Positions 1 through 64,000 of a stretch of DNA of 64,000 bases are shown here, piece after piece. Within the stretch, counting starts at the first letter, position 1. The number at the start of each line of letters is the position of its first letter. Position numbers and translations under genes: made by a program. This DNA comes from Roseovarius sp. A-2 (GTDB lineage Bacteria; Pseudomonadota; Alphaproteobacteria; Rhodobacterales; Rhodobacteraceae), in contig NZ_BDIY01000001.1 of the NCBI RefSeq assembly GCF_002072155.1, positions 186,001-250,000 on the forward strand, written 5' to 3'. The notes beneath the pieces are model-generated. The model worked only from the letters and a program-made list of their open reading frames with translations, did not search any database and was not told the origin of the DNA.

Positions 1-2569
<2,569 letters not shown>

Positions 2570-2759
2570 GTTTTTTACCGTCCTGTGATCTGGCGCTATA
2601 TCTTGTTGGGGCGACTATATCAGAGCCATGATATGGGGTGCAATGGTGCAAGGGAGCGGCATTTGTCAGCCACACGCGCAGAGTGCCAACATACTGTTTT
2701 TATTGAAAAGTAATTTCTTTCGGGCATCATCGAAGGACAGGCAGTAACAGGAGCGACAG

Positions 2760-3029
2760 ATGGAGATGTCTGAAACTGAACTGATGCTCAAGGGATACGG
2801 GCTTACCACGGCGGAGTTCTTCTACCGGATGCCCGATTATCAAAGCGTGCTCAACAGCTATCTCTGGCAGGACTATGATCTGGCCCCGGATCATCCGAAA
2901 CTGTTCGAGTTCATAGAATTCTGGCAGCGCGAGATCGAGGGGCCGCTGCACTCGGTGCGGTTTACCCACCGCAAGCTGATCGCACCCGGGGAATGGCGCA
3001 ACGTGACCGGCGAATTCACCCTGCATTGA
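2760..3029 (+). CDS. usg: Usg family protein
   Basis: This 89-residue protein has the Usg signature: GYGLTTAEFFYRMPDYQS near residue 13, WQDYDLAPDHP near residue 36, and REIEGPLHSVR near residue 60. The family is conserved in alphaproteobacteria. It has been linked by name and neighbourhood to tryptophan (TrpF) or aspartate-semialdehyde genes, but no biochemical function is established as far as I know. The start ATG at 2760 follows CAGGAG with a spacing of about 7 nt; an internal ATG at 2766 is a second possibility. The gene is divergent from gyrA across a 190-bp intergenic region that must hold both promoters. There is no signal peptide or membrane segment, so a cytosolic protein is expected. 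Confidence 0.88.
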   Translation: MEMSETELMLKGYGLTTAEFFYRMPDYQSVLNSYLWQDYDLAPDHPKLFEFIEFWQREIEGPLHSVRFTHRKLIAPGEWRNVTGEFTLH

Positions 3030-3564
3030 GGCTGGTGGGTCGCCTGAAGGGCGACGGCATCCGACGCTCTTCGAACGGGATCATGCTGCATTGCGGCGTG
3101 ATCCGGGGATACCGCAGGACACAAAGTGCTACAAAGCGTAACATTCGCCGCGTGGCACAGCAAGCCGCGCAATGCCGACTGTGCGCCGGTTTGCACGGTC
3201 AAGGCCGGGCCGCGCAGCCGATGGCTATTTTGCTGTCGGCTGAATTTTACATCTAGGACATGTCTTTTTCTGCCACCTTTAAGTCGTTGTTATGGTTGTC
3301 ATTTGATTTAAGCCCGCGGGCGGTGCGCGTGTCGCTGGGACCGTCCGGCCCATGTCGCGTAAACTCGGATCGACCGTCTCATGCGCGCCGGATGACGCCT
3401 TTCGTGGCTCGATTTTACCTTTAGGCTCACACACTTGAAGCATTTGTGTAACAGAAATGTTATGTGGAAACGGGCGCGGGATTGTGGCAACTGACCGGGA
3501 ACATGCGAGAGGCGGCGGGCATTAAACCTGTAGCCCGTGAGAGCAGAAGCAAAGGTGACAAACA
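3030..3564. other. Intergenic region upstream of the sphingolipid-type operon
   Basis: These 535 bases hold no convincing gene. A 7-bp stem at 3215-3221 and 3236-3242 (CAGCCGA/TCGGCTG), followed by AATTTT, could be a weak terminator for usg. The right part is less GC-rich than the surrounding coding DNA and contains the promoter-like element listed separately at 3435-3463. Confidence 0.5.
3435..3463 (+). promoter_or_regulatory. Candidate promoter with inverted repeat before the acyl-AMP ligase gene
   Basis: TTGAAG at 3435-3440 and TGTTAT at 3458-3463 are separated by 17 nt, a plausible sigma-70 -35/-10 pair with 4 of 6 matches each. The perfect inverted repeat TAACA-GAAA-TGTTA (3449-3462) overlaps the -10 element, where a repressor would be expected to bind. 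The distance to the start codon at 3565 leaves a leader of about 95 nt. Confidence 0.4.
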
Positions 3565-5316
3565 ATGCAACCCAGCACGACCGACAGCGGTGTGACCCAT
3601 CGTCAGGGGGATTTCGCGACCCTGACCGAAGCGCTTGATTACGCGGCCGCGGGGGCGTGCGGGCTGAACTTTTACGGGACGGACGCCACCCTGACCGAGA
3701 CGCTGTCCTATGCCGAGTTGCGGACACGGGCGATCAACCTCGCCGGTCGGCTTGCCGCAGTCTATCCGCGCCATGCGCGGATCGGGCTGATTGCCGAAAC
3801 GACGCCGGAATTCATGGTCGCCTTCATGGCGTGTCAATATGCCGGGCTCGTGCCCGCGCCGCTGACCGTGCAGGCGGCCTTCGGGCGTCGCGAGGTCTAT
3901 GAATGGCAAATGTCGCGCACCGCCCAGACCGCCGATCTTGCCGCCGTCATGGCCACCGATGAGGTGGCCGAGGTGCTGCGCAATGCATTGACCGAGATCG
4001 ACATTCCGCTGATTGCAATCTGCGGGCGCGACCTGCCCGAAACCGGTGTCGTGCCGGTGCCGCATGGCAAGGACGATCCGGCGTATATCCAGTTCTCCTC
4101 GGGCAGTACCAGTGCGCCGAAGGGTATCTACGCGACCCAGAAGAGCGTGTCGGCGAATTGCCATGCGATCATCAACGAGGCGCTGCACATGACCGCCGAG
4201 GACCGCTGCGTGTCCTGGCTGCCGCTTTATCACGACATGGGGCTGGTCGGCTTCTTCATGGTGCCGCTCTATAACCAGACTACGGTTGATTACATCTCGC
4301 CCACGTCCTTCGCGCGGCGCCCGATCTCCTGGCTCAAGCTGGTGAGCGAGAACCGGGGCACGATCTTTTACAGCCCCAGCTTCGGCTACGATCTCTGCGC
4401 GCGGCGCTATCGCGGCGAGACGCTTGACCTCAGCTCGCTGCGCGTGGCCGGGATCGGTGGCGACATGGTGCGCGAGGATGCGCTGGTCAAATTCACCGAT
4501 ATCTTCGCGCAGAGCGGCTTTGACGGACGTGCCTTCGTACCGAGCTACGGCCTTGCCGAGTCGACGCTCGGGGTGGCCTTCGCGCCGCTCGATACCGGCA
4601 TGAAGCGCGATCTGGTGGATACCGGGCGGATGCAGACCTCGGGTCGTGCGGTGCCTGCCACGGCGCAGACCCGCCCCGGGCAAACGCGCTGCTTCGTGTC
4701 CTGCGGACGGCCGCTGCCATCCTTCGAGATGCGCATCGTCGATACCGACGGGCGCGAAACCCAAGGCCGCGATATCGGGCGGATCATGATCAAGAGCCCC
4801 AGCATCGCCGACGGGTATTTCCGCGCTGGTGAGGCGTTGCAGCCGCTCGCCGACGCGGACGGATGGATGGAGACGGGCGATCTTGGCTACTGGTTTGAGG
4901 GCGAGGTGGTGATCACTGGGCGCTCCAAGGATCTCATCCTGTGGAACGGCCGCAACATCTGGCCGCAGGATATCGAATGGGTCGCGCAGAATACCGGCGG
5001 CAAGAACATCTCGGGCGCAGGTGCCTTCGAGGTCGGCGATGCCGATGGCGGGTCGCGCATCATCCTGCTGGCGGAATGCTGGTCGCGCGACGAAACCGTG
5101 CGTGCGCAGCTGATCCGCGACATCTCGGCGGCGACACGGGCCACGACCGGGGCCCCTGTCTCGGTGGAACTGGTCGGCGTGCGCTCCCTGCCGATGACAA
5201 GCTCCGGCAAGCTGAGCCGGGCTGCCGCGCGGGCGCGTTATCTGGCGGGCGATTACGCATCTTCGACACCTGCGGACGAGCGCGTGACCGCAACCGCCCC
5301 GGCGCGCGGTGCCTGA
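3565..5316 (+). CDS. Fatty acyl-AMP ligase / acyl-ACP synthetase, first gene of a sphingolipid-type operon
   Basis: A 583-residue member of the ANL adenylating superfamily in the FAAL size class. It activates a fatty acid as acyl-AMP and usually passes it to an acyl carrier protein. The P-loop is YIQFSSGSTSAPKG (about residue 174). It is followed by WLPLYHDMGLVGFF, GLAESTLGVAF (about 330), ETGDLGYW (about 435), GRSKDLILWNGRNIWPQDIE, and the C-terminal catalytic lysine in SSGKLSR (about 548). FAAL-like features are the QFSSGST P-loop and YHDMGL. The gene overlaps the next reading frame by 8 nt, and an ACP gene lies two genes downstream, which suggests the acyl chain is loaded onto that ACP. 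In Caulobacter a homologous acyl-ACP synthetase occupies the same position in the ceramide locus. The exact acyl substrate is unknown. Confidence 0.85.
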   Translation: MQPSTTDSGVTHRQGDFATLTEALDYAAAGACGLNFYGTDATLTETLSYAELRTRAINLAGRLAAVYPRHARIGLIAETTPEFMVAFMACQYAGLVPAPLTVQAAFGRREVYEWQMSRTAQTADLAAVMATDEVAEVLRNALTEIDIPLIAICGRDLPETGVVPVPHGKDDPAYIQFSSGSTSAPKGIYATQKSVSANCHAIINEALHMTAEDRCVSWLPLYHDMGLVGFFMVPLYNQTTVDYISPTSFARRPISWLKLVSENRGTIFYSPSFGYDLCARRYRGETLDLSSLRVAGIGGDMVREDALVKFTDIFAQSGFDGRAFVPSYGLAESTLGVAFAPLDTGMKRDLVDTGRMQTSGRAVPATAQTRPGQTRCFVSCGRPLPSFEMRIVDTDGRETQGRDIGRIMIKSPSIADGYFRAGEALQPLADADGWMETGDLGYWFEGEVVITGRSKDLILWNGRNIWPQDIEWVAQNTGGKNISGAGAFEVGDADGGSRIILLAECWSRDETVRAQLIRDISAATRATTGAPVSVELVGVRSLPMTSSGKLSRAAARARYLAGDYASSTPADERVTATAPARGA

Positions 5317-6274
5317 GCGGCAGGTCACCGTCAGCGCGCCTCATCCCAGACTTGCACTGACGGGCGCGACCGGCTTTGTCGGTCGCAGCCTTCTGGCGCG
5401 GCTCAATGGGGCCGGGCGGCCGGTCAGGGCGCTCGCGCGGGCCAAACCGGGTCGGACGCTGGCGCATCAGCCGGGGCTCGACTGGGTGCCGGGCGGGCTC
5501 GATGATCCCGACGCGCTCGCGGCTCTGATGGACGGTGCGGAGGTGCTGCTGCATTGCGCGGGTGCAACCAATGCGCTGACACGGGATACGTTTCACCGCG
5601 TCAATGCCGACGGCACGGCAGCCGTGACGCGGGCCGCGCGCAAGGCCGGGGTGCGGCATGTGATCCTGCTCTCTTCGCTGGCCGCCACGCGGCCTGAGGT
5701 GTCGGATTACGCCGCCTCGAAAGCCGTCGGAGAGGCCCGCTTGCTGGCCGAATCGGGGGAGATGGCGGTTACGATCTTGCGGGCCCCGGCGGTGGTCGGA
5801 CCGGGGGATGCCGCCACCGCGCCGCTGTTCACCATGCTGGCGCGGGGGTGGATGCCGGTGATCGGCGGAAAGACGCGCAGCGCGCGATTCTCCGTGATCG
5901 ACGTGGAGGATCTCGCCGCTTTGCTGCTCGTTTTCGCGACGGATATGCCAAAGCCCGGACAGCGTCAGACCTACGCCCCATATGGCCACGCGGCGCTTGG
6001 TTGGGGCGATTTGGCAGAAAGTGCCGAGCGGGTGACCGGTCGGCGCGTGCGCCAAGTGGTCCTGCCTCATGCCGCCGCCGTGCTGCTGGGGCGCGGTGCG
6101 GATCTGGTGGCGCGGCTGAGCGGACGCTCGCAGGTGTTCTCGTCGGGCAAGGTCCGCGAGATGTGCGCAGGCGACTGGATCGGAGACACGCCGATTGCCG
6201 CAACGACACCGATTGACGAGACGATGGGGCGTTGCCTCGCCCCGTTTCTGAGACTAGGGAAGGCGCAGGAATGA
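5309..6274 (+). CDS. NAD(P)-dependent epimerase/reductase, CerR-like
   Basis: An extended short-chain dehydrogenase of 321 residues. The nucleotide-binding motif TGATGFVGRS begins near residue 18, and the catalytic Tyr-x3-Lys is in SDYAASKAVGE near residue 133. The start is GTG at 5309, overlapping the upstream stop by 8 nt and so implying translational coupling; I see no better start. By position between the acyl-ACP synthetase and the ACP, it corresponds to the reductase that makes ceramide in Caulobacter by reducing the oxidised (keto) sphingoid intermediate. That assignment rests on family plus synteny. Extended SDRs are a broad group, so sugar-nucleotide or sterol-like substrates cannot be excluded from sequence alone. 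Confidence 0.75.
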   Translation: MPERQVTVSAPHPRLALTGATGFVGRSLLARLNGAGRPVRALARAKPGRTLAHQPGLDWVPGGLDDPDALAALMDGAEVLLHCAGATNALTRDTFHRVNADGTAAVTRAARKAGVRHVILLSSLAATRPEVSDYAASKAVGEARLLAESGEMAVTILRAPAVVGPGDAATAPLFTMLARGWMPVIGGKTRSARFSVIDVEDLAALLLVFATDMPKPGQRQTYAPYGHAALGWGDLAESAERVTGRRVRQVVLPHAAAVLLGRGADLVARLSGRSQVFSSGKVREMCAGDWIGDTPIAATTPIDETMGRCLAPFLRLGKAQE

Positions 6275-6303
6275 TGCCTGCCCGCGACAGACTGGAGCCT
6301 GAA

Positions 6304-6552
6304 ATGCAAGCCAATAACCAAGCCATATTCGACAAGGTTTGCGCTATTCTCAAGACGCATGCCGAGGCCGATACGGAAATCACGCCCGATACGCAGATCG
6401 CCGCCGATCTTGCCATCGATTCGGTCGAGATGTTTGATCTGGTGATGGAGATCGAGGAAGTCTATGATATCAGCTTCCCGATAGAGGAGGCTTCTGCTAT
6501 CGATACCGTCCAATCCCTGATTGAAGCAATCGAGCGTATCACCGATGTCTGA
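6304..6552 (+). CDS. Dedicated acyl carrier protein, AcpR-like
   Basis: An 82-residue acidic protein with the phosphopantetheine attachment site Ser40 in LAIDSVEMFDL and the helical, glutamate-rich profile of ACPs. I chose ATG 6304 because GGAG at 6294-6297 lies 6 nt upstream and the resulting N-terminus is typical of ACPs. In-frame ATGs at 6271 and 6274 would add 10 or 11 residues. The gene sits between the reductase and the serine palmitoyltransferase-like gene and overlaps the latter by 8 nt. This fits a specialised carrier that presents a long acyl chain as thioester to the transferase. It is not the housekeeping AcpP, which normally sits with fab genes. Confidence 0.85.
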   Translation: MQANNQAIFDKVCAILKTHAEADTEITPDTQIAADLAIDSVEMFDLVMEIEEVYDISFPIEEASAIDTVQSLIEAIERITDV

Positions 6553-7780
6553 CAGTGATGACATGAAAACCAGTATCTTCGGCAAGTTTCAGAAACTGGC
6601 CGAGCGAGTTGACACGCTGCGCGTTTCCGGGCGGCTGCCATTCGGCTTGCAGATGGACGAGATGCTCTCGCAGACCCGCGCGCGGATCGGCAATCGCGAG
6701 GTTTTGTTGGCCGGGACCAATAATTACCTTGGCCTGACCTTCGACACTGACGTGATGGAGGCCGCCAAGGCGGCGATTGACGCGCAGGGCACCGCGACCA
6801 CCGGCAGCCGGCTGGCCAACGGGTCCTACGCCGCGCATCTCGACCTTGAGGAAAGGCTTAAGGAGTATTTCGAGGTGCCCTCGGCGATTGTCTGCACGAC
6901 CGGCTATCAGGCCAATCTCGCGGCGATCAGCGCGCTTGCCGGGCGTGGCGATCACCTGCTGCTCGATGCCGACAGCCATGCCTGCATCTATGACGCGGCC
7001 CGGCTCAGCGATGCCGATACCATCCGCTTCCGCCACAACAGCCCGGCCGATCTCGACAAGCGCCTGTCGCGCCTGCCCAAGGAAGGCGGGCGTCTGGTGG
7101 TGATCGAGGGGCTTTATTCGATGTTCGGCGATGTGGCCCCGGTGGCCGAATTCGTCGAGGTGGCCCACGCCCATGGTGCGATGCTCTTCGTCGACGAGGC
7201 GCATTCGGTCGGCTGCTACGGCGAGCGCGGGCGCGGCGTGGCGCAGGCGCAGGGCGTGGCCGACAAGGTTGATTTCATCTCCGGCACCTTCTCCAAGAGC
7301 TTTGCCTCGATCGGCGGGTTCTGCGTGTCGCGGCATGTTGAACTGGAACTGATCCGCATGGTCAGCCGCCCGTATCTCTTTACCGCCTCCGGTTCGCCCT
7401 CGAACGTGGCCGCAGCGCAGGCCGCGCTCGTCAAGATCGCCGGAGAGCCGCAATTGGGGCAGGCGCTGTGGGACCGGGTGCATCAGCTCTATGACGGGTT
7501 GACCGAGGCGGGTTTCGAGCCAATTTCGCCGGCCGCGCCGATCATCGCGATCCCGCGCCCCGACGAACAGGTCGCGGTTGCCGAGTGGAACCGCCTGATG
7601 GATGCCGGTGTCTATGTAAATCTCGCGGTGCCGCCCGCGACGCCGCAGTCCAAATCCCTGTTGCGTCTGAGCGTGTCGGCGGCCCATAGCGAGGCCGATA
7701 TCGACGAGGTGCTCGCCGGATTCCGCAGCCTTCTCGAAGACGGCGCGCCCGCCCCGTCGATGGCTGCGAGCGGCAGCTAG
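6545..7780 (+). CDS. spt: Serine palmitoyltransferase-like alpha-oxoamine synthase
   Basis: A 411-residue PLP enzyme of the alpha-oxoamine synthase family, which condenses an acyl thioester with an amino acid and releases CO2. The PLP lysine is Lys251 in GTFSKSFASIGG. DEAHSVG (His220) and the downstream RPYLFTAS and PPATP segments resemble bacterial serine palmitoyltransferases more than KBL or BioF. The product would be 3-ketosphinganine, the first committed step of sphingolipid synthesis. The start ATG 6545 overlaps the ACP stop by 8 nt; a second ATG at 6563 is possible. It closes the four-gene set ligase-reductase-ACP-SPT. A ceramide synthase (acyltransferase) gene, needed for N-acylation, is not visible in this window. 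Confidence 0.85.
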   Translation: MSDSDDMKTSIFGKFQKLAERVDTLRVSGRLPFGLQMDEMLSQTRARIGNREVLLAGTNNYLGLTFDTDVMEAAKAAIDAQGTATTGSRLANGSYAAHLDLEERLKEYFEVPSAIVCTTGYQANLAAISALAGRGDHLLLDADSHACIYDAARLSDADTIRFRHNSPADLDKRLSRLPKEGGRLVVIEGLYSMFGDVAPVAEFVEVAHAHGAMLFVDEAHSVGCYGERGRGVAQAQGVADKVDFISGTFSKSFASIGGFCVSRHVELELIRMVSRPYLFTASGSPSNVAAAQAALVKIAGEPQLGQALWDRVHQLYDGLTEAGFEPISPAAPIIAIPRPDEQVAVAEWNRLMDAGVYVNLAVPPATPQSKSLLRLSVSAAHSEADIDEVLAGFRSLLEDGAPAPSMAASGS

Positions 7781-7782
7781 AC

Positions 7783-7862
7783 GCCCCCGGTTTCGGATGC
7801 CATGACAGGCACGTCCGCCCCAGGCGGGCCAGTGTTGCCCGTCGCACCCCCGGGGGCATCCG
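7783..7862 (+). other. Spacer with two competing stems between the SPT-like gene and the aldehyde dehydrogenase
   Basis: Two 8-base arms, GCCCCCGG (7783-7790) and CGGATGCC (7794-7801), can each pair perfectly with overlapping downstream arms, CCGGGGGC (7850-7857) and GGCATCCG (7855-7862). The two pairings exclude each other. No U-tract follows, so this is not a standard terminator. It may be an RNA structure in the leader of the aldehyde dehydrogenase gene, or chance in GC-rich DNA. Confidence 0.3.
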
Positions 7863-7889
7863 CGTCGAGATTACCTGTCGGAGAGACCC

Positions 7890-9335
7890 ATGCCGCTAGC
7901 CTTGCCCATCGATCCCGCGCAGATCCTGATTGACGGTGTCTGGCGTGCCGCGTCTGACACGCTGCCCGTCGAGGATCCCTCCACCGGGCAGGAGATCGCA
8001 CGGATCGCGCGGGGTGGTGCGGAGGATATCGACGAGGCGGTTGCTGCTGCGCAGTCGGCACTCGGCGGCGCATGGGGCCGCTGCACGGCGGCAGAGCGCG
8101 GTCGGCTGCTGGCCCGGCTGGGGCAGTTGGTCGAGGCGCATGAGGATCTATTGACCGAGGTCGAGGCGCGTGACGTGGGCAAGCCGCTGTCGCAAGCCCG
8201 CGCCGATGCCCGGGCGCTCGCGCGCTACTGCGAATTTTACGGCGGGGCGGCGGACAAGGTGCATGGCACGACCATCCCCTATCTCGACGGCTACACAGTC
8301 TACACCCTGCGCGAGCCGCACGGCGTGACCGGCCATATCGTGCCCTGGAACTACCCGATGCAGATCATCGGTCGCTCAGTCGGGGCGGCGCTTGCCATGG
8401 GCAATGCCTGCGTGCTGAAACCGGCCGAGGATGCGAGCCTCACGGCGCTGCTCTTCGCGTATCTGGCGCAGGAGGCGGGATTTCCGGCGGGCGCGCTCAA
8501 CGTGGTGCCGGGGCTGGGGCGCGAGGCGGGCGCCGCGCTCTCGGCGCATCCCGGCATCCAGCATCTGAGCTTTACCGGCTCGGTCGCCACCGGGTCTGCC
8601 GTGCAGATCGCGGCGGGGGCCAATGTGGTGCCGGTGACGCTGGAACTGGGCGGCAAATCCCCGCAGGTGGTGTTTGCCGATGCCGATCTCGATGCCGCTT
8701 TGCCGTTTCTCGTCAATGCAGGGTTGCAGAACGCAGGCCAGACCTGTTCGGCCTCCTCGCGGATCTTGGTGCAGCGCGCGGTGTTTGACGAGGTGGCGGC
8801 GCGCATGGCCGAGGCTTACGGGGCTAAGCGCATCGGCCCGGCGATGCAGGATCCGGGGATCGGCCCGTTGATCAACGCCACCCAGAAAGCCCGTGTCGAG
8901 GGCTATCTTGACCGGGCAGGCGACCTGCCGGTCATTGGGCAGGCGGTGCCGGGGGACGATCTGCCAGCGGGCGGGCATTACGTGCCCGCGATGCTGTTCG
9001 GGCCGGTGTCGCCCGATCACCCGCTCGCGCAGGAGGAAATCTTTGGCCCGGTGCAGGTGATGATCCCGTTCGACACCGAGGACGAGGCGATTTCCATCGC
9101 CAATGGCACCGATTACGGCCTTGTCGCCAGTATCTGGACGCGCGACGGGGCGCGGCAGATGCGATTGGCGCGGGCGCTGCGGGCGGGACAGGTGTTCGTC
9201 AACAATTACGGCGCGGGCGGCGGTGTCGAACTGCCCTTCGGCGGCACCGGCAAATCCGGCCATGGCCGCGAAAAGGGCTTCGAGGCGCTTTACGGCTTCT
9301 CGACCCTCAAGACGGTAGCGGCGCATCACGGCTAA
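7890..9335 (+). CDS. NAD(P)-dependent aldehyde dehydrogenase
   Basis: A full-length 481-residue aldehyde dehydrogenase, which oxidises an aldehyde to the acid. The catalytic nucleophile is Cys286 in GQTCSASSRI and the general base is Glu252 in TLELGGKSPQV. Other family marks are HIVPWNYPMQI near residue 150, EIFGPVQVM, and PFGGTGKSGHGREKG near the C-terminus. It resembles the betaine/4-aminobutyraldehyde branch, but the substrate cannot be read from sequence. GGAGAG lies 5 nt before ATG 7890. It follows the SPT-like gene on the same strand after 109 nt, so it may belong to the same transcript; a role in clearing a fatty or amino-aldehyde would be speculation. Confidence 0.88.
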   Translation: MPLALPIDPAQILIDGVWRAASDTLPVEDPSTGQEIARIARGGAEDIDEAVAAAQSALGGAWGRCTAAERGRLLARLGQLVEAHEDLLTEVEARDVGKPLSQARADARALARYCEFYGGAADKVHGTTIPYLDGYTVYTLREPHGVTGHIVPWNYPMQIIGRSVGAALAMGNACVLKPAEDASLTALLFAYLAQEAGFPAGALNVVPGLGREAGAALSAHPGIQHLSFTGSVATGSAVQIAAGANVVPVTLELGGKSPQVVFADADLDAALPFLVNAGLQNAGQTCSASSRILVQRAVFDEVAARMAEAYGAKRIGPAMQDPGIGPLINATQKARVEGYLDRAGDLPVIGQAVPGDDLPAGGHYVPAMLFGPVSPDHPLAQEEIFGPVQVMIPFDTEDEAISIANGTDYGLVASIWTRDGARQMRLARALRAGQVFVNNYGAGGGVELPFGGTGKSGHGREKGFEALYGFSTLKTVAAHHG

Positions 9336-9392
9336 AGGCGGGCCGAACCTGCCTGTTTCAGGGCCGAATCGACCACGCCTTATTCCACTGCG

Positions 9393-10256
9393 TCACGCCT
9401 CTGCGGGCACGGCGGCGCGGTAGAGATGCCAGGTCGCATGGCCGAGCACCGGCAGGATGATCACCAGGCCGAGAAAAGCGGGCAGGGTGCCCAGCACCAT
9501 CGCCACGGCGACCAGCAAACCCCATGTCGCCACGATGCGCGGGTTTTCGCGCGCCACTTTCACCGAGGTAAGCACCGCCACCGTGACGCCGGCGCGCCGG
9601 TCGATCAGCATCGGAAATGAGATCAGGCTGAGCACCAGCACCGCCCCGGCGAAAACCGCGCCGACGCCCATGCCCAGCACCGTCATCGCCCAGCCGGGTG
9701 CGGTGGTCAGCACCTCACCGATAAAGCCGCTGACCGAGGCGGGCGGTTGCGGCCCGAGCGTGACATTGTAGATCAGGCTTGCGGCGAACATCCACGCGAT
9801 GAACAGCCCCATCAGGACCAACCCCAACACCAGCACCGGCACGATCACCGGGGCGGTCATCACCGAAAATGCCGCCCCCCAACCCGCCTGTCCGCCCGCT
9901 TCGCGCTGACGGCTCATCTCGTATAGCCCGGTGGCGACCACCGGGCCGAGCAGCGTGAACCCGGCGGCCAATGGAAAGAGCATCGGCAGCCGCGCCATGT
10001 GAAAGGCCACGAGCGCGAGCGCGATTCCGATGATCGGGTAGATCGCGATCAGAAAGATCACGTCGCTGCGCAGCGACGTGAAATCGTCGACGCCCTTGCG
10101 CAAAGCAACGCGCAAATCCTGTATAGTCAGGTGGCGCACGTCGGGCGGCGCTGTGACCGTGCCGCGCAGCGCCTCTGTCGCCTCGCCCGCCGTGCGGCCT
10201 ACGCCAAAGGCGGCATCCGCCATCCAGCTGAGGGGGTTTCCAATGGTCCGTGTCAT
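9393..10256 (-). CDS. DUF2189 integral membrane protein
   Basis: A 287-residue membrane protein with about six hydrophobic segments after a soluble N-terminus of about 65 residues. The segment DLRVALRKGVDDFTSLRSDV followed by FLIAIYPIIG and GFTLLGPVVATGLYEMSRQ matches the DUF2189 family, whose function is unknown to me. I chose ATG 10256 because GGGAGG lies 9 nt upstream; an in-frame ATG 18 nt earlier lacks a good ribosome site. The gene is convergent with the aldehyde dehydrogenase (57-nt gap) and downstream of the LysR gene on the same strand. Confidence 0.8.
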   Translation of the reverse strand: MTRTIGNPLSWMADAAFGVGRTAGEATEALRGTVTAPPDVRHLTIQDLRVALRKGVDDFTSLRSDVIFLIAIYPIIGIALALVAFHMARLPMLFPLAAGFTLLGPVVATGLYEMSRQREAGGQAGWGAAFSVMTAPVIVPVLVLGLVLMGLFIAWMFAASLIYNVTLGPQPPASVSGFIGEVLTTAPGWAMTVLGMGVGAVFAGAVLVLSLISFPMLIDRRAGVTVAVLTSVKVARENPRIVATWGLLVAVAMVLGTLPAFLGLVIILPVLGHATWHLYRAAVPAEA

Positions 10257-10379
10257 GCTTGGCCTCCCTTTCATCGCGGCGCGCGCGGGCCGGGAGGGGC
10301 CCGATCCCGTGGCACCCTTGCCTGCGACAAACTAGCACGCCTGCGCCATATCTCCAGTTCACAATCCGGCGACGGTGGT

Positions 10380-11267
10380 TCAGGCGTCGTTTTGTGCAAG
10401 GCTGGGATGGGCCCTGCGGATCGCGTCGGCCAGCACAAGGGCCGCCGGGGTCATCAGGTGAGCGGGCTGTGTCGCCATCCACAATTCGCGCCGTGCGCCC
10501 GCGCCTGGAAGGGGCAGGAAGGCCAGATCGTGATTGCCCGGCATCACGGTGAGTTCGGGCAGCACCGTCACGCCGACGCCCGCGCGCACGAGGCTGAGGA
10601 TCGAGGCGGTGTTGCGCACCATAAGTGGCGCAGTGCAGAGGACGGGCGTAAAATCCGGGTCGGAAATATACTGGCAGAGTCCGTTGGCGATGAACGGTGT
10701 GTCCCCGAGCGCGGTCCAGCCCTTGATGGGCCACGTTTCGACCAGCGGATCGTCGGCGCGGCAGACAAGGCCGAACGCGTCGGTTAACAGCAGATTTCGC
10801 TCCAGCCCCGGCAGGGGCGGCAGGCTGGCCAGCCCGATATCGGCGCGCTCGGCCAGCAGATCCTGCTGCACGGTGGCGGAATCGCTGTCGGTGAGGTCGA
10901 TCCGCACGCCGGGGCGCTCGCGCAGGAACCGCTCCAGCACCGGCGGCATGATGACCTGCGCCGCCGAGGGGGTAACCGCGAGGCGGACATGCCCGCGCTC
11001 GGCGCGCGACAGCCCCTCGATGGCCGAAAGCGTTCGATCGAAATGCGACAGCCCGCGCCCGGCCTCATGCAGCACCAGCTCACCCAGCGGGGTGAGGCGC
11101 GATTTGCGCGCGGTCTCGAAGAGCGGTGCGCCGATGTGCTCCTCGAACTGCTTGAGCATCATCGACACCGCCGATGGCGTACGGCCCAGGATGGCCGCAG
11201 CCTCGGCGAGGCTGCCGTGATCGGCCACGGTGCGAAAACAACGGAGCATTTCGATCTTGATGGACAA
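10380..11267 (-). CDS. LysR-family transcriptional regulator
   Basis: A 295-residue LysR regulator. The N-terminal winged helix-turn-helix (residues 1-62) includes GSLAEAAAILGRTPSAVSMM, and the remainder is a periplasmic-binding-like effector domain. The start appears to be TTG at 11267, with AGGTAGG upstream, giving MSIKIEMLRCFRTVADHG; the next in-frame ATG (11249) would cut into the first helix. It is divergent from the first porin gene over 485 nt. Inverted repeats next to its start (11284-11314) are candidate autoregulatory sites. Targets are unknown; the DUF2189 gene and the porin are the nearest candidates. Confidence 0.9.
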   Translation of the reverse strand: MSIKIEMLRCFRTVADHGSLAEAAAILGRTPSAVSMMLKQFEEHIGAPLFETARKSRLTPLGELVLHEAGRGLSHFDRTLSAIEGLSRAERGHVRLAVTPSAAQVIMPPVLERFLRERPGVRIDLTDSDSATVQQDLLAERADIGLASLPPLPGLERNLLLTDAFGLVCRADDPLVETWPIKGWTALGDTPFIANGLCQYISDPDFTPVLCTAPLMVRNTASILSLVRAGVGVTVLPELTVMPGNHDLAFLPLPGAGARRELWMATQPAHLMTPAALVLADAIRRAHPSLAQNDA

Positions 11268-11752
11268 ATTCAGCCTACCTTGATTCAGACACGGATTGTG
11301 TCACCTCGTCTGAATTTTGCGCCCTTGTCGGGGGAAAGTCCATGCCTTGCACCAGAGTCGGCGATCACGGCGCAGATGCAGCCGTGCCCGGTCTGCGCGG
11401 AGCAGACCGCAAGACCGGCGGCGGGGTGAGTCGGCGGAGGGTTCGCCACGCCTGATCCTGCGACGTTGCGCGCTACGCGGGTGCGCCTGTCATGCGCATG
11501 GAGGTAATCCCGCAAGAATCGACATATGGTTGATATGATTATGAAATCCATAAATCAGCTTGCGGTCGTCGCTGTGACAAAATTGCCAAACCAACCGCGC
11601 TCACGGAAAGTGCACCTGTTCGTGTTTGGACAAGGCAGGGTTGCATCAGCATCGCTTTTCCTGCGTCGGGCGCAACGCCCGGAGTTCACTGCTTATCGCA
11701 ACCTTCGGGCATCTCTCATTACTCACTGCCCGGCTATTCAGGAGGAAGACCC
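11268..11752. other. Intergenic region between the LysR gene and the first porin gene
   Basis: A 485-base region without a convincing gene; a 76-codon open frame over it has no family character and ends inside the porin start. It must contain the LysR promoter (left) and the porin promoter (right). AGGAGG at 11740-11745 is the porin ribosome site. The stretch 11520-11620 is clearly more AT-rich than its surroundings and is the likely porin promoter area. The inverted repeats are listed separately. Confidence 0.5.
11284..11314. promoter_or_regulatory. Nested inverted repeats upstream of the LysR gene
   Basis: TTCAGAC (11284-11290) pairs with GTCTGAA (11308-11314), and inside it GACAC (11288-11292) pairs with GTGTC (11298-11302). 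Dyad elements 20-50 nt from the start codon of a divergently read LysR gene are typical binding sites for LysR autoregulation. Confidence 0.4.
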
Positions 11753-12952
11753 GTGAAACAAAAACTTCTCAGCACCAGCGCGATTGCCCTCGCCGTGGGC
11801 GCGGCGCTGCCGGCAACAGCCCAGGAATGGGACATGGACTGGGGCGGCTTTCACACCGCCCATGTCGCCTATGTCGATGTCGACACCAACACGCCGAATC
11901 ATGCCGGCGCGGATTTCGACGGTGTCGATATCTACACCGAGGCGGAGATCCATTTCACCCCGTCCGTCACGCTCGACAACGGCATGACCTTCGGCATTAA
12001 CGTGCAGATGGAAAGCACCAATAACGGCGGCGGCGCCGTTGGTATCGACGAAACCTTCCTGTCGGTTTCCAGCGACACGTTGGGCCGCATCGACATCGGC
12101 AACGAAAACTCGGCCGGCTACAAGATGACCGTCTCGGCGCCGCAGGTCGATGGCAGCATCTGGATCAACTCGCCGTCGCTGTCGGGCTTCATCCCGCTCT
12201 CGATCGGCGCGGGCGGTAACTCGCCCTGGGTGTTCCGCGATGTGGGCATCTCGGCCTGGGCGGAGGTTCTGGGCAATAACGACGTGCCGCGCATTACCTA
12301 TTACACGCCCTCCTTCAACGGCCTGACCGTGGGTGTGTCCTATGCGGCGACCGTCAACTCGGTCGCCTCCGCGGCCGTTGTCGGCGGCGGCAACAACGCC
12401 GGCAACAGCTTTGGTGTCGATCGCAATATCGGCGTGACGGACGTGTTCGATGTCGCGGTCGCCTACAGCCAGAGCTTCAACGGCTTTGATGTCGACCTGT
12501 CGGCCCGCTACGGCACCGCCGACAGCAATGTCGCGGGCACCGGCGATCCGGAAGTCTACGTCTTCGGCGCGAGCGTCGGCTACGCAGGCTTTACCTTCGG
12601 CGGATCCTATGGCGAGAACAAGAATGGCGGCCTGCGCACATTCAACTCCGAAGGCTGGGCACTGGGGGCAACTTATGACCTCGCAGGTCCCTGGACCTTC
12701 GGTGTCGATACCTACCAGGGCGAATACAACGGCGTCAACGGCACCAACGACCAGTCTGAATTCGAAGCATATCAGATCATCGCCAACCGCACGCTCGGTC
12801 AGGGGGTGAGTTGGTCGGTCTATGGTGTTTACGCTGAAACGAGCGTGAACGGGGATGCAGGGGGCACCTTCTCGACCCTCGCAGGCAGCGCCCTGGCGAA
12901 TACCGAGGTCGAAGGGTATCTGATCGGCACCTCGATCAACCTGACGTTCTAA
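11753..12952 (+). CDS. Outer-membrane porin, copy 1
   Basis: A 399-residue Gram-negative porin of the Rhodobacteraceae type. The N-terminus is a signal peptide with cleavage probably after PATAQ or ATA. The mature protein begins with QEWDMDWGGF, is rich in alternating beta-strand segments, and ends in the aromatic C-terminus NLTF expected for the Bam machinery. It should form a general diffusion channel. The start is GTG at 11753, 7 nt after a strong AGGAGG. It is about three-quarters identical by eye to the downstream porin (13228-14412), so the pair is a tandem duplication. The two differ in the extracellular-loop-like parts and in the last 40 residues. Confidence 0.92.
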   Translation: MKQKLLSTSAIALAVGAALPATAQEWDMDWGGFHTAHVAYVDVDTNTPNHAGADFDGVDIYTEAEIHFTPSVTLDNGMTFGINVQMESTNNGGGAVGIDETFLSVSSDTLGRIDIGNENSAGYKMTVSAPQVDGSIWINSPSLSGFIPLSIGAGGNSPWVFRDVGISAWAEVLGNNDVPRITYYTPSFNGLTVGVSYAATVNSVASAAVVGGGNNAGNSFGVDRNIGVTDVFDVAVAYSQSFNGFDVDLSARYGTADSNVAGTGDPEVYVFGASVGYAGFTFGGSYGENKNGGLRTFNSEGWALGATYDLAGPWTFGVDTYQGEYNGVNGTNDQSEFEAYQIIANRTLGQGVSWSVYGVYAETSVNGDAGGTFSTLAGSALANTEVEGYLIGTSINLTF

Positions 12953-13010
12953 AGCAAGTCCCTCAGGACAGGAGAGGCGCGGGAACATTCCCCTGCCGCT
13001 CGCGAACAAG

Positions 13011-13051
13011 ATCCGGCGCGCGACACAAAGCAAAGCTGTCGTGTGCCGGAT
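13011..13051 (+). other. Long imperfect hairpin between the two porin genes
   Basis: The arms 13011-13025 (ATCCGGCGCGCGACA) and 13037-13051 (TGTCGTGTGCCGGAT) pair over 15 positions, with two G-U wobbles and an 11-nt A-rich loop. No U-tract follows. It could act as an mRNA stabiliser or processing site after porin 1, or as part of the 5' leader of porin 2, whose start lies 177 nt downstream. Confidence 0.45.
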
Positions 13052-13227
13052 TCACCAAGTTGCTGATCCACCCTGTGTGGTTTCTACGTCACATGTCCGG
13101 CGTGAAGCGGAAACCGGCGGGGGGTTGCGTTGACAGTTTGGTCCCTCTTGGCGCATTTCTTCGTCCAAGCCGTTTCCAATGACTGGTGCGGCGGATCCGA
13201 AAAACCTGCTTATGAGGAGGGACACCC

Positions 13228-14412
13228 TTGAAAAAGCAACTTCTGAGCACCAGCGCGATCGCACTCGGCGTCGCAATGGCCGCACCGGCATCGGCCCAGG
13301 AATGGGACATGGACTGGGGCGGTTTCCACAACGCACACGTGGGTTATGTCGAAGTCGACACCACCGGCGTCGCGGTCGGGACCGACTTTGACGGCGTTGA
13401 TGTCTTCCAGAACGCGGAAATCATCTTCACCCCGTCCGTCACGCTCGACAACGGCATGACCTTCGGCATTAACGTGCAGATGGAAAGCACCAACAACGGC
13501 GGCGGTGCCGTCGGTATCGACGAAACCTATCTGTCGGTCTCCAGCGACACGCTGGGCCGCATTGACCTCGGCAACGAGAACTCGGCTGGCTACAAGCTGT
13601 CGCTCGCTGCTCCCCAGGTTTCCGGCGGTATCGGCATCAACTCGCCGTCGCTCTCGGGCTTCGTTCCGATCTCGATCGGTTCCGGCGGCAACTCGCCTTG
13701 GCTGTTCCGTGATTCGGGCATCTCGTCCTACGCCGAAGTTCTGGCCAACAACGACGTTCCGCGCATCACCTACTACACGCCGTCCTTCAACGGCCTGACC
13801 GTCGGTGTGTCCTATGCCGCAACCGTCAACGCCGTGGCACCCGCCGCGACCGTCGGCGGTGGCAACAACGCCGGCAATAACTTCGGCGTGAACCGCAACG
13901 TCGGTGTGACTGATGTGTTCGACATCGGTGCCAACTACAGCCAGACGTTCAACGGCTTCGACATCGGCCTGTCGGCCCGCTACGGCACCGCTGACAGCAA
14001 TGTCGTAGGCACCGGCGATCCGGAAGTCTGGGCGGTTGGTGCACAGTTCGGCTATGCCGGCTTCACCTTCGGCGGCTCCTACGCCGAGAACAACAACGGT
14101 GGCCTGCGTGCGTTCAACTCCGAAGGCTGGAGCCTCGGCGCGACCTACGACATCGCAGGTCCGTGGTCGGTTGGCTTCGACACCTACCAGGGTGAATACA
14201 ACGGCGTGAACGGCACCAACGACAAGTCCGACTACGAAGCGTATCAGCTGGTTGCCAGCCGTTCGCTCGGCTCGGGCGTGACCTGGGCTGTCTATGGCAT
14301 GTATGTCGACTCGGACACCAACAACGCCGGTGGTTCGTTCGGTGGTGGCCTCGCGGCGGCCAGCGAAGTCGAAGGCACGCTGATCGGCACTTCGGTCAAC
14401 CTGTCGTTCTGA
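13228..14412 (+). CDS. Outer-membrane porin, copy 2
   Basis: A 394-residue paralogue of the preceding porin, with a signal peptide ending ASAQ, the same mature start QEWDMDWGGF, and a C-terminal NLSF. The start is TTG at 13228, 8 nt after GAGGAGG; no in-frame ATG exists in a reasonable position, so the rare start is probably real. The 275-nt gap from copy 1 contains a hairpin and may hold its own promoter. Compared with copy 1, third codon positions are more uniformly C and T, and the gene looks well optimised. Function is as for copy 1; differential expression of the two is a reasonable inference. Confidence 0.92.
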   Translation: MKKQLLSTSAIALGVAMAAPASAQEWDMDWGGFHNAHVGYVEVDTTGVAVGTDFDGVDVFQNAEIIFTPSVTLDNGMTFGINVQMESTNNGGGAVGIDETYLSVSSDTLGRIDLGNENSAGYKLSLAAPQVSGGIGINSPSLSGFVPISIGSGGNSPWLFRDSGISSYAEVLANNDVPRITYYTPSFNGLTVGVSYAATVNAVAPAATVGGGNNAGNNFGVNRNVGVTDVFDIGANYSQTFNGFDIGLSARYGTADSNVVGTGDPEVWAVGAQFGYAGFTFGGSYAENNNGGLRAFNSEGWSLGATYDIAGPWSVGFDTYQGEYNGVNGTNDKSDYEAYQLVASRSLGSGVTWAVYGMYVDSDTNNAGGSFGGGLAAASEVEGTLIGTSVNLSF

Positions 14413-14434
14413 TCGACCGGTCAAAAGACTTGAG

Positions 14435-14464
14435 GGCGGGGGGTGACATTTCCCCCCGCCTTTT
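14435..14464 (+). terminator. Rho-independent terminator after the porins
   Basis: A perfect 9-bp stem, GGCGGGGGG (14435-14443) and CCCCCCGCC (14452-14460), with an 8-nt loop, is followed by TTTT. It ends the porin transcript 22 nt after the stop codon. Confidence 0.93.
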
Positions 14465-14509
14465 CTATTTGTGCCGCAACACGTGCCAATGGACGGGGGA
14501 TTTCGGGGC

Positions 14510-15340
14510 ATGAAGCGAAGCATCATCTGGCTGGCCTCCTATCCGAAATCCGGCAACACCTGGACGCGGCTTTTCCTCGCCAATTACCTTGCCAACGCGT
14601 CGCAGCCCTTTCCGATCAATCAGGCGCACCGCTTTGCCAGCGGCGACGCGATCGTCAAGATGTACAATCAGGTGGCCGGGCGCGCGATCGACCCGCAGGA
14701 TCTCGACCTGTCGCTGCGGCTGCGCGACAAGGTGTTGCGCGGCATCGTGGCCAACAATGCCGACGTGAATTTCGTCAAGACGCATAACGCGCGGCTGGCC
14801 GCCGGTGGCATGGATCTGATCCCCGACCGCTACACCCGTTCCGCCATCTACATTCTGCGCAATCCGCTTGACATGGTGCTGTCCTATGCGCGCCATTATG
14901 GTATCGCCCCGGAAGAGGCGGCGCGGCAAATCTCGCATCATGAAAACGCCAACCTGCCGACCGAGCGCACGGTGGCGCAATATCTCAGTTCCTGGGATAA
15001 TCACGTGCGCAGCTGGATGACCTATGCGCCGTGGAAGCGGCTTTTGGTGCGTTACGAGGATCTGCTCGACGATCCCGAGACCCATTTCGGCAAGATGCTG
15101 GAACATATTGGCGTGCCGGTCGACCCTGAGAGACTGGCCCGGGCGATTCGGTTCTCGAGTTTCGATGAGTTGTCAAAACAGGAAGAAAAACAAGGGTTTA
15201 TCGAGCGTTCCGAGGAGAGCGAAAAGTTCTTCAGCAAGGGGCAGAAGGATCAGTGGAAGACCGATCTTGATCCCGCGCTTGCCGATCAACTGCGCGAGCG
15301 CTTCGCCGAGACGATGACGAGATACGGGTATCTGGAATGA
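14510..15340 (+). CDS. Sulfotransferase domain protein, first of a pair
   Basis: A 276-residue PAPS-dependent sulfotransferase. The 5'-phosphosulfate loop is WLASYPKSGNTWTR, starting at about residue 6. The 3'-phosphate site is YILRNPLDMVLSYARH near residue 117, and the C-terminal FSKGQKDQW near residue 243 matches the family's PAPS-binding end. ATG 14510 follows GGGGGA by about 9 nt; an in-frame ATG at 14489 would add seven residues. The acceptor, such as a glycan, lipid or small alcohol, cannot be told. The gene begins 46 nt after the porin terminator, and its stop overlaps the start of the second sulfotransferase (ATGA). Confidence 0.85.
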   Translation: MKRSIIWLASYPKSGNTWTRLFLANYLANASQPFPINQAHRFASGDAIVKMYNQVAGRAIDPQDLDLSLRLRDKVLRGIVANNADVNFVKTHNARLAAGGMDLIPDRYTRSAIYILRNPLDMVLSYARHYGIAPEEAARQISHHENANLPTERTVAQYLSSWDNHVRSWMTYAPWKRLLVRYEDLLDDPETHFGKMLEHIGVPVDPERLARAIRFSSFDELSKQEEKQGFIERSEESEKFFSKGQKDQWKTDLDPALADQLRERFAETMTRYGYLE

Positions 15341-16206
15341 GCAATCTGCAACGTATCATCTGGCTGGCAAGCTATCCCAAATCGGGCAACACCTGGATGC
15401 GCAGCCTTCTGGCGCATTATTTCATGCCCGCCGGTCAGGCGCCCGACATCAACAACCTGCGCCAGTTCACCACCGGCGACACGCGGCAGGATTTCTTCGA
15501 CGCGGCCAATGGCGCGCCGTTCCGGGGGCAGGGGCTGGAGGACTGGATGCGGGTGCGCGGCCGCGCGCTGCGGCTGATCGCGGCGTCAAAGCCCGACCAC
15601 CATTTCGTCAAGACCCATTGCCAGACTATCCGCGTCTTGGATCAGGACGTGATCCCGCCCGAGGTGACGGCGGCGGCGATCTATATCATACGCAATCCGT
15701 TCGATCTTGCGCCGTCTTTCGCGCGGCATCAGTCCTGCGATCTGGATACGGCGATTGACCAGATGTGCAATCCCGAGACGCTGACCGGCACGCCCACTGG
15801 CATTATCGACCTGCTGGGCCGGTGGGACGATCATATCCGGGTCTGGACGCAGGCACCGGGCCTGCCGAAATACGTGGTACGTTACGAGGATATGCTGAAA
15901 AGCCCCGGCAAGACCATGCGCGGGCTGCTGGAGAAGTTCCTGCGCGTCAAGGTGGACGGACCCAAGCTGGCGCGCGCGGTCAAGGCGACGAGTTTCGAGG
16001 CGATGAAGACGCAGGAAGAAACCCTGGGTTTCACGGAACGTCCACAGGGCATGACGGCGTTCTTCGCCAAGGGGCAGGCCGGGGTCTGGCGCGACGATCT
16101 GAGCCCCGCGCAGGTCGCGCGGCTGCGCGAGGCATTTCTGCCGGTGCTGGAAGAGTGGTATCCCGAGATGCTCAAGGAAACCGGCGCATTTGTCGCGAAG
16201 GCGTGA
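15337..16206 (+). CDS. Sulfotransferase domain protein, second of a pair
   Basis: A 289-residue paralogue of the upstream gene, with WLASYPKSGNTWMR at about residue 9, YIIRNPFDLAPSFARH near residue 119 and FFAKGQAGVWRDDL near the C-terminus. The two proteins share these motifs and the same length, but by eye they are well diverged elsewhere, so this is an old duplication or a heterodimer-like pair. The ATGA overlap at 15337-15340 implies coupled translation. Neither gene is accompanied by PAPS synthesis genes here. The substrate is unknown; the tandem arrangement suggests two positions on one acceptor or two related acceptors (inference). Confidence 0.85.
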   Translation: MSNLQRIIWLASYPKSGNTWMRSLLAHYFMPAGQAPDINNLRQFTTGDTRQDFFDAANGAPFRGQGLEDWMRVRGRALRLIAASKPDHHFVKTHCQTIRVLDQDVIPPEVTAAAIYIIRNPFDLAPSFARHQSCDLDTAIDQMCNPETLTGTPTGIIDLLGRWDDHIRVWTQAPGLPKYVVRYEDMLKSPGKTMRGLLEKFLRVKVDGPKLARAVKATSFEAMKTQEETLGFTERPQGMTAFFAKGQAGVWRDDLSPAQVARLREAFLPVLEEWYPEMLKETGAFVAKA

Positions 16207-16282
16207 GCGCGGCACGGCTGGCATTGTGCGACGATTCGCATATCTCTAGGATATTCAGGCAATGCAACAAGTGGAGCGCAGG

Positions 16283-16789
16283 ATGATCCGGCCCGTTTTC
16301 ACCATGATCGCAGCCCTGGGCGGGCTTGCCGCCTGCATGACGACGCTGGCGCCGCAAGTGGTCGCACGGCTCGGGCCCGATCCGGCCCTGGGCGGGGGGC
16401 GCTATACCAGCGGGGGTGGCATCACCGTGGCCACCGATATTCGCGAGCAGAACGGGCGCACCATGGTCTGTGGCGTCTGGGCGCAGAGCCGTCAGCAATC
16501 CACCCTGACCAACGGCGTTGAGCCTAAGGTGCTGGGCAGCGGCAATGTCTCTCTTGGTGGTGAGACGCTGGTGCGCGGGCTTCTGTTTATGCGCGAAGTG
16601 CCACCGGTGGCCGATTATGGTGGCTCGGAGGCCGGGTGCATCGTCTCGGATCGCGTCTGGCAGGCCGGGGATGACGCGCGCCAGCCGGTGGTGCGAATTC
16701 CCCGGCAACAGGTGCATGTCGAGGGCGACGAGGGCGGTCATCTCGTCGTGTATTTCAAGCCCACGGGCCCTGCCGCGGGCGCGCCGTAG
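16283..16789 (+). CDS. Hypothetical lipoprotein
   Basis: A 168-residue protein starting with a short lipoprotein signal and lipobox LAAC, which puts the lipidated cysteine at residue 18. The mature part begins MTTLAPQVVARLGPDP and has no family I recognise. It contains two further cysteines (GRTMVCGVW and EAGCIVS) that could form a disulfide, and it ends in a Pro/Ala-rich tail. I chose ATG 16283 because GGAG is 6 nt upstream and the lipobox then sits at the right distance. It follows the sulfotransferases by 76 nt on the same strand and is convergent with the flavoprotein gene. Confidence 0.7.
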   Translation: MIRPVFTMIAALGGLAACMTTLAPQVVARLGPDPALGGGRYTSGGGITVATDIREQNGRTMVCGVWAQSRQQSTLTNGVEPKVLGSGNVSLGGETLVRGLLFMREVPPVADYGGSEAGCIVSDRVWQAGDDARQPVVRIPRQQVHVEGDEGGHLVVYFKPTGPAAGAP

Positions 16790-16792
16790 CGG

Positions 16793-18829
16793 TCAGATAT
16801 CCTTGACCAGCCGCAGCGCGTCGTGGATCGCGGCATGGGTGTTGCGCGCGCTGACCGCATCGCCGATCCGGAACAGTTGAAAGTTGCCCTCGGGGTTGGG
16901 GGCGAGGGTTTGCGGCTGCCCGGCCAGAAGTGCCTCGTGATCCACCGCGCCCAGATTGCGCGACAGCGGCCTCAGATCGAAATAGAGATCGTCGAGCGGC
17001 AGCGTGCCGTGATTGACGACGATCTGGTCGAATTCCCTCGTATAGCTGTGATCGGAATAATCCGTGCCGATGGTGGCCCGCAGGCGGTTGCCGGCGCGTT
17101 CGGCCCGTAACAGGCGGCGTGCGACGGTCATGGTGACGGGCTTGTCCTGCAGGCTGCGCATGTAGGGCACCAGGTTCATCCCCATCACCTCTGGGGCAAA
17201 GTTGCGGTCAGGCGTCATGATCTCGACCTGCGCGCCGGAATTGGCTAACACTTCGGCGGCCTGCATCGCCGCGTGATCGCCCGCATCGTCAAAAAGCAGC
17301 ACCTCGCGGCCCGGTTTTGCATCGCCGCTCAGGATATCCCATGCGGTGACGGTCAGATCGTTGCCCGCGCGCAGGATGTCCTGTTGTGGCAAGCCGCCGG
17401 TGGCGATGATCACCACGTCCGGGTCGAGCGCGGTGACATCTGCGGCCTCGGCCAGTGTGTTGAAGCGGAACTCGACATCGTGCGCGGCGCATTGCGTCAT
17501 GCGCCAGTCGATGATGCCGATCATCTCGGACCGGCGCCTGGTCTGGGCCGTCAGCCGCACCTGCCCACCGGGCCGGTCGGCGGCCTCGAAGACGGTGACG
17601 CGATGGCCACGTTCGGCGGCGACGCGGGCCGCCTCCAGCCCGCCCGGACCAGCCCCGACGACGACCACGCGGCGGGCTGAGGCGGCGGTGGGGATGACAT
17701 GCGGCAGGCTCAGCTCGCGCCCGGTGGCGGCGTTGTGGATGCAGAGCGCCGCGCCGCCCTGGTAGATCCGGTCGAGGCAATAGGTGGCCCCCACGCAGGG
17801 GCGGATCTCGTCCTCGCGCCCCTCGATGATCTTTTGCACGATATGCGGCTCTGCCATATGCGCACGGGTCATGCCGACCATGTCAAGCTGGCCGCTGGCC
17901 ACAGCATGGCGGGCTGTGGCGACATCGGGGATGCGCGCGGCGTGAAAGGTGGGCAGGCCGACCTCGGCCTTGATCCGGCCTGCGAAATCGAGATGCGGGG
18001 CGGATTTCATGCCCTGTACCGGGATCACGTCGGTGAGCGTGGCATCGGTATCGACGCGGCCCCGGATCACGTTGAGGAAATCGACCATGCCGCTATCCCG
18101 CAGCCGCTTGCCGATCTCGACGCCCTCCTCGGTGCCGATGCCGTTTTCGGCCAGATCGTCGGCGGTATAGCGCAGCCCGACGATGAAATCGGGGCCGGTG
18201 CGGTCGCGGATCGCGCGCAGCACGTCGAGCGAAAAGCGCATTCGCGCATCCAGATCGCCGTTCCAAGGGGCGTCGAGCGTGTTCTGGCGCGGCGACCAGA
18301 AAGCATCCATCAGGTGGCCATAGGCCTCAAGCTCGATCCCGTCGAGCCCGGCATCCTGCATGCGCTCGGCTGCATCGGCATAATCGGCGATGATGCGCGT
18401 GATGTCCCAGTCTTCCAGCACCTTTGGAAAGGCCCGGTGCGCGGGTTCGCGCCGCGCCGAGGGCGCGACCGAGGGCAGCCAGTCGCCGGTATCCCAACGG
18501 GTGCGCCAGCCCAGATGGGTCAGCTGGATCATGACCGCGCAGCCGTGATCATGGCACTCGTCCACGAGCTTGCGCATCCATGGCACCACCTCGTCGCGAT
18601 AGGCGAGGATGTTGTTGAAGGCGGGTGGGCTGTCGCGGCTCACCACTGCCGACCCGGCGGTCATGGTCAGCGCCACGCCGCCCTTTGCCCGCTCCACGTG
18701 ATAGGCGCGGTAGCGGTCGGTGGGTAGCCCGTCCTCGGGATAGGCGGGCTCGTGTGCGGTGGTCATGATCCGGTTCTTCAGGGTCAGATGCCGGAGCGTG
18801 TAGGGCTGGAGCAGGGGATCGCGGGACAT
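16793..18829 (-). CDS. Flavin-dependent N-demethylase of the DgcA/StcD type (NADH:flavin oxidoreductase family)
   Basis: A 678-residue protein with an N-terminal FMN-binding TIM barrel (about 1-340), an iron-sulfur segment, and C-terminal FAD/NAD-type Rossmann folds (VVVVGAGPGGLEAARVAAER near residue 390). This is the architecture of trimethylamine dehydrogenase, 2,4-dienoyl-CoA reductase and the dimethylglycine or N-methylproline demethylases. The segments HEPAYPEDGLPTDRY, GMTRAHMAEPHIVQ and RNTHAAIHDALRL are closest to the DgcA/StcD branch in my recollection. The Fe-S motif reads CVGATYC with a further Cys at 363: Cys345 and Cys351 are present, but the usual second ligand (348) is Ala. It is divergent from an amino-acid-type binding protein gene. 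The substrate (dimethylglycine, stachydrine-derived methylproline or similar) is inferred. Confidence 0.78.
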   Translation of the reverse strand: MSRDPLLQPYTLRHLTLKNRIMTTAHEPAYPEDGLPTDRYRAYHVERAKGGVALTMTAGSAVVSRDSPPAFNNILAYRDEVVPWMRKLVDECHDHGCAVMIQLTHLGWRTRWDTGDWLPSVAPSARREPAHRAFPKVLEDWDITRIIADYADAAERMQDAGLDGIELEAYGHLMDAFWSPRQNTLDAPWNGDLDARMRFSLDVLRAIRDRTGPDFIVGLRYTADDLAENGIGTEEGVEIGKRLRDSGMVDFLNVIRGRVDTDATLTDVIPVQGMKSAPHLDFAGRIKAEVGLPTFHAARIPDVATARHAVASGQLDMVGMTRAHMAEPHIVQKIIEGREDEIRPCVGATYCLDRIYQGGAALCIHNAATGRELSLPHVIPTAASARRVVVVGAGPGGLEAARVAAERGHRVTVFEAADRPGGQVRLTAQTRRRSEMIGIIDWRMTQCAAHDVEFRFNTLAEAADVTALDPDVVIIATGGLPQQDILRAGNDLTVTAWDILSGDAKPGREVLLFDDAGDHAAMQAAEVLANSGAQVEIMTPDRNFAPEVMGMNLVPYMRSLQDKPVTMTVARRLLRAERAGNRLRATIGTDYSDHSYTREFDQIVVNHGTLPLDDLYFDLRPLSRNLGAVDHEALLAGQPQTLAPNPEGNFQLFRIGDAVSARNTHAAIHDALRLVKDI

Positions 18830-19007
18830 GGGTGGCCTTTGTCATTGGGGGCTGTCAGGGATCGTGCAATCAGGTGTCGGCGGATGCAAGGGATGGCGTG
18901 GCATCTGGACCTTTTGCAAAAGCTGTGGGATGCAAGGGCAGGCGGCCTGCGGGGCGCGGAACAAACCGGGCGGGGCGCAACCCGCCCGCATTCAGGGAGA
19001 CGGAGAC

Positions 19008-20141
19008 ATGACATTCAAGACATTCGCCATGGCCGGGGCCATGTCACTGGCCGCCATGGGCGCGCAGGCCGAGATCAAGGTCGGCATGATCACCACGCTG
19101 TCGGGCGGGGGCGCGAGCCTTGGCATCGACGTGCGCGACGGCTTCATGCTGGCGGTTGAGCAATCCGGGCGCGACGATATCGAGGTGGTGATCGAGGACG
19201 ATCAGCGCAAACCCGACATCGCGGTGCAACTGTCCGACAAGATGATCCAGGCCGAAAAGGTCGATGTGCTGACCGGCATCATCTGGTCGAACCTTGCCAT
19301 GGCGGTGGTGCCCGGCGCGGTCGCGCAGGGCAAGTTCTATCTGTCGCCCAATGCCGGGCCGTCGGCGCTTGCGGGCAAAGGCTGTCACCAGAACTATTTC
19401 AACGTCGCCTGGCAGAACGACAACCTGCACGAGGCGGCGGGGGCCTATGCCAACGATGCGGGCTATGAAAACAGCTTTATCCTCGCACCGAACTATCCGG
19501 CGGGTCAGGATGCGCTGACCGGATACAAGCGGATGTATCAGGGCGAATTGGCGGGCGAGATCTATACCCAGCTGGGCCAGACCGATTACGCCGCAGAGAT
19601 TGCACAGATCAGGGCCGGCGGTGCCGACTCGGTGTTCTTCTTCCTGCCCGGCGGGATGGGGATTTCGTTCCTCAAGCAATATGCCGACAGTGGCGTCGAT
19701 CTGCCGGTCGTGGGCCCGGCCTTCAGCTTTGACCAGGGCATCCTGCAGGCCGTGGGCGAGGCCGCGCTTGGCGTGGTGAATACCTCGCAATGGTCGAAGG
19801 ATATCGACAATCCGACCAATGCCGCCTTTGTCGAAAGCTTTCAGGCCAAGTATGACCGTCTGCCCTCGCTCTATGCAAGCCAGGGGTTCGACACCGCCAA
19901 CCTGCTGATTTCCGCGATGGAAAAGGCGGACGTGTCGGACGCGGATGCGTTCCGGGCGGCGCTGAAGGCGGCGGAGTTCGACAGCACGCGCGGCGATTTC
20001 GCCTTTGGCCCCAACCATCACCCGGTGCAGGACATCTACGTGCGCGAGGTGATCAAGGAGGGGGACGTGTTCACCAACAAGATCATCGGCACCGCGCTCG
20101 AGGATCATGCGGACGCGTATGCGTCCGAGTGCAAGATGTGA
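19008..20141 (+). CDS. Periplasmic substrate-binding protein, branched-chain amino acid ABC type
   Basis: A 377-residue type I periplasmic binding protein (Leu/Ile/Val-binding family) with a clear signal peptide ending in MGAQA. The mature start, EIKVGMITTLSGGGASLG, is the standard first strand and ligand loop of this family. ATG 19008 follows GGGAGACGGAG. It delivers a small ligand to an inner-membrane ABC permease, but no permease or ATPase gene of the LivHMGF type lies nearby; the ABC genes that follow are of another family and on the other strand. Its divergent neighbour is a demethylase-type flavoprotein, so an N-methylated amino acid or aromatic acid ligand is a reasonable guess only. 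Confidence 0.87.
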   Translation: MTFKTFAMAGAMSLAAMGAQAEIKVGMITTLSGGGASLGIDVRDGFMLAVEQSGRDDIEVVIEDDQRKPDIAVQLSDKMIQAEKVDVLTGIIWSNLAMAVVPGAVAQGKFYLSPNAGPSALAGKGCHQNYFNVAWQNDNLHEAAGAYANDAGYENSFILAPNYPAGQDALTGYKRMYQGELAGEIYTQLGQTDYAAEIAQIRAGGADSVFFFLPGGMGISFLKQYADSGVDLPVVGPAFSFDQGILQAVGEAALGVVNTSQWSKDIDNPTNAAFVESFQAKYDRLPSLYASQGFDTANLLISAMEKADVSDADAFRAALKAAEFDSTRGDFAFGPNHHPVQDIYVREVIKEGDVFTNKIIGTALEDHADAYASECKM

Positions 20142-20174
20142 TGCACGCGGGCCGAATGGCGCGGCAGGCCCGCG

Positions 20175-21140
20175 TTATTCGGCCATGTGACAGGCGACGC
20201 GCGTGTCGCCGATGCGGCGCATCTCGGGGCGCTCGGTGCGGCAGCGCTCAACGGCCAGCGGACAGCGCGGGTGAAAGGCGCAGCCCGGCGGCGGGTTGAT
20301 CGCGTCGGGGATCTCGCCCTTGGGCGGATCGACCTCGCGGCCATAGGCATCCATCCGGGGGGCCGCATCGAACAGCATCCGCGTATAGGGGTGCTTGGGG
20401 TCGCTGAAAAGTGCGTCGCGTGTCGCCTCCTCGACCAGCCTTCCCAGATAGAGCACGCCGATCACGTCGGCCATGTGATGCACCACCGTCAGATCGTGGC
20501 TGATGAAGAGATAGGTGAGGCCGAACTCTTCGCGCAGGTCCGACATGAGGTTGAGCACCTGGCTCTGCACCGAGACATCAAGCGCCGAGGTGGGCTCGTC
20601 GCAGACGATGATCCTGGGCTCGGACGAGAGCGCGCGGGCGATACAAATGCGCTGCCGCTGCCCGCCCGAGAACTCGTGCGGATACTTGTTTGCGTCCTGA
20701 GCCGAGAGACCCACCTGTTCCAGCAGACGCTCGGCCAGACCATCGGTTTTTCCGCCGCGCGCGGCGACCGGCTCGGCGATGATGTCGCGCACCCGCCAGC
20801 GCGGGTTGAGGCTGGCATAGGGATCCTGGAAAATCATCTGGATATCGGCGCGCACGGCGTCGATCTTCTTTGCATCGGTTTCGCTGGCCAGATCGACGCC
20901 TTCGATCTCGACCATGCCTTGCGTGGGTGGCTCAAGACCCACGATGATCTTGCCGATGGTGGATTTGCCTGACCCGCTCTCGCCCACCAGCGCGTAGACG
21001 CTGTTCTCGGGCACCTCGAAGCTCACTTCCGAGACGGCGGTCAGCAGTGCGCGGGGCTGACGCTCGATCACCCGGTTGAGCCAGGGTTTCGAGACGTCGA
21101 AAATGCGGGTGAGGTTCTCAACCTTGATGATCGGGCTCAT
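20175..21140 (-). CDS. Peptide/nickel-type ABC transporter ATP-binding protein (DppF-like)
   Basis: A 321-residue ATPase with Walker A GESGSGKST, signature FSGGQRQRICIARAL, Walker B RIIVCDEPTSALD and the H-loop region YLFISHDLTVV. The C-terminal oligopeptide-transporter extension carries a cysteine-containing PGCAFHPRCPLAVERC, typical of OppF/DppF. The start ATG 21140 overlaps the end of the upstream ATPase gene by 4 nt. It is the last gene of a five-gene unit (binding protein, two permeases, two ATPases) and powers import together with the DppD-like subunit. Confidence 0.93.
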   Translation of the reverse strand: MSPIIKVENLTRIFDVSKPWLNRVIERQPRALLTAVSEVSFEVPENSVYALVGESGSGKSTIGKIIVGLEPPTQGMVEIEGVDLASETDAKKIDAVRADIQMIFQDPYASLNPRWRVRDIIAEPVAARGGKTDGLAERLLEQVGLSAQDANKYPHEFSGGQRQRICIARALSSEPRIIVCDEPTSALDVSVQSQVLNLMSDLREEFGLTYLFISHDLTVVHHMADVIGVLYLGRLVEEATRDALFSDPKHPYTRMLFDAAPRMDAYGREVDPPKGEIPDAINPPPGCAFHPRCPLAVERCRTERPEMRRIGDTRVACHMAE

Positions 21141-22132
21141 GCCTCGGCCTCTTCTGTCGCGTCGGTATTGAGCGGGAACCAGCAAGCCGCGCGCCCGTCG
21201 CACCGCTTCAGCGTCGGTCCCGGCTCCTCATGGCACTGCGCCTGCGCCCGATCACAGCGTGGCGAGAACGCGCAGCCGGGGGGCAGGTTGCCGAGGCGCG
21301 GCATCGCGCCGGGGATCTGCCGCAGCCGTGCGCGGCCCTGGCTCGCCAGCGGGGTCGAGGCCATCAGCCCGGCGGTATAGGGGTGGCGCGCGCGGCCCAG
21401 CACCTCGCGCACCGGGCCAAGCTCTGCCAGCCGCCCGGCATACATCACCGCAACCCGGTCGGCGGCCTCGGCGATCACGCCCATGTCATGCGTGACCAGC
21501 ATCACCGCCACGCCCCGCTCGCGGCAGAGGCGTTTCAAGAGCACGATGATCTGGGCCTGCACGCTCACGTCGAGCGCGGTGGTCGGCTCATCCGCGATCA
21601 CCAGATCAGGCTCGGCGCAGAGCGCCAGCGCGATCACCACCCGCTGCCGCATCCCACCCGAGAATTCATGCGGATAGCTGCCCATCCTCTGGCTCGCCGC
21701 CGGGATGCCTACCTCATCGAGCGCCGCGACGGCGCGGCGGCGGGCTTCGGACTGGCTCACGTCGAGATGCTCAATGATGGTTTCAGCCAGCTGATCGCCC
21801 ACGGTCAGCAGCGGGTTGAGCGAGGTGAGCGGATCCTGAAAGATCATCCCCATCCGTTTGCCCCGCAGTCGCCGGAGCGCCTCGCCGCGCAAGCTGTGCA
21901 CGGGCTGACCGCTCAGCAATACCTCGCCGGAGGTGATCCGCGCGGGCGGGTCCAGAAGGCCGATCACGGCATTGCCGGTCATGGACTTACCAGCCCCGGA
22001 TTCGCCCACCACGCCGAGGATTTCGCCCGCCGCGATGTCATAGCTCACATGATCTACGGGCCGCAGGACGCCATGCCGCGTGGGGATTTCCACGACCAGG
22101 TCGCGGACGGAGAGGACGGGGGTATTGATCAT
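21137..22132 (-). CDS. Peptide/nickel-type ABC transporter ATP-binding protein (DppD-like)
   Basis: A 331-residue ATPase with Walker A GESGAGKS, signature FSGGMRQRVVIALALC, Walker B LVIADEPTTALDVS, and the same cysteine-bearing C-terminal segment (PPGCAFSPRCDRAQAQC). ATG 22132 overlaps the DppC-like stop by 4 nt, so DppC, DppD and DppF are translationally coupled. It pairs with the DppF-like ATPase on the cytoplasmic face of the importer. Confidence 0.93.
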   Translation of the reverse strand: MINTPVLSVRDLVVEIPTRHGVLRPVDHVSYDIAAGEILGVVGESGAGKSMTGNAVIGLLDPPARITSGEVLLSGQPVHSLRGEALRRLRGKRMGMIFQDPLTSLNPLLTVGDQLAETIIEHLDVSQSEARRRAVAALDEVGIPAASQRMGSYPHEFSGGMRQRVVIALALCAEPDLVIADEPTTALDVSVQAQIIVLLKRLCRERGVAVMLVTHDMGVIAEAADRVAVMYAGRLAELGPVREVLGRARHPYTAGLMASTPLASQGRARLRQIPGAMPRLGNLPPGCAFSPRCDRAQAQCHEEPGPTLKRCDGRAACWFPLNTDATEEAEA

Positions 22133-23082
22133 CTCAACCTCGGGTTCAGTGCATCGCGCAGCCAGTCGCCCAGCAGGTTGATCGACAGCGCCAGCGCCAG
22201 CAGCGTGGCGGCGGGGAAGAACAGGATCCACCATTCGCCCGAGAACATGAATTCCTGCCCGATGCGGATAAGCGTGCCGAGCGAGGGTTTAGTGGGGGGC
22301 GCGCCGACGCCGAGGAACGACAGCGTCGCCTCGGCGATGATGGCAAGCGCCAATGAAATCGTCGCGATCACCAACACCGGGTTGAGCACGTTGGGCAGGA
22401 TGTGGCGCAGCATGATCGAGAACGGCGTGCGGCCGATCAGGCGTGCCGCCTGCACGTATTCCTTGTTCTTTTCCACCAGCGTGGCGCCCCGCACAACGCG
22501 GGCGAACTGCACCCAGTCGCTGAGGCCGATGGCGAGGATCAGCACCCAGATCGCCATCGCGTCGCGGTGTTCGGGCGGGGTGATGCCCTTGGCGATGCCG
22601 AAGATCAGCATCGCCACGAGGATCGCCGGAAAGGTCAGCTGCACATCGGCGAGGCGCATGATGAGGGTCTCGGTCCAGCCGCCGAGATAGCCCGCCATCA
22701 GGCCCACGGTGACCCCGATGAGCATCGCCAGGAACACCGCCGACAGGCCGACAAACAGCGATATCCGCATTCCGAAGAGGATGGTCGAGAACACATCGCG
22801 CCCCTGATCGTCGGTGCCCAGCACAAAGAATTCGCCTGTGAACTGGTTGGCCTCCCCCGGCGGGGTGAACCCGTTCATCAGGTTGAGCGTGGCGGGGTTG
22901 AACGGGTCATGCGGTGCAATGAGCGGCGCGAATAGCGCGCCCAGCATCATCAGCAGCACCACCACGAAGGACACCACCGCCACCGGCGAATGCCGGAACG
23001 ACCAGATGAAATCGCTTTCCCACACGCGGCGCGGGCGCGAGGGGCGCGGGGCCGCAGGTGTCTCGATTCGGGTCTCGGTCAT
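22129..23082 (-). CDS. Peptide/nickel-type ABC transporter permease (DppC-like)
   Basis: A 317-residue permease with an N-terminal cytoplasmic tail and a first membrane span near residue 35. A periplasmic DPFNP...FVLGTDDQGRDVFS segment, characteristic of DppC/OppC, follows, then five further spans. The EAA coupling motif is EYVQAARLIGRTPFSIMLRH near residue 210. It forms the membrane channel with the DppB-like subunit, whose stop lies 1 nt upstream of this start. Confidence 0.93.
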   Translation of the reverse strand: MTETRIETPAAPRPSRPRRVWESDFIWSFRHSPVAVVSFVVVLLMMLGALFAPLIAPHDPFNPATLNLMNGFTPPGEANQFTGEFFVLGTDDQGRDVFSTILFGMRISLFVGLSAVFLAMLIGVTVGLMAGYLGGWTETLIMRLADVQLTFPAILVAMLIFGIAKGITPPEHRDAMAIWVLILAIGLSDWVQFARVVRGATLVEKNKEYVQAARLIGRTPFSIMLRHILPNVLNPVLVIATISLALAIIAEATLSFLGVGAPPTKPSLGTLIRIGQEFMFSGEWWILFFPAATLLALALSINLLGDWLRDALNPRLR

Positions 23083-23083
23083 G

Positions 23084-24067
23084 TTAGTGCCCCCCTGCGG
23101 TGCGGTCGACGCGCAGGCGCGGGTCGATCGCGAAATAGAGCATGTCGACGATCAGGTTGATGCCGACGAACATCACCGAGATCAGCATCAGATAGGCGGC
23201 CATCACGGGGATATCGACGAACTGGATCGCGTTGATGAAGAGCAGCCCGACGCCGGGCCATTGAAACACCGTCTCGGTGATGATGGCAAAGGCGATGATC
23301 GAGCCCAGTTGCAGCCCGGTGATGGTGATCACCGGCACCAGCGTGTTCTTGAGCGCGTGGCGGAAATTGATGGATTTCTCGCGGATGCCACGGGCCCGGG
23401 CAAAGCGGATATATTCCATGCGCAGCACCTCCAGCATCTCGGTGCGCACCAGCCGCATGATCAGCGTCATCTGGTAGAGGCCAAGTGTGATCGCGGGCAA
23501 TATCAATGCCTTGAGGCCGCTTTCGGTGAGAAAACCGGTGGTCCACCAACCGATGCGCGTGACCTCACCGCGCCCGAAACTGGGCAGCCAGCCAAGTTCC
23601 ACCGAAAAGAGGTAGATGAGCAGGATGCCAATGAGGAAGGTAGGCAGCGACACGCCGATGAGCGAGACGGTCATGATGATATTGGCCGAAATTCCCCGTC
23701 GCCAGATCGCGGTGAAGATCCCGAGGGCGATCCCCCCCGCCAGCGCCATGAGGCCAGAGACGAAGGCCAGTTCCAGCGTCGCTGGCAGGCGTTCGACGAG
23801 GATCTCCGAGACGGGCCGCCCCTGCCGGTAGCTCAGACCGAAATTGCCCTGTACCGCCTGTTCCAGGAACCGCCAGTATTGCACAGGAAAGGGTTGATCG
23901 AGGCCAAGCTCGGCGGTGAGCCGCGCGATATCGGCCTGGGTGCGTTCCTGCCCCAGCATCGCATCGACCGGATCGCCCACGAAGCGGAACATGGCGAAGG
24001 CGACAAGGCCCACGACCAGAAGCACGAGCACCGATTGGGCGACGCGTCGAATGATATAGGCCAGCAT
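23084..24067 (-). CDS. Peptide/nickel-type ABC transporter permease (DppB-like)
   Basis: A 327-residue permease that starts with MLAYIIRRVAQSVLVLL, the typical DppB N-terminus. It has about six membrane spans, and the EAA-like motif EYIRFARARGIREKSINFRH lies near residue 220. I chose ATG 24067 to match this conserved N-terminus; a longer frame upstream has no family character. It follows the binding-protein gene after about 70 nt. Confidence 0.93.
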   Translation of the reverse strand: MLAYIIRRVAQSVLVLLVVGLVAFAMFRFVGDPVDAMLGQERTQADIARLTAELGLDQPFPVQYWRFLEQAVQGNFGLSYRQGRPVSEILVERLPATLELAFVSGLMALAGGIALGIFTAIWRRGISANIIMTVSLIGVSLPTFLIGILLIYLFSVELGWLPSFGRGEVTRIGWWTTGFLTESGLKALILPAITLGLYQMTLIMRLVRTEMLEVLRMEYIRFARARGIREKSINFRHALKNTLVPVITITGLQLGSIIAFAIITETVFQWPGVGLLFINAIQFVDIPVMAAYLMLISVMFVGINLIVDMLYFAIDPRLRVDRTAGGH

Positions 24068-24136
24068 GAATGGCTCCGGCTCGCGAGGAGAAAGGGGGAG
24101 GGCGGCAGGCACAAAAGGCCCGCCGCCCATCGGGTC

Positions 24137-25711
24137 TTACTTCATGGTGAAGTATTTCACCTTCGGGTCGTCCTCGGGGCTAACCTCGATGCCTACGTTT
24201 TCCTTCATCCCCCAGTTCAGCACCTGGTGGTGAATCGGCAGGTAAAGCACCTCGTCCTGCACCGTGTTCCAGATCTCGGCGATGGTCGCGTTGCGCTTGT
24301 CGAGATCGGTTTCCGAGGCAAGGCTCGCGATCTTGGCGTCAAGATCGGGGTTGGAATAGCCGGTGCCGTTCCAGCTGCCGCGCTCTTCGCCGCGGGTGTG
24401 CACGAGGAAGTTGAAGATATACTCGCTGTCATAGGTCGGAACACCCCATCCCAGCATGTAGAAATCGGTGCCGCCCGAGGAGATCAGCGGGAAATGCTGC
24501 GCCTTGGGCTTGGCATCGAGATTGACGGTGATGCCGATCTGGCCGAACATGCCGACAGCGGCCTGACAGATGCCTTCGTCGTTGACATAGCGGTCATTCG
24601 GGCAATCGAGCTGGATCGAGAAGCCGTCGCCGTAGCCCGCCTCTTCCATCAGCGCCTTGGCCTTGTCGATATCGGTCTCGACCTGATTCATCTCCTCGGT
24701 CCAGCCATTGACGAAGGGGGGCGCGATGATGCCCGCGGGCTGGCTCTGCCCGCGCATCACGACCTGGCGGATGGCATCGCGGTTGATCGCAAGGTTCATC
24801 GCCTCGCGCACGCGCACATCCGCGAGCGGATTCTTGCCCTCGACATTGTCGTTCGGGATGTCATCGGGACCCTGGTTGAGGCCGAAGAAGATGGTCCGGT
24901 TCTGCGGCGCGGTCTTGACCACCAGCCCGTCGGTGCCCGAGACCCGTTGGAGATCCTGCACCGGCATATCCTGAATGAAATCGACCTCGCCCGAGAGCAA
25001 GGCTGCCACCCGCGTGGCGGCGTTCTGGATCGGGGTATAGACGATCTCGCTCACCTCCATCGGGAACTGGTCCATACCCCAATAGGCGTCATTGCGCGTC
25101 AGCACGGTTTTCACATCCGGTTCGCGGCTCACCACCTTGAACGCACCAGTGCCGTTGGCGTTGGTGGTGGCGAAGGTCGTCTCGCCGCCATCCACGTCCT
25201 GCACCTCGACCACGCCATTGGCCTCGGCCCAGCCGCTATCCATCATGAACATGTTGGTCAGGTTCGAAGGTAGGATCGGGTTGGGCCCGTCGGTGACGAA
25301 TTCGACGGTGTGATCATCCACCGCGCGCACCTCCACGACCGAGGACAGCAGTTCCTTCATGCGCGACTGTTCGGATTGCGCGCGGTTGATCGAAAAGACC
25401 ACATCCTCGGCGGTGAAATCCGCGCCGTCGTGAAAGGTCACGCCCTGACGCAGGTTGAACACCCACACGTTGGGATCACCCTCCTTAGGGGCCCAGTCGG
25501 TGGCGAGTGCCGCCTCGAAGGCCCCGGTCATGTCACGGATGATGAGTGGCTCGTAGATCTGGTGGGCCAGCGCGTGCGTCGGCCCCTCGTTTTGTGCATG
25601 CGGGTCAAACGTGAGCGAATCGCCGGCCCGCGCCCAACGCAGCGTCTCGGCGGAGGCGCTCAGGGTCGTCCCTGCCAAAAGCGCCGCCGTCAGTAGAAGT
25701 GTCGTTTTCAT
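24137..25711 (-). CDS. Peptide/nickel-type ABC transporter substrate-binding protein (family 5)
   Basis: A 524-residue periplasmic binding protein with a signal peptide (MKTTLLLTAALLAGTTLSAS). The mature protein begins ETLRWARAGDSLTFDPHAQN, followed by the family-5 signature FNLRQGVTFHDGADFTAEDV near residue 95. GGGAG lies about 9 nt before ATG 25711. It is the first gene of the importer and sets its specificity. Peptides, opines, glutathione or other oligomeric compounds are possible and I cannot decide among them. The upstream 217-nt divergent region toward the NDUFA12 gene holds the promoter, including an AT-richer block at 25770-25820. Confidence 0.92.
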   Translation of the reverse strand: MKTTLLLTAALLAGTTLSASAETLRWARAGDSLTFDPHAQNEGPTHALAHQIYEPLIIRDMTGAFEAALATDWAPKEGDPNVWVFNLRQGVTFHDGADFTAEDVVFSINRAQSEQSRMKELLSSVVEVRAVDDHTVEFVTDGPNPILPSNLTNMFMMDSGWAEANGVVEVQDVDGGETTFATTNANGTGAFKVVSREPDVKTVLTRNDAYWGMDQFPMEVSEIVYTPIQNAATRVAALLSGEVDFIQDMPVQDLQRVSGTDGLVVKTAPQNRTIFFGLNQGPDDIPNDNVEGKNPLADVRVREAMNLAINRDAIRQVVMRGQSQPAGIIAPPFVNGWTEEMNQVETDIDKAKALMEEAGYGDGFSIQLDCPNDRYVNDEGICQAAVGMFGQIGITVNLDAKPKAQHFPLISSGGTDFYMLGWGVPTYDSEYIFNFLVHTRGEERGSWNGTGYSNPDLDAKIASLASETDLDKRNATIAEIWNTVQDEVLYLPIHHQVLNWGMKENVGIEVSPEDDPKVKYFTMK

Positions 25712-25928
25712 TGATTGTCTCCCTGTTCTGTCGACGCGCGCGGGCGCACGCACCGATAGGCGCAACCATAACTGAGTTTGTAGTTCCATCAACAACGCTG
25801 TCATTATTGTGATACCCCGCATCGCGGTACGGAGGTGGCGAGGCCCCGACCGGCATGCGCGGCAATGCAGCACTGGACCTTTGTCGCCAAATCCGCCATA
25901 TCGAGACAGGATAACGCCGGAGGGTCTG

Positions 25929-26312
25929 ATGGGCATTCTCAACACGCTTTTGCGCGCCGTGACATGGTGGCACGGGCAGACGCTCAACACGCAGTTCTAC
26001 ACCTGGCGCAAGGGCGTCAAGGTGGGCGAGGACGCGCAGGGCAACGCCTTTTACCGCACCCATGACGGCAAGCGCCGCTGGGTGATCTTCAACGGCGAGG
26101 CCGAGGCGAGCCGCGTCGATGCCGACTGGCACGGCTGGCTGCACCACACCTACAAGGAGCCGCCCACCGACCGCCCGCTCGCGCACAAGCCGTGGGAAAA
26201 GCCGCATAGAGAGAACCTGACTGGCACACCGCTGGCCTATGCGCCCGCAGGTTCGATCCGGCGACCCGAGCCGACGGAACGGCGCGATTACGAAGCCTGG
26301 ACCCCGGAATAA
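25929..26312 (+). CDS. NADH:ubiquinone oxidoreductase accessory subunit NDUFA12 (B17.2-like)
   Basis: A 127-residue homologue of the small accessory subunit of respiratory complex I found in mitochondria and alphaproteobacteria. Characteristic segments are [36 protein letters not shown] and [14 protein letters not shown]. It attaches at the matrix/cytoplasmic arm of complex I and helps assembly. ATG 25929 follows GGAGGG; a longer frame upstream is not conserved in character. It lies 11 nt before mlaD, an arrangement I associate with Rhodobacterales, although no functional link with lipid transport is known. Confidence 0.95.
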
Positions 26313-26323
26313 AGGCGCGACAC

Positions 26324-26782
26324 ATGTCTGAAAGCAAAACCGAAGTTCTGGTCGGCGGGATCGTTCTGGCTGTGGCCATCGGCTTTCTCGTCTATGCGGG
26401 CAAGACCACCGGCATGACACGCGCGGGCGATGAATACACGCTCAGCGCCAGTTTTCGCAGTGCCGATGGCGTCAGCATCGGCACCGATGTGCGCTTGGCT
26501 GGCGTCAAGGTGGGCCGGGTGGCCGATATCGTGCTCGATCCCGGCACCTACCGCGCCAAGGCCATCTTTACCGTGCAGGAGGGCATCGAGGTGCCTGACG
26601 ACAGCGCCGTCGCGATTTCCTCGGAGGGGCTCTTGGGCGGCAACTATGTCGAGATCATGCCCGGCGGCTCGCCATTTTATTTCGAGCCCGGCGATGAGAT
26701 CGAATTCACCCAAGGGTCGGTCAGCCTGGTGTCGCTGTTGATGAAATTCGTCTCTGGCAGCGAGGAAGATACGGCGCAATGA
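26324..26782 (+). CDS. mlaD: MlaD-type MCE domain protein, outer-membrane lipid asymmetry
   Basis: A 152-residue inner-membrane-anchored MCE protein. Residues 8-24 form a single N-terminal membrane span (EVLVGGIVLAVAIGFLVYAG). The MCE fold follows, with FRSADGVSIGTDVRLAGVKV near residue 45 and GLLGGNYVEIMPGG near residue 103. Hexamers of MlaD pass phospholipids between the membranes with MlaFE, but mlaE, mlaF and mlaC are not adjacent here. The stop overlaps the start of the next gene (ATGA at 26779). Confidence 0.92.
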   Translation: MSESKTEVLVGGIVLAVAIGFLVYAGKTTGMTRAGDEYTLSASFRSADGVSIGTDVRLAGVKVGRVADIVLDPGTYRAKAIFTVQEGIEVPDDSAVAISSEGLLGGNYVEIMPGGSPFYFEPGDEIEFTQGSVSLVSLLMKFVSGSEEDTAQ

Positions 26783-27138
26783 TCCGCGCGCTGGCCGCCT
26801 CGGTCGTGATCGCAGTTGCCTCATCCAGCCCGGCGCAGGAGGCGGCGGTGCAGGGGCAGGGTGCCATTCTGCGCGGTCTCGACAAGGTCAACGGGCAGGC
26901 CCGTGATCTCGATCTGAACAACGGGGCAGCGACCGAATTCGGCAGCCTTACGGTAGAAGTTGCCGAATGCCGCTACCCGGTGGAAAATCCCGACGGCGAT
27001 GCCTATGCGTTTGTCACGATTCACGAGACCGGGCGCAATCGCGAGATTTTCTCGGGCTGGATGCTGGCCTCCTCGCCCGCGCTCAACCCGCTGGAACATG
27101 CCCGCTACGACATCTGGGTCCTGCGCTGCAAGATCTGA
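26779..27138 (+). CDS. DUF2155 domain protein
   Basis: A 119-residue exported protein with a signal peptide (about 1-20, ending SSPAQE). The DUF2155 core runs from LRGLDKVNGQARDLDLNNG to the C-terminal YDIWVLRCKI. Two cysteines (AECRYPVENP and LRCKI) may form a disulfide. It is translationally coupled to mlaD. The family is found in alphaproteobacteria beside mlaD or aat and has no assigned function that I know; a periplasmic role in envelope maintenance is inferred from position. Its last 34 nt overlap the end of the convergent aat gene. Confidence 0.87.
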   Translation: MIRALAASVVIAVASSSPAQEAAVQGQGAILRGLDKVNGQARDLDLNNGAATEFGSLTVEVAECRYPVENPDGDAYAFVTIHETGRNREIFSGWMLASSPALNPLEHARYDIWVLRCKI

Positions 27139-27746
27139 GCGGGGTCGCTCGAAAACGGTTCTGCATGGATGTCCGCATCAAGCATAAGTGCCTGGCGCAA
27201 TAGCCCGCGATACTCTGCACGCGGGATCTCGACCGCACCAAGCCGCGCCAGATGCGGCGTGAGGAACTGCGTATCGAACAGGATGAAACCGCAGCGCCGC
27301 AGGTGGTCTGTCAGATGCGCCAGCGCCAGTTTCGAGGCATCTGTTGCGCGCGAAAACATGCTCTCGCCGAAGAATGCGCCGCCAAGCGCCACGCCATAGA
27401 CCCCGCCCACCAATGCGCCCTCCTGCCGGATTTCGAGCGAATGCGCCTGCCCCGTGCGGTGCAGCGCCATATAGGCCGCATGAATGGGCGCGCTGATCCA
27501 TGTATCATCGCGGTCGGCACAGCCCCGCAGCACGCCCTCGAAATCCGCGTCGAGCGTTGCCGAATAGCCGCCCCGCTGCATCCGCCGCGCCAGACTGCGC
27601 GAAATGTGGAACCCGTCGAGCGGCAGCACCCCGCGCATACGCGGATCGACCCAGAACACCTCGGGGTCGTCGCGATGCTCGGCCATCGGAAAGACGCCCG
27701 CCGCATAGGCCTGAAGCAACAGCGCGGGGGTCAGGGCCTGCGACAT
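27105..27746 (-). CDS. aat: Leucyl/phenylalanyl-tRNA--protein transferase
   Basis: A 213-residue Aat enzyme, which adds Leu or Phe from tRNA to proteins with N-terminal Arg or Lys and so marks them for ClpAP. Family motifs are AYAAGVFPMAE (residue 13), FWVDPRMRGVLPLD (about 31), HSLEIRQEGALVGGVYGVAL (about 100), FFGESMFSRATDASKLAL (about 125) and LFDTQFLTPHLARLGA (about 157). It starts 2 nt after the accC stop and is part of the accB-accC-aat transcript. The 3' end overlaps the convergent DUF2155 gene. Confidence 0.96.
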   Translation of the reverse strand: MSQALTPALLLQAYAAGVFPMAEHRDDPEVFWVDPRMRGVLPLDGFHISRSLARRMQRGGYSATLDADFEGVLRGCADRDDTWISAPIHAAYMALHRTGQAHSLEIRQEGALVGGVYGVALGGAFFGESMFSRATDASKLALAHLTDHLRRCGFILFDTQFLTPHLARLGAVEIPRAEYRGLLRQALMLDADIHAEPFSSDPAQILQRRTQMS

Positions 27747-27748
27747 GG

Positions 27749-29098
27749 TCAGGCTTGCAGGTTGGTTTCCAGCCAGTGTTCCAGCCAGTGGATGTTGTAA
27801 TTTCCGGTCTGGATGTCCTCTTCCTGCAACAGCGCATGAAAGAGCGGCACGGTGGTATCGACACCGTCCACGATCAGCTCCCCAAGTGCCCGCGCCAGAC
27901 GGTTCAGCGCGCTTGGACGATCCTTGCCGTGGACGATCAGCTTGGCGATCAGGCTGTCGTAATAGGGCGGGATCTTGTAGCCGTCATAGAGCGCGCTATC
28001 CATCCGCACGCCCAGACCGCCCGGTGCGTGAAACTGCGTGATCGTGCCGGGGCGCGGCGCGAAATCGGGCAGTTTCTCGGCGGTGATTCGCACCTCGATG
28101 GCATGGCCGTTGATCAGCAGGTCCTCCTGGGTGAAGGACATCGGAAGCCCCTCGGCCACGCGGATCTGCTCCTGCACCAGATCGACGCCGAAAATCGCCT
28201 CGGTGACGGGATGTTCCACCTGCAACCGGGTGTTCATCTCGATAAAGAAGAACTCGCCGTTCTCGTAGAGAAACTCGATGGTGCCCGCCCCGCGATAATT
28301 GATATTGGCGCAGGCCTCGGCGCAGATCTTGCCGATGCGCGCGCGCTCTTCCTCGGTGATGCAGGGGCCGGGGGCCTCTTCCAGAACCTTCTGGTGACGG
28401 CGTTGCAGCGAGCAGTCGCGCTCGCCCAGATGCAGGGCCTGGCCCTTGCCATCGCCAAATACCTGAATTTCGATATGGCGCGGCGTGGTCAGGTATTTCT
28501 CGATATAGACCTCGTCATTGCCAAAGGCGGCCTTGCCCTCAGAGCGCGCGGTCAGAAAGGCACTTTCCATTTCAGAGGCATCGCGCGCCACCTTCATGCC
28601 GCGCCCGCCACCGCCGGCGGTGGCCTTGATGATCACCGGATAGCCGATCTCTTCGCCAAGCGTCTGCGCCTCTTTCAGGGTCGCAACCCCGCCCTCCGAT
28701 CCGGGGACGCAAGGCACGCCAAGCGCCTTCATCGTGTCCTTGGCGGTGATCTTGTCGCCCATGATACGAATATGCTCGGCCGAGGGGCCGATGAAAGTCA
28801 GGTCGTGATCCTCGACAATCTGCACGAAATTCGCGTTCTCGGACAAAAAGCCATAGCCGGGATGGATCGCCTGCGCGCCGGTCACCTCGCAAGCAGCGAT
28901 GATCGCAGGGATCGACAGATAGCTCTCGGATGATGAGGGCGGGCCGATACAGACCGATTCGTCAGCCATGCGCACATGCATCGCGTCGGCATCGGCGGTG
29001 GAATGCACGGCAACCGTCGCAATGCCCATCTCGCGCGCGGCGCGGATGACGCGGAGGGCGATTTCGCCGCGGTTGGCGATCAGGATTTTCTCGAACAT
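27749..29098 (-). CDS. accC: Acetyl-CoA carboxylase, biotin carboxylase subunit
   Basis: A 449-residue biotin carboxylase that carboxylates biotin on AccB using ATP and bicarbonate, the first half-reaction of fatty acid synthesis. The N-terminus [19 protein letters not shown], the ATP-grasp glycine loop [14 protein letters not shown] near residue 165, the metal-binding [14 protein letters not shown] near residue 287 and the C-terminal domain are all present at the usual length. It lies 12 nt downstream of accB. Confidence 0.98.
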
Positions 29099-29109
29099 GC
29101 GCAGATGCC

Positions 29110-29595
29110 TTATTCGATGATCATCAGCGGCGCGCCATATTCCACCGCCGCGCCATCCTCGATCAGGATACGCATGACGGTGCCGGCGCGCGGCGCGGGA
29201 ATATGGTTCATCGTCTTCATCGCCTCAATGATCAGCAGCGTGTCGCCCTCGGCCACCTGCTGACCGACGCTGACAAAGGCCGGCGCGCCCGGCTCGGCTT
29301 GCACATAGACGGTGCCCACCATCGGTGAGGTCACGGCACCAGGATGGCTGGCGGGGTCCTCGGCAGGGGCGGCGGGCGCGGCTGCGTGGGGTGCGGCGGC
29401 AGGGGCTGCGGCAGGTGCAGGCGCGGCGCTCATCTGCGTGGTCACCGCCTCACCGCGTCGGCTCACCCGCACGTTGAGGGTGTCGTCCTCGCCATATTCT
29501 CGCTTGACCGACAGTTCTGTCAGATCATTCTCGTTCAACAGTTCCGCAAGCGCCTTGATGAAGGCCACGTCCGATTCATGGGATTTGTTCGACAT
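29110..29595 (-). CDS. accB: Acetyl-CoA carboxylase, biotin carboxyl carrier protein
   Basis: A 161-residue BCCP with an N-terminal domain, an Ala/Pro-rich flexible linker (about residues 60-85) and a C-terminal biotinyl domain. The biotinylated lysine is in [10 protein letters not shown] near residue 128. It carries carboxybiotin from AccC to the AccAD transferase. Start ATG 29595; an extended frame upstream lacks conservation. It is the first gene of the accB-accC-aat unit. The 146-nt gap upstream to the PAS-LuxR gene should hold the promoter. Confidence 0.98.
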
Positions 29596-29741
29596 AGGAT
29601 TCCTCGACCACAGCGATGATGCCCGCGCGCGGGCCCATGGCGTTTGTTTTCGCCGCTTATAGGGCAAGTCAAAGCCTGAGAAAAGCGGCCGTTGCCCTGC
29701 AACTTGGGGTTTGACGTGCAAATTTGCGAGGATGGCGCGAA

Positions 29742-30284
29742 TCAGAGCGGCATGCCCGACAGTTTCGCCACCAGTTCCGCCAGCTTGCGGGCGTGGAATT
29801 TCTCCAGAAGGCGCGCGCGATAGACCTCGACGGTGCGATAGCTCAGCCCCAGCTCCAGCCCGATTTCCTTGGAGGTCATGCCCCGGCAGGTCAGGATCGC
29901 CACCTCGCGCTCGCGCTGTGTCAATGCCACCAGCGGGCGTTCCTCCGACAGATCGGAAAACGACCAGATGCCGCGCTGAAACGGGGCCTCGGCGGTCAGC
30001 GACTGCCCCCGCACGCGGCACCAGAACAGCGTGCCGTCCCGCCGCTTCATCACCCGCTCGTCGGAATAACGCCCGGTCTTGCGCATCACCGCCAGCGCGT
30101 CTGCCCCGATGCGGCGATAATCCTCGATCGAGGGGTAATAGCGCGCCAGCGGAATATCGGTGTAATCGGCGGGGGTGTCGCCGAAGATGGTGGCGAATTG
30201 CAGATTGCAGGCGCGGATGATGCGATGCTCCAGCAGGGCCAGCCCCACGGGCGCGTGATCAAAGGCGAGGTGTGCGATCTCCAT
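29742..30284 (-). CDS. PAS-LuxR type transcriptional regulator
   Basis: A 180-residue protein with an N-terminal PAS fold (about 1-110; MKRRDGTLFWCRVRGQSL is the PAC-like strand) and a C-terminal LuxR/FixJ helix-turn-helix (about 118-178; LTQREREVAILTCRGMTSKE followed by LGLSYRTVEVYRARL). The PAS domain probably senses a small ligand or redox state. The start was set at ATG 30284; an upstream extension is arginine-rich low-complexity coding. It is divergent from the remains of an acyl-CoA ligase gene (30393-30985), which may once have been its target. Confidence 0.88.
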   Translation of the reverse strand: MEIAHLAFDHAPVGLALLEHRIIRACNLQFATIFGDTPADYTDIPLARYYPSIEDYRRIGADALAVMRKTGRYSDERVMKRRDGTLFWCRVRGQSLTAEAPFQRGIWSFSDLSEERPLVALTQREREVAILTCRGMTSKEIGLELGLSYRTVEVYRARLLEKFHARKLAELVAKLSGMPL

Positions 30285-30392
30285 GCCCGACCTTATGCCG
30301 CGCCGCCCGCGCCGCGCCAAGGGCTTTGCGTAGGTATACGAAATTGTCGGCGGGACCCGCAGGTGCTTTTCTGAGCGTTGGGATGACCGCCG

Positions 30393-30985
30393 ATGAATTT
30401 CGGTACCTGGCTCGAACGCACCGCACCGGCCGTGCCCGCACTTGTGGTGCAGGGCGTGACACCCGGCGACCGGGTCGCGCTCTTCATGGGCAATGCGCCC
30501 GAACCTGCTGGCGCTCTACCGCATATGGTATGTCGGTGCCGCCGCCGTACCGATCAACGCCAGGCTGCACGGCACCGTGGCCGCCTGGATCATCGACGAC
30601 GCCAGCGATGCCGCGCTGCGCGGCGGTTGGCTCTGGACCGGCGATTTGGGGCGGATGGACGCGTAGGGCCATATCGCGTTGCAGGACCGCTCGAAGGACA
30701 TGATCATCTCGGGCGGCTCCAACATCTATCCGCGTGAGGTCGAGGAGGTGCTGCGCAGCCATCCTTCGGTCTCCGAGGTGGCCGGCGTGCCTGATCCTGA
30801 GTGGGGCAAGGTGGTTGGTGGCCTTCGTGGTCAAGGACGGCCACCTCAATGAGGTCGCGCTCGACGCCCACTGTCGCGCTCATATCGCCCGGTTCAAACG
30901 GCCGAAACGCTATATCGTCGCCGACAGCCTGCCCAGGAACAATTACGGCAAGGTGTTCAAGACCGATCGGCGCGCCGTTTTCAAA
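30393..30985 (+). pseudogene. Decayed acyl-CoA synthetase (AMP-dependent ligase)
   Basis: Pieces of an ANL-family acyl-CoA ligase lie in order but in different frames. They are MNFGTWLERTAPAVPAL, then TPGDRVALFMGN, then LLALYRIWYVGAAAVPINAR (frame changed), then WLWTGDLGRMDA, a TAG stop at 30664-30666, [20 protein letters not shown], a second frame change near 30810, and finally FKRPKRYIVADSLPRNNYGK. About 200 of the usual 500 or so residues remain; the adenylate-binding core (YTSGSTG to GYGxTE) is deleted. Several frameshifts, a stop and two deletions rule out a sequencing slip. The last frame stays open through the following palindromes and leader into queC, so gene callers may fuse the two. 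Confidence 0.88.
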
Positions 30986-31038
30986 CGGCGTGTCACGCGC
31001 CTTGCAAGGCGCGTCAGAAGGCCCTTGCAAGCGGCCTT
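30973..31038. repeat. Cluster of three adjacent palindromes between the pseudogene and the queC leader
   Basis: CGCCGTTT-TC-AAACGGCG (30973-30990) is an 8-bp hairpin. A 20-nt perfect palindrome at 30995-31014 reads ACGCGCCTTG followed by its complement. AAGGCC (31018-31023) pairs with GGCCTT (31033-31038) around an inner CTTGCAAG. The last two share the CTTGCAAG core. They may end transcription from the left or act as a processing or insulator element; no long U-tract follows. Confidence 0.6.
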
Positions 31039-31093
31039 TCCCTGCAATCCGCACTTGTTCCTGCGGCCCAAAGGCGTTAGATGCCCGGCGTCA

Positions 31094-31128
31094 AGCGGTC
31101 GCAGCCTACCCGCTTTAAAAAACAAGGA
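31094..31128 (+). promoter_or_regulatory. PreQ1-I (type II-like) riboswitch controlling queCDEF
   Basis: The P1 helix is AGCGG (31094-31098) with CCGCT (31110-31114). The loop starts TCGCAG (31099-31104) and leads to C31109, the position of the preQ1-pairing cytosine. After P1 an A-rich tail (31115-31122) is followed by CAAGGA. The Thermoanaerobacter tengcongensis aptamer has the same P1 length, the identical UCGCAG loop, and an A-rich tail ending ACAAGG. AAGGA at 31124-31128 is also the Shine-Dalgarno of queC (ATG at 31137), so ligand binding should hide the ribosome site and lower translation when preQ1 is plentiful. No terminator follows, which fits translational control. Confidence 0.87.
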
Positions 31129-31136
31129 CGACACCA

Positions 31137-31828
31137 TGAAGACGATAGTTATCTGCTCGGGCGGGCTCGATTCCGTGTCGCTTGCCCACAAAACCGCCGC
31201 CGAGCATGATTTGGCGGGGCTGCTGAGCTTTGATTACGGACAGCGCCACGTCAAGGAGGTGGAATTCGCCGCCGCCTGCGCGCGCCGCCTTGGCGTGCCG
31301 CACCGTGTCGTGGACATCCGCCAGATCGGGGCCGCGCTCTCGGGCTCGGCGCTTACCGATGATGTGGACGTGCCTGACGGCCATTATGCCGAGGACACGA
31401 TGAAAATCACCATCGTGCCCAACCGCAACGCCATCATGCTGGCCATTGCTTTCGGCATGGCCGCGGCGGAAAAGGCGGATGCGGTCGCCACCGCCGTGCA
31501 CGGCGGGGATCACTTCATCTATCCCGATTGCCGTCCCGGCTTTGTCGCTGCGTTTCAGGCGATGCAGGATGCAGCATTGGAGGGTTACGCCGACATCCGC
31601 CTATACACCCCCTATCTGCACGGCTCCAAGGCCGATATCGTGGCTGATGGCGCACGCCACGGCACGCCATTTGCGCAGACATGGTCCTGCTACAAGGGCG
31701 GCGCGCGGCAGTGCGGGCGCTGCGGCACCTGCGTGGAGCGGCGCGAGGCGTTTCATCTGGCGGGGGTGGATGATCCAACCGACTACGCCGATCCCGACTA
31801 TTGGCGGCAGGCGGTGGAGGGGCACTGA
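31137..31828 (+). CDS. queC: 7-cyano-7-deazaguanine (preQ0) synthase
   Basis: A 230-residue QueC that converts 7-carboxy-7-deazaguanine to preQ0 using ATP and ammonia. The ATP-pyrophosphatase loop is SGGLDS at residue 8, followed by SFDYGQRHVKE. NRNAIMLAIA and GGDHFIYPDCRPGF lie mid-protein, and the zinc-binding cysteines are in SCYKGGARQCGRCGTCVERR near residue 190. It is the first gene of the preQ1 operon and directly follows the preQ1-I riboswitch. Its reading frame is open far upstream through a pseudogene, but the riboswitch and Shine-Dalgarno fix the start at 31137. Confidence 0.97.
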
Positions 31829-32184
31829 TGTACCGGATCACCAAGGAATTCCACTTCTCCGCCTCGCATCAACTGTTCGGCCTGCCGCCCGAGCACCAAT
31901 GCGCCCGGCTGCACGGGCATAACTATATCGTCGTGGTCGAACTGACTGCGGCCGATCTCAATCCGCATGGCTTCGTGCGCGACTATCTCGATCTGGCCGA
32001 GTTGAAGCATTATATCGACGATGAGCTGGATCACCGTCATCTGAATGACGTGTTGGGCGACGATTGCGTGACCGCAGAGCGCATGGCGAGACATCTCTTT
32101 GACTGGTGCCGCGCCCGCTGGCCCGAAGTGACGGCGATCAAGGTCAGCGAGACGCCCAAGACATGGGCGGAATACCGGCCGTGA
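31828..32184 (+). CDS. queD: 6-carboxy-5,6,7,8-tetrahydropterin synthase
   Basis: A 118-residue QueD of the PTPS fold that makes 6-carboxytetrahydropterin from dihydroneopterin triphosphate. Zinc ligands are His16 in HFSASHQL and the pair in RLHGHNYIV, and the acid/base part is [10 protein letters not shown] near residue 67. ATG 31828 shares one base with the queC stop (TGATG). Length and motifs are normal. Confidence 0.96.
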
Positions 32185-32903
32185 GCGAGATGATTCGCGT
32201 CTCCGAGATCTTTGGCCCCACCATTCAGGGCGAGGGCGCGCTGATCGGCGAGCCCACGGTCTTCGTGCGCACAGGCGGCTGCGATTACCGCTGTTCGTGG
32301 TGTGACAGCCTGCATGCGGTCGATGCGGAGTATCGCGCCACGTGGGTGCCGATGCCATCCGCCGCGGTGATGGCCGAGGTGGCGCGCCTTTCCGGCGACC
32401 GGCCCCTGATGGTCACGCTCTCGGGCGGCAATCCGGCGATTCAGCCATTGGGGCCGTTGATCGAGATGGGCCAATCAAAAGGCTACCGCTTCGCCATGGA
32501 AACCCAGGGCAGCGTCGCACGCGACTGGTTCGCAGGCTTGGGCATGCTGGTGCTCAGCCCCAAGCCGCCCTCGTCGGGCATGACCGTCGATTGGGCGGCA
32601 TTCGAGGACTGTCTGACCGCCGCGCACAACGCGCCGACCGTGCTCAAGATCGTGATTTTCGACGAGGTGGATTACCTCTGGGCCCGCGACGTGGCAGCGC
32701 GCTACCCGGCGCTGCCGCTCTATCTGCAACCGGGCAACCACACCCCGCCGCCGCCCGAGGATGACAGCGCACGCGTGGATCAGGACGGCATAGATGCCCG
32801 CATGCGCTGGCTGGTGGATCGGGTCATCGGCGATGGCTGGTTCGCGGCAAAGGTGCTGCCGCAACTGCATGTCATGCTCTGGGGCAACAAGCGCGGGGTT
32901 TGA
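32181..32903 (+). CDS. queE: 7-carboxy-7-deazaguanine synthase, radical SAM
   Basis: A 240-residue QueE that rearranges carboxytetrahydropterin to CDG. The N-terminus has [19 protein letters not shown], and the radical SAM cluster motif is CDYRCSWCD near residue 33. The glycine-rich SAM-binding segment is [10 protein letters not shown] near residue 78. The start is GTG 32181 overlapping the queD stop (GTGA); ATG 32190 is an alternative three codons in. GTP cyclohydrolase (FolE), which supplies the precursor, is not in the window. Confidence 0.95.
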
Positions 32904-32916
32904 AGGAGATAGGACG

Positions 32917-33381
32917 ATGAGCGACGATATCTATAAGAATCTCAAACAGTTGGGCGGCACAACGCAGGTGCCGCAACACCCCGAAGAGGCCGAGCTTGAG
33001 CGGGTTCCCAACCCGCAGGCCGATGTCACCTACAACGTGCGCTTCACCGCGCCGGAATTCACCTCGCTCTGCCCGATGACCGGCCAGCCCGATTTCGCCC
33101 ATCTGGTGATCGATTATGTGCCGGGCGACTGGCTGGTGGAGAGCAAGTCGCTCAAGCTCTATCTCACCTCGTTTCGCAACCACGGGGCGTTCCACGAGGA
33201 TTGCACGCTCACCATCGCCCGGCGGCTGGTTGAGTTTCTTGCGCCCCAATGGCTGCGCATCGGCGGCTATTGGTATCCGCGCGGCGGTATTCCGATCGAC
33301 GTGTTCTGGCAGACCGGCGCGATGCCCGAGGGCGTCTGGATTCCCGATCAGGGTGTGCCGCCCTATCGCGGCAGGGGGTGA
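32917..33381 (+). CDS. queF: NADPH-dependent preQ0 reductase
   Basis: A 154-residue unimodular QueF (YkvM type) that reduces preQ0 to preQ1, the ligand of the upstream riboswitch. The catalytic cysteine lies in [15 protein letters not shown] near residue 51, followed by the QueF signature [16 protein letters not shown] near residue 75 and FHEDCT near residue 93. ATG 32917 follows GGAG. It is the last gene of queCDEF, so the riboswitch acts as end-product feedback on the whole pathway if translation is coupled or the mRNA is destabilised. Confidence 0.97.
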
Positions 33382-33403
33382 TCGGCGCGGCTGCCGCTGC
33401 CGA

Positions 33404-33841
33404 TCAGAGCCGCGCCGCGAGCCCGCGCGCGCAGACCTCTATCAGGTCAAGCGTGCCGTCGAAATCGCGGGTGTAATAGGGGTCGGGTACGTGATCCGCG
33501 CCCTGGTCGGTCGCGTAATCTGTGAGCAGGCGCAGCGGAGTGGAGCAACCCGAGGGACGTAGCGCCTCGATGGATGCGAGGTTCTTTGCGTCCATCGCGA
33601 CGATCAGGTCGAAGTGGCTGAAATCCGCCGTCTCGAACTGGCGCGCGCGCAGATCGGAAATGTCGATCCCACGGGCGCGGGCGGCGGCCTGCATCGGGCC
33701 GTAGGGCGGATCGCCGATATGCCAGTCGCTGGTGCCCGCGCTGTCGATATGCAGCTGCGGGGCGAGGCTGCGAAACACCCCTTCGGCGGCGGGTGAGCGG
33801 CAGATATTGCCGAGGCAGACAAAGAGGATTCGGGTGGTCAT
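33404..33841 (-). CDS. Low-molecular-weight protein-tyrosine phosphatase
   Basis: A 145-residue LMW-PTP. The catalytic loop is FVCLGNICRSPAAEG with nucleophile Cys9 and Arg15, and the general acid is Asp in VPDPYYTRDF near residue 120. Such enzymes dephosphorylate tyrosine kinases of exopolysaccharide export or arginine phosphates, but no kinase or capsule gene is next to it. It is convergent with queF and divergent from the sirtuin gene (40 nt), so the two promoters must overlap. Confidence 0.93.
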   Translation of the reverse strand: MTTRILFVCLGNICRSPAAEGVFRSLAPQLHIDSAGTSDWHIGDPPYGPMQAAARARGIDISDLRARQFETADFSHFDLIVAMDAKNLASIEALRPSGCSTPLRLLTDYATDQGADHVPDPYYTRDFDGTLDLIEVCARGLAARL

Positions 33842-33881
33842 GGCGCGTCCTTTCCGGCAGAGATTAGGGCAGGAGGACGCG

Positions 33882-34574
33882 ATGCAAAAGATCGTCATAC
33901 TGACTGGTGCGGGGATTTCGGCGGAAAGCGGGCTGGGCACGTTCCGTGACGCCGGCGGGATCTGGCAACGCTACCGGATCGAGGATGTGGCCACGCCCGC
34001 GGCCTTTGCCCGCGATGCTGATCTGGTGCACGGATTCTACAACGCCCGTCGCGTGCAGGCGGCAGAGGCGCGGCCCAATGCGGCGCATCGCGCGCTGGCG
34101 CGGTTGCAGGCCGAGCATCCGGGCGAGGTGGTGATCGTGACGCAGAATGTGGACGGGCTGCACGAGGCGGCTGGCACAAGGGACGTGATTCATATGCATG
34201 GTGAACTGGCACGCGCGCTCTGTGCCGCCTGTGGCGCGCGGTGGGAGGCTGCTGCGCAGATGAGCGTGCGTGATGTCTGTCCGGATTGCGGTGCCTGTGC
34301 CTGCCGCCCGGATGTGGTCTGGTTCGGCGAGATGCCCTACCGGATGGAGGAGATTCTGGCGCATCTGGCGGCGGCAGATGTATTCGCGGCGATCGGCACC
34401 TCCGGGCAGGTCTATCCGGCAGCGGGGTTCGCGCAGGAGGCGGCCATGGCTGGGGCGCAGTGCGTGGAGATCAATCTTGAGCCGTCAGTGATGGCTGCGG
34501 ATTTTCAGGAGACGCGGCAGGGGCGCGCCTCGGAGGTGGTGCCGCTCTGGGTGGCGGAAATTTTGGGCGAGTAG
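33882..34574 (+). CDS. cobB: NAD-dependent protein deacylase, sirtuin (CobB-like)
   Basis: A 230-residue sirtuin. The NAD-binding motif TGAGISAESGLGTFRD begins at residue 8, the catalytic histidine is in TQNVDGLHEAAG...HMHGEL near residue 105, and zinc cysteines are CAAC and CPDC. The Tyr/Arg pair in FYNARRVQ marks the class III type that removes succinyl as well as acetyl groups, as in E. coli CobB and SIRT5. AGGAGG lies 5 nt before ATG 33882. Likely targets are acyl-lysines on central metabolic enzymes such as acetyl-CoA synthetase. Confidence 0.94.
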   Translation: MQKIVILTGAGISAESGLGTFRDAGGIWQRYRIEDVATPAAFARDADLVHGFYNARRVQAAEARPNAAHRALARLQAEHPGEVVIVTQNVDGLHEAAGTRDVIHMHGELARALCAACGARWEAAAQMSVRDVCPDCGACACRPDVVWFGEMPYRMEEILAHLAAADVFAAIGTSGQVYPAAGFAQEAAMAGAQCVEINLEPSVMAADFQETRQGRASEVVPLWVAEILGE

Positions 34575-34907
34575 GTGATTTTGGCCTCTCGTTGCCGTTC
34601 TCCTTTAGCGTTAATGCGCGGAGCGCGCCGCTGCGCCGGGCCGCCCCGTCGCAATAGATGCGCCGCAAACCCCGGCACGCCTCTGACGTGACGGCTGGGT
34701 GCTCTTGAAACGCATCAAGAAATTGAAAATGCGGAATCATTCTTCTGATGTTAAGTGCCTTCCTCTGAACGAATGCAGCACCCACCCGCAGTCGGGCACC
34801 GCGCGGCTCATCCCTGAAATCGCCAAACTCCGCTCCAGGCCATTCGCAGACCGTCATTTCAATTCCTCCAAAGGATGTTAGCATCGCGGAGAATAAAGGG
34901 GGAGAGC
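34575..34907. other. Intergenic region with possible degenerate coding remnant
   Basis: These 333 bases carry no recognised gene. The block 34700-34890 is markedly less GC-rich than its flanks. A minus-strand open frame (34884 down into the sirtuin gene) reads as mixed hydrophobic sequence at first and then as arginine/proline-rich shadow coding; I do not accept it as a gene, but the AT-richer part could be the remains of one or a recurring intergenic element. The promoter of the cupin gene should lie at its right end. Confidence 0.35.
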
Positions 34908-35309
34908 ATGATGAAGATCGTCAGAACGCAAGACGTCACGAGCAAGCAGGCCGATGCCGCCTATTTCACCGGCCGGGTCTGGCAGGAACCGGTGGCCGAG
35001 GCCCCCGCGCCTGCACGGGTGCGGGCGCTGCGCGTCACCTTCGAGCCGGGCGCGCGCACCGCGTGGCACACGCACCCGCTCGGCCAGACGCTGCACGTGC
35101 TGTCGGGGGTGGGCCTGATCGGCACGCGGGACGGCACGGTAGAGCAGATCCGCGCCGGTGACTCGGTCTGGATTCCACCCGGCGAAGAACACTGGCACGG
35201 GGCCTCACCCGAGCGGATGATGTGCCATCTGGCGATCCAGGAGGGGCAGGACGGGCGCACGGCGGACTGGCTCGAACAGGTGAGCGACGCGGATTATACG
35301 CGCAGCTAA
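34908..35309 (+). CDS. Cupin domain protein
   Basis: A 133-residue single-domain cupin. The metal ligands are visible: FEPGARTAWHTHPLGQTLHV (His, His, Gln/Glu position) and IPPGEEHWHGASP (His), the arrangement of manganese cupins such as the hydroxynitrile-lyase-like group. The physiological reaction is unknown; related proteins are often annotated as (R)-mandelonitrile lyase-like or quercetinase-like without proof. Start ATG 34908 or 34911 (adjacent), after a run of GGGGGAG. It is convergent with the threonine aldolase gene. Confidence 0.82.
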   Translation: MMKIVRTQDVTSKQADAAYFTGRVWQEPVAEAPAPARVRALRVTFEPGARTAWHTHPLGQTLHVLSGVGLIGTRDGTVEQIRAGDSVWIPPGEEHWHGASPERMMCHLAIQEGQDGRTADWLEQVSDADYTRS

Positions 35310-35317
35310 AGGCCGCC

Positions 35318-36364
35318 TCAGCCGCGCGCGACCTCCAGAAACCGTTCGATCTCCGCCTCGGTGATCGACCAGTCGCAGACAAAACGCGCCAAGAGCGGTT
35401 CATCCGCCGGGCCCTGATCGAGCGGGCCGTCGTAGAGTGCATAGGCTGCGCCTGCCGCTTTCAGCCGCTGGTGGGTGGCACGCGGCAGGCGGGCGAAAAT
35501 CATGTTGACCTGCGGCTCAAATGTGATCTCCGCCTCGGGCAGGTCGCGTAACCCTCGCACCAGTTTGGCCGCCTGTGCATTGGCCGTCTGCGCCGTGGTC
35601 AGCCAAAGATCCTCCGCCAGATAGCCCAGCATCTGCGCCGAGAGATAGCGGTGCTTGGAGACGAGATGCGCCGAGCGTTTGCGGCGCAACTCGAATTCCC
35701 AGGCGTTTTCAGGGTTGAAGAAGATCACCGCCTCAACCCCGAGACAGCCGTTCTTGGTGCCGCCCATCGACACCGCGTCGATCCCCGCCTGCCATGTCAT
35801 CTCGGCCGGGGTGCAACCAAGTGCCGCCACCGCATTGGCGAAACGCGCGCCGTCCAGATAGCATGGCAGGCCGTGATCGCGCGCGATTTGGCTGAGCGCG
35901 GTGAGTTCCGCGCAGGTGTAGATGCGTCCGCGCTCGGTCGCCTGCGTAAGTGCCAGCGGCCCGTGTTGCGGGTTATGCACATCGCCTGCCGGCCAGGCGC
36001 TGATCGCGGCCTGCAACTCATCCGGCGTCATCTTGTCGGTCTCGCCCACAAGGCTGAGCTTTGCGCCGCCGGTAAAGAACTCGGGCGCGTTGCACTCATC
36101 CGTGTGGATGTGGGCGAACGGCGTGCAGAACACCGTCTGCCACGGCTGCGACAGGGTGGCGAGCGCCAGCGCATTGGCCGCCGTGCCGGTGGCCACCAGA
36201 TAGACGCTGGCCCGCGGTGCCGCAAAGAGCGCGCGCAGCCGGTCGCGGACGAGGTTCATCAGCGCCTCGTCGCCATAGGATGGCATGTGCCCGGCATTGG
36301 CCTCGCTCATGGCCCGCATGACAGCAGGGAGCGCCGGGCCGGAATTATCGGAGGCGAATTGCAT
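35318..36364 (-). CDS. ltaE: Low-specificity L-threonine aldolase
   Basis: A 348-residue PLP enzyme that splits threonine and allo-threonine into glycine and acetaldehyde. The N-terminus FASDNSGPALPAVMRAM and SYGDEALMNLVRD are family marks. LDGARFANAVAAL gives the PLP-binding Asp and Arg near residue 170, and the PLP lysine is in SMGGTKNGCLG near residue 205. Its start overlaps the stop of the upstream ycgN-like gene by one base, so ribF, ycgN and ltaE form one transcript. Confidence 0.93.
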   Translation of the reverse strand: MQFASDNSGPALPAVMRAMSEANAGHMPSYGDEALMNLVRDRLRALFAAPRASVYLVATGTAANALALATLSQPWQTVFCTPFAHIHTDECNAPEFFTGGAKLSLVGETDKMTPDELQAAISAWPAGDVHNPQHGPLALTQATERGRIYTCAELTALSQIARDHGLPCYLDGARFANAVAALGCTPAEMTWQAGIDAVSMGGTKNGCLGVEAVIFFNPENAWEFELRRKRSAHLVSKHRYLSAQMLGYLAEDLWLTTAQTANAQAAKLVRGLRDLPEAEITFEPQVNMIFARLPRATHQRLKAAGAAYALYDGPLDQGPADEPLLARFVCDWSITEAEIERFLEVARG

Positions 36365-36834
36365 CAGGTGGGCTCCTCTATGATATGCTCTTCCCAGTCA
36401 TCCTCTGGCACGTCGAACTCAGGGACCGTGCGGTGTTGCATCGAGATGCCCGCGTCATGCACGCTCTGCGGATCGCCGGAAATCAGCGGGTGCCAGTCAT
36501 AGAGGGGCTTGCCCTCGTAGAGCAGTTTATAGGCGCAGGTTTCGGGCAGCCAGTAGGCGTGGCGCTCGATCGTGTGGGGTTTGAGCGAGATGCATTCCGG
36601 CACGAATTGCTGGCGGATGGGATATTGCGCACAGCGGCAGGTGGTGTCATCGAAGAGCCGACAGGCGACGCGTGTCAGCGCCACCTCACCGGTCTCGTCA
36701 TCCTCCAGCTTGTTGAGGCAGCATTTGCCACAGCCGTCGCAGAGAGCCTCCCATTCCCTTTGCGTCATCCGGTCGAGGCGGGTGGTTTCCCAAAAACGCG
36801 GGCGCAATCCGCTGCGGTCGATGGGATCGCTCAT
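36364..36834 (-). CDS. YcgN/UPF0260 family cysteine-cluster protein
   Basis: A 156-residue protein with the zinc- or iron-binding cysteine cluster of the YkgJ/YcgN family: LCDGCGKCCLNKLED near residue 31, then RVACRLFD, CRCAQYP and PECISL, and YWLPETCAYKLLYEGKPL near residue 93. The family is conserved in proteobacteria and its function is not established. The start ATG 36834 overlaps the ribF stop by 4 nt, so translation is coupled. Confidence 0.9.
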   Translation of the reverse strand: MSDPIDRSGLRPRFWETTRLDRMTQREWEALCDGCGKCCLNKLEDDETGEVALTRVACRLFDDTTCRCAQYPIRQQFVPECISLKPHTIERHAYWLPETCAYKLLYEGKPLYDWHPLISGDPQSVHDAGISMQHRTVPEFDVPEDDWEEHIIEEPT

Positions 36835-37769
36835 AGCGCCGCCAGTATGCTGCGCGCGCGGGCGCAATCGGCATCCATCTGCGCGATGAAGGCGTCAAGA
36901 CTGTCGAATGTCTCCTCGGGGCGCAGGTAATCGACAAGGGCCACCGAAAGCGGTGCGTCGTAGAGATCGCCGGAGAAATCAAAAATGAAAGTTTCCAGAT
37001 TGGGCACCTCGCCGTGGAACATCGGCCGCAGCCCAAGCGAGGCCGCGCCGTGATACTGCCCCTTGTGCGGCCCGTCGAGCACATCGACCAGCACCGCGTA
37101 GACGCCGAATTTGGGTGGGTGCAGCCCCTCGATGGACATGTTGGCAGTGGGATAGCCAAGCGTGCGGCCGCGCTGTTCGCCGCCCACCACCGGGCCGTCG
37201 ATGCGGTGCCAATGGCCCAGCATGGTGGCGGCTGCGCGTGGGTCGCCGTCCGAGAGCGCGCGGCGGATGGCGGTGGAAGAGACCTGACCGGCATCGCGCT
37301 CCAGCAACTGCGCGATGGTCACACCAAAGCCCATTTCGGCACCAAAAGCCTGTAACATCGCGGCATTACCCGCGCGCCCCTTGCCAAAGCAGAAATCCGC
37401 GCCGACGACGACATGCGCAAGGCCCAGCCCGTCGCGGATCACGGTCTGCGCGAACTCGCGGGGGCTGAGCGAGGCAAGCGCGGCGTTGAAATTGATCTCA
37501 TAGAGCCGCTCGACGCCCAGTTTCTCCAGCCGATGCGCGCGCGCCTCGCGGCCCATCAGGCGGAACGGGGGGGCCTCGGGGGCGAAATATTCGCGTGGAT
37601 GCGGCTCGAATGTCAGGATGCCCAGGGGCGCGCCGCTGCGTGCGCCCGCCGCGCGTGCCTGATCGATCACTGACAGGTGGCCGATATGGACGCCATCGAA
37701 GTTGCCGATGGCGACGGAGGCCCCGCGATCGGCCTCGGTGACATAGGTGTAATCCCGGATGATACGCAT
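36831..37769 (-). CDS. ribF: Bifunctional riboflavin kinase / FAD synthetase
   Basis: A 312-residue RibF making FMN and then FAD. The N-terminal adenylyltransferase domain has IGNFDGVHIGHLSVI near residue 21, VVGADFCFGKGRAGN near residue 120 and SSTAIRRALSDG near residue 160. The C-terminal kinase domain has GRTLGYPTANM near residue 194 and the catalytic glutamate in NLETFIFDF near residue 252. I set the start at ATG 37769, which removes a proline/arginine-rich extension. It heads the ribF-ycgN-ltaE unit. Confidence 0.96.
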   Translation of the reverse strand: MRIIRDYTYVTEADRGASVAIGNFDGVHIGHLSVIDQARAAGARSGAPLGILTFEPHPREYFAPEAPPFRLMGREARAHRLEKLGVERLYEINFNAALASLSPREFAQTVIRDGLGLAHVVVGADFCFGKGRAGNAAMLQAFGAEMGFGVTIAQLLERDAGQVSSTAIRRALSDGDPRAAATMLGHWHRIDGPVVGGEQRGRTLGYPTANMSIEGLHPPKFGVYAVLVDVLDGPHKGQYHGAASLGLRPMFHGEVPNLETFIFDFSGDLYDAPLSVALVDYLRPEETFDSLDAFIAQMDADCARARSILAAL

Positions 37770-37811
37770 AGGCCATGGCCTAGCGCCGCGCGGCGGCTTG
37801 CGCAAGGGCGA

Positions 37812-40800
37812 TCAGGCGGCGCGGCGGCGCAACGACGAGGCCAGATAGACCAGCACCAGGAGAACCGCCGCGCCGGTCACGAAAAGCGCGAGTGCGGCCA
37901 TCAACGGGGCCAGCGGCAGGAGCGTGGCAAAGGGCGCCGGCAGGGCACCGGTGGTCAGCGTCCAACCCATCGTGGCCGCGAACCAGCCGAGGATCATCGC
38001 CGTCGCCGTGCGAAGCTGCGCGCGCAGCCCCGCGCGGCGCACCCGCAGGCCCCGGCGCAGGGCGATGACGGGCTGCGACAGATCCCGCCCGATGGCCATC
38101 AGGGCAGGCACCACCACCAGCACCAGCAGCATGCCAAAACCCAGGCCATAGACCAGCGTGATCACCGTCGGCTTGAGGAATTGCGCCTGCGTGGACCGCT
38201 CGAACAGCAGTGGTGCAAGGCCCAGAACGGTGGTGAGCGTGGTCAGCAGCACCGGCCGCAACCGGTCGCACGTGCCCTCGATGATGGCGGGGATCAGCCC
38301 GCGTGTCTCGGCGTGCTCGTCAATCGAGGTAACCAGAACGATTGAATCGTTGATGATGATCCCGGTCATGCCCAACAGGCCCACCACGGTGAACATTGAC
38401 AACGGCACATCCCATTGCGCGTGGCCCCAGATGGTGCCGACAAGGCCGAAGGGGATGATCGCCATCACCACCATGGGCCGGGTCCAGCTGGCAAAGACCA
38501 GCGACAGCACGAGATAGATGCCCAGAAGCGTCAGGATCAGCCCCATGCGGGCGTCGGCCATGAACTCATCTTCTTGTTCACTCAGACCCGCGAGGCGGTA
38601 TTCGACCTGATGGGTGGCGGCGATCTCGGGCAGGATCTCAGCCTCCAATGTGCGGCTGATCTCGGCGGCGCGGGCCGGGTCGTCTTCGGAGATGTCACCG
38701 GTCACGTTGATCAGCCGCAGCCCGTTCTCGCGCCGCACGGTGGCAAAACCGGTGCGCTCGGTCACGCTGACCACATCCCCGAGCGGCACGTAATGGCCCG
38801 AGGGCGCGCGCAATTGCATCGTGTCGAGGAAATCGGCGGTCAGCTCGCCGCGTGGCAGTTCGACCCGCACTTCGGCCGAGCGCGGCCCGTCGGGATAGGT
38901 GGCAGCCTCGATCCCGTTCACGCGGTGGCGCAGGATGCGGCCCAGATCGTCGATGGTAAAGCCCATGGCGGCGCCCTGCGGCGTCAGATCGAGGATCAGT
39001 TCGGATTTGTCATAGGCGAGGTTGTCTTCGAGCGCCGAGACCTCCGGGTAGCGTGCGAGCGCGGATTTGAGCGCCTCGGCGGCCTGCTTGAGCTCTTCTG
39101 CCGTCGCTCCGTGCAGTTCCACGTCGAGCGCATCGCCGCCTGGCCCCGAACGGCTGCCGCGAAAACTGAGCGTCTCGGTGAGCGGCAGTTGCGTGACGCG
39201 CTCTTGCAGGTCGGCGACAAACGCAAAGCTGGAATAGGGGCGCTGGTCGGGGTCGATCAATTCGATGGATATGCCGCCCAGAAGATCTGCATCCTTGGTG
39301 TCCGCGCCCGACAGACCGCGCCCCGAGGTGCCGCCCGCTTGGGCGATCACATAGCTGAGCGGATTGGCCCCATAGCGGTCCTCGTATTCAGCGCCAAGTG
39401 CCTCGGTCGCGCGCTGCATCTCGCGCATCTGCGCCAGCGTGTCGGCGCGGCTTGCCCCTGGGGCCATGGCGAAGTTGCCCGACACGCTGCCGCGTTCGGG
39501 GGCGTTGAAGAACCGCCACGTCACATCACCCTGCAAGAAACTGCCGATCTGCGTGGCAAGCAGAAGCACCGCGCCTGCAAGCACCACGTAGCGCGCCCGG
39601 ACCAGCAGCCCGAGAAGCGGGCGAAAGGCGCGCTCTCGCACCCAGGTAAAGCCGCGGTTCACCACCCGGCTGGGCAGGTCGTACCAGTGATTCCTGGCCG
39701 AATGGGCTACCGCGTGGGCCATGTGATTGGGCAGGATCAGAAAACATTCCACAAGGCTCGCGGCCAGCACGGCGATCACGGTGAAGGGAATGTCATAGAT
39801 CAGGTCGCCGAACCGCCCGCCGATCACCGCAAGGCCGAAAAAGGCGATCAGCGTGGTTAGCGTGGCGGAAAATACCGGCAGTGCCATGCGCCCGGCGGCG
39901 CGTTCGGCGGCGACCATCGGCGGCTCGCCATAGCGGCGGTGACGTGCGTCTGCATGTTCGCCCACCACGATGGCGTCATCGACCACGATGCCAAGCGTGA
40001 TGATGATCGCGAACAGCGAGATCATGTTGAGCGTCAGCCCGGCGGCGTACATGATGGCCACCGCCGCCAGCATCGCCACCGGAATACCCGCTGCCACCCA
40101 AAAGGCGGTGCGCGCGTTGAGAAAGAGAAAGAGCAGCCCGACCACGAGCGCAAGTCCGGTCAGCGCATTGTCGAGCAGCATATCGAGTCGGCCCGATATG
40201 GCCTCGGACCGGGTGCGGATGAGGTCGATCGAGACGCCCTCGGGCAGGGTTTGCAGCATGGTGCCCGCCACGTCGCGCACCTGCGCCTCGATCTCGAGCG
40301 CGTCGCCCTTGGCCGAGCGGGCCACGCTGACCGAGATGGCGGGCCGGTCGCCCACGAAATAGGCCACCTCGCGCGCCGCCCCCGCCACGCGGATGCGCGC
40401 CACGTCGCCGATGGTGAGGGCAGTGCCGTCACGTTCCATTCGGAGCGGAATCTCGGCGATCTCGGCGGGGCTGCGCTTGGCGGTGCCGGTACGCACGCGG
40501 GTATTCGCGCCCTCCATGTCGCCTGCCGGATCGGTGGTGATCTCGGCGGCGATGGCGGTGGCGATTTCCTCCATCGTGATGCGATGCGCGATTAGGTTGG
40601 AGCCGGGCACCTCGACCACCGTTTCGGGCGCGGCGACACCTTCGATCGTGGTCCGGGTGACGCCCGCATCGAATAGCCGGGTGACGAATTCGTCTGCGAT
40701 GCGGGCCAGTTGCCCGGTGCCCACCGGGCCGGTGATCACCACATCTGTCACGCTGTCGCGCCATGCGCCGCGTCGTACTACCGGCTCTTCGGCCTCGTCG

Positions 40801-41159
40801 GGCAGGGTGGTGATCTGATCAAGCGCTGCCTGCACCTCGTCGGCGGCACGGCCCATGTCCCAATCGGGTTCGAATTCGAGCACGATAGAGGCGCTGTTCT
40901 CGCGGCTCGTGGCATTCGAGCTTTCGACGCCTTCGACCGCCAGCAGGGCGGGTTCGATGATCTGGACGATCGCATTGTCCACATCCTCGGCGCTGGCCCC
41001 CTCCCAGGTGACCGAGACGGAAACGTTGTCGATAATGATGTCGGGAAAGAACTGCGCGCGCATGCGCGGCATGGCCATCAGGCCAAGTGCGATCAGCAGC
41101 ACCAGAAGCAGGTTGGCCGCCGTGCGGTGCCGGGTGAACCATGAGATCAGGTCGCGCAT
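37812..41159 (-). CDS. RND efflux transporter, inner-membrane pump
   Basis: A 1115-residue RND transporter of the HAE/AcrB class. The first membrane span (RTAANLLLVLLIALGLMAMP) is followed by a large periplasmic porter domain. Spans 2-6 start near residue 335 and contain the proton-relay motif GIVVDDAIVVGEHADARHRR near residue 397. A second periplasmic domain follows, and the second bundle contains GMTGIIINDSIVLV near residue 940. It carries an extra hydrophobic hairpin at the C-terminus (about residues 1050-1110) beyond the usual 1030-1050 residues. It lies 5 nt downstream of its adaptor gene. The outer-membrane channel (TolC-like) is not in the window. Substrates are unknown. Confidence 0.95.
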   Translation of the reverse strand: MRDLISWFTRHRTAANLLLVLLIALGLMAMPRMRAQFFPDIIIDNVSVSVTWEGASAEDVDNAIVQIIEPALLAVEGVESSNATSRENSASIVLEFEPDWDMGRAADEVQAALDQITTLPDEAEEPVVRRGAWRDSVTDVVITGPVGTGQLARIADEFVTRLFDAGVTRTTIEGVAAPETVVEVPGSNLIAHRITMEEIATAIAAEITTDPAGDMEGANTRVRTGTAKRSPAEIAEIPLRMERDGTALTIGDVARIRVAGAAREVAYFVGDRPAISVSVARSAKGDALEIEAQVRDVAGTMLQTLPEGVSIDLIRTRSEAISGRLDMLLDNALTGLALVVGLLFLFLNARTAFWVAAGIPVAMLAAVAIMYAAGLTLNMISLFAIIITLGIVVDDAIVVGEHADARHRRYGEPPMVAAERAAGRMALPVFSATLTTLIAFFGLAVIGGRFGDLIYDIPFTVIAVLAASLVECFLILPNHMAHAVAHSARNHWYDLPSRVVNRGFTWVRERAFRPLLGLLVRARYVVLAGAVLLLATQIGSFLQGDVTWRFFNAPERGSVSGNFAMAPGASRADTLAQMREMQRATEALGAEYEDRYGANPLSYVIAQAGGTSGRGLSGADTKDADLLGGISIELIDPDQRPYSSFAFVADLQERVTQLPLTETLSFRGSRSGPGGDALDVELHGATAEELKQAAEALKSALARYPEVSALEDNLAYDKSELILDLTPQGAAMGFTIDDLGRILRHRVNGIEAATYPDGPRSAEVRVELPRGELTADFLDTMQLRAPSGHYVPLGDVVSVTERTGFATVRRENGLRLINVTGDISEDDPARAAEISRTLEAEILPEIAATHQVEYRLAGLSEQEDEFMADARMGLILTLLGIYLVLSLVFASWTRPMVVMAIIPFGLVGTIWGHAQWDVPLSMFTVVGLLGMTGIIINDSIVLVTSIDEHAETRGLIPAIIEGTCDRLRPVLLTTLTTVLGLAPLLFERSTQAQFLKPTVITLVYGLGFGMLLVLVVVPALMAIGRDLSQPVIALRRGLRVRRAGLRAQLRTATAMILGWFAATMGWTLTTGALPAPFATLLPLAPLMAALALFVTGAAVLLVLVYLASSLRRRAA

Positions 41160-41164
41160 CGGCC

Positions 41165-42610
41165 TCAGCCCCCCATCCGGCGTTCAAGCCGTTCGACGGT
41201 CTGCATGGGCACCTCCGGGCGCTCCAGTTCGGCCAGCAGGCGGGCGCGCATCGGCTCGGGCATGGCACGGTCGCCCTCGACATAGGCGCGCAGGCGGGCG
41301 CGGCGGTCGGGGTCGAGCGTGAGGGTCGCCCCGGCATTGGCCTCCGGTTGCAGTCGGCGCACCTTGATGCCGGGGCCGAGAACCGGGCTGCGTTCGCTCA
41401 CCACCTCGCGCCCGGCAAGCCCCGCGCCTCGCACGAGGATGTCGTTGTCCTGACGGCGCAGAAGGGTGACCGGCAGGCGTTCAATCCGCTCATCCGGCCC
41501 GAGCACCAGCACCGTGCCCTCCGGCCCGAGCGCCGTGGCGGGCAGGCGGATCACCGCGTCAAGCGCGGGTTCCTCGACGTTGACGGAAACGAAATCGCCC
41601 GGCTTCATGGCGGGTGCCTCGCGGAGCGTGGCAAACAGCATACGGCCGCTTTCGCCGTCGGCGAGGCTGGCTGATTGGCGGGTGATCTCTCCGGCGGCGG
41701 TCAGGTCGAGCCCGCCGGTATCGAGCGTCACGGTGACGGGCGCAGGCAGAAGCGTGCCGTCCTGACCCAGCAGGCGGGCATATTGCGAGGTCGAGACGCG
41801 GAACGCAACCTCGAGCGCTGTGCCATCGACCAGCGTTGCCATCTGTTCATTGGCCGTCACCAGCCGCCCCTCGATCACCGTCACATCGCTAAGCGTGCCT
41901 GAAAATCCGGCGGTGATGCGGGTCTCGGCCAGCCGTCGCTCGGCCTCGGACAGGGCGAGTTCGGCGCGGGCAGTCGCGGTCTTGGCCTGATCAACGCGGG
42001 CCTCTGCGAGGGCCAGGGCCTGACGGCTGGCCAGTATCGCCTGCCGCGCCTGCACCACGTTGTATTCGGCGGTTTCCACTGCCGTCAGAGTACCTACGCC
42101 ACGGTCCTCAAGATCGCGCTGACGGGCTAGCGCCCGGTCCTGAATTTCGGCCTGATCGCGTCGCGCGGCCAACTCGTCACGCGCCAGATCAAGGGCGCGT
42201 GCCGCCTCGCGCTCCTCGGCGCGGGCATCGTCAAGATCGGTGCGCGCGCGGCTTACGGCGGTCTCAGAGTCGGCAGGGTCGATCCGTGCGAGGAACTGCC
42301 CGGTCTGAACCATGCCGCCCTCGACGAAATCCGGCGACAGTTCGGTGATCACCCCGGCCACCTGCGCACGAATCTCCAGCGTGCGGCGGCTCTCGATCTG
42401 GCCAAAGGCCGTCAGGATGGGTGTGATCCGCGCCTCTTCGGCCGTCACAGTGCGCACCGCAAAGACGCGCTCGCGGCGCTCGGGCGCGCGGGGCTCCTGT
42501 GCCATGCGCTCCTGCACGGCGCTGACCACGATCTGACCGGCATAAGCCAGCAGACCCAGGGTCAGTGACAGAAGGAAGAGGCCGAAAAGCCCCTGTCGCA
42601 GAAACCGCAT
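41165..42610 (-). CDS. RND efflux periplasmic adaptor (membrane fusion protein)
   Basis: A 481-residue HlyD/AcrA-type adaptor. An N-terminal membrane anchor (RFLRQGLFGLFLLSLTLGLL) is followed by a split lipoyl domain (EIRAQVAGVITELSPDFVEG near residue 85). A long coiled-coil hairpin (about 120-220) is rich in Ala, Arg and Glu, and beta-barrel and membrane-proximal domains complete it. It joins the pump to an outer-membrane channel. It is about 80 residues longer than AcrA, partly at the C-terminus (RRLQPEANAGATLTLDPDRR onward). ATG 42610 fits the anchor; the frame upstream adds seven unlikely residues. Confidence 0.93.
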   Translation of the reverse strand: MRFLRQGLFGLFLLSLTLGLLAYAGQIVVSAVQERMAQEPRAPERRERVFAVRTVTAEEARITPILTAFGQIESRRTLEIRAQVAGVITELSPDFVEGGMVQTGQFLARIDPADSETAVSRARTDLDDARAEEREAARALDLARDELAARRDQAEIQDRALARQRDLEDRGVGTLTAVETAEYNVVQARQAILASRQALALAEARVDQAKTATARAELALSEAERRLAETRITAGFSGTLSDVTVIEGRLVTANEQMATLVDGTALEVAFRVSTSQYARLLGQDGTLLPAPVTVTLDTGGLDLTAAGEITRQSASLADGESGRMLFATLREAPAMKPGDFVSVNVEEPALDAVIRLPATALGPEGTVLVLGPDERIERLPVTLLRRQDNDILVRGAGLAGREVVSERSPVLGPGIKVRRLQPEANAGATLTLDPDRRARLRAYVEGDRAMPEPMRARLLAELERPEVPMQTVERLERRMGG

Positions 42611-42715
42611 GGCGTACCACTCTCGTATCACCGGCCCGGCTGGTCGGCGGATGGATTACATTTAACCGTGACAGGGCAAAAACCAAGTCACGGGAGAGTT
42701 ATACGCCCGTCCGTT

Positions 42716-43258
42716 TTATTTCCGGCGCTGATGCTCGTCGAGCCGTGGCATGATCTCGACAAAGTTGCAGGGACGGTGGCGGTAATCGAGTTGCGGGCCA
42801 AGGATCTCGTCCCAGGCGTCCTTGCAGGCACCGGGGCTGCCGGGAAGGGCAAAGAGATAGGTGCCGCCCGCAACGCCGCCCGTGGCGCGGCTCTGGATTG
42901 CCGAGGTGCCGATCTTCTGCATCGAGACCATGGTGAAGACCGTGCCGAAGGCGTCGATCTCTTTCTCGTAGACATCGCGATGCGCCTCGACCGTGACATC
43001 GCGACCGGTTAGGCCGGTGCCGCCGGTGGAAAGCACCACGTCCACCTCCAGGCTTGCCACCCATTCGCGCAGCTGATCGGCGATCTGATCGCGCTCGTCG
43101 CGCACGATCATCCGGTCGGCAAGGATATGACCCGCCGCCTCGAGCCGCTTGACCAGCGTGTCGCCCGAGCGGTCATCGGCCATGTCGCGGGTGTCCGAGA
43201 CGGTGAGAACGGCAATGCGGACGGGAATGAACTCCCTGGTCTCATCAATAGGGGACAT
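42716..43258 (-). CDS. moaB: Molybdenum cofactor biosynthesis protein B
   Basis: A 180-residue MoaB/MogA-fold protein that adenylylates molybdopterin or acts in tungsten/molybdenum insertion. Signatures are AVLTVSDTRDMADDRSGDTL near residue 16, STGGTGLTGRDVT near residue 77 and FALPGSPGACKDAWDEIL near residue 137. It starts 6 nt after the LysE-type gene stop and ends the udg-lysE-moaB unit. No other moa genes are nearby. Confidence 0.93.
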   Translation of the reverse strand: MSPIDETREFIPVRIAVLTVSDTRDMADDRSGDTLVKRLEAAGHILADRMIVRDERDQIADQLREWVASLEVDVVLSTGGTGLTGRDVTVEAHRDVYEKEIDAFGTVFTMVSMQKIGTSAIQSRATGGVAGGTYLFALPGSPGACKDAWDEILGPQLDYRHRPCNFVEIMPRLDEHQRRK

Positions 43259-43264
43259 GGTTGA

Positions 43265-43885
43265 TCAACTCCGGGACATGAGGGCGAGGCGGGCGGCCAG
43301 CGCCGTGAAGATTGCGGCCGAGGCATAGCCCAGCCCGCGATTAAAGCGCGCCGAGGTGGCAAGTCGGCGGCCAACGCCGCCGGCAAAGACCCCAATCGCA
43401 CCGTTGATGAAAAACCCACCCACAGCCAGAACGAGACCGTAGATGAGGAATTGCGGCAGGATGGCGCGGGCAGGGTCGATGAATTGCGGCACGAAGGCCA
43501 GCACGAAGAGGATCACCTTGGGGTTCAGCAGGTTCACCAGCATGCCCTCGCGAAACGCGCGGGCGGGGCCGAGCCGTGGCGCGTCGGGGCGCATCGGCCC
43601 CTGGCGCAAGGCCCCCCATGCCAGCCACAGAAGATAGCCCACGCCAAGCCAGCGGATCACATCGAGCGCCAGCGGCAGGGCGGCGATCACGGCGGCGAGG
43701 CCCAGCCCCGCCAGCGTGACATGCACGATACCGCCCGCCGAGATCCCCGCACTCGCGGCGATGGCGGGGCGCGGGCCCGCCCGCAGCCCGAGACCGAGGC
43801 AGAACATCATGTCCGCCCCAGGTGTGAGGTTGAGAGCGAGGGCGGCGGGGACAAAGGCCAGCAGGGTCAGCGGGTCGACGATCAT
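43265..43885 (-). CDS. LysE-family amino acid exporter
   Basis: A 206-residue membrane protein with six hydrophobic spans. The LysE/RhtB N-terminal motif is LALNLTPGADMMFCLGLGLR near residue 16, and NLLNPKVILFVLAFVPQF lies near residue 116. Members export amino acids or homoserine lactone; the substrate is not predictable. ATG 43885 overlaps the end of the uracil-DNA glycosylase gene by 4 nt. Confidence 0.9.
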   Translation of the reverse strand: MIVDPLTLLAFVPAALALNLTPGADMMFCLGLGLRAGPRPAIAASAGISAGGIVHVTLAGLGLAAVIAALPLALDVIRWLGVGYLLWLAWGALRQGPMRPDAPRLGPARAFREGMLVNLLNPKVILFVLAFVPQFIDPARAILPQFLIYGLVLAVGGFFINGAIGVFAGGVGRRLATSARFNRGLGYASAAIFTALAARLALMSRS

Positions 43886-44676
43886 GCCCGCCCCGCAAGT
43901 CGCGCCTTGAGCGCCAGAAGATCGGCCCAGGCCTCTCGCTTGGCTGCCGGGTTGCGCAAGAGATAGGCCGGGTGAAACATCGGCAGGGCGGGTTTGCCAT
44001 AGGCTTGCATCCACTGCCCGCGCAGCCGGGTGATACCGCGCTTGCCCAGCCCCGCCTCGCAGCTGATATTGCCCATCAGGACAACCACATCGGGGTTGGC
44101 CAGTTCCACATGCCGTGCCATGAAGGGGCGCATCATCGCGATCTCGTCTGCATTGGGGTCGCGGTTCTGCGGCGGTCGCCATGGCAGGATATTGGAGATA
44201 TAGAGGGCGGCCCCGGGTGTCTCGGCACCGCGCGAGAGGCCGATGGCGTCGAACATCCGGTCGAGCAACTGCCCGGCACGACCGACGAAGGGCTTGCCCT
44301 GAATATCCTCGTCGCGGCCCGGCGCCTCGCCGATGATCATCAGCCGGGCGGCGGGGATGCCGTCACAGAACACCAGATTTCGCGCGCCGCGCCGCAGGTC
44401 GCAATGTGGATAGGCGGCAAGTGCCGCGCGCAGCGCGTCGAGCGTGGGCGCGGCTGCAGCGGCTCTTTCCGCCTCTGCCAGCGGGTCGGCCTTGGCCTGT
44501 GGCGTGGGGATCACGGGCGTGACCGTTGCGGTGTCCGTCTTGGCGGCAGGTTTCGCCGCCTTGTCGGGCAAGTCATAACGATTGACGGGCGCATCCCCGA
44601 TTGCCTCGGTCGCGCCGAGTTCGATCTGCCAGGCAAGGCTGGCAAGGGCTGCATCCGGTGTAAGGGTCGATTCCAT
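43882..44676 (-). CDS. Uracil-DNA glycosylase, family 4/5 type
   Basis: A 264-residue protein with an Ala/Lys-rich N-terminal extension (about 1-75) and a UDG core. Motif A is IIGEAPGRDEDIQGKPFVGR near residue 115. SNILPWRPPQNRDPNADE follows near residue 160, and motif B is MFHPAYLLRNPAAKRE near residue 233. It removes uracil from DNA. Of the cysteines that hold the 4Fe-4S cluster in thermophilic family 4 enzymes, I see only an unusual set (PHCDLRR, VFCDG, GNISCEAG), so cluster content is uncertain. It is divergent from the beta-lactamase gene across 211 nt. Confidence 0.85.
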   Translation of the reverse strand: MESTLTPDAALASLAWQIELGATEAIGDAPVNRYDLPDKAAKPAAKTDTATVTPVIPTPQAKADPLAEAERAAAAAPTLDALRAALAAYPHCDLRRGARNLVFCDGIPAARLMIIGEAPGRDEDIQGKPFVGRAGQLLDRMFDAIGLSRGAETPGAALYISNILPWRPPQNRDPNADEIAMMRPFMARHVELANPDVVVLMGNISCEAGLGKRGITRLRGQWMQAYGKPALPMFHPAYLLRNPAAKREAWADLLALKARLAGRA

Positions 44677-44887
44677 GCAGCACAGGCTATCCCGCGCGGG
44701 CGGCGCGGGAAAGGGGCGATGCGGACGCCTTTCAATCGGGCCGGTCCTTTCTGGGTCTTACCGGCGCTTTAGGCTCTGGTCGTCGAATTGCGGGTCCGGA
44801 ATTTCGGTTTTCTCTTTTGGAGTGAGACATTGTATGCGGTATCGGGCGGGGGGCCGCCTCCTGTTGTCACCACCAAACGAGGACGCC

Positions 44888-45775
44888 ATGACGTTCATGC
44901 CAACTCGCCTCTGCGCCCTTCTCAAAACCGGAGGGCTGGCGCTGATGCTGCTGACCTCTGCCAACGGCACCCTTGCCCAGGATGCGCTGCAACAGATGGC
45001 GCAAGAGGTCGAGGCCCGGATCGGCGGGCGCATCGGATATGCGATGGCTGACCTTGCCAGCGGTCAGAGCTGGGGCCACCGGGCCAATGAGCGGTTCCCG
45101 ATGTCCAGCACGTTCAAGGCTCTACTCTGCGGGGTGATCCTGATGCGCGTCGATGCCGGAGAGGAGCGGCTCGACCGTCGCATCGCCTTTGGACGCGACG
45201 ATCTGGTGACCTATTCGCCCGTCACCGAAGCCCGCATCGACAAGGGGATGACCGTCGGAGATCTGTGCGAGGCCGCCATCACGATCAGCGACAATGCGGC
45301 GGGCAATCTGCTGCTGGCTACGGTCGGCGGGCCAGAGGGGTTTACCGCCGCGTTGCGCGGCCTCGGTGACAGGACGACCCGCCTCGACCGTTGGGAGACC
45401 ACGCTCAATGAAGGCAGGCCGGGCGATGTGCGCGACACCACGACGCCGCACGCTGCGCTGGCCACGCTGAGGACCCTGCTCTTTGGCGACAGCCTGTCCC
45501 CGGCCTCGCGCCGACAACTTTCCGATTGGATGATCGCAGATGCGGTCGCCGATGATCTGTTGCGCGCCAGCCTGCCCGAAGGCTGGATTATCGGTGACAA
45601 GTCCGGTGCCGGCGGGCATGGCTCGCGCTCGATCATCGCGGTGGTCTGGCCGTCGCCCGACCGCCCGGTTCTGACCGCGATCTACATGACACAGAACGAT
45701 GCGGACATGTCCGCGCGCAATGCCGCCATCGCCAAGATCGGTGCGGCGATGTTCAAAACGCTGTCTCTCAAGTAA
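44888..45775 (+). CDS. Class A beta-lactamase
   Basis: A 295-residue serine beta-lactamase with a signal peptide ending near GTLAQD. All catalytic elements are intact: Ser74-Thr-Phe-Lys77 (Ambler 70-73), Ser134-Asp-Asn (130-132), Glu170 in WETTLNE (166), and Lys238-Ser-Gly (234-236) in IGDKSGAGGHGSRSI. The latter segment resembles carbenicillin-hydrolysing (PSE/CARB) enzymes, which have Arg at position 234; here it is Lys. The GAGGHG context and the chromosomal neighbours (a DNA repair gene, an oxygenase) and absence of mobile elements suggest a resident gene. Start ATG 44888 after GAGGA; ATG 44897 is an alternative. Confidence 0.93.
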   Translation: MTFMPTRLCALLKTGGLALMLLTSANGTLAQDALQQMAQEVEARIGGRIGYAMADLASGQSWGHRANERFPMSSTFKALLCGVILMRVDAGEERLDRRIAFGRDDLVTYSPVTEARIDKGMTVGDLCEAAITISDNAAGNLLLATVGGPEGFTAALRGLGDRTTRLDRWETTLNEGRPGDVRDTTTPHAALATLRTLLFGDSLSPASRRQLSDWMIADAVADDLLRASLPEGWIIGDKSGAGGHGSRSIIAVVWPSPDRPVLTAIYMTQNDADMSARNAAIAKIGAAMFKTLSLK

Positions 45776-45792
45776 TTTGTCGGCAGGTCACA

Positions 45793-46005
45793 TCACGCCT
45801 CGCGCCCGTGTGCCTTGAGTCGGGCATGCAACGCGCCAGCCTCGTGTGCGCCCGCCTCAAGCGCGAAGACATAAGCATGGGTGAGGTAGAAGCAGGACGC
45901 GTCGAGATCGTTCACCGTATCGGCGGCCTGGGCATAAAGCCTGATCAGCGCGCGGCGATCGCCTGCTTCATGCGCACGGATCATCCGTGCGTCGAGCTCC
46001 TTCAT
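45793..46005 (-). CDS. Small conserved-looking protein coupled to the Rieske oxygenase
   Basis: A 70-residue, helix-rich protein (MKELDARMIRAHEAGDRRAL start, FYLTHAYVFALEAG mid-protein) with no family I can name. It resembles a two-helix TPR-like unit. Its start (46005) overlaps the stop of the oxygenase gene by 4 nt (ATGA), preceded by a GGAGGGCGG-like ribosome site. The tight coupling argues that it is real and works with the oxygenase, perhaps as an assembly or small accessory protein (inference). Confidence 0.7.
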   Translation of the reverse strand: MKELDARMIRAHEAGDRRALIRLYAQAADTVNDLDASCFYLTHAYVFALEAGAHEAGALHARLKAHGREA

Positions 46006-47162
46006 TCCGCCGCCCTCGCGAGGGCGCGATGCGCCTCGACCTTGCCTGCCACCCACTCGTGAAAGCAATGCGTGGGGCTGTCCATCACCGGCGAGAAGCG
46101 CCCGCCGTCGAACCCCTCGGCGTGGCGGCCGCGCTGCATGCCCTGGACCACGAAGATATCCTCTTCGAACACCGTCTTCCAAAGCTGGGTGTTGCGCATG
46201 CGCAGCCCTTCGTCGCTGTGCGGCACCGAATAATAGAGGTGGATATGCTCGACCGTGCGTTCCGGGCCCTTGGGCTCCAGTATGATGGCGAAGGCATGGT
46301 CGCGGTGCACGCCCAAGAGGACGTTGGGATAGGCCGCGATATACTCGGCCTGCTCGTTCCATTTCGCGCCGACATCCTCGAAATCGGGGAATTTCTCGCC
46401 GTTCTCGTTGGTGAGCTGGCGGTAGACCATCGTGCCCTGACCGGAATACTCGCCGGGTTTCTCGATGTGGTAGTGATCCTCCAGCTTGGAATAGCTGTTG
46501 AGGCCGGGATGTACCCAGGGCAGGTGGTAGCTCTCGCAGTAATTCTCGACAGCGAGTTTCCAGTTGGTCCGGACCTCGAGCTCGAACCGGCTGTCATGGC
46601 CGCCGTGATAGAGCGGCAGGTCGAACTCGGACCAGCGCGCGATGAGATCGGCCATCGCCTCCTCGAACGGGGCGGCGTCGCCCGAGATGTTGATCCAGAC
46701 GACATCGCGCCAGATATGGCTGCGCACCTCGTTGAGGCCAAGCTCATTCCGCTTGATGCTGTCATGGGTGTTGTGGCCCGGCCCGCCGACATGCGGCGTG
46801 GAGACGAGCGCGCCCTTGGTCGAATAGCACCAGGAATGATAGGGGCAGCGAATGGCACCTTCGATCTTGCGCGGTTCCTCGACGAGGATCATGCCGCGAT
46901 GGCGGCAGATGTTCTGAAAGACCCGCACATCGCCGTCCTTGTCGCGGATCAGCAGCAGCGGCATGCCGAGAAATTCGAGCGGCTTGGCATCGCCCGGTTC
47001 CGGTACATCGGCGGCCACGGCGAGCCCGGCCCATTGCGAAAAGAGCAGCGCGTGCCTTTCCTCGTCATAGACCGCGGGGTCGATGTAATGCGCATTGGGC
47101 AGCCCATGCGCTTGCGCAACGGAAGCGCGTACCTGCGAGAGATCGGTCAAGGAAGGGGGCAT
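46002..47162 (-). CDS. Rieske-type aromatic ring-hydroxylating / N-demethylating oxygenase, alpha subunit
   Basis: A 386-residue oxygenase alpha subunit. The Rieske 2Fe-2S ligands are in NICRHRGMILVEEP (Cys-x-His near residue 85) and RCPYHSWCYSTKG (Cys-x2-His). The mononuclear iron site is in ENYCESYHLPWVHPGLNSYS (two His near residue 210), with a distal Asp near residue 356. The arrangement and lengths resemble choline monooxygenase and glycine-betaine/carnitine-type oxygenases rather than benzene dioxygenases. No ferredoxin, reductase or beta subunit is adjacent. The next gene downstream is a coupled 70-residue protein. Confidence 0.88.
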   Translation of the reverse strand: MPPSLTDLSQVRASVAQAHGLPNAHYIDPAVYDEERHALLFSQWAGLAVAADVPEPGDAKPLEFLGMPLLLIRDKDGDVRVFQNICRHRGMILVEEPRKIEGAIRCPYHSWCYSTKGALVSTPHVGGPGHNTHDSIKRNELGLNEVRSHIWRDVVWINISGDAAPFEEAMADLIARWSEFDLPLYHGGHDSRFELEVRTNWKLAVENYCESYHLPWVHPGLNSYSKLEDHYHIEKPGEYSGQGTMVYRQLTNENGEKFPDFEDVGAKWNEQAEYIAAYPNVLLGVHRDHAFAIILEPKGPERTVEHIHLYYSVPHSDEGLRMRNTQLWKTVFEEDIFVVQGMQRGRHAEGFDGGRFSPVMDSPTHCFHEWVAGKVEAHRALARAAE

Positions 47163-47352
47163 CGCATCGTCTCCTGAACATCAAGCCTGAGGCAGATTAG
47201 GCGCGATCAGGGCGTCGGGGCCGTCCGTCTGCGACCTTCGGCTTTCCTCAAGGCGACATCGGGATGCGCTGTATCCGATCACGTATATGTGCATTCCGCG
47301 TGAGCGTCGCACTGTGCAAGGCTCACGGCGAAACGGATGGCAGGGGAATTAT

Positions 47353-47628
47353 ATGGTCGGGATCGTCTTGTGGAGCGATGCGCCCGGTCTGCGGCTGTTG
47401 ATCTGGTGCGAGGATCAAGGCGGGCTGGCCTATTACGACGGGTCGCGTGAGAGGCCGATCCCCGACGCAAGCGCCGGGGATGTCGTACAGGTGGAGGAGG
47501 TGCCGGGCACTGGCCCCATGCGGCGCGCCCGCGCGGTTCAGCTGGTCGCACAAGGGGCTGCCGCACAGGTGCCGCAGATGCTTCTGCGCGAGGCTGCACG
47601 CCACGGTGCCGCATTGGCGAAAATCTGA
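47353..47628 (+). CDS. Small cold-shock-domain-like protein
   Basis: A 91-residue protein whose order of segments follows a cold-shock domain: MVGIVLWSDAPGLRLLIWCE at the N-terminus (compare GxVKWFNxxKGFGFI), DQGGLAYYDGS, GDVVQVEEV and RRARAVQLV at the end. The RNA-binding aromatic residues of RNP1 and RNP2 (F/Y-G-F-I and V-F-V-H) are largely replaced. It may therefore be an OB-fold protein that has lost or changed nucleic acid binding. ATG 47353 follows GGGGA; an upstream in-frame start would add a basic tail of about 22 residues. It is convergent with ilvH (2-nt gap). Confidence 0.65.
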   Translation: MVGIVLWSDAPGLRLLIWCEDQGGLAYYDGSRERPIPDASAGDVVQVEEVPGTGPMRRARAVQLVAQGAAAQVPQMLLREAARHGAALAKI

Positions 47629-47630
47629 AT

Positions 47631-48191
47631 TCAGGTGCCGCGCGACATGGCGGCGACGCCGGTACGCGCCATCTCGACAAGGCCCAGGGGACGCATCAGA
47701 TCGGCGAAGGCGTCGATCTTCTCCGGCGCGCCGGTGATCTCAAAGACGAAGCTGCCCAATGTGCTGTCGACTGCATTGGCACGGAAGATATCCGCCAGCC
47801 GCAGCGCCTCGACGCGCTTTTCGCCTTCGCCCTCGACCTTCAGCAGCGCCAGTTCACGCTCCACGCTCGCCCCCTCGACGGTGAGGTCGTGCACCTCGTG
47901 GACCGGCACGATGCGGCCAAGCTGCGCCTTGATCTGCTCGATCACCTGTGGCGTGCCGGTGGTGACGATGGTGATGCGCGAGGTGTGGCCGGTATGGTCG
48001 ACCTCGGCCACGGTCAGGCTGTCGATATTGTAGCCGCGCCCCGAGAAGAGGCCGATCACCCGCGCAAGCACGCCCGGCTCGTTATCCACGATCACGGCGA
48101 GAGTGTGGGTTTCCTGCACGTCCGAGAATTGTGGCCGCAGGTTATAGGCGGAATGCTTGGACGAGCCTTTTTTGATTTTCAGGGGGGACAT
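47631..48191 (-). CDS. ilvH: Acetolactate synthase small (regulatory) subunit
   Basis: A 186-residue IlvH with an N-terminal ACT domain (TLAVIVDNEPGVLARVIGLF near residue 30, GRGYNIDSLTVAEV following), which binds valine for feedback inhibition, and the C-terminal ALS_ss domain. It associates with IlvB. The start ATG 48191 excludes a basic N-terminal stretch that is read from the hairpin DNA between ilvB and ilvH. It is the second gene of the ilvBH unit. Confidence 0.96.
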   Translation of the reverse strand: MSPLKIKKGSSKHSAYNLRPQFSDVQETHTLAVIVDNEPGVLARVIGLFSGRGYNIDSLTVAEVDHTGHTSRITIVTTGTPQVIEQIKAQLGRIVPVHEVHDLTVEGASVERELALLKVEGEGEKRVEALRLADIFRANAVDSTLGSFVFEITGAPEKIDAFADLMRPLGLVEMARTGVAAMSRGT

Positions 48192-48219
48192 GTCGGGTTC
48201 CTTGTTGAGGCGGTTTTGC

Positions 48220-48264
48220 CCCGGAATTTTTAAAATTCCGGGACGTTTTCTTTTCAAGAAAACG
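48220..48264. repeat. Two hairpins between ilvB and ilvH
   Basis: CCCGGAATTTT (48220-48230) pairs with AAAATTCCGGG (48232-48242) over 11 bp with almost no loop. CGTTTTCTT (48244-48252) pairs with AAGAAAACG (48256-48264) around TTC. Both sit in the 76-nt ilvB-ilvH spacer. They may tune the ratio of ilvB to ilvH mRNA; similar AT-cored palindromes are frequent between Rhodobacterales genes in my experience. Confidence 0.6.
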
Positions 48265-48267
48265 GGC

Positions 48268-50022
48268 TCATACCAGCACCGCGCCGCCTTCCTTGATCGC
48301 GTTCTTGGTGGAGGCCTCGCCCAGGAGCATCTTGTTATGCGGCTCGCCCGACGGGATCATCGGGAAGCAGTTCTCGTGCTTCTCGACAAGGCAGTCGAAG
48401 ATCACCGGCCCGTCGTAATCGAGCATTTCCATGATCGCGTCGTCGAGATCGGCGGGGTCCTTGCACAGAATGCCCTTGGCGCCAAACGCCTCGGCCAGTT
48501 TCACGAAATCGGGCAGCGCCTCGGACCACGAGGACGAGTAGCGCTCGCCGTGCAGGAGTTCCTGCCATTGCCGGACCATGCCGAGACGTTCGTTGTTGAG
48601 AATGAACTGCTTGACCGGCAGGCGGTATTGCACGGCGGTGCCCATTTCCTGCATGTTCATCAGCCACGACGCCTCTCCGGCGACATTGATCACCAATGCT
48701 TCCGGATGCGCCATCTGCACCCCGATGGAGGCGGGAAAGCCGTAGCCCATGGTGCCCAAGCCGCCGGAGGTCATCCAGCGGTTGGGATCCTCAAAGCCCA
48801 GATATTGCGCTGCCCACATCTGGTGTTGGCCCACTTCGGTGCAGATGTAGCGATCATGCCCCTTGGTCAGCGCCTCAAGCCGTTCGAGCGCGTATTGCGG
48901 CTTGATCGTCGGGCCCGCCTGTTTGAACTTCAGGCAGTCAACCTTGCGCCATTCCTCGATCCGGCCCCACCATTTGGAGATCGCCTCGCGATTGACCTTG
49001 CCGCCGCGGGCCTTCCAGACTTCGAGGACATCCCCGAGCACGTCGGCGATATCGCCGACAATCGGGATATCGGTCTTGATCACCTTGTTGATTGACGAGG
49101 GGTCGATGTCGATATGCGCCTTGATGCTGTCGGGGCTGAACGCATCAAGTCGCCCGGTGATCCGGTCGTCGAAGCGTGCGCCGATATTGATCATCAGGTC
49201 GCAGCCATGCATCGCCATGTTGGCCTCGTAAAGCCCGTGCATGCCGAGCATCCCCAGCCAGCTCTTGCCTGAGGCGGGATACGCCCCGAGCCCCATCAGC
49301 GTGGAGGTGACGGGAATGCCCGTCGCCGCGACCAGGTCACGCAGCAACCGGCTTGCCTCGGGGCCCGAATTGATCACCCCGCCGCCGGTGTAGAAGATTG
49401 GGCGCTTGGCCTTCTCGATGGCCGCCACCAGATCGGTGATGCCCTCGATGTCGCCCTTGATCTGCGGCTGATAGTGATGCGTGCGCGCCTTCTCCGGGCC
49501 GACATACTCGGCGCTGGCGAATTGCACGTCCTTAGGGATATCGATCAGCACCGGGCCGGGACGGCCCGAGGTGGCGACGTGAAAACCCTGATGGATCGTG
49601 TCCGACAGGTTCTTGGTGTCGCTGACCAGCCAGTTATGCTTGGTGCAGGGACGGGTGATGCCCACGGTGTCTGCCTCCTGAAAGGCGTCGTTGCCGATCA
49701 TGAACGTAGGCACTTGCCCGGTCAGCACCACCAGCGGGATGCTGTCCATCAGCGCATCGGTGAGGCCGGTGACGGCATTGGTGGCACCTGGACCTGAGGT
49801 CACCAGAACGACGCCGGGGCGACCGGTGGCGCGTGCGTAACCTTCGGCGGCATGCACCGCGCCTTGTTCGTGGCGCACGAGCACGTGACGAATGTCGTTT
49901 TGCTGAAAGATTTCGTCATAGATCGGTAGCACGGCGCCACCGGGATATCCGAATACGACGTCCACGCCCTGATCCTTGAGGGCCTGAACCACCATTTTCG
50001 CTCCGGTCATCTGACGTGTCAT
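48268..50022 (-). CDS. ilvB: Acetolactate synthase large (catalytic) subunit
   Basis: A 584-residue ThDP enzyme that condenses two pyruvates to acetolactate, or pyruvate with 2-ketobutyrate, at the head of Val/Leu/Ile synthesis. The ThDP glutamate is in RHEQGAVHAAEGYARATG near residue 54. FAD-site and GDGSF-like segments follow; the latter reads VINVAGEASWLMNMQEMGTA near residue 455, so the canonical GDG is AGE here. I chose ATG 50022 because GGAG is 9 nt upstream; ATGs at 50049 and 50061 are in frame. A leader peptide and attenuator precede the gene. Confidence 0.95.
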   Translation of the reverse strand: MTRQMTGAKMVVQALKDQGVDVVFGYPGGAVLPIYDEIFQQNDIRHVLVRHEQGAVHAAEGYARATGRPGVVLVTSGPGATNAVTGLTDALMDSIPLVVLTGQVPTFMIGNDAFQEADTVGITRPCTKHNWLVSDTKNLSDTIHQGFHVATSGRPGPVLIDIPKDVQFASAEYVGPEKARTHHYQPQIKGDIEGITDLVAAIEKAKRPIFYTGGGVINSGPEASRLLRDLVAATGIPVTSTLMGLGAYPASGKSWLGMLGMHGLYEANMAMHGCDLMINIGARFDDRITGRLDAFSPDSIKAHIDIDPSSINKVIKTDIPIVGDIADVLGDVLEVWKARGGKVNREAISKWWGRIEEWRKVDCLKFKQAGPTIKPQYALERLEALTKGHDRYICTEVGQHQMWAAQYLGFEDPNRWMTSGGLGTMGYGFPASIGVQMAHPEALVINVAGEASWLMNMQEMGTAVQYRLPVKQFILNNERLGMVRQWQELLHGERYSSSWSEALPDFVKLAEAFGAKGILCKDPADLDDAIMEMLDYDGPVIFDCLVEKHENCFPMIPSGEPHNKMLLGEASTKNAIKEGGAVLV

Positions 50023-50061
50023 GTGCTTGTGCTCCGTGTATGACGTCATTTCAGTTCGCAT

Positions 50062-50089
50062 AAAAAAGCCCCCGGTTGGAAACGGGGGC
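50062..50089 (-). terminator. Attenuator (rho-independent terminator) in the ilvBH leader
   Basis: On the minus strand GCCCCCG (50089-50083) pairs with CGGGGGC (50074-50068) around an 8-nt loop and is followed by six T residues (50067-50062). It lies about 40 nt before the ilvB start, which is where a regulatory rather than a final terminator is expected. Confidence 0.9.
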
Positions 50090-50131
50090 GCATGGGGAAC
50101 CATCAGGGTGTCCGTTACCGGCCCATGCGCC
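50087..50131 (-). promoter_or_regulatory. Antiterminator stem of the ilvBH attenuator
   Basis: GGCGCATGGG (50131-50122), inside the last codons of the leader peptide, pairs perfectly over 10 bp with CCCATGCGCC (50096-50087). The 3' arm overlaps the first three bases of the terminator stem, so the two structures compete. A ribosome that reaches the leader stop codon covers the 5' arm and lets the terminator form; a ribosome stalled earlier leaves it free. Confidence 0.8.
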
Positions 50132-50162
50132 ACGTGCCTGCGATGTCTACTAGCGTGTCCAT
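50115..50162 (-). CDS. ilvBH leader peptide
   Basis: A 15-residue open frame, MDTLVDIAGTWRMGR, starts with ATG at 50162 and is preceded by AGGAG at a spacing of 9 nt. Residues 4-7 are Leu-Val-Asp-Ile, coded CTA, GTA, GAC, ATC. CTA and GTA are rare codons in such a GC-rich genome. Shortage of charged Leu-, Val- or Ile-tRNA should stall the ribosome here, upstream of the antiterminator arm. It is too short for ordinary gene calling. Confidence 0.82.
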   Translation of the reverse strand: MDTLVDIAGTWRMGR

Positions 50163-50454
50163 CCCGCGCGACTCCTTTGCTGCGTGGCGGCGACATTAGG
50201 TCTGGCAGCGGGGGGCGTCAAGGCGATATGGCGGATAAAATGTCGCCGGATGGGGTATTTTCTTTGCATTTGTTGCGTGAATTGGCGGGGATCGGTTGGA
50301 TGCGGTAGTGATGCACGCATTCCGCGGGAACCAGTCATTTGCCAAGAGGTCCCAATCCCAGCCAGCCACGGGGGGCCGCAATGCAGGATTGCGACGCGCT
50401 TTATCTCTCTGCCGATGACTGGGACGGGTTGCACGATCCCCGCCCGAAGAGAGC

Positions 50455-50996
50455 GATTTCGACCGGGTGATCGCGGCGGGGATGAGCCTGCCCGCGCGCA
50501 TATTGGCGGCACCGCCCGCGATCACCTCGGCATTGGGTCGGTATCTGCCGCCGATCATCCGGTCGGCAACCGAGGCCGACAGCAGCGATTCAATCCCCGC
50601 GAGGAAGGCGATCACGAGGGCCGAGGGCAGTAGTTCAATGATCCGCGCGGGGCTGAGGTCAGGCCGGGCGCGCGCCCGCGACAAGCAGGATCACCCCCGC
50701 CATCAGCGTGGCCAGAACCGGCCCGCCATCGCCATGCGCGGCGATGACGCCGTAGACCACGACGGTGAACGCCTCCGTTGGTTCGCCGATCTGCACCCGG
50801 CTGCCGCCCAGCACCGAAATCAGGAAACCGCCGATGATCGCCGTGGTCAGCCCGTCGCCGGATCCGCCCCCGAGGCAATGGCGATGGCGATGCTGAGCGG
50901 CAGCGCTGCCATCGCCACGGTGATCCCGGCAAGGATGTCGGCGCGCAGCATCGGCGCGGTATAGACGGGCAGGGTGCTGAGGATCATGGGCTTCAT
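50455..50996 (-). pseudogene. Decayed SulP-family anion transporter
   Basis: Reading from 50996 on the minus strand, a SulP N-terminus appears: [20 protein letters not shown] then [14 protein letters not shown] with a premature TGA. After a frame change comes [20 protein letters not shown] and [20 protein letters not shown] to [13 protein letters not shown] second frame change and a large internal deletion follow. Then comes the late SulP segment LLPSALVIAFLAGIESLLSA, SVADRMIGGRYRPNAEVIA, and the sequence decays. The central membrane region and the C-terminal STAS domain are missing. The gene was a sulfate- or bicarbonate-type permease. Confidence 0.87.
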
Positions 50997-51121
50997 TAGC
51001 ATTTATCAATGCCCGCGCGGCGCGGCGATCAAGTGAACATCCGGTCGTTGTTGTCGCACCGGGTTGCTTGCGACCCAACACCCATCCCATCCCGGTGACA
51101 GATGCCTGACCTCCGATGCAG

Positions 51122-52771
51122 CTAGCCTTGCATCAGCGCCCGCGCCGCCAGCCGGGCCTCTTCGGTGATGCGGTCGCCCGAGAGCATCCGGGCGATCTCG
51201 TCGAGGCGGTCGCCCCCGTCCATCGCCGTCACGGTTGAAAGCGTCATCCCGTCCTGCACGCGCTTTTCGACGCGCCAGTGATGCGCGCCGCGCGCGGCCA
51301 CCTGCGGCGAATGCGTGACCACCAGAACCTGGCCGTTCTCGGCTAGCTGTGCCAGGCGGCGGCCCACGGCATCTGCCGTGGCCCCGCCGACGCCGCGGTC
51401 GATCTCGTCGAAGATCATCGTCAGGCCGCTGTCGGCGCCCGCAAGGCAGACCTTCAGTGCCAGCAGGAAGCGGCTCAATTCCCCGCCCGAGGCAATCTTG
51501 TTGAGTGGCCCCGCCGGTGCGCCGGGATTGGTTGCGACGGTAAAGGTCACCTCGTCGCGGCCCGATGGCCCCGGCTCGACCGGTCGGATCGCAGTGGTAA
51601 AGACCGCGCGCTCCATCTTGAGCGGGGCCAGTTCCGCCATGACCGCGCGGTCAAGTGCGGTTGCGGCCTCCTGTCGGGCTGCGCTCAACGCCTCCGCCCC
51701 GGCCTCATAGGCGCGGTCCGCCTCGTCGAGCGCAGCGCGCAGGGTTTCAAGATCCGCATCGCCCGCATCAAGGGCCGCGATCTGACCGCGCAAATCGTCG
51801 GCAAACCTGCCCAGCTCGTCAGGCTGCACGCCGTGCTTGCGCGCCAGCGCACGTATCGCGAAGAGCCGCTCCTCGGCCTGTTCCAGTTCCAGTGGATCGA
51901 AGCTCATAGCCTCGAGCGCGCTCTGTACCCCGCGCCCGGCCTCGTCCAGTTCCACGAGTGCACGGCCAAGCGCAGCGAGCGGGGCGTCAAGCGCCCCTTC
52001 AGCCTGATCCGCGACCCCGTCGAGCCAGCGCAGCGCATCACCCGCCGCGCCTTCCGCCCCGTCCGATCCGATCAGGCTCGCGGCGCGCGCGATGTCTTCG
52101 CGAATGCGCTCGGCCCCCTGCATCAGCCGACGGCGGATATCGAGTTCTTCCTCTTCGCCCGGCTGCGGATCGAGCGTGTCGAGTTCCGCCACCGCATGGC
52201 GCAGGAAATCCTCCTCGGTGCGCATCTTGTTGAGCGCCGCCTCGGCGTCGTCCAATGCCTTGCGCGCCTTCGACCGCGCGCCCCATGCCGCGCGCAGGCT
52301 GTTGCGCTGCGTGCCGAGATTGCCATAGGCATCGAGGATCGCGCGATGCCCCTTGGGGTCGAGAAGGCCGCGATCGTCCTGCTGGCCATGCAACTCGACC
52401 ATCTCCGCCGAGAGCCGGCGCAGCACCTCACCCGAGGCCCGCCGGTCGTTGACCCAGGCCGTCTTGCGCCCGTCGGCGGTGTTGACGCGCCGCAGGATCA
52501 ACTCGTCGCTGTCGGGAAAGCCCGCCTCTTCCAGCACCGCCCGCGCCGGATGGCCCGGACCAAGATCGAACACTGCGACCACCTCGCCGCGCTCGGCCCC
52601 GGCGCGCACCAGATCGGCGCGCCCGCGCCAGCCCAGCACGAAGCCGAGACTGTCGAGCAGGATCGACTTCCCGGCGCCGGTCTCACCGGTCAGCACGTTG
52701 AGACCCGACCGGAAATTCAATTCCAGCCGGTCGATGATGAGAATGTCGCGGATCTCAAGCGCACAGAGCAT
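51122..52771 (-). CDS. recN: DNA repair protein RecN
   Basis: A 549-residue SMC-like ATPase for double-strand break repair. It begins [20 protein letters not shown], with Walker [21 protein letters not shown] near residue 28. It has two coiled-coil arms (about 150-240 and 290-370), the signature [20 protein letters not shown] near residue 435 and Walker [13 protein letters not shown] near residue 465. ATG 52771 gives the conserved N-terminus. It follows bamD by 39 nt on the same strand. Confidence 0.96.
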
Positions 52772-52810
52772 GCAGTGAACCCGTAGGGCGGGGTTTCTCC
52801 CCGCCATCCC

Positions 52811-53659
52811 TTATAACCAGCGGCCCTGAATGGTCTGACGATAGACCTGCCGCAGCCAGTTGTCGCCCGCCGCCTCCAGCGTCAGCCCGCGCCCGGTCAG
52901 GAGCTTGTAGCTGTCCTCGTACCACTCCGTACCACGGAAGTTGTAGCCAAGAATGGCCCCGGCGGTGCGCGCCTCGTCAACCAGGCCGAGCGAGAGATAT
53001 GATTCGACCAGCCGGTGTAGCGCCTCGGCGGTGTGGGTCGTGGTCTGGAAATCCTCGACCACGACGCGGAAGCGGTTGATCGCCGCCGCGAAGTTGTCAC
53101 GCTTGAGATAGTAGCGCCCGATTTCCATCTCCTTCGAGGCCAGGTGATCGAAGGCAAGATCGAATTTCAGGATCGCGGCATTGGCGTATTCGCTTTCGGG
53201 GTAACGCTCGATCACCTCACGCAGGGATTGCAGCGCCTGGAAGGTCAGGCCCTGATCGCGCCCGACCTCGTCGATCTGATCGTAATAGCTGAGCGCAAGC
53301 AGGTATTGCGCATAGGCCGCGTCCTCGTCGGTGGGGTAGAAGTCGATGAACCGCTGCGCGGCGGCGCGGCTTTGTTCGTAATCGCGGTCCTGATGATGGG
53401 AGAAGGCCTGCATGATCACCGCCCGCTTGGCGAGATCGGAATAGGGGTAGAGACGCTCGACCTCGGCAAAGCTCTGCGCGGCAAGATCGGGATCGTTCTG
53501 CGCCAGATCGTATTCCGCGCGCTCGAAAATCTGCTGCGCGGTGTAGTTTTCGTAATTCACCGTGCCGCGTTCGACGCTTTCGCGATCACCGCAGCCGACC
53601 AGCGCCAGAACCGCGATGGCGGTACCGATCAGCCTGGCCCGGGGCTTGCCCTCACTCAT
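52811..53659 (-). CDS. bamD: Outer-membrane protein assembly factor BamD
   Basis: A 282-residue lipoprotein of the Bam complex. The signal ends in a lipobox before GCGDRE, with lipidated cysteine near residue 23. The mature part has TPR-like helices: YDLAQNDPDLAAQSFAEVER near residue 50, AQYLLALSYYDQIDEVGRDQ near residue 115, and LREVIERYPESEYANAA near residue 145. It helps insert beta-barrel proteins such as the two porins in this window. It lies between lpxC and recN. Confidence 0.95.
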   Translation of the reverse strand: MSEGKPRARLIGTAIAVLALVGCGDRESVERGTVNYENYTAQQIFERAEYDLAQNDPDLAAQSFAEVERLYPYSDLAKRAVIMQAFSHHQDRDYEQSRAAAQRFIDFYPTDEDAAYAQYLLALSYYDQIDEVGRDQGLTFQALQSLREVIERYPESEYANAAILKFDLAFDHLASKEMEIGRYYLKRDNFAAAINRFRVVVEDFQTTTHTAEALHRLVESYLSLGLVDEARTAGAILGYNFRGTEWYEDSYKLLTGRGLTLEAAGDNWLRQVYRQTIQGRWL

Positions 53660-53774
53660 GCGCGTTCATTCTCCAGGTTTCGTCCGGGCGGGGACGGACC
53701 CCGCATTGCCCCTGCTCCTAGCACAGAAATTCGCGGTGCAAAACGTCTTTGCCGCATTTTGCCGACCTGCGCCA

Positions 53775-54695
53775 TCAGGCCGCCCGGGCAAGGCTTTCGG
53801 AATAGAGCCCGGCCCCCGGCAGCCAGCTTGCGGTGCGGCTGTCGCAGGGGGTGATCCAGTAATTGGCCGGATCTGCGAAAACCGCGCGCAGCAAGGCATT
53901 GGTCAGCGCGTGCCCCGCCAGATAGCCCCGGTAATGGCCCAGGATTGCCACCCCTGCGAGGCCCAGATCGCCCATCGCATCCAGCATCTTGTGGCGCACG
54001 GCCTCGTCCCAGTGACGCAGGCCACCCGGGGTCAGCACCCGGTCGCCATCGACCACCACCGCGTTGTCCAGCGATCCGCCGAGCGCCAGCCCGTTCGCAT
54101 GCATCGTGCTGATATCGGCGCGGCGGCAAAAGGTGCGGCTATTTGACAATTCGCGGACGAAACTGCCATTGGACATGTCGAGCGACTTGCGCTGCACACC
54201 GATCGCCGCATCCTCAAAGGCGATGTCGAATTCGATCCGCAGGGTCGGGGCAGGGGACAGGCTGGCATACGCCTGACCGCGCGTCACGTGCACGGGGCGG
54301 CGCAGCCGCAAAACCCGCAGCGGTGCCGGGCTGGTCTGGGGGCCGACCGCCAGAATCTTCTCGACGAAGGGCGTCGCGCTGCCATCGAGGATCGGCAGTT
54401 CGGGTCCGTCAACTTCGACCATGACATTGTGAATGCCAGACCCCGTGAGCGCGGCCATCAGATGCTCCACCGTGCTGACAGATGCGCCATCGGCATTGAC
54501 CAGCCGCGTGCAGAGGGCCGAAGGCGCGACCCGGTGCCAGAGTGCGGGGATGACGCTTGCCGCGACGCCGGGATCGGTGCGGCGGAACACGATGCCGGTG
54601 CCGGGGGCTGCGGGATGCAGTACCATCCTGGCCTGACGGCCACCATGCAGCCCGACCCCTTCGAAGATCAACGGAGATTTGATCGTTCTCTGCAC
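53775..54695 (-). CDS. lpxC: UDP-3-O-acyl-N-acetylglucosamine deacetylase
   Basis: A 306-residue zinc amidase, the committed step of lipid A synthesis. It has QRTIKSPLIFEGVGLHGGRQ at the N-terminus and the zinc ligand in VSTVEHLMAALTGSG near residue 79. A second ligand pair lies in DEAVRHKMLDAMGDLGLAG near residue 240, and the catalytic His in HYRGYLAGHALTN near residue 265. The start is GTG at 54695. It lies downstream of ftsZ but after a strong terminator, so it has its own promoter in the 200-nt gap. Confidence 0.96.
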   Translation of the reverse strand: MQRTIKSPLIFEGVGLHGGRQARMVLHPAAPGTGIVFRRTDPGVAASVIPALWHRVAPSALCTRLVNADGASVSTVEHLMAALTGSGIHNVMVEVDGPELPILDGSATPFVEKILAVGPQTSPAPLRVLRLRRPVHVTRGQAYASLSPAPTLRIEFDIAFEDAAIGVQRKSLDMSNGSFVRELSNSRTFCRRADISTMHANGLALGGSLDNAVVVDGDRVLTPGGLRHWDEAVRHKMLDAMGDLGLAGVAILGHYRGYLAGHALTNALLRAVFADPANYWITPCDSRTASWLPGAGLYSESLARAA

Positions 54696-54894
54696 GGTTA
54701 CCCCCGGGCGCGGCCAGTTGCTTCATTCGCACCGGATCCGGGCATGTCAGCCTCTTACGGGGCGTGACACATCGCGGCGGTTTGAGGGCTTGTACGTCGG
54801 GACCGGCGCGCGCTCAATTCAATCTTTGTAACCGACTGAAACATCGCGCCGTGTTAGTGTCGGCGCGCTACCTGATCCCTCGACCCGCGCAAAG

Positions 54895-54921
54895 AAAAAG
54901 GCCGCCCCCCGGGCGGCCTTT
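54895..54921 (-). terminator. Rho-independent terminator of ftsZ
   Basis: On the minus strand GGCCGCCC pairs with GGGCGGCC (stem bases 54918-54911 and 54907-54900, loop 3 nt), followed by CTTTTTC. On the plus strand the same stem is followed by TTTC, so it is partly bidirectional. It lies 23 nt after the ftsZ stop. Confidence 0.92.
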
Positions 54922-54943
54922 CAGGAGAGTTCGGGGCAGGGTG

Positions 54944-56545
54944 TCAGTTCGCTTGACGACGCAGGAAGGCCGGGATCTCGATCTGCTCGTCTTCCTCTTG
55001 CGCTCGCGGCGCGGCCTGCTGCGTCGGCGCGGACTGCACCTGCGGTTGCTGACGTGCCGGGCGCGGGGCCTCCGATGCGGTACCGTGGCCCGTCATCCGG
55101 TTGATCAGCGAGTTGATCCCAAAGCGCTGCTGACGCTCTTCCCCGGCCGTCGGTCTCGTGGCGGCAGCGCCCTCGTTTCGCGGGTGCTGCTGCTGCGAGG
55201 CGGCCCGGCCCACGGCGGTTTGAAGGCGTTGCATGGCCTCGGGCGAGGGGGTGCCGGGCGCAGGCGCGCGCGGCGCGACAAAGCTCTCGGCGTCGTCTTC
55301 GGGCTGCATGTCGCTATGCGTCGCCGGGGCTACCTCCTCGACACGCGGCTGATAGGCGGGCGGCGGCAGACCGGCGTCATCCTCTTCGAATATGTCCTCC
55401 ATCTGCTCCTCGGCGGCGGCGCGCTGTGCTTCCTCCTGCTCGAACAGTGACGGTTCGGGCTCTTCGCTGCGGGCTGCGACGGGATCTTGGGCGACGGCGG
55501 GCGTGTCGATCTCGACCGTCTCTGGCTGCTTGAGCGGCTGCGCCAGCGAGCGGCGCGGCAGCGGCGTCTCGAGCGTCTCGGTCGCGTCGATGCCCGTTGC
55601 TACGACACTGACGCGCATCGAGCCTTCCATCGACGGATCGAGCGTGGAGCCGACGATGATATTGGCGTCGGGGTCCACTTCCTCGCGAATGCGGTTAGCG
55701 GCTTCATCGAGCTCAAACAGCGTCAGGTCATGCCCACCGGTGATGTTGATCAGCACGCCCTTGGCGCCGCGCAGGCTGATCTCGTCCAGAAGCGGGTTCG
55801 CTATAGCCTTTTCGGCCGCCTGGATGGCGCGGTCCTCGCCGCTGTCCTCGCCGGTGCCCATCATCGCCTTGCCCATCTCGTCCATGACGGCACGCACATC
55901 GGCGAAATCGAGGTTGATGAGGCCTGGACGCACCATCAGGTCGGTCACACCCTTGACGCCCTGATAGAGCACGTCATCGGCCATGCTGAAGGCTTCGGTG
56001 AAGGTGGTCTTTTCGTTGGCCAGACGGAACAGGTTCTGATTGGGGATGATGATCAATGTATCGACCATCTTTTGCAGCGCCTCGACCCCGTCCTCGGCCT
56101 GACGCATGCGCTTGGCACCCTCGAACTGGAATGGCTTGGTCACGACGCCGACGGTCAGCACACCCAATTCGCGCGCGGCCTGCGCGATGATCGGTGCCGC
56201 CCCGGTGCCGGTGCCACCGCCCATACCGGCGGTGATGAAGCACATATGCGCCCCCGCCAGATGATCGACAATCTGTTCGATGCTCTCTTCGGCGGCGGCG
56301 GCCCCGACCGAGGCGCGTGCGCCCGCACCCAGACCCTCGGTCACCTTCACGCCAAGCTGCACGCGGTGTTCCGCGTTCGACTGGCTAAGCGCCTGCGCGT
56401 CGGTATTGGCCACCACGAAATCCACACCATCGAGCTCTTTCTCGATCATGTTGTTCACGGCATTGCCACCCGCCCCGCCGACACCGAACACGGTGATCCG
56501 GGGCTTCAGCTCGTCATGTCCGGGCATTGAAAGGTTGAGTGTCAT
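54944..56545 (-). CDS. ftsZ: Cell division protein FtsZ
   Basis: A 533-residue tubulin-like GTPase that forms the division ring. [14 protein letters not shown] lies at residue 21, the tubulin signature [16 protein letters not shown] near residue 107, and the T7 loop [11 protein letters not shown] near residue 208. The core ends near residue 330 and is followed by a long, Gln/Glu/Ala/Pro-rich linker of about 190 residues, as in other Rhodobacterales. The conserved C-terminal peptide is EIPAFLRRQ, which binds FtsA and ZipA-like partners. The 174-nt gap to ftsA should carry an ftsZ promoter. Confidence 0.97.
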
Positions 56546-56719
56546 TGCTCTGTCCGCCTGTCGTTATGGCCACGTTTTCGGGCCGATTTCTGCCTGATTG
56601 GGTCCATTCTTACCGATGGATACCCCAATCGTCACCAAAAAAACAGCTTTTGACCACCAAATATGGCCAGTTTTCTTACTGCTTTCGCGGGATTTCGCCG
56701 ATAATGCCACATATTGCGG

Positions 56720-58054
56720 TTACCAGTTATCCTTGAACCACTTGACAGCCCGCCTGAGCGAGCGCGCCGGATAGCGATCCACGGGTATCTCGAAATCCCA
56801 CCATTCGTCCTGCGGGTTGGCCGCGAAGAGACACATGCCCACGGCACTGGCAAAACCCGCGCCGGTCGCCGCCTGCGGTAGCCCGTGCACCCGCAATGGC
56901 CGTCCCAGCCGCACCTGCTGTCCCAAAATCTTGCTCGCCAGCCCGTCAAGGCCGGGGATCTGGCTTCCGCCGCCGGTCAGCACGATCTGTTGGCTGGGCA
57001 GATGATCAAAGCCCGCGGCATCGAGCCGGGCGCGCACCTCCTCGAGGATTTCCTCGACCCGGGGGCGCATGATGCCGATGAGTTCGGCGCGGCTGACCCG
57101 TCTGCGATCATGCTCGTAATCGCCGGTATCGCCGCCGATTTCGATCATCTCGCGGTCGTCCATGCCGGTGGCGACGACGCCGCCGTAAAAGGTCTTGATC
57201 CGCTCGGCGGTGGCCTGTGGCACCTGTAACCCCATGGAAATGTCGCTGGTGACGTGATCGCCGCCCATCCGGACACTGTCAGCGTAGATCATGTGTTTCT
57301 TGATGAAGATCGACACCCCGGCCGTGCCGCCGCCAAGGTCGATACAGGCCGCGCCCAGTTCCTGTTCGTCTTCGACAAGGGCCGCGATGCCCGACACATA
57401 GGCCGAGCTTGCCACACCCGCGAGTTCCAGGTCGCAGCGCTTGACGCAGTGCGCTAGGTTCTGGATCGTGGCCCCGTCCACGGTCAGCATGTGCATGTCG
57501 GTTGAGAGCACCTGACCCATCTGCCCGCGCGGATCGATCAGCCCGGAACGGTGATCGAGCGCGAAATTCACCGGCTGCGCGTGCAGCACCTCGCGCCCGT
57601 CGCCGTAATCGGGCACGTCGCAGGCGCTCAACACGCGGCTGATATCATGTTCGCTGACGGTATGCCCCTCGAGCTCGACCTGACCGGCAAGGCCGTAGCT
57701 GCGCGGCTCTGCCCCGGAGAAACACGCGATCACGTGGTCGACCCGGATATTGGCCATTTTCTGCGCCGCCTGAACGGCGGTGCGAATGGCGCGCTCGGTC
57801 TCGACCATGGCGTCGATCTCGCCAAAGCGCACCCCGCGCGAGCGGGTGGTCGCAGCCCCGATCACCCGGAACCCGGCCTGCCCGGCCATGCGCCCGATCT
57901 CCTCGGCCTCACCAAGGCTGCCGGTGCCATCAAACCGCAGTACCAGACACGCAATCTTGGAGGTGCCCACATCCAGCACCGCTACCACGCCGCGCTGCAA
58001 GGCTGCCTTGCGCATCGCGCGCATTGCCCTTTGGGATTCGTAAAGCTCGATCAT
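56720..58054 (-). CDS. ftsA: Cell division protein FtsA
   Basis: A 444-residue actin-like ATPase that tethers FtsZ to the membrane. VAVLDVGTSKIACLVLR near residue 20 is phosphate loop 1, ACIDLGGGTAGVSIFIKKHM near residue 215 is loop 2, and VLTGGGSQIPGLDGLAS near residue 350 is the adenosine site. The C-terminal amphipathic helix is LRRAVKWFKDNW. I set ATG 58054, which lies just after the ftsQ stop (58057). Confidence 0.96.
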   Translation of the reverse strand: MIELYESQRAMRAMRKAALQRGVVAVLDVGTSKIACLVLRFDGTGSLGEAEEIGRMAGQAGFRVIGAATTRSRGVRFGEIDAMVETERAIRTAVQAAQKMANIRVDHVIACFSGAEPRSYGLAGQVELEGHTVSEHDISRVLSACDVPDYGDGREVLHAQPVNFALDHRSGLIDPRGQMGQVLSTDMHMLTVDGATIQNLAHCVKRCDLELAGVASSAYVSGIAALVEDEQELGAACIDLGGGTAGVSIFIKKHMIYADSVRMGGDHVTSDISMGLQVPQATAERIKTFYGGVVATGMDDREMIEIGGDTGDYEHDRRRVSRAELIGIMRPRVEEILEEVRARLDAAGFDHLPSQQIVLTGGGSQIPGLDGLASKILGQQVRLGRPLRVHGLPQAATGAGFASAVGMCLFAANPQDEWWDFEIPVDRYPARSLRRAVKWFKDNW

Positions 58055-58056
58055 CT

Positions 58057-58926
58057 TCAGTCTGCCCCTGACGTCATGCTTGTTATCCGCCACCATTCCT
58101 CGGTGGCATATTCGCTGAGGCGGATCGTCGGACGCGTGCCGATCCGCATGTCTATGGCGACGAGGTCGCGCTCCAGCATGTCATGCGCGCCGCTGAGCAC
58201 GATCACCCGCTCCAGCGCGCGCACCGGATCCGCCTCTGGCAAGAGAATGCGCTTGCCGTCCTGCAAGACCAGATCCCATCGCCGCTCGCCCATCCGTACC
58301 AGCCCGCGAATGTCCTGACCGAGCGGGCGCGCCGCCTGAAGGATCTCCAGTGCCTGCGCCACATGCGCAGGTGCGCCGTCGCCGGTCATTACCGGCAAAT
58401 CGGGGCGGGCGGCACGGGTGGCGACGCTGGCGATGCTCTCGCCCTCGATATCGACCACCTCGATCCCGTCGCGCGTTCGCCAGAGCGCGACCGGCTGGCG
58501 CTCGGTTATCTCGACGGCCAGGGTGCCACCCTGCCGGATGCGCACGGTGGCCTGCGCTACCGCAGGCAAATCCTCAAGCATGGTCCGGATCGCGGGCAGG
58601 TCGAGGTCGAAGGAACTGGCGGGCAGGTCATAGGGGAAAATCTCGTGGATATCCGCCTGCACGCTCTCGCTCGCGCCGTCGATGGCCATCAGGCGCACCA
58701 TGAATTCGGGGCGCGTCTCGATCTGGCGGCGGATTTCTGTGGCCTGGTCCGCAAGCGCGACACGTCGCCCTTCATCCGACAGATAGATCGCCGCCGCTCC
58801 GGCCAGCAGTAGCACCGGCAGGCCAAAGCGTATCAGCCTGCGATAAAGCGGCGTCAGCATCAGGCGCTGCACCCGGTAGCTAAGCCGCGAGGGGGCGGGA
58901 TCGACGCGGGGGATCACCTGTCGCAT
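58057..58926 (-). CDS. ftsQ: Cell division protein FtsQ
   Basis: A 289-residue bitopic divisome protein. A cytoplasmic tail of about 35 residues, rich in Arg, is followed by a membrane span (FGLPVLLLAGAAAIYL). A POTRA-like domain (EFMVRLMAIDGASESVQADI near residue 80) and the beta domain with ITERQPVALWR near residue 150 complete it. It connects the cytoplasmic ring with septal wall enzymes. ATG 58926 overlaps the ddl end by 13 nt. An open frame continues upstream but is the shadow of ddl. Confidence 0.93.
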   Translation of the reverse strand: MRQVIPRVDPAPSRLSYRVQRLMLTPLYRRLIRFGLPVLLLAGAAAIYLSDEGRRVALADQATEIRRQIETRPEFMVRLMAIDGASESVQADIHEIFPYDLPASSFDLDLPAIRTMLEDLPAVAQATVRIRQGGTLAVEITERQPVALWRTRDGIEVVDIEGESIASVATRAARPDLPVMTGDGAPAHVAQALEILQAARPLGQDIRGLVRMGERRWDLVLQDGKRILLPEADPVRALERVIVLSGAHDMLERDLVAIDMRIGTRPTIRLSEYATEEWWRITSMTSGAD

Positions 58927-59834
58927 GAGGCATCCTCCACCATCCAGCGGCATAGCTCGGGGAAGGATATTCCCACCATCTGTGCCTGTTCGGGGCTGAG
59001 TGAGGTCGGCGTCATGCCCGGCTGGGTGTTGGTCTCGAGCAGGATCAGCCCGTTCAGGCCGCGCGCCTTGTCCCAGCGGAAATCGGTGCGGCTCAGCCCG
59101 CGACAACCGAGCGCGTTGTGCGCGCGCAGGGCGTAATCCATGCAGGCGTCGAAAATCTCTTGCGGGACCTCGGCGGGCACCACGTGGCGAGAGCCGCCGG
59201 GTTTGTATTTCGCATCGTAATCATACCAGCCGTCGGTCAGGATATCCGTGACCGTCAGCGCGCGGTCGCCCATCACGGTCGTGGTCAGCTCGCGCCCCGG
59301 CGCGTAGGTTTCGACCATCACCGTCTCGGGCATGTCATCCGAAAGCTGCGGCGGGCCGTTGGCGGCCTCCTGCACCAGGTAGACACCGACCGAAGAACCC
59401 TCGTTGTTGGGTTTCACGACATAGGGTGGCATCATCACGTGACCCGCACGCACTTCGTCCCGCAGGGCCAGCACGCTATCCACCACCGGCAGCCCGGCGG
59501 CGCGATAGGCGGATTTGGTGCGCTCCTTGTCCATCGCCAGCGACGAGGCCAGAACGCCCGAGTGGGTATAGGGAATGCGCAGCCATTCGAGCAGGCCCTG
59601 CACGCAGCCATCTTCGCCCCAGCGGCCATGAAGGGCGTTGAATACGACATCGGGGGAGATTTCGGTAAGTCGAACGGAAAGATCGCGGCCTGCATCGACC
59701 TCGACCACCTGAAACCCTGCCTCCTTCAATGCGGCGGCGCATTCGCGACCCGTTGACAGCGACACCTCGCGTTCCGCCGAGGGGCCGCCCATGATCACCG
59801 CAATTTTGGAGGCTGTTCTGCTCGAACCAACCAC
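58914..59834 (-). CDS. ddl: D-alanine--D-alanine ligase
   Basis: A 306-residue ATP-grasp ligase. It has KIAVIMGGPSAEREVSLSTG at residue 11, NALHGRWGEDGCVQGLLEWL near residue 65, and YVVKPNNEGSSVGVYLV near residue 143. The metal-binding LLETNTQPGMTPTSLSPEQA lies near residue 268. The start is inferred as GTG 59834, with GAGG 6 nt upstream, giving the usual length; there is no ATG before the conserved core other than the internal one in AVIMGG. It lies downstream of murB and overlaps ftsQ. Confidence 0.94.
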   Translation of the reverse strand: MVGSSRTASKIAVIMGGPSAEREVSLSTGRECAAALKEAGFQVVEVDAGRDLSVRLTEISPDVVFNALHGRWGEDGCVQGLLEWLRIPYTHSGVLASSLAMDKERTKSAYRAAGLPVVDSVLALRDEVRAGHVMMPPYVVKPNNEGSSVGVYLVQEAANGPPQLSDDMPETVMVETYAPGRELTTTVMGDRALTVTDILTDGWYDYDAKYKPGGSRHVVPAEVPQEIFDACMDYALRAHNALGCRGLSRTDFRWDKARGLNGLILLETNTQPGMTPTSLSPEQAQMVGISFPELCRWMVEDASCDR

Positions 59835-59886
59835 CGTGTACCTCAATATGTCGGACCGTTTCGGACGGTCTCGGTTATCGTTTTGT

Positions 59887-60831
59887 CTAGTCTGCCTGTA
59901 GGCTTTCGCCCGGGGCCGGTTCACCAACCCTCATGATTTCCCACTGTAACGCTATTCCGCTGTTTTGGAAAACCCTTTTTCTTACCTCTTCGCCCAGACC
60001 TTCAAGATCGGTGGCGCTTGCCCCGCCGGTATTGATCAGGAAATTGGGGTGCTTCTCGCTCATCTGCGCGCCGCCGCGCCGCGCGCCGCGCAAACCGGCA
60101 TCGTCGATGACTTTCCAAGCCTTGAGATCATGAACATCGTCAGCGCGGCCGGTCGAGGAAAACCCGGCGGGGTTGCGAAAGGTGCTGCCCGCGCTGCGGT
60201 CCTTGGTGGGTTGAGTGGCGTCGCGACGGGCGAGTTGCTCCTCCATCCGGGCGATTAGCACCTCCGCCGCGCCCGCCGCCCCCTCGAAGGTGGCCTCGGT
60301 GATCACGAAGTCCTCGGGCAGGTCACTGTGGCGGTAGCCGAAGTTCAGCTCCTGCGGGGTTAGGGTCAGGCACTCACCGTTGCGCGTCACCGCCCGCGCC
60401 TCGATCAGGTGATCGGCCACGTAAGCGCCGTAGCAGCCCGCATTCATCCGCACCGCGCCACCGATACTGCCGGGTATGGTGCGCAGGAAGGTAAGATCCA
60501 CCCCCGCCTCCGCCGCGCGGCGCGCCACATGTGCGTCAAGCGCGGCCGCACCGGCAATCACGCGGTTGCCTTCGATGCGAATGTCGTTGAAGCCGCGCCC
60601 AAGGCGGATCACCACGCCGCGCATCCCACCATCGCGCACGATCAGGTTGCTGCCCACCCCCATCGGGAAAACCGGGATGTCCGGGGCGAGTGCCGCCAGG
60701 AACTCTGCGAGATCCTTCGGGTCGGCAGGCTGGAATAACCACTCTGCCGGGCCGCCCACGCGCAGCCATGTCAGATCGGAAAGCGGGCGGTCGGGCGTCA
60801 ACCGGCCCCGGGGTTGGGGAAGCCTTGTCAT
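59887..60831 (-). CDS. murB: UDP-N-acetylenolpyruvoylglucosamine reductase
   Basis: A 314-residue FAD enzyme that makes UDP-MurNAc. It has [20 protein letters not shown] near residue 20, the FAD loop [20 protein letters not shown] near residue 56, and [18 protein letters not shown] near residue 118. The serine proton donor lies in [11 protein letters not shown] near residue 212, and [14 protein letters not shown] near residue 258. It heads the visible murB-ddl-ftsQ-ftsA-ftsZ set. murG and murC, which usually precede it, are absent; instead the valine operon starts divergently 177 nt away. Confidence 0.97.
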
Positions 60832-60948
60832 GCGCCGGTTTTGCCCGGCACCGCGTCAAAGGTAAAGCCCGCACCGCGCGGAATTGCTTGCGGTGCCGCG
60901 TGCCGTCGGCCACCTTGCCGGTGACGCGCGCTGGGGACTGGCGCTTGC

Positions 60949-60987
60949 AACAATTATGCAATAGTTGTTAATTAAACAATTGTTCAT
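60949..60987 (+). promoter_or_regulatory. AT-rich dyad region upstream of the valine operon
   Basis: AACAA (60949-60953) and TTGTT (60965-60969) flank a partly symmetric centre. TTAATTAA (60968-60975) and ACAATTGT (60976-60983) are perfect palindromes. This AT-rich block, 25 to 60 nt before the start codon at 61009, is very unlike the surrounding GC-rich DNA. It is a likely promoter/operator for the acyl-CoA dehydrogenase operon, and possibly the only regulatory region shared with murB. Confidence 0.5.
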
Positions 60988-61008
60988 TTCAACGAACAGG
61001 AGCCGCCG

Positions 61009-62151
61009 ATGGATTTCGCCCTCAGCGAGGAACAGACCGCCATTTTCGATATGGCCCATGCTTTCGGGCAGGACCGCATCGCCCCGCATGCCCGCGCGTG
61101 GGAGCGCGAGGGCACCATCCCCAAGGATCTGTGGCCGGAAATTGCCGCTTTGGGCTTTGGCGGGCTTTACGTGAGCGAAGAGTCCGGCGGCGCGGGGTTG
61201 TCGCGCCTTGATGCCACGCTGGTCTTTGAGGCGCTGTCGATGGCCTGCCCGTCTGTCGCGGCGTTCCTGTCGATCCACAACATGTGCGCGAAGATGATCG
61301 ACAAGTTCAGCAGCGATGAGATGAAGGCGCGGGTGCTGCCAAAGGCCATGACAATGGAGACGGTGTTGTCCTATTGCCTGACCGAACCCGGCTCTGGCTC
61401 TGATGCCGCCGCCCTTAAGACCCGGGCCGAGCGCACCAATGAAGGCTACACCCTGAATGGCACCAAGGCGTTCATCTCTGGCGGCGGATATTCCGACGCT
61501 TACGTGGTAATGGTGCGCACCGGGGGGGATGGACCCAAGGGCATCTCGACCGTTTATGTCGAGGATGGCGCGGAGGGCCTCAGCTATGGCGGGCTGGAGG
61601 ATAAAATGGGCTGGCGCAGCCAGCCGACGCGGCAGGTGCAGTTTGACAATTGCAACATTTCGGCGTCCGATTTGGTCGGAGAAGAGGGCAAAGGTTTCAT
61701 TTATGCGATGAACGGGCTTGATGGCGGCCGTTTGAACATCGCGGCTTGTTCGCTGGGCGCAGCACAGCAGGCGCTCAACATGACGCTGAGCTACATGGCC
61801 GAGCGCAAGGCCTTTGGCAAACCCATCGATCAGTTTCAGGGGCTGCAATTTCGTCTTGCCGACATGGAGATCGAGTTGCAGGCCGCGCGTACCTTTCTGC
61901 GGCAGGCGGCGTGGAAGCTGGACAATGACACACCCGACGCCACCAAGTTCTGCGCCATGGCCAAGAAATTCGTGACCGAGGCAGGTTCGCGCATCGTCAA
62001 CCAGTGCCTGCAACTGCATGGCGGATATGGCTATCTGGCCGATTACGGGATCGAGAAACTGGTGCGCGACCTGCGGGTGCATGAAATTCTCGAAGGCACC
62101 AACGAGATCATGCGCCTGATCGTGGCGCGGCAGATGCTGGCGGACCAATGA
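61009..62151 (+). CDS. Isobutyryl-CoA dehydrogenase (acyl-CoA dehydrogenase family)
   Basis: A 380-residue flavoprotein oxidising isobutyryl-CoA to methacrylyl-CoA in valine breakdown. The N-terminus is MDFALSEEQTAIFDMAHAFG. The FAD/substrate segments are YCLTEPGSGSDAAALKTRAE near residue 123 and LNGTKAFISGGG near residue 148. The C-terminal RVHEILEGTNEIMRLIVARQ carries the conserved Glu region near residue 363. The isobutyryl specificity follows from the next two genes, which act on methacrylyl-CoA-derived products. The stop overlaps the next start (ATGA). Confidence 0.9.
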   Translation: MDFALSEEQTAIFDMAHAFGQDRIAPHARAWEREGTIPKDLWPEIAALGFGGLYVSEESGGAGLSRLDATLVFEALSMACPSVAAFLSIHNMCAKMIDKFSSDEMKARVLPKAMTMETVLSYCLTEPGSGSDAAALKTRAERTNEGYTLNGTKAFISGGGYSDAYVVMVRTGGDGPKGISTVYVEDGAEGLSYGGLEDKMGWRSQPTRQVQFDNCNISASDLVGEEGKGFIYAMNGLDGGRLNIAACSLGAAQQALNMTLSYMAERKAFGKPIDQFQGLQFRLADMEIELQAARTFLRQAAWKLDNDTPDATKFCAMAKKFVTEAGSRIVNQCLQLHGGYGYLADYGIEKLVRDLRVHEILEGTNEIMRLIVARQMLADQ

Positions 62152-63200
62152 GCGGTGACATCCACATTCGCAAGGAAGGCCGTGCTGGGCGGATCACCTT
62201 GACCCGGCCCAAGGCCCTGAATGCGCTGAGTTACGACATGGCGTTGGCTATCGAGGCGGCGCTGGACATCTGGCGCGTGGATGAAGACGTGGCGCTGGTG
62301 CTGATCGACGCCGAGGGGGATCGCGCGTTCTGCGCGGGCGGCGACATTCAACAGCTATACGACACGGGTCGTGCCGGGGATTTCGCCTATGGGCAGCGGT
62401 TCTGGGCCGATGAGTATCGCCTGAATGCCAAGATCGCCGAGTATCCCAAACCCTATGTGGCGCTGATGCAGGGCTTTGTCATGGGCGGGGGTGTGGGCCT
62501 TTCCTGTCACGGCTCGCATCGCGTCGCTTGCGAGAGCACACAGATCGCCATGCCTGAATGCGGCATCGGTCTGGTGCCGGATGTAGGCGGCTCGCTCTTA
62601 CTGGCGCGGGCACCGGGACGGATGGGGGAATATCTGGGGGCCACTGGCACGCGTATGGGGCCGGAAGACGCAGTATATTGCGGTTTTGCAGATGTTTATG
62701 TGCCGAGGTTGAAGTGGAGAGAATTGATCTCGGCACTGGCTGAGACAGGCGATCCGGCGATGATCGACGCCGTAGCGGAGACGCCTCCAACCGGCACTCT
62801 GCGCAGTAACGAACCGCAGGTCGCCGCGCATTTCGGAGGCGAGCGGCTGGGCGATATAGTCAATTCCCTGCGTGCCGAGGACACCGACTTTGCCAAGCAA
62901 TCGCTCAAGGCGCTGTCGCGTGGCTCGCCGCTGTCGATGGCCTGCGCGATCGAGGTGATCCGTCGCCTGCGCGGCCCCGGCGCGGATATCCGCCGCGCCC
63001 TTGGCCTTGAATACCGTTTCACCTATCGTGCGATGGAAGAGGGCGATTTCCTGGAGGGTATTCGCGCGGCGATCATCGACAAGGACCGCGCGCCGAACTG
63101 GCAACACGCGCTGGACAGCCTGGCGGACAACGCAGTCTCGCGCATGCTGATGCCCTTGGGCAAAGACACGCTGATATTCGACAAGGAGGCAGACACATGA
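62148..63200 (+). CDS. 3-hydroxyisobutyryl-CoA hydrolase (enoyl-CoA hydratase/isomerase family)
   Basis: A 350-residue crotonase-fold hydrolase that frees 3-hydroxyisobutyrate from CoA. RAFCAGGDIQQLYDTGRAG near residue 62 gives the first oxyanion-hole glycines. GFVMGGGVGLSCHGSHRVA near residue 108 and MPECGIGLVPDVGGSLLLAR near residue 135 hold the catalytic Glu and Asp of HIBCH-type enzymes. At 350 residues it is longer than hydratases (about 260), as expected for HIBCH. It is coupled on both sides by 4-nt overlaps. Confidence 0.93.
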   Translation: MSGDIHIRKEGRAGRITLTRPKALNALSYDMALAIEAALDIWRVDEDVALVLIDAEGDRAFCAGGDIQQLYDTGRAGDFAYGQRFWADEYRLNAKIAEYPKPYVALMQGFVMGGGVGLSCHGSHRVACESTQIAMPECGIGLVPDVGGSLLLARAPGRMGEYLGATGTRMGPEDAVYCGFADVYVPRLKWRELISALAETGDPAMIDAVAETPPTGTLRSNEPQVAAHFGGERLGDIVNSLRAEDTDFAKQSLKALSRGSPLSMACAIEVIRRLRGPGADIRRALGLEYRFTYRAMEEGDFLEGIRAAIIDKDRAPNWQHALDSLADNAVSRMLMPLGKDTLIFDKEADT

Positions 63201-64000
63201 AGATCGGGTTTATAGGGCTGGGCAATATGGGCGGGCCAATGGCGGCCAATCTGGCAAAGGCCGGGCATGAGGTGACGGGGTTCGACATGGCCGACGTCGA
63301 GATCGAGGGCGTGCGCATGGCGGGCGGCGCGGCAGAGGCCGCTAACGGCGCGCAAGTGGTGATCACCATGCTGCCCAATGGCGATATCCTGCGCCGCGTG
63401 GCGGATGCGGTGATCCCGGCGATGGATAAGGGTGCGGTGCTGCTCGATTGCTCGACCGTCGATGTGCGATCCGCGCGCGACGTCGCCGCGCAAGCGCAGG
63501 CGGCAGGGCTTTCGGCGCTGGATGCGCCGGTGTCGGGCGGTGTCGGCGGTGCCGCAGGCGGCACGCTGACCTTCATGGTGGGCGGCGATGAGCCGGGCTT
63601 TAACATCGCAAAAGAACTCTTTGACATCATGGGGCAAAAGGCTGTTCACTGTGGTTCGTCGGGGAATGGTCAGGCGGCCAAGATCTGCAACAACATGATC
63701 CTTGGGGCCACCATGATTGCCACGTGCGAGGCCTTTGCGCTGGCCGACAAGCTGGGACTGGAGCGGCAGGCGATGTTCGACGTGGTCTCGACCTCGTCGG
63801 GCTATAGCTGGTCGATGAACGCTTATTGCCCGGCGCCGGGGATCGGCCCAAAATCGCCGGCCGATAACGGCTATCAGCCTGGTTTCGCCGCCGATCTGAT
63901 GCTCAAGGATCTGCGCCTGTCGCAGCAGGCCGCCGAGACGGTCGATGCCGACACGCCGATGGGCCGTGCGGCCTGCGATCTCTATGCTCGGTTCGTCGAG
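63197..64000 (+). CDS. mmsB: 3-hydroxyisobutyrate dehydrogenase (C-terminus off the right edge)
   Basis: 268 codons are visible of about 290-300. The N-terminal Rossmann motif is GFIGLGNMGGPMAANLAKAG. DAPVSGGVGGAAGGTLTFMV near residue 111 is the substrate loop, and the catalytic lysine is in NGQAAKICNNMILG near residue 160. It oxidises 3-hydroxyisobutyrate to methylmalonate semialdehyde. ATG 63197 overlaps the hydrolase stop by 4 nt. Methylmalonate-semialdehyde dehydrogenase (MmsA), the next step, is not seen and may lie to the right. Confidence 0.95.
   Translation, partial: MKIGFIGLGNMGGPMAANLAKAGHEVTGFDMADVEIEGVRMAGGAAEAANGAQVVITMLPNGDILRRVADAVIPAMDKGAVLLDCSTVDVRSARDVAAQAQAAGLSALDAPVSGGVGGAAGGTLTFMVGGDEPGFNIAKELFDIMGQKAVHCGSSGNGQAAKICNNMILGATMIATCEAFALADKLGLERQAMFDVVSTSSGYSWSMNAYCPAPGIGPKSPADNGYQPGFAADLMLKDLRLSQQAAETVDADTPMGRAACDLYARFVE

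Follow-up and report, generated by a model that had tools for sequence, protein, structure and literature searches.

A predicted type II preQ1-I riboswitch before queCDEF in Roseovarius sp. A-2 and its counterparts in related Alphaproteobacteria

The window, by which we mean the whole 64,000-nt stretch of Roseovarius sp. A-2 DNA that was analysed, contains a 35-letter predicted preQ1-sensing RNA element directly 5’ of queCDEF. The ligand, preQ1, is a precursor of the tRNA modification queuosine, and the genes downstream of the element were identified by their NCBIfam matches:

31136 to 31828, + strand: queC, 7-cyano-7-deazaguanine (preQ0) synthase; TIGR00364, 170.6 bits, above the cut-off
31828 to 32184, + strand: queD, 6-carboxytetrahydropterin synthase; TIGR03367, 87.6 bits, 1.65 below the cut-off of 89.25; start placed by its overlap with the stop of queC
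32190 to 32903, + strand: queE, 7-carboxy-7-deazaguanine synthase; TIGR03365, 359.2 bits, above the cut-off; putative start
32917 to 33381, + strand: queF, preQ1 synthase (QueF-II); TIGR03139, 150.8 bits, above the cut-off; putative start

The genes form a tight operon: the stop of queC falls within queD, and queE and queF are separated from the preceding gene by 5 nt and 13 nt, respectively. The first-pass annotation had described a queCDEF operon ending in the preQ1 synthase gene, and the order and the family matches bear this out, with queD alone falling short of its model. The genome also encodes tgt, and a search of it for the queuosine precursor transporter family TIGR00697 gave no match at E<=0.001, suggesting that preQ1 is likely made at home and not imported via that family.

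The leader of queC was divided into the following parts, with Tte denoting the Thermoanaerobacter tengcongensis preQ1-I aptamer of known structure that served as the reference:

31094 to 31098, + strand: 5’ strand of P1, ‘AGCGG’, pairing with 31110-31114; the outer two pairs covary in relatives
31099 to 31104, + strand: L1 and 5’ strand of P2, ‘UCGCAG’, present in 79 of 80 queC leaders
31105 to 31108, + strand: L2 before the specificity base, ‘CCUA’; in relatives (n=79) CCTA 59, CCCA 14, CCTTA 6
31109, + strand: predicted preQ1-pairing cytosine (specificity base, C15 in Tte), preceded by A in 79 of 79 relatives
31110 to 31114, + strand: 3’ strand of P1, ‘CCGCU’, read in the sequence and from the stem-loop comparison
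31115 to 31122, + strand: A-rich L3 (UUUAAAAA), of differing length among relatives; the AAAA before C is invariant in alignment A1
31123 to 31127, + strand: 3’ strand of P2, ‘CAAGG’, mapped onto P2 of Tte; in relatives (n=79) CAAGG 76, CAGG 3
31104 with 31123 and 31102 with 31126, + strand: predicted P2 pairs G31104-C31123 and C31102-G31126, from the mapping onto P2 of Tte
31124 to 31128, + strand: Shine-Dalgarno sequence ‘AAGGA’ of queC, separated by 7 nt from the ATG at 31136

The letters and positions reported at first sight (‘AGCGG’, ‘TCGCAG’, a free C31109, ‘CCGCT’, an A-rich tail and ‘ACAAGG’, the last at 31122-31127) were all found in the sequence, as was the proposed double use of ‘AAGGA’ as the queC ribosome site; in the 79 core-bearing queC relatives, the distance from the GG to the start codon is 6-12 nt. 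The parts correspond to the H-type pseudoknot of the preQ1-I class (P1, L1, an L2 ending in a free C, an A-rich L3 and P2), the P2 pairs being drawn from position and letters and not from covariation, and the element lies before queuosine synthesis genes, which together with precursor-uptake genes are the usual setting of the class.

The whole loop of Tte reads ‘UCGCAG’, and its Watson-Crick P2 pairs are G11-C30 and C9-G33. In the Tte pocket, C7-G11-C30 lies above the ligand and G5-C16 below it, C15 is the specificity base and A29 contacts the ligand; a role for U6 is described in the type I Can aptamer, and analogous contacts in the other types. Equivalents of C7, G8, A10, G11, C15, A29, C30, A31 and A32 are all present in the window, where ‘UCGCAG’ supplies C, G, A and G at positions 7, 8, 10 and 11 as these are named for Tte (PMC11625349, PMC3905878). 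Besides its two Watson-Crick pairs, P2 of Tte contains the non-canonical pairs G8-A31 and A10-A32 (PMC11625349, PMC3905878). The preQ1-I class is divided into types I-III, with type II present in Pseudomonadota at lower numbers, and type II has as its signature an AC that directly precedes the 3’ strand of P1 (PMC11625349). The element carries this signature at A31108-C31109, as do 79 of 79 core-bearing queC relatives. Type I, in which UC precedes the 3’ strand of P1 and UU follows the 5’ strand, was rejected because the letters here are AC and UC, and type III, with UU after the 5’ strand of P1 and a pyrimidine-rich stem-loop, because they are UC and ‘UCGCAG’.

Compared with the Tte type II riboswitch (PDB 3q50), the element has the same P1-L1-L2-L3-P2 order, a G-C pocket floor, the AC before the 3’ strand of P1 and a P2 strand that overlaps the Shine-Dalgarno sequence; it differs in standing before queCDEF instead of a putative transporter gene, in the varying length of L3 among its relatives, and in L2. 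Including the specificity C, L2 measures 5 nt here and in 73 of the 79 relatives and 6 nt in the other 6, whereas the solved type II aptamers have 4 nt (Tte) and 6 nt (Bacillus subtilis, Bsu). The first-pass claim of a Tte-like order and spacing held for the order but not for the spacing of L2. The type II riboswitch of the Bsu queCDEF operon shares the operon content and the AC signature, but has the longer L2 and acts by transcription termination, whereas no terminator-like site was found here (30950-31200). The E. coli type III riboswitch (PDB 8fza) also comes from Pseudomonadota, with AC at the specificity base and AAGG in P2, but it has a conserved UU in place of the UC after the 5’ strand of P1, and ‘UCGCAG’ is not pyrimidine-rich. 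Type III is described as almost only gammaproteobacterial and located before yhhQ (PMC10622847).

The Rfam model RF00522 aligned to the leader over 45 of 45 positions with 36.7 bits (E 3e-6; 221 bases searched), and in the whole 4.58-Mb genome, with 150 of 192 first-look candidates scored and a limit of E<=10, the leader (E 1.5e-5) was the sole match among those listed. Since 14 of 14 control genomes also give RF00522 matches at the loose limit of E<=10, the weight lies on the E-value and not on the presence of a match. The score falls short of the gathering score of 39, which is an annotation threshold and not a biochemical criterion, and the Rfam scan of the whole window returned nothing at gathering score. 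The first-pass annotation had named a sub-gathering score as a refuting outcome; it is what we obtained, in the window as well as at each of the 20 queC relatives scanned and throughout 295 family genomes, and we override it on comparative evidence only. At E<=0.1, RF00522 returned 14 rows from the 295 family genomes. Seven of the 13 non-window rows hold the element, and in the remaining six (L007, L008, L011-L014) the surrounding 3 kb shows no pattern and no que gene, so weak RF00522 matches alone are unreliable. At this threshold RF00522 picked up just 7 of the 21 genomes (248 searched) that were found at E<=1e-7 by a clade model, R1, made from 49 sequences with the window included, and the single genome of the same genus in that search (G278) gave no match. 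The preQ1-II and preQ1-III models, which describe the larger HL-out pseudoknots, had no match in the window at gathering score and none at E<=10 in 30980-31200.

A species-genome collection was scanned with this QueC, giving at least 576 confirmed relatives, and the best 80 loci, according to their record titles mainly from Rhodobacterales and Rhizobiales, were kept; in the fetched DNA their gene order is queC-D-E-F (39 loci), queC-D-E (36) or queC alone (5). The core lies before queC in 79 of the 80, a proportion that is not a class rate, the loci having been selected by similarity to this queC, and it is missing in L089. It reads CGGTCGCAG, one of the three L2 forms listed above, CCCG, an A-run and then CAAGG or CAGG. 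A 17-letter core, itself the consensus of these very leaders, was compared with the 100 nt before queC in all 80 loci, and its best ungapped match had no mismatch in 59, one in 14, three in the 6 loci with a one-base L2 insertion and eight in 1, compared with 4-10 mismatches in 1600 shuffled leaders and 5-9 for the reversed core. We rejected as evidence the identity of 0.98 in the core against 0.295 in the upstream 15 nt, because the leaders were preselected and the pattern fixed 13 of 15 columns. The comparison of leaders indicates that the element is not isolated but common to a queC lineage in Alphaproteobacteria, and the occurrence in this lineage, which had been flagged for confirmation, is supported by the 79 loci. 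One record (L073), labelled as the actinobacterium Nocardioides marinus, has a Rhodobacterales-like queCDEF with the element and is likely a mislabelled or contaminated assembly.

Compensatory changes in P1 among relatives, which the first-pass annotation had looked for, were found in part. In 23 distinct stem-loops, the second pair is C-G in 15, G-C in 7 and mismatched in 1, and the outermost pair forms in 11 (as A-U, C-G, G-C or U-A) but is unpaired in the other 12; the three inner pairs are invariant, two of them being fixed by the search pattern itself. The covariation of P1 was 0.236 against a shuffled mean of 0.073, its cells were paired in 88.7% against 77.3%, and 14 cells had changed on both sides against 6.5, values that 0 of 500 shuffles reached in each case. 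The other two of the five measures did not rise above the shuffles, namely pairs changed on both sides (2 versus 2.0, reached by 486 of 500) and further pair types (4 versus 4.5, reached by 435 of 500). The shuffles ignore the relatedness of the stem-loops, and the swap in the second pair may have happened just once, in a Roseovarius-like lineage. Slid-register controls gave covariations of 0.000-0.087. P2 and the pocket show no covariation because their letters are nearly invariant, and the nested folding of the leader was not unusual (z -0.51), as expected of a pseudoknot.

We surveyed drawn samples of genomes for the element. The clade model R1 gave at least 27 rows in 248 family genomes, 21 of them strong (E<=1e-7); at least 15 rows in 385 class genomes, of which 6 were strong and 3 (L101, L102 and L103) were divergent and beside que genes; and at least 6 strong matches in 150 phylum genomes, all six in the window’s own class. 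Outside the class, the only phylum match among those listed was L167 (E 0.0099), which on reading was attributed to chance. The weak class rows L104-L109 had no que gene in the fetched stretch, and neither had five of the six weak family rows within 2 kb, the sixth being L234 of genome G246. An exact pattern search found one copy each in 17 family genomes (198 searched) and in 6 class genomes (337 searched), and the reversed control pattern matched in no row of either search. The element is scattered over the class and is not universal.

The pattern goes together with queC. A QueC above the TIGR00364 cut-off is encoded in 20 of the 198 family genomes (three others, G010, G034 and G051, scored below it at 91-103 bits), and the coordinates place the pattern immediately upstream of 16 of these 20 genes. 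The four without it are in G054, G122, G168, which is the same genome as L089, the single miss among the 80 loci, and G194, the QueC of which is just 28% identical to that of the window. Among genomes with no QueC above the cut-off, the pattern occurred in 1 of 178 (Fisher p 5.6e-19), and in this exception (G047) it lies before queF, with a Vut_1 gene (PF02592) with a sub-cut-off TIGR00697 match coming next. A rescan of 26 element-bearing genomes gave five extra copies; the four that were read (all but G803:C189) lie before an additional queC (L169, L175) or a standalone queF (L195, L197). Genomes G802 and G803, those of L019 and L022, have two and three copies of the pattern, with L169 and L175 before separate queC genes.

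Three divergent class elements lie beside que genes. L103 (genome G571, 1501-1535, minus strand; R1 E 0.027) has the loop ‘UCGUAG’ and the tail AAAACAGGAG, with a QueD-like PTPS gene and then queE downstream. L101 and L102 both stand before queC and keep the five P1 pairs and AAAACAAGGA; one has a long L2 (AAUUCCUA plus C) and the other the loop ‘UCGCGG’. In viral contigs, a loose pattern gave 22 matches and was discarded, 20 of them having neither the core nor a que gene; the strict core gave four, of which L198 and L199 are without a que gene. The element occurs together with queC on two viral-classed contigs (L144, L150) and on a rhizobial plasmid (L046), and the element-queC module may be mobile.

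A different arrangement was found before queF. In L123 (genome G047), L195 (genome of L090) and L197 (genome of L049), an intact element with AAGG is separated from the queF ATG by 60, 80 and 79 nt, respectively. When R1 was run over the 25 above-cut-off queF loci (of 28 matches) from 24 genomes, these three were found and the other 22 had no match at E<=1. The gene after queF was searched in two of the three (G047 and G812, not L201), and in both it is a Vut_1 gene. Hairpins are predicted between the element and queF in all three leaders, with no shuffle control, and L197 has a further in-frame ATG nearer to the element, about 31 nt after AAGG. At 60-80 nt from the start, AAGG cannot be the Shine-Dalgarno sequence of queF in these leaders, and its retention, as far as the letters tell, speaks for its being kept as aptamer structure. 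The output device there must differ from a direct masking of the ribosome site of queF. A leader open reading frame served by this AAGG was rejected by eye, there being no ATG, GTG or TTG 5-12 nt downstream; L123 has CTG. Just before queF in G246, L234 (near 1001-1028) keeps P1 and ‘UCGCAG’ with AAGG missing, and by its letters appears to be a changed or decayed copy.

The sequences directly show the hairpin, the letters of the pocket, a presumed P2 strand that overlaps the ribosome site, the gene order queCDEF and an element conserved before queC in relatives. We propose that the leader (31094-31128) is very probably a type II preQ1-I riboswitch, in which predicted preQ1 binding would bury the queC ribosome site and likely lower queCDEF expression. 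The first-pass reading, a translational preQ1-I riboswitch of the Thermoanaerobacter type before queCDEF, agrees with the fold, the pocket letters, the position of the ribosome site, the gene context and the distribution. By analogy with the solved Tte aptamer, C31109 would pair with preQ1, stacked on G31098-C31110, and ‘UCGCAG’ and ‘ACAAGG’ would close into P2 through the two pairs listed above, hiding part of ‘AAGGA’ from the ribosome. Such ligand-induced burial of the ribosome site is the device of Tte (PMC3905878). Once tRNA is saturated, preQ1 made by QueF would accumulate, the pseudoknot would close and less QueC would be synthesized, and queD, queE and queF might in turn be affected through polarity or coupling. 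That control is translational is suggested by the ribosome-site overlap together with the lack of a terminator-like site.

The same pocket could also serve a preQ0-sensing or dual preQ0/preQ1 variant with preQ0, the direct product of QueC, as the physiological ligand. The gene behind the element is mostly queC, and Tte type II binds preQ0 with a KD of 35 nM, 17-fold weaker than preQ1 (PMC10622847). However, the pocket letters are those of the preQ1-binding Tte, and in three genomes the element heads queF, for which preQ0 is substrate and not product; we give this reading a small chance of being correct. Action by transcription, through termination or pausing, would agree with the transcriptional type II riboswitch of Bsu and with the three queF copies, in which a device other than burying the ribosome site of queF must be at work. 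Against it, 30950-31200 is without a terminator-like site, and 6-12 nt separate the GG from the queC start in 79 of 79 core-bearing relatives; we consider this reading very improbable. Conserved letters that covary little might also be expected of a site recognised by a repressor of queuosine genes that binds RNA or DNA, or merely of a conserved strong ribosome site plus a hairpin. The former and the latter both leave the match to the letters of an RNA-aptamer pocket unexplained, and a pure ribosome site also leaves unexplained the intact, AAGG-keeping copies 60-80 nt upstream of queF, so we consider either extremely improbable.

Described preQ1 riboswitches come mostly from Firmicutes, plus one or two lineages of proteobacteria, according to a study whose examined lineages included Rhodobacterales and Rhizobiales (PMC3766115). 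A survey of queuosine genes in 2127 alphaproteobacterial species reports the full pathway in 64%, and the word ‘riboswitch’ is absent from its main text (PMC11570991). We found no alphaproteobacterial preQ1 switch in open-licence titles and abstract openings, and the type II alignment of McCown 2014 may contain such rows; we do not claim a first description. The comparison adds to a known class a clade-wide subgroup lying below the Rfam cut-off, so that annotation by the gathering cut-off would miss the switch (0 of 20 relatives, 0 of 295 family genomes). We tentatively suggest, as a distinct possibility, that Alphaproteobacteria possess their own sub-cut-off preQ1-I subgroup with a 5-nt L2 and a near-frozen core, travelling with queCDE(F) and working through two output devices, burial of the queC ribosome site and a so far undescribed remote device 60-80 nt downstream of the aptamer, before queF and a queuosine precursor transporter gene. 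The preferred reading, a preQ1-I riboswitch before queC, points to likely feedback control of queuosine synthesis in a lineage to which Rhodobacterales and rhizobia belong. The leaders also form a naturally occurring collection of very small aptamers whose L2 length falls between those of the two solved type II structures, and in the queC and queF contexts the same aptamer apparently feeds different output devices.

Just 5’ of the leader, 30393-31012 contains short open reading frames in differing frames that by eye resemble pieces of an acyl-CoA ligase, as in a decayed gene. A perfect 20-bp palindrome (ACGCGCCTTGCAAGGCGCGT, 30995-31014) and a second hairpin-like ‘AAGGCC...GGCCTT’ follow about 80 nt before the riboswitch, and these two are maybe an operator or the terminator of the upstream gene.
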